Assembly: GCA_949291975.1 (NCBI GenBank)
Contig: CASEYA010000112.1
Location: forward strand, 1-9,543
Length of the DNA stretch: 9,543 nucleotides
Direction of reading: 5' to 3'
Origin: an uncultured Christensenella sp.
Lineage (GTDB): Bacteria; Bacillota; Clostridia; Christensenellales; UBA1242
Each line of letters opens with the position of its first letter. Position 1 is the stretch's first letter. The translations under genes were made by a program, and so were the position numbers. The notes under the pieces are model-generated. The model saw only the letters and a list, made by a program, of their open reading frames with translations, made no database searches and was not told the origin of the DNA. Shown piece by piece: positions 1-9,543 of this stretch.

Positions 1-1846
<1,846 letters not shown>

Positions 1847-1866
1847 TTTAACAAAGTGAGGAAAGA

Positions 1867-2169
1867 ATGGCAAAAATAAATATTGAAGAAACAAAAAAAC
1901 TGGCAAAATTATCTCGTTTGGAATTTACTGATGAAGAACTTAGCAATTTTGTTAACGAATTTGATAAAACGCTTGAATATGTTGAAAAAATCAGCAAGGT
2001 TAACACTGATGATATAAAACTATTTGAAAAAACAATCAGCGCAAAAGATGAATTAAGAGAAGATGCTGTAAAGGAAAGTTTAACGCAAGATAAAGTTGTT
2101 CTTAATGCTCCTGAAAGTGAGGATGGTGCTTTATCTGTTCCAACAACGGTAGAAGAAGGAGGGCAATAA
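1867..2169 (+). CDS. gatC: Asp-tRNA(Asn)/Glu-tRNA(Gln) amidotransferase subunit C
   Basis: This is the small subunit of the GatCAB complex, which converts mischarged Glu-tRNA(Gln) or Asp-tRNA(Asn) to the correctly charged amide form in the cytoplasm. GatC wraps around the GatA-GatB interface and stabilises GatA. The 100-residue product has the usual family length and opening (INIEETKKLAKLSRLEFTDEEL), a central segment with FDKTLEYVEKI, and the late DELREDAV...VLNAPES stretch typical of GatC. The start is supported by GAGGA (1858-1862) four nt upstream. The stop TAA shares its last A with the gatA start codon (TAATG), and the gatA Shine-Dalgarno lies inside the last gatC codons, so translation of the two is probably coupled. 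Confidence 0.96.
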   Translation: MAKINIEETKKLAKLSRLEFTDEELSNFVNEFDKTLEYVEKISKVNTDDIKLFEKTISAKDELREDAVKESLTQDKVVLNAPESEDGALSVPTTVEEGGQ

Positions 2170-3617
2170 TGGACTATCTAAAACTTAATCTTTGGGAAAT
2201 AAAAGAAAAACTAGAAAGTGGCGAAATCACAAGTGAGGAACTTGTTAAACTTTGCCTTCAAAGAATAAAAGAAACAAAAAATTTAAACGCTTTAATTTCA
2301 ACTTGCGAAGATATGGCCTTAAAACAAGCAAAACTTATTGACGAAAAGAGAAGCAAAAAGCAAGAAGTTGGCATTTTGGCAGGTATTCCAATTATCATAA
2401 AAGACAACATTAACATCGAAGGAACCAAAACGACCTGTGCCAGCAGATTTTTAGAAAACTATGAGTCAATCTACACTGCAACCTGTGTTCAAAAGTTGAT
2501 TGATGCGGGTGCGGTCATTGTAGGCAAGGCAAACATGGATGAATTTGCAATGGGAAGCTCAAACGAGACTTCATATTTTGGTGTTGTTCATAACCCAGTT
2601 AACACAGAATATGTTCCAGGTGGTTCAAGTGGTGGAAGTGCTGCTGCTGTTGCAAGTTATCAGGGTTTTGCGGCACTTGGAACAGATACTGGTGGTTCCA
2701 TCAGAGAGCCTGCATCTTTTTGTGGTGTTGTTGGCTTAAAGCCAACCTATGGCCGTGTGTCACGATTTGGTGTTGTTGCTTTTGCAAGTTCACTTGACCA
2801 AGTTGGCCCCCTTACAAGAAGCGTTAAAGACAGTGCAATCATGCTTGAAGTTCTTGCAGGAAAAGATGAAAATGATATGACCAGTTCAAATGCGGAAATA
2901 CCAAACTATTTGCAAGCAATTGACTATGATGTTAAAAATCTTAAAATTGGAATAGCAAAACAATTTTTTAATGACCAGTTAAATGCTGAGGTTCAAGAAA
3001 AAATTTCAAATGCCATTGATATATTGGTTAAAAATGGCGCACAAACGGTTGATATTGATTTGCCAAGTTTGGACACTGCACTTTCAGTTTATTACATCAT
3101 TTCTTCTGCTGAGGCTGCAAGCAATCTTGCTCGTTTTGATGGGGTAAAATATGGCAGGCGTGCAGAAAAATTTAGTGACATTGTTGACCTTTTCTTTAAA
3201 TCTAGGACACAAGGATTTGGCAAGGAAGTAAAAAGAAGAATCATGCTTGGCAACTATGTTTTATCAAGTGGATATTTTGATGCTTACTATAACAAGGCTA
3301 AAAAGGTTCAAAAGGTTATTAAAAAGGAATTTGAAGAAGCTTTCAAAAAGTGTGACATAATAATTTGTCCAACCACAGCAAATCCTGCTTTTAAAATTGG
3401 CGAGAAGTCAAATGACCATTTGGCAATGTATCTAACAGACATCTTTACTGTTCCTATCAATATTGCAGGGCTTCCAGCAATGAGCATGCCTTGTGGAAAA
3501 AACAAAGATGGTTTACCAATTGGCTTGCAACTTGTTGCGCCAATGTTTAATGAAAGTGTAATTTTTAAAACTGGCTCATTCATAGAAAAGGCTTTGGAGG
3601 GTGAAAAAGATGTATAA
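2169..3617 (+). CDS. gatA: Asp-tRNA(Asn)/Glu-tRNA(Gln) amidotransferase subunit A
   Basis: This is the glutaminase subunit of GatCAB. It releases ammonia from glutamine and channels it to GatB for transamidation. The 482-residue protein has the full amidase-signature fold. The Ser-cisSer-Lys triad is present: K78 in GIPIIIKDN, S153 in the glycine/serine-rich GGSSGGSAAA loop, and S177 in GTDTGGSIREPASFCG. The GLKPTYGRVSRFG and LDQVGPLTRSV stretches follow, and the C-terminal part has IAGLPAMSMPCG and LPIGLQLVAP. The length is normal for the family. The start ATG overlaps the gatC stop by 1 nt, with GGAGGG (2158-2163) 5 nt upstream. The 3' end overlaps the gatB start by 8 nt. No frameshift or missing catalytic residue is seen. 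Confidence 0.98.
   Translation: MDYLKLNLWEIKEKLESGEITSEELVKLCLQRIKETKNLNALISTCEDMALKQAKLIDEKRSKKQEVGILAGIPIIIKDNINIEGTKTTCASRFLENYESIYTATCVQKLIDAGAVIVGKANMDEFAMGSSNETSYFGVVHNPVNTEYVPGGSSGGSAAAVASYQGFAALGTDTGGSIREPASFCGVVGLKPTYGRVSRFGVVAFASSLDQVGPLTRSVKDSAIMLEVLAGKDENDMTSSNAEIPNYLQAIDYDVKNLKIGIAKQFFNDQLNAEVQEKISNAIDILVKNGAQTVDIDLPSLDTALSVYYIISSAEAASNLARFDGVKYGRRAEKFSDIVDLFFKSRTQGFGKEVKRRIMLGNYVLSSGYFDAYYNKAKKVQKVIKKEFEEAFKKCDIIICPTTANPAFKIGEKSNDHLAMYLTDIFTVPINIAGLPAMSMPCGKNKDGLPIGLQLVAPMFNESVIFKTGSFIEKALEGEKDV
3596..3600 (+). promoter_or_regulatory. gatB ribosome binding site (decides start)
   Basis: GGAGG lies inside the last gatA codons, 9 nt before ATG 3610. The in-frame GTG at 3601 touches the motif with no spacing and cannot use it. 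ATG 3619 would be 18 nt away. ATG 3610 is therefore the best start. Confidence 0.75.
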
Positions 3618-5019
3618 GATGGTAATTGGGCTTGAAGTCCACAGTGAACTAAAAACAAAAACGAAATGCTTTTGTGGCTGTAAAAATGAATTTGGTTCCA
3701 CTCCAAACACACATTGTTGTCCAGTCTGCACTGGAATGCCGGGTGCTCTTCCTGTTCTAAATCAAAAGGCTGTTGAGTATGCAATCAGGGCAGGGCTGGC
3801 GGTTAATTGCAGAATCAATGAATATTCTGTTTTTGAACGAAAAAACTATTTCTATCCAGATTTGCCAAAGGCATATCAAATTTCTCAGCTTGAATATCCA
3901 CTTTGTGTTGGTGGTGAGGTCGAAATTGAAACAGATGGAGTCAAAAAGACAATTCATTTGGACCGTATTCATCTTGAAGAAGACGCTTGCAAGCTCATTC
4001 ACAAAGATTATGGCACTCTTGTTGATTATAATCGTGGTGGAGTTCCTCTGATTGAAATCGTGTCCAAACCTGATATTGCAAGTGCAGAAGAAGCGGTTGC
4101 ATATCTTAAAAAGCTTCGTTCAATTCTGCTTTATATTGGAGTAAGTGATTGTAAAATGCAAGAGGGCAGTTTGCGTTGTGATGTAAATCTATCTCTGCAC
4201 AAAGAAGGCGAACCCTTTGGGACTAGAACAGAAATGAAAAATTTAAACTCATTCAGGGCTGTTCAAAGAGCAATTGAGTATGAAGCAAAAAGACAACAAG
4301 AAGAACTTGAAAAGGGTAATAAAATCATTCAAGAAACCAGACGCTTTGATGATGCAACTGGAAAAACCTATTCAATGAGAACAAAGGAAGATGCGCAAGA
4401 CTATCGCTATTTCCCTGACCCAGACTTAATTCCAATTGAAGTTACGAAAGAATATATTGAAGAGATAAGAAGTTCTTTGCCAAGAATGGCAAAACAGCGT
4501 GCAGAGGAGTATGTCTCAAAACTTGGCTTAACAGAAAAGGACGCAATCCTTCTCACAGAAGAGCGCAGTGTTGCAGACTATTTTGAAGAAGTTTTGAAAG
4601 ATTGCAATAATCCAAAATTTGTTTGTAACTGGATTTTGGGTGAAGTGTTCAAGAAAATGAATGCCACCGAAAGTGAAAACATCAAGGTTAGCGCAAAAAA
4701 CATGGCAAAAATTTTGAATATGTATAATAATGGCGAAATTGGCCAATCTGTTGCAAGAAGGCTTCTTGACGAAGTTTGGGCGACAGACAAAGACCCAGCA
4801 CAAATTGTAGAAGAAAAAGGTCTTAAACAAATCAATGATGAAAAAGGTCTAGAAACAATCATTCAAAAAATAATAGACGATAACCCAAAAGCTGTTGCAG
4901 AAATAAAGGCTGGCAATCAAAAGATAATGGCATTTTTTGTTGGGCAAGCCATGAAGGCAACAGGTGGAAAAGCAAATCCAAAAATGGTCAATGAACTTGT
5001 TAATAAATTAGTTAAATAG
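3610..5019 (+). CDS. gatB: Asp-tRNA(Asn)/Glu-tRNA(Gln) amidotransferase subunit B
   Basis: This is the kinase/transamidase and tRNA-binding subunit of GatCAB. It phosphorylates the misacylated Glu or Asp on the tRNA and replaces the phosphate with ammonia delivered from GatA. The 469-residue product begins MYKMVIGLEVHSEL, as the family does. Zinc-site cysteines are C22 and C24 (FCGC) and C37 and C40 (CPVC), followed by the conserved TGMPGALPVLN. The catalytic cradle continues with ERKNYFYPDLPKAYQISQ, DRIHLEEDACK, DYNRGGVPLIEIVS, MQEGSLRCDVN and MKNLNSF; DYRYFPDPDL precedes the helical and C-terminal YqeY-like tRNA-binding domain (about 320-469), which ends with TGGKANPKMVNELV. The start is set by GGAGG at 3596-3600. 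It overlaps gatA by 8 nt, so subunits A and B are probably made by coupled translation. rpoZ follows after 9 nt. Confidence 0.98.
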   Translation: MYKMVIGLEVHSELKTKTKCFCGCKNEFGSTPNTHCCPVCTGMPGALPVLNQKAVEYAIRAGLAVNCRINEYSVFERKNYFYPDLPKAYQISQLEYPLCVGGEVEIETDGVKKTIHLDRIHLEEDACKLIHKDYGTLVDYNRGGVPLIEIVSKPDIASAEEAVAYLKKLRSILLYIGVSDCKMQEGSLRCDVNLSLHKEGEPFGTRTEMKNLNSFRAVQRAIEYEAKRQQEELEKGNKIIQETRRFDDATGKTYSMRTKEDAQDYRYFPDPDLIPIEVTKEYIEEIRSSLPRMAKQRAEEYVSKLGLTEKDAILLTEERSVADYFEEVLKDCNNPKFVCNWILGEVFKKMNATESENIKVSAKNMAKILNMYNNGEIGQSVARRLLDEVWATDKDPAQIVEEKGLKQINDEKGLETIIQKIIDDNPKAVAEIKAGNQKIMAFFVGQAMKATGGKANPKMVNELVNKLVK

Positions 5020-5028
5020 GGGTGAATT

Positions 5029-5241
5029 ATGGAAAAAGAATATATTATGATGGAGCCACCAATTGACGACTTGGTTAAAAAAGTGGGAAACAAATTCCTG
5101 CTCACTTGCCTAATTGCAAAGCGAGCAAAGGAACTTAGCAATGAATATTTTGCAGGTGAACCACAAGAGAAAGACCCAAAGGTCATTTCAATTGCCGCTC
5201 AAGAGGTTATGGACGGAAAAGTTATTCCAGGAAGATATTAG
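5029..5241 (+). CDS. rpoZ: DNA-directed RNA polymerase subunit omega
   Basis: Omega is the small subunit that helps fold and hold the beta' subunit in RNA polymerase. The 70-residue product matches the family core: PPIDDLVKKVGNKFLLTCLIAKRAKEL corresponds to the conserved P-x-I-D-x-L-x-K-x-x-x-K-(Y/F)-x-L-x-x-x-x-AKRA pattern, and VISIAAQEVMDGKV to the C-terminal helix. The start ATG has AGGGGTG (5018-5024) 4 nt upstream. Internal methionines at residues 7 and 8 would give the shorter N-terminus of many omegas but lack a Shine-Dalgarno. The gene sits between gatB (9 nt away) and priA (6 nt away). In B. subtilis rpoZ is likewise near priA, but with coaBC between them; here there is no coaBC. 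Confidence 0.9.
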   Translation: MEKEYIMMEPPIDDLVKKVGNKFLLTCLIAKRAKELSNEYFAGEPQEKDPKVISIAAQEVMDGKVIPGRY

Positions 5242-5247
5242 TTTTTT

Positions 5248-7428
5248 ATGATTATTGCAGAAGTAATTGTTGATATTGCCCATTCGCAAGTGGACAAAGT
5301 TTTTGATTATATAGCCACACCCGACATTCAAAAAGGTCAGCGTGTGGTTGTTCCTTTTGGAAAACAAACACTTGAAGGGTATGTTATAAACTTAAAATCA
5401 CAAAGCAATTTTGAAAAAGATAAACTAAAATCTATAATCAAAACCTTAGAGCCATATCCTTTGATAACAGAAGAATTTTTTGCTTTAAGTGATTTTATGA
5501 TAAAGCACTATAATTTAAAGCGTGTTGATACACTCAGGCTTTTTTTTCCAAGTGCAATGCGTGGACAAAAAGTAAAAGAGCAAATGCAAACAGTTTTGCA
5601 TACCAACGAATTTAACAAAGAATTTTTATTGCAACAACTTAAAAAAGGTGCAAAAAATCAAATTGCTTTGCTTGAATACATAAAGCCAAACGAAGTGTAT
5701 GTAAAAAGTGAGCTTAACAAAAAATTTGGACAAGGTGCTGTTGAAAAATTTATTCTTCTAAGTGTGTTTACAGAAAAGCAGGTGCACAAAGACCGTGATG
5801 TGCTGATAAAGGACTGTGAAAATCAGCAAATTACGCTTAACTCTGCGCAAAAGAGCATTCTTGACAAGTTAAACACACCAAAAACACACCTTATTTTTGG
5901 TGTTACGGGCAGTGGCAAAACAGAAATATATATGCACAAGATAATGCAGTGCTTAAAGCAAGGAAAAACAGCAATAATGCTTGTGCCAGAGATTGGTTTA
6001 ACCCCGCAAGTCCTTTCGCTTTTTAAAGCACGCTTTGGCAATAACATAGCAACACTTCACAGCGGACTTAGTGCAGGCGAGAAATTTGACCAGTGGCAAA
6101 AAATAAGAAAACAAGAAGTTCAAATTGTTGTTGGTGCTCGCTCTGCTATTTTTGCTCCGCTTAAAAATTTGGGGGTTATAATCATAGATGAAGAGCATGA
6201 TTCATCCTATCAAAGCGATTCTAATCCAAGATACAATACGCACACCATTGCAAAGTTTAGGGCAAAATATAACAATTGTCCACTCGTTTTAGGCAGTGCA
6301 ACTCCAAGCATAGAAAGTTTCTATAAAGCTCAGCAGGGAGAATATGAATTGCACGAACTTAAAACAAGAGTTAATAATCAAGAAATGCCAAAAGTTCAAA
6401 TAGTAGACATGAGGAATGAACTCAGTTTTGGTAACACTGGTATTTTTTCCAGACAGTTACAAGCCGACCTAAAAGATTGCATTGATAGTAAAAATCAAGC
6501 AATGCTGTTTTGTAACAGACGAGGCTTTGCCAGTTATATCATTTGTCGTGAATGTGGCTATGTTGCCAAGTGTGAAGATTGCGATGCCTCTCTTGTGTAT
6601 CACAAAGAAGAAAACTTGCTAAAATGTCATTTTTGTGGCAAGAAATACAAAGCACTAACAAATTGCCCAAAATGTAACAGCAAATATATACGAATGGGGG
6701 CAATAGGCACCGAAAAAGTGGTAAGCGAACTGAAAGAGATGTTCCCAGATGTAAAGGTTTTGCGTATGGATTTTGATACAACACAAACAAAGTTTGCACA
6801 TGCTAACATTCTTGATGAGTTTGCTCAAACAAAACCTTCTATTTTGGTTGGAACGCAAATGATTGCAAAAGGTCATCATTTTCCCAATGTAACTCTGGTT
6901 GGAATTGTTGATGCTGATATGAGCCTGCATTTTTCCGATTTCAGAAATACCGAACGCACTTTTCAACTTCTAACTCAGGTTGCAGGCAGGGCAGGAAGAG
7001 CAAGCAAGGCAGGTAAAATTGTTTTGCAAACATACGCTCCAAAGCACTATGTATATAGGTTTATGGCAAACTATAACTATAAGGCATTTTTTGAACGAGA
7101 ATTAGAACTAAGAAAAAACTCAAAATTCCCACCATTTGCCTATATTATAAGAATTTTGATAAGCGGGCTTGATGAACAAAAAGTAATTCAAACAACTTCA
7201 AAAATAGATAAAGATATTGAAAAGTTAAAAAATGACCAATTTATATTTTTAAAAGCAATGAAAGCACCTGTTGGTAAGATACAAACAAAATATAGATATC
7301 AAATCTTAATGCGAATTTTGCCAACTAATTTTGAAGATATTTTAAACCAAATCTATGAAGTGGTCAATAAACACAGAAATAATGACTTAAATGTTTTTGT
7401 TGAAGTAAATCCAAACAATTTAAGTTAA
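5248..7428 (+). CDS. priA: Primosomal replication restart helicase PriA
   Basis: PriA binds stalled or repaired forks, unwinds the lagging arm and reloads the replicative helicase. The 726-residue protein has the N-terminal 3'-DNA-end-binding domain (IAEVIVDIAHSQVDKVFDY), a winged-helix region (about 110-190), the helicase core with Walker A GVTGSGKT (K224) and DEEH (314-317), GSATPS, and an eight-Cys double zinc-binding insert (C433, C436, C442, C445, C460, C463, C473, C476). Later motifs are GTQMIAKGHHFPNVTLVGIVDAD and QLLTQVAGRAGR, then the C-terminal domain. The usual RYHARD of the aromatic-rich loop after DEEH reads RYNTHT (329-334). The start fits the family N-terminus, but no clear Shine-Dalgarno lies at normal distance: only AGGAAG about 12 nt upstream, inside rpoZ. 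Translation may therefore depend on ribosomes finishing rpoZ, whose stop is 6 nt upstream. Confidence 0.97.
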   Translation: MIIAEVIVDIAHSQVDKVFDYIATPDIQKGQRVVVPFGKQTLEGYVINLKSQSNFEKDKLKSIIKTLEPYPLITEEFFALSDFMIKHYNLKRVDTLRLFFPSAMRGQKVKEQMQTVLHTNEFNKEFLLQQLKKGAKNQIALLEYIKPNEVYVKSELNKKFGQGAVEKFILLSVFTEKQVHKDRDVLIKDCENQQITLNSAQKSILDKLNTPKTHLIFGVTGSGKTEIYMHKIMQCLKQGKTAIMLVPEIGLTPQVLSLFKARFGNNIATLHSGLSAGEKFDQWQKIRKQEVQIVVGARSAIFAPLKNLGVIIIDEEHDSSYQSDSNPRYNTHTIAKFRAKYNNCPLVLGSATPSIESFYKAQQGEYELHELKTRVNNQEMPKVQIVDMRNELSFGNTGIFSRQLQADLKDCIDSKNQAMLFCNRRGFASYIICRECGYVAKCEDCDASLVYHKEENLLKCHFCGKKYKALTNCPKCNSKYIRMGAIGTEKVVSELKEMFPDVKVLRMDFDTTQTKFAHANILDEFAQTKPSILVGTQMIAKGHHFPNVTLVGIVDADMSLHFSDFRNTERTFQLLTQVAGRAGRASKAGKIVLQTYAPKHYVYRFMANYNYKAFFERELELRKNSKFPPFAYIIRILISGLDEQKVIQTTSKIDKDIEKLKNDQFIFLKAMKAPVGKIQTKYRYQILMRILPTNFEDILNQIYEVVNKHRNNDLNVFVEVNPNNLS

Positions 7429-7444
7429 TTGCATAATTATGCAA
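7429..7444. repeat. Perfect 16-bp palindrome between priA and rpe
   Basis: TTGCATAATTATGCAA is a perfect 8+8 inverted repeat without spacer, starting at the base after the priA TAA. It has no loop and no following T-run, so it does not look like an intrinsic terminator. A binding site for a dimeric DNA-binding protein controlling rpe is possible, but it could be a chance palindrome in AT-rich DNA. Confidence 0.5.
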
Positions 7445-7460
7445 AAACATGAATAAATAT

Positions 7461-7466
7461 GAGGTG
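7461..7466 (+). promoter_or_regulatory. rpe ribosome binding site (decides start)
   Basis: GAGGTG lies 4 nt before ATG 7471. The upstream in-frame ATG at 7459 overlaps this motif and has no Shine-Dalgarno of its own, so 7471 is preferred. Confidence 0.7.
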
Positions 7467-7470
7467 TGCA

Positions 7471-8142
7471 ATGAAAAAAATTTTGGTTGCTCCAAGCACT
7501 GACCCTTGTGATATAAAAGACCTTGCAATATATGTTAAGGAACTTGAAAAACAGGGTGCAGATTGGATTCATTGTGATATAATGGATGGAAAGTTTGTTA
7601 AAAACAGAACATATGACCATCTTGTTTTTGCTTTTTTAAGAAAAGCAACAAGTTTGCCACTTGATGTTCATTTAATGGTTGAAAATCCAATGGATGTTGT
7701 TGATAATTATGTAAAATATGGTGCAAACATCATAACGGTGCATTATGAGGCTTTTCATGATATCATAGAACTTATTAACGCATTGCAAGAAATAAGAAGA
7801 AAGGGTGTAAAGGTTGGTATTTCCATAAAACCTCAAACGCAGGTGGAAAAGTTGTCTCACCTGATAAACTATGTTGACCTTGTTCTTATAATGAGTGTTG
7901 AGCCAGGAGCAAGTGGGCAAACCTTTCAAAAGGAAAGCCTTATTAAAATTGCATATTTAAACAAAAAAAGAGCAGAACTGGGTCTTGATTTTTTAATTGA
8001 GGTTGATGGTGGGGTAAATACCATAAATGCTCCAATAATTGCGGTAAGTGGTGCTGATGTTCTGGTTTCTGGCAGTGCAATTTTCAATTCAAATGATAGG
8101 AGACAAACCATGCAGATTTTGCGTGGGAAAGAGGCTGAGTAA
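7471..8142 (+). CDS. rpe: Ribulose-phosphate 3-epimerase
   Basis: Rpe interconverts ribulose 5-phosphate and xylulose 5-phosphate in the pentose phosphate pathway. The 223-residue product is a TIM barrel of normal length. The metal-binding set is complete: H34 and D36 in WIHCDIMDG, H67 in DVHLMVENP and D179 in IEVDGGV; D36 and D179 are also the catalytic acid/base pair. Methionines that pack against the substrate (M38, M69, M141) are present, as are the phosphate-binding VDGGVN and VSGSAIF loops. Unusual features are the first loop, APSTDPCDI where the family normally has APSILSADF, FVKNRTYDH where FVPNxTxGP is usual, and GASGQ for GxGGQ. It is still best read as Rpe; a related epimerase of the same fold (for example allulose-6-phosphate epimerase) cannot be excluded. 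In B. subtilis rpe likewise lies a little upstream of spoVM and rpmB, which supports the call. Confidence 0.9.
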   Translation: MKKILVAPSTDPCDIKDLAIYVKELEKQGADWIHCDIMDGKFVKNRTYDHLVFAFLRKATSLPLDVHLMVENPMDVVDNYVKYGANIITVHYEAFHDIIELINALQEIRRKGVKVGISIKPQTQVEKLSHLINYVDLVLIMSVEPGASGQTFQKESLIKIAYLNKKRAELGLDFLIEVDGGVNTINAPIIAVSGADVLVSGSAIFNSNDRRQTMQILRGKEAE

Positions 8143-8340
8143 AAAATATATTCTATAAACAATTTTGTCGTTATAAATATTTTTGTTTGCTTAATTTTAG
8201 AAATATAATCAGTATTAAACATATAACACACGGTTTTTTAACAAGATTTGCTGTTGCTGATTACTAATGTTAATTTTGTTATATGCTGTTACTTAATTTA
8301 TTTATGGATAAACCGAAAAGAAAGAGTGTCAAATTTAAAA
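8143..8340. other. AT-rich intergenic gap after rpe
   Basis: No credible gene is seen on either strand between the rpe stop and the promoter of the small gene. In B. subtilis this position holds thiN, for which no trace is visible. No GC-rich hairpin with a T-run follows rpe, so rpe transcripts may read through into the small downstream gene. Confidence 0.6.
8182..8209 (+). promoter_or_regulatory. Weak candidate promoter in the rpe-spoVM gap
   Basis: A perfect TATAAT (8204-8209) is present, but its best -35 partners are poor (TTTGTT at 16 nt or TTGTTT at 15 nt spacing). Such -10 matches arise easily by chance in DNA this rich in A and T. If real, it would give a long-leader transcript of the downstream small gene. 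Confidence 0.2.
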
Positions 8341-8344
8341 AGTT

Positions 8345-8373
8345 AACAAAAATGTTACCGCTTTCATACAATA
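8345..8373 (+). promoter_or_regulatory. Putative sporulation (sigma-E/sigma-K type) promoter of the small gene
   Basis: The -10 region CATACAATA (8365-8373) fits the B. subtilis sigma-E consensus CATACAnT exactly and also sigma-K CATAnnnTA. The sigma-K -35 mACm is matched by AACA (8345-8348) with a 16-nt spacer. The sigma-E -35 is only partly matched. Transcription would start near 8378-8380, just 5-7 nt before the Shine-Dalgarno. The consensus is known from B. subtilis; its use here is inferred. Confidence 0.5.
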
Positions 8374-8394
8374 CCAAGATGTATGGAGGTAACA
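8353..8394 (+). repeat. Two-part inverted repeat around promoter and ribosome binding site
   Basis: TGTTACC (8353-8359) pairs perfectly with GGTAACA (8388-8394), and inside it CATAC (8365-8369) pairs with GTATG (8381-8385). The gap is 5 nt on the left and 2 nt on the right, with an 11-nt loop. The right arm includes most of the Shine-Dalgarno GGAGGT (8385-8390). RNA read through from upstream could fold and hide it; RNA starting near 8379 lacks the left arm. Confidence 0.5.
8385..8390 (+). promoter_or_regulatory. Strong ribosome binding site of the small gene
   Basis: GGAGGT lies 5 nt before ATG 8396 and is among the best Shine-Dalgarno matches in the window. It is the main evidence that the short frame downstream is translated. 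Confidence 0.75.
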
Positions 8395-8395
8395 A

Positions 8396-8479
8396 ATGCG
8401 CATTATTTGCTTCAAAGCGCCAAGATGTCTTAAAAAGATTTTTAAATGGCTTTTCTTTAAACAATACATAAAAAGATAA
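8396..8479 (+). CDS. spoVM: SpoVM-like 27-residue amphipathic peptide
   Basis: The peptide begins MRIICFKAPRCLKKIFKW. Nine of its 27 residues are Lys or Arg, none is acidic, and the rest are mostly hydrophobic, so residues 10-25 can form a basic amphipathic helix. In B. subtilis, SpoVM is a 26-residue amphipathic helix that recognises the convex forespore membrane and anchors the SpoIVA coat ATPase. An ungapped alignment keeps Met1, a basic residue 2, Lys7, Pro9, a basic residue 10, Leu12, Ile15 and a basic residue 17; Pro9 is important in the known protein. Support also comes from position (after rpe, directly before the inverted rpmB, as in Bacillus), the GGAGGT ribosome binding site, a mother-cell-type promoter just upstream, and a terminator at the stop. 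Overall identity is low, as expected for so short a protein. A small membrane-active toxin is the main alternative. Confidence 0.72.
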   Translation: MRIICFKAPRCLKKIFKWLFFKQYIKR

Positions 8480-8501
8480 AAAACCACCAACGGTGGTTTT
8501 T
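8479..8501. terminator. Bidirectional intrinsic terminator between spoVM-like gene and rpmB
   Basis: A 10-bp stem (8479-8488 with 8492-8501; core CCACC/GGTGG) closes a 3-nt AAC loop. It is flanked by As on the left and Ts on the right, so either strand ends with a U-run. It begins at the last base of the upstream stop codon and ends one base before the rpmB stop, serving both convergent genes. Confidence 0.88.
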
Positions 8502-8502
8502 C

Positions 8503-8700
8503 TTATTGTTGTTTCATTTTTTTAATACAACGAGTGCAAACAGTCATCTTTACAGCATTGCCATTTTCGTCTTCCATGTGAACAGTTTGCAAATTTGGGT
8601 GGCGAGGAGTGTTAGTTCTTCTAAGCACCCACTTACTTTGGCGTTTAACTTGATTGCCAGCCATTTTAGTCTTGCCACAAATTGCACATTCTTTACTCAT
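8503..8700 (-). CDS. rpmB: 50S ribosomal protein L28
   Basis: L28 is a structural protein of the large ribosomal subunit. The 65-residue product starts MSKECAICGKTKMAGNQVKR, continues with RRTNTPRHPNLQTV and ends VCTRCIKKMKQQ. C5 and C8 together with C55 and C58 form a zinc-ribbon (C+) version of L28; the main B. subtilis L28 lacks these paired cysteines. ATG at 8700 is preferred over an upstream GTG at 8709, because that GTG is part of the Shine-Dalgarno. The gene points opposite to its neighbours, convergent with the spoVM-like gene and divergent from the Asp23 gene, as in B. subtilis. Confidence 0.96.
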   Translation of the reverse strand: MSKECAICGKTKMAGNQVKRQSKWVLRRTNTPRHPNLQTVHMEDENGNAVKMTVCTRCIKKMKQQ

Positions 8701-8706
8701 TTTTAG

Positions 8707-8714
8707 CACCCCCT
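8707..8714 (-). promoter_or_regulatory. rpmB ribosome binding site (decides start)
   Basis: On the minus strand this reads AGGGGGTG, one mismatch from AGGAGGTG, 6 nt before ATG 8700. The alternative GTG start (8707-8709) lies inside it. Confidence 0.75.
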
Positions 8715-8743
8715 GTGTGTTTTGTTTTCAATAATGTTTTTAT

Positions 8744-8772
8744 ATTGTAGCATAAAAAAACAAATAAAGCAA
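8744..8772 (-). promoter_or_regulatory. Putative sigma-A promoter of rpmB
   Basis: Read on the minus strand, TACAAT (8749-8744) is preceded by TGC, giving an extended -10. TTGCTT (8772-8767) lies 17 nt upstream as a moderate -35. Transcription would start near 8737, giving a leader of about 37 nt. No L28 autoregulatory structure was recognised in it. Confidence 0.55.
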
Positions 8773-8802
8773 GGTATTTTTAAAGATTTTAGTAAAAAAC
8801 GC

Positions 8803-8831
8803 TTGATAAATTTTTAAATATTTAGTAGAAT
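8803..8831 (+). promoter_or_regulatory. Putative sigma-A promoter of asp23-fakA
   Basis: TTGATA (8803-8808) and TAGAAT (8826-8831) are each one base from consensus and exactly 17 nt apart. Transcription would start near 8838, about 58 nt before the Asp23-family start codon. It is divergent from the rpmB promoter; the two -35 elements are about 30 nt apart. Confidence 0.65.
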
Positions 8832-8895
8832 AAAAAAGGTATATTTCTTATATTATGGATATATACGAATCTTTGATTTAAATAAAGGAGAATAA

Positions 8896-9246
8896 ATGTC
8901 TGTCACAACTTCCAACTATTATGGAAAAATTATGATTTCTGACGATGCTATTGCAACCGTGGCTGCTTCTGCAGCATTAGATTGTTGTGGTGTTGTGGAC
9001 CTTGTTAGCAAGAAACTTTCAGACAACTTTGCCGACCTTTTTAAAAAACAACAACTTGGCAAGGGTGTTAAGGTTTTAACAAGTGAAAACAGAATTTTTA
9101 TTGACCTTTTTGTTATTTTAAAATATGGAGTATCCATCAGTGCTGTTGCAGAATCTTTGAAAAACACTGTTAAATATAAAGTGGAGGAATTTTCTGGCAT
9201 GATAGTGGATACTGTTAATGTTAATGTGGTTGGAGTAAGAGTTTAA
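8896..9246 (+). CDS. yloU: Asp23/Gls24 (YloU) family envelope-stress protein
   Basis: This 116-residue protein belongs to the Asp23 (DUF322) family, whose members are abundant in Bacillota and linked to cell-envelope or alkaline stress. The molecular activity is not firmly known. Family signs are GKIMISDDAIATVAASAALDCCGV near the N-terminus, a central VKVLTSENRIFIDLFVILKYG strand pair, and the ending VNVNVVGVRV. It has no signal peptide or membrane segment, so it is likely cytosolic or held at the membrane by a partner. The start follows AAAGGAG (8884-8890) by 5 nt. The yloU-yloV pairing with the DAK-domain gene downstream (55 nt gap, no terminator seen) is common in Bacillota and suggests cotranscription from the promoter at 8803-8831. 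Confidence 0.92.
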   Translation: MSVTTSNYYGKIMISDDAIATVAASAALDCCGVVDLVSKKLSDNFADLFKKQQLGKGVKVLTSENRIFIDLFVILKYGVSISAVAESLKNTVKYKVEEFSGMIVDTVNVNVVGVRV

Positions 9247-9301
9247 TCTTCCTTCAATTTTTTCCTTTTTAATTTAGAAATTTAGTGTAGGTGTTATAAA
9301 A

Positions 9302-9543
9302 ATGCAAAAAATAAATGGTGCAATACTTAGAAAGATGGTTATTGGTGCTTATAACTATCTTGAAGCAAATAAAAAATATATAGACTCTTTAAATGTATAT
9401 CCAGTTCCTGATGGAGATACTGGAAACAATATGTTCTTAACCTTTAAGTCAGCAACAAATGAAGTTAATAATTGTGCAACAAACAATATGGATGCGCTCA
9501 ATGAAGCGCTCAGTAAGGGTGCACTTCGTGGTGCAAGAGGAAA
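9302..9543 (+). CDS. fakA: DAK/DhaL-domain fatty acid kinase ATP-binding subunit FakA (YloV), 3' end outside window
   Basis: The first 80 codons of a YloV/FakA-type protein are visible; the family is usually about 550 residues. FakA proteins bind ATP through an N-terminal DhaL (DAK2-like) domain and phosphorylate fatty acids held by a FakB (DegV-type) partner, feeding exogenous fatty acids into phospholipid synthesis. The diagnostic NVYPVPDGDTGNNM stretch (31-44) carries metal-binding D37 and D39, and ALSKGALRGARG at the edge leads into the nucleotide-binding loop. The start is supported by family alignment and a weak AGGTG (9289-9293) 8 nt upstream. It probably shares the Asp23-gene promoter. 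The C-terminal domains cannot be judged from this window. Confidence 0.93.
   Translation, partial: MQKINGAILRKMVIGAYNYLEANKKYIDSLNVYPVPDGDTGNNMFLTFKSATNEVNNCATNNMDALNEALSKGALRGARG

Follow-up and report, generated by a model that had tools for sequence, protein, structure and literature searches.

SpoVM is described as a very short protein with a single fully conserved residue, Pro9 (PMC5607322, PMC3533761): across the SpoVM sequences of Bacilli and Clostridia aligned in the first of these papers, no other residue is conserved in every sequence. The same paper ties residue I6 to the binding of SpoIVA, and residues K2 and I15 to the cortex. In B. subtilis, spoVM is reported to be switched on by sigma-E (PMC517825), and in C. 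difficile the gene is also placed under the control of sigma-E (PMC5607322). The promoters of this sigma factor and those of sigma-K are told apart by one position of the -35 element, a T for sigma-E and a C for sigma-K, read respectively by a glutamine or an arginine of the protein, according to PMC3789822.

Genome size is a second point of comparison. According to Galperin et al. (PMC3533761), no cultured spore-former has a genome smaller than 2.3 Mb, and segmented filamentous bacteria, at 1.5-1.6 Mb, stand alone. Sporulation genes in UBA1242, a group of gut Christensenellales with mostly sub-megabase genomes, were called “quite unexpected” (PMC12306168), and their presence in the family studied here was probably already in print in 2025. 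We describe a locus of this family in which the gene for SpoVM can be recognized, together with the signals that precede it.

The gene between rpe and rpmB

The window is the whole stretch of DNA that was analysed, 9,543 nucleotides from an uncultured Christensenella sp., and corresponds to an entire contig (C112) of genome G000. Pfam models give the gene order ligA, gatC, gatA, gatB, priA, rpe, spoVM, rpmB (inverted), Asp23 and DAK2 domain, and in B. subtilis the order is rpe, thiN, spoVM, rpmB, yloU, yloV. In the window, spoVM adjoins an inverted rpmB, followed by the Asp23-family and DAK2-domain genes:

7459..8142, plus strand: rpe, ribulose-phosphate 3-epimerase (PF00834)
8346..8347, plus strand: predicted -35 element AC, sigma-K type, 17 nt before CATA
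8365..8372, plus strand: predicted -10 element CATACAAT, sigma-E/sigma-K class, with the conserved CATA
8385..8389, plus strand: Shine-Dalgarno GGAGG, 6 nt before the spoVM ATG (5 if GGAGGT is taken)
8396..8479, plus strand: spoVM, 27 codons plus TAA
8479..8501, either strand: terminator-like hairpin between spoVM (plus) and rpmB (minus), matching both strands
8503..8709, minus strand: rpmB, ribosomal protein L28 (PF00830)
8896..9246, plus strand: Asp23-family gene (PF03780)
9302..9543, plus strand: DAK2-domain gene, cut by the contig end (PF02734)

The original prediction, made from the letters of the window, held that the unlisted frame at 8396-8479 is a gene for a divergent SpoVM. This frame runs from ATG to TAA and encodes the 27 amino acids MRIICFKAPRCLKKIFKWLFFKQYIKR. 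The single peptide has no match in curated-model or PDB searches, and an alignment of relatives is thus needed in order to assign it to a family. The alignment A1 contains 29 SpoVM-like sequences of 24 to 31 amino acids; it leaves out additional copies of a gene already included (L001, L033-L038, L043), a peptide identical to that of L047 (L049), the near-identical L050, and four candidates that were weak or oddly placed (L013, L017, L021 and L119). Residues M1, I3 and P9 are invariant in all 29 sequences, and K7 and L12 are found in at least 90% of them. The NCBIfam model NF033436 (SpoVM_broad) matches 20 of the 29, with a best E-value of 3e-7 and with the window's own sequence outside the 20, and Pfam's PF08183 (SpoV) matches one. 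Searched against the PDB, the 29-row profile scores best with B. subtilis SpoVM (2mvh), over residues 1-17, with an E-value of 0.062. At 27 residues, below 30, and with Pro9 in place, the product of the window gene belongs, as far as sequences can tell, to the SpoVM family.

The frame was also scored with a profile of 17 sequences, none of them known from the genus of the window: it reaches 34.1 bits (E-value 2.2e-10), against 9.2 bits for the runner-up among the 197 ORFs of the window, and 18.6 bits for the top one of 40,665 ORFs in 200 codon-shuffled windows. Between the window and its nearest relative, L002, there are six synonymous changes and one non-synonymous change (binomial P 1.8e-4), and pooling 36 pairs gives a pN/pS of 0.36. 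The near-ideal Shine-Dalgarno of the original prediction is there, the distance of 5 nt then given being valid for GGAGGT, and so is the terminator said to lie exactly at the stop, as the stem of the hairpin begins on the final base of the stop codon. Since this hairpin is found on both strands, it could also serve rpmB; Rfam models at their gathering scores match nowhere in the window. Judged by these comparisons, the frame is a real gene.

Lys7, Pro9 and Leu12 were rightly said to be those of B. subtilis SpoVM, and Ile15 is equal too. Among the residues flagged by B. subtilis genetics, P9 and I15 are kept, and R2 for K2 and F6 for I6 are similar replacements. The C-terminal half, KWLFFKQYIKR, had been thought to imply a different sensing of curvature or a different contact with SpoIVA. 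This idea is unsupported, since the half is a variant of a common family form (KLIFSKQYIRNE in L039, KIIFSKQFIKR in L008; L011, L042 and L047 are exceptions in the alignment), and since the key residues are kept or similar. As for the description of the peptide as highly basic and amphipathic, the basic charge stands, and the amphipathicity is nothing special when judged by the hydrophobic moment, which for residues 10-24 is 0.44, a value reached by 21% of shuffles.

The position of the gene before the inverted rpmB, also part of the original prediction, is kept in relatives, in which Pro9-bearing frames of 24 to 31 amino acids are found beside rpe or rpmB. A search for the pattern K-x-P-[KR] finds such a frame beside rpmB in 12 of 30 loci, the window's own included and one locus (L010) offering only 39 bases there; the profile adds L008, L011, L018 and L025, and more weakly L017 and L013. 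In L011, L025 and L017 the frame shares the strand of rpmB instead of being opposite. On the rpe side, the pattern finds a SpoVM-like frame in 21 of 70 loci from named genomes, 20 of them behind rpe on the same strand and one (L094) on the other, and the profile adds L038. There is no such frame in the 19 rpe loci of Bacteroidetes, Ignavibacteria, Melioribacter and Chlorobiota, where the best score is 9.9 bits (E-value 0.47), and none was found in the remaining 29 rpe loci, mostly of Clostridia or Firmicutes and some of them shortened by contig ends. The loose pattern used on the rpe side also brings up unrelated frames, for example in L044, L048, L084, L088, L098 and L099, which have no profile support.

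In a sample of 147 genomes of the family, of 0.5 to 2.0 Mb, the SpoVM profile, whose rows come partly from these very genomes, matches 129, including 101 of the 106 good ones; with the synonymous bias given above, the frame is conserved among relatives. The 18 genomes without a match include all six sampled members of genus g58 (G080, G100, G119, G136, G148, G158), in which SpoIVA is present: there, SpoVM has been lost or has strongly diverged.

Promoters of spoVM and spoIVA

Upstream of the gene, the window has the combination described for sigma-K, an AC followed by a CATA-type -10 element (PMC3789822), and at the deciding -35 position, 8347, it has a C instead of the T of sigma-E. In B. subtilis, the sigma-K promoter is given as a -35 element of 5 nt and a -10 element of 10 nt, separated by 15 +/- 1 nt (PMC517825), a spacing that the 17 nt between AC and CATA fit only if both motifs lie inside those longer elements. 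A CATA is found at most 60 nt upstream of all 29 aligned spoVM genes (mean 8.45 and maximum 14 in 300 shuffles), and in 24 of the 29 this CATA is preceded, at exactly 17 nt, by an AC (shuffle mean 0.60, maximum 3). The 66-nt block 8335-8400, which holds the -35, the -10 and the Shine-Dalgarno, is 92% conserved in L002; further upstream the sequence of L002 is otherwise unrelated to the window and, by eye, is a dihydrofolate reductase gene.

The partner gene spoIVA supplies a sequence control. Within the family, AC-N16-18-CATA is present upstream of 41 of 46 spoVM genes, five being without it, and upstream of 2 of 20 spoIVA genes (P 7.6e-10). The 46 regions are the 29 of A1 and 17 new ones among the loci returned by two profile searches (30 loci each), thus best-scoring or nearest loci and no random sample of the 129, and the 20 spoIVA regions are the loci returned out of 141 positive genomes. 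For nine of the spoVM loci (L040, L041, L042, L045, L046, L051, L054, L059, L063) membership in the family is by similarity alone; when they are removed, the pattern is present in 32 of 37. The position -18 from CATA is a C in 39 of 45 spoVM regions, one more having no CATA, and a T in 18 of 20 spoIVA regions. In the nine genomes that belong to both sets, the pattern stands before spoVM in eight, and before spoIVA in one.

The contig of G000 that carries spoIVA starts 36 nt before the gene, so that its promoter region is cut off. In G007, of the same genus, spoVM (L005) has AC-N17-CATA; spoIVA lacks the AC pattern, and its CATA goes with a T at -18. Four further loci, in G107, G081, G057 and G137, were chosen for their close SpoVM and SpoIVA matches: spoVM is 53 bases upstream of spoIVA in G107 (L229), 74 bases downstream in G081, and more than 800 bases downstream in G057 and G137 (L230-L232). 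In all four, an AC-N17-CATA of its own precedes spoVM and none precedes spoIVA, the spoIVA of G081 being also counted among the 20 (L119). The CATA of these four spoVM genes lies 14 nt before the ATG, and their messages are possibly near-leaderless.

Outside the family, the pattern is present in only 4 of the 25 spoVM upstream regions returned out of 64 positives, and the switch thus looks family-specific. The AC-N17-CATA promoter pattern before spoVM, which was no part of the original prediction, is the new element here: the titles and abstracts brought up by searches of open-licence literature contain no report of SpoVM under sigma-K, or of SpoVM in this family. The proteins that would read the two types of promoter differ in G000 as well: by eye, the recognition motif has a glutamine in SigE (ISQSYISR) and an arginine in SigK (ISRSYISR).

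The pattern was also sought before other genes of G007, among ORFs of at least 70 amino acids obtained with a simple caller and not from an annotation. In just under half of the genome, AC-N17-CATA precedes 8 of 479 ORFs: ddl (D-Ala-D-Ala ligase), murA, murI (glutamate racemase), the ORF of a collagen-repeat protein, and four more, of which two have no Pfam match. Spacings other than 17 yield 0 to 7 ORFs; the count at 17 is little above these, so that part of it is noise and the regulon can be suggestive only. The collagen-repeat protein (L222:12007-12537, minus strand), which scores 20 bits with Pfam Collagen, below the cut-off of 27.2, has a further C-terminal region and recalls the spore-surface protein BclA. 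The bclA genes are reported to belong to the sigma-K regulon of C. difficile and, going by a paper's title, sigma-K governs cortex precursors in B. subtilis. A set made of three genes for cell-wall precursors and one for a collagen-like protein would fit a late sigma-K regulon of cortex and spore surface.

Sporulation genes in a small genome

Genome G000 has 866,708 bases in 142 contigs and is 89.5% complete, hence a size of roughly 0.97 Mb. The companions that the original prediction named for a sporulating organism, spoIVA, sigE, sigK and spo0A, are all located in it: SpoIVA scores 615 bits (cut-off 459.9), Spo0A 258 bits (cut-off 200) and SigK, at L166:1843-2553, 288 bits (cut-off 252). SigE, with 322 bits, and SigG, with 353 bits, are assigned by their best-matching models, below the strict cut-offs of 339 and 372. 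There is also a spoIIIA-type operon, in which SpoIIIAA, SpoIIIAE and SpoIIIAG are below strict cut-offs, SpoIIIAE being above that of Pfam, and SpoIIIAB, AC, AD, AF and AH are assigned by position alone. SpoVM and SpoIVA, which co-occur in G000, tend to do so in the order: among 200 genomes, a SpoVM match is found in 73 of the 164 that have SpoIVA and in 4 of the 36 that do not (Fisher P 1.2e-4). The claim that the organism can sporulate is thus borne out for the genes; sporulation itself we infer from them.

Two neighbourhoods may be recorded here. The convergent sigG and sigE are adjoined by a gene for an HtrA-like protease and by a second Spo0A-like gene with a lower score (142 bits against a cut-off of 200; L163, contig C23). 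The next long gene after spoIVA (L164:37-4116, contig C81) is ftsH; in B. subtilis, FtsH is one of the proteins that SpoVM targets in vitro.

The promoter could also be that of an ordinary early SpoVM, driven by a sigma-E that, in this family, tolerates AC at -35. Control by sigma-E in both B. subtilis and C. difficile speaks for it, and a TA-type match exists somewhere at -35 distance in 12 of the 46 spoVM regions. It remains unlikely given that the spoIVA promoters of the family, that of G007 included, have T and not C at the deciding position, that spoIIIAA of G000 shows, by eye, a TCTA-type element, and that SigE and SigK retain distinct recognition residues.

The sporulation genes might instead be relics, or otherwise employed, with no spores formed. 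The alpha/beta SASPs invite this suspicion, as a match to PF00269 is missing in 146 of the 147 family genomes, the single one, in G108, spanning 21 residues at a contig end. Such a reading has to face a 27-codon gene under purifying selection with a conserved promoter, and the presence of SpoIVA in 141 and of SpoIIIAE in 136 of the 147 genomes; we hold it to be quite improbable. In the order, alpha/beta SASPs are found in 51 of 200 genomes (0 of the 13 family members there), against 164 for SpoIVA. The SASP-degrading protease GPR is kept in 75 of the 147 family genomes, including G000 (C59), with its usual substrates unrecognised. Erysipelotrichales are described as lacking essentially all SASPs (PMC10868615), and such a loss is thus not unique to the family of the window. 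Spores that lack alpha/beta SASPs, or whose SASPs go unrecognised, would deserve notice.

Constant production of the peptide from a housekeeping sigma-A promoter is very doubtful. AC-N17-CATA does resemble a weak sigma-A promoter: a consensus scan finds TTAACA-18-TACAAT in the window, correct at 10 of 12 positions, and among 37 AC-N17-CATA loci, 27 match TTGACA and 36 match TATAAT in at least four of six positions, of which the anchor itself gives two per box. Yet 5 of 45 regions have the G of TTGACA, and the CA before the TA box is found in 28 of 31 loci anchored without requiring it, where base content predicts about 4%; that CA is kept though sigma-A does not need it counts against sigma-A. 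Finally, a chance ORF or an unrelated small basic peptide, a thought that arises because 27 amino acids alone are too short for curated models, has a negligible probability and is already refuted by conservation, seen in the profile match, the synonymous bias, the promoter, the Shine-Dalgarno and the gene place.

A probable late SpoVM

The reading that we prefer, with a probability of about 0.75, is that of a conserved spoVM-family gene beside rpmB, whose product is likely made late, under sigma-K, and not early, under sigma-E. The sigma-K-type promoter pattern leads to this view of a protein that is early elsewhere. The predicted action of SpoVM is to enter the outer forespore membrane, which is curved, as a short helix, and to help keep SpoIVA in place there. 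SpoIVA would be made first from its sigma-E promoters, and would start covering the forespore. If, as the pattern suggests, the spoVM promoter is used by sigma-K RNA polymerase, SpoVM would follow once encasement has started, would lock or mature the basement layer, and would link this layer to cortex synthesis: its role would lie in the maturing of the basement layer or of the cortex, and not in the founding of that layer. A spoVM mutant of C. difficile is reported to show SpoIVA encasement defects in about 30% of cells (PMC5607322), and the first encasement step can thus run largely without SpoVM.

For the family as a whole, gut bacteria with genomes of about one megabase, we lean slightly towards a wider reading in which spoVM left the sigma-E regulon for that of sigma-K and the sensor of forespore shape comes after SpoIVA, the basement layer being founded without SpoVM, which would be a late component tied to the cortex, in spores devoid of alpha/beta SASPs. 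SpoVM is presented as largely dispensable in C. difficile, contrasting with B. subtilis (PMC5607322). A family in which spoVM is seemingly expressed after spoIVA would separate the founding of the basement layer from its maturing, and would be a natural test, its sequence control being the T versus C at -35 between partner genes that share a genome. If it does sporulate, the family would do so with genomes mostly below 1.5-1.6 Mb.

The UBA1242 report (PMC12306168) also deals with uncultured gut Christensenellales that have reduced genomes and sporulation genes, and differs in naming no SpoVM, promoter or SASP. B. subtilis SpoVM (PDB 2mvh, 26 amino acids) and the protein of the window have in common their length, M1, K7, P9, L12, I15, a basic charge and coexistence with SpoIVA; 5 of 26 residues are identical. 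The genes also share their place beside rpmB. The window differs in F6 for I6, in C5, in its C-terminal half, and in a promoter pattern of sigma-K type where sigma-E switches on the B. subtilis gene. C. difficile SpoVM is likewise clostridial, and is reported to bind SpoIVA there (PMC5607322); compared here by its regulation, its gene is described as transcribed early under sigma-E, whereas the pattern in the window is of sigma-K type.
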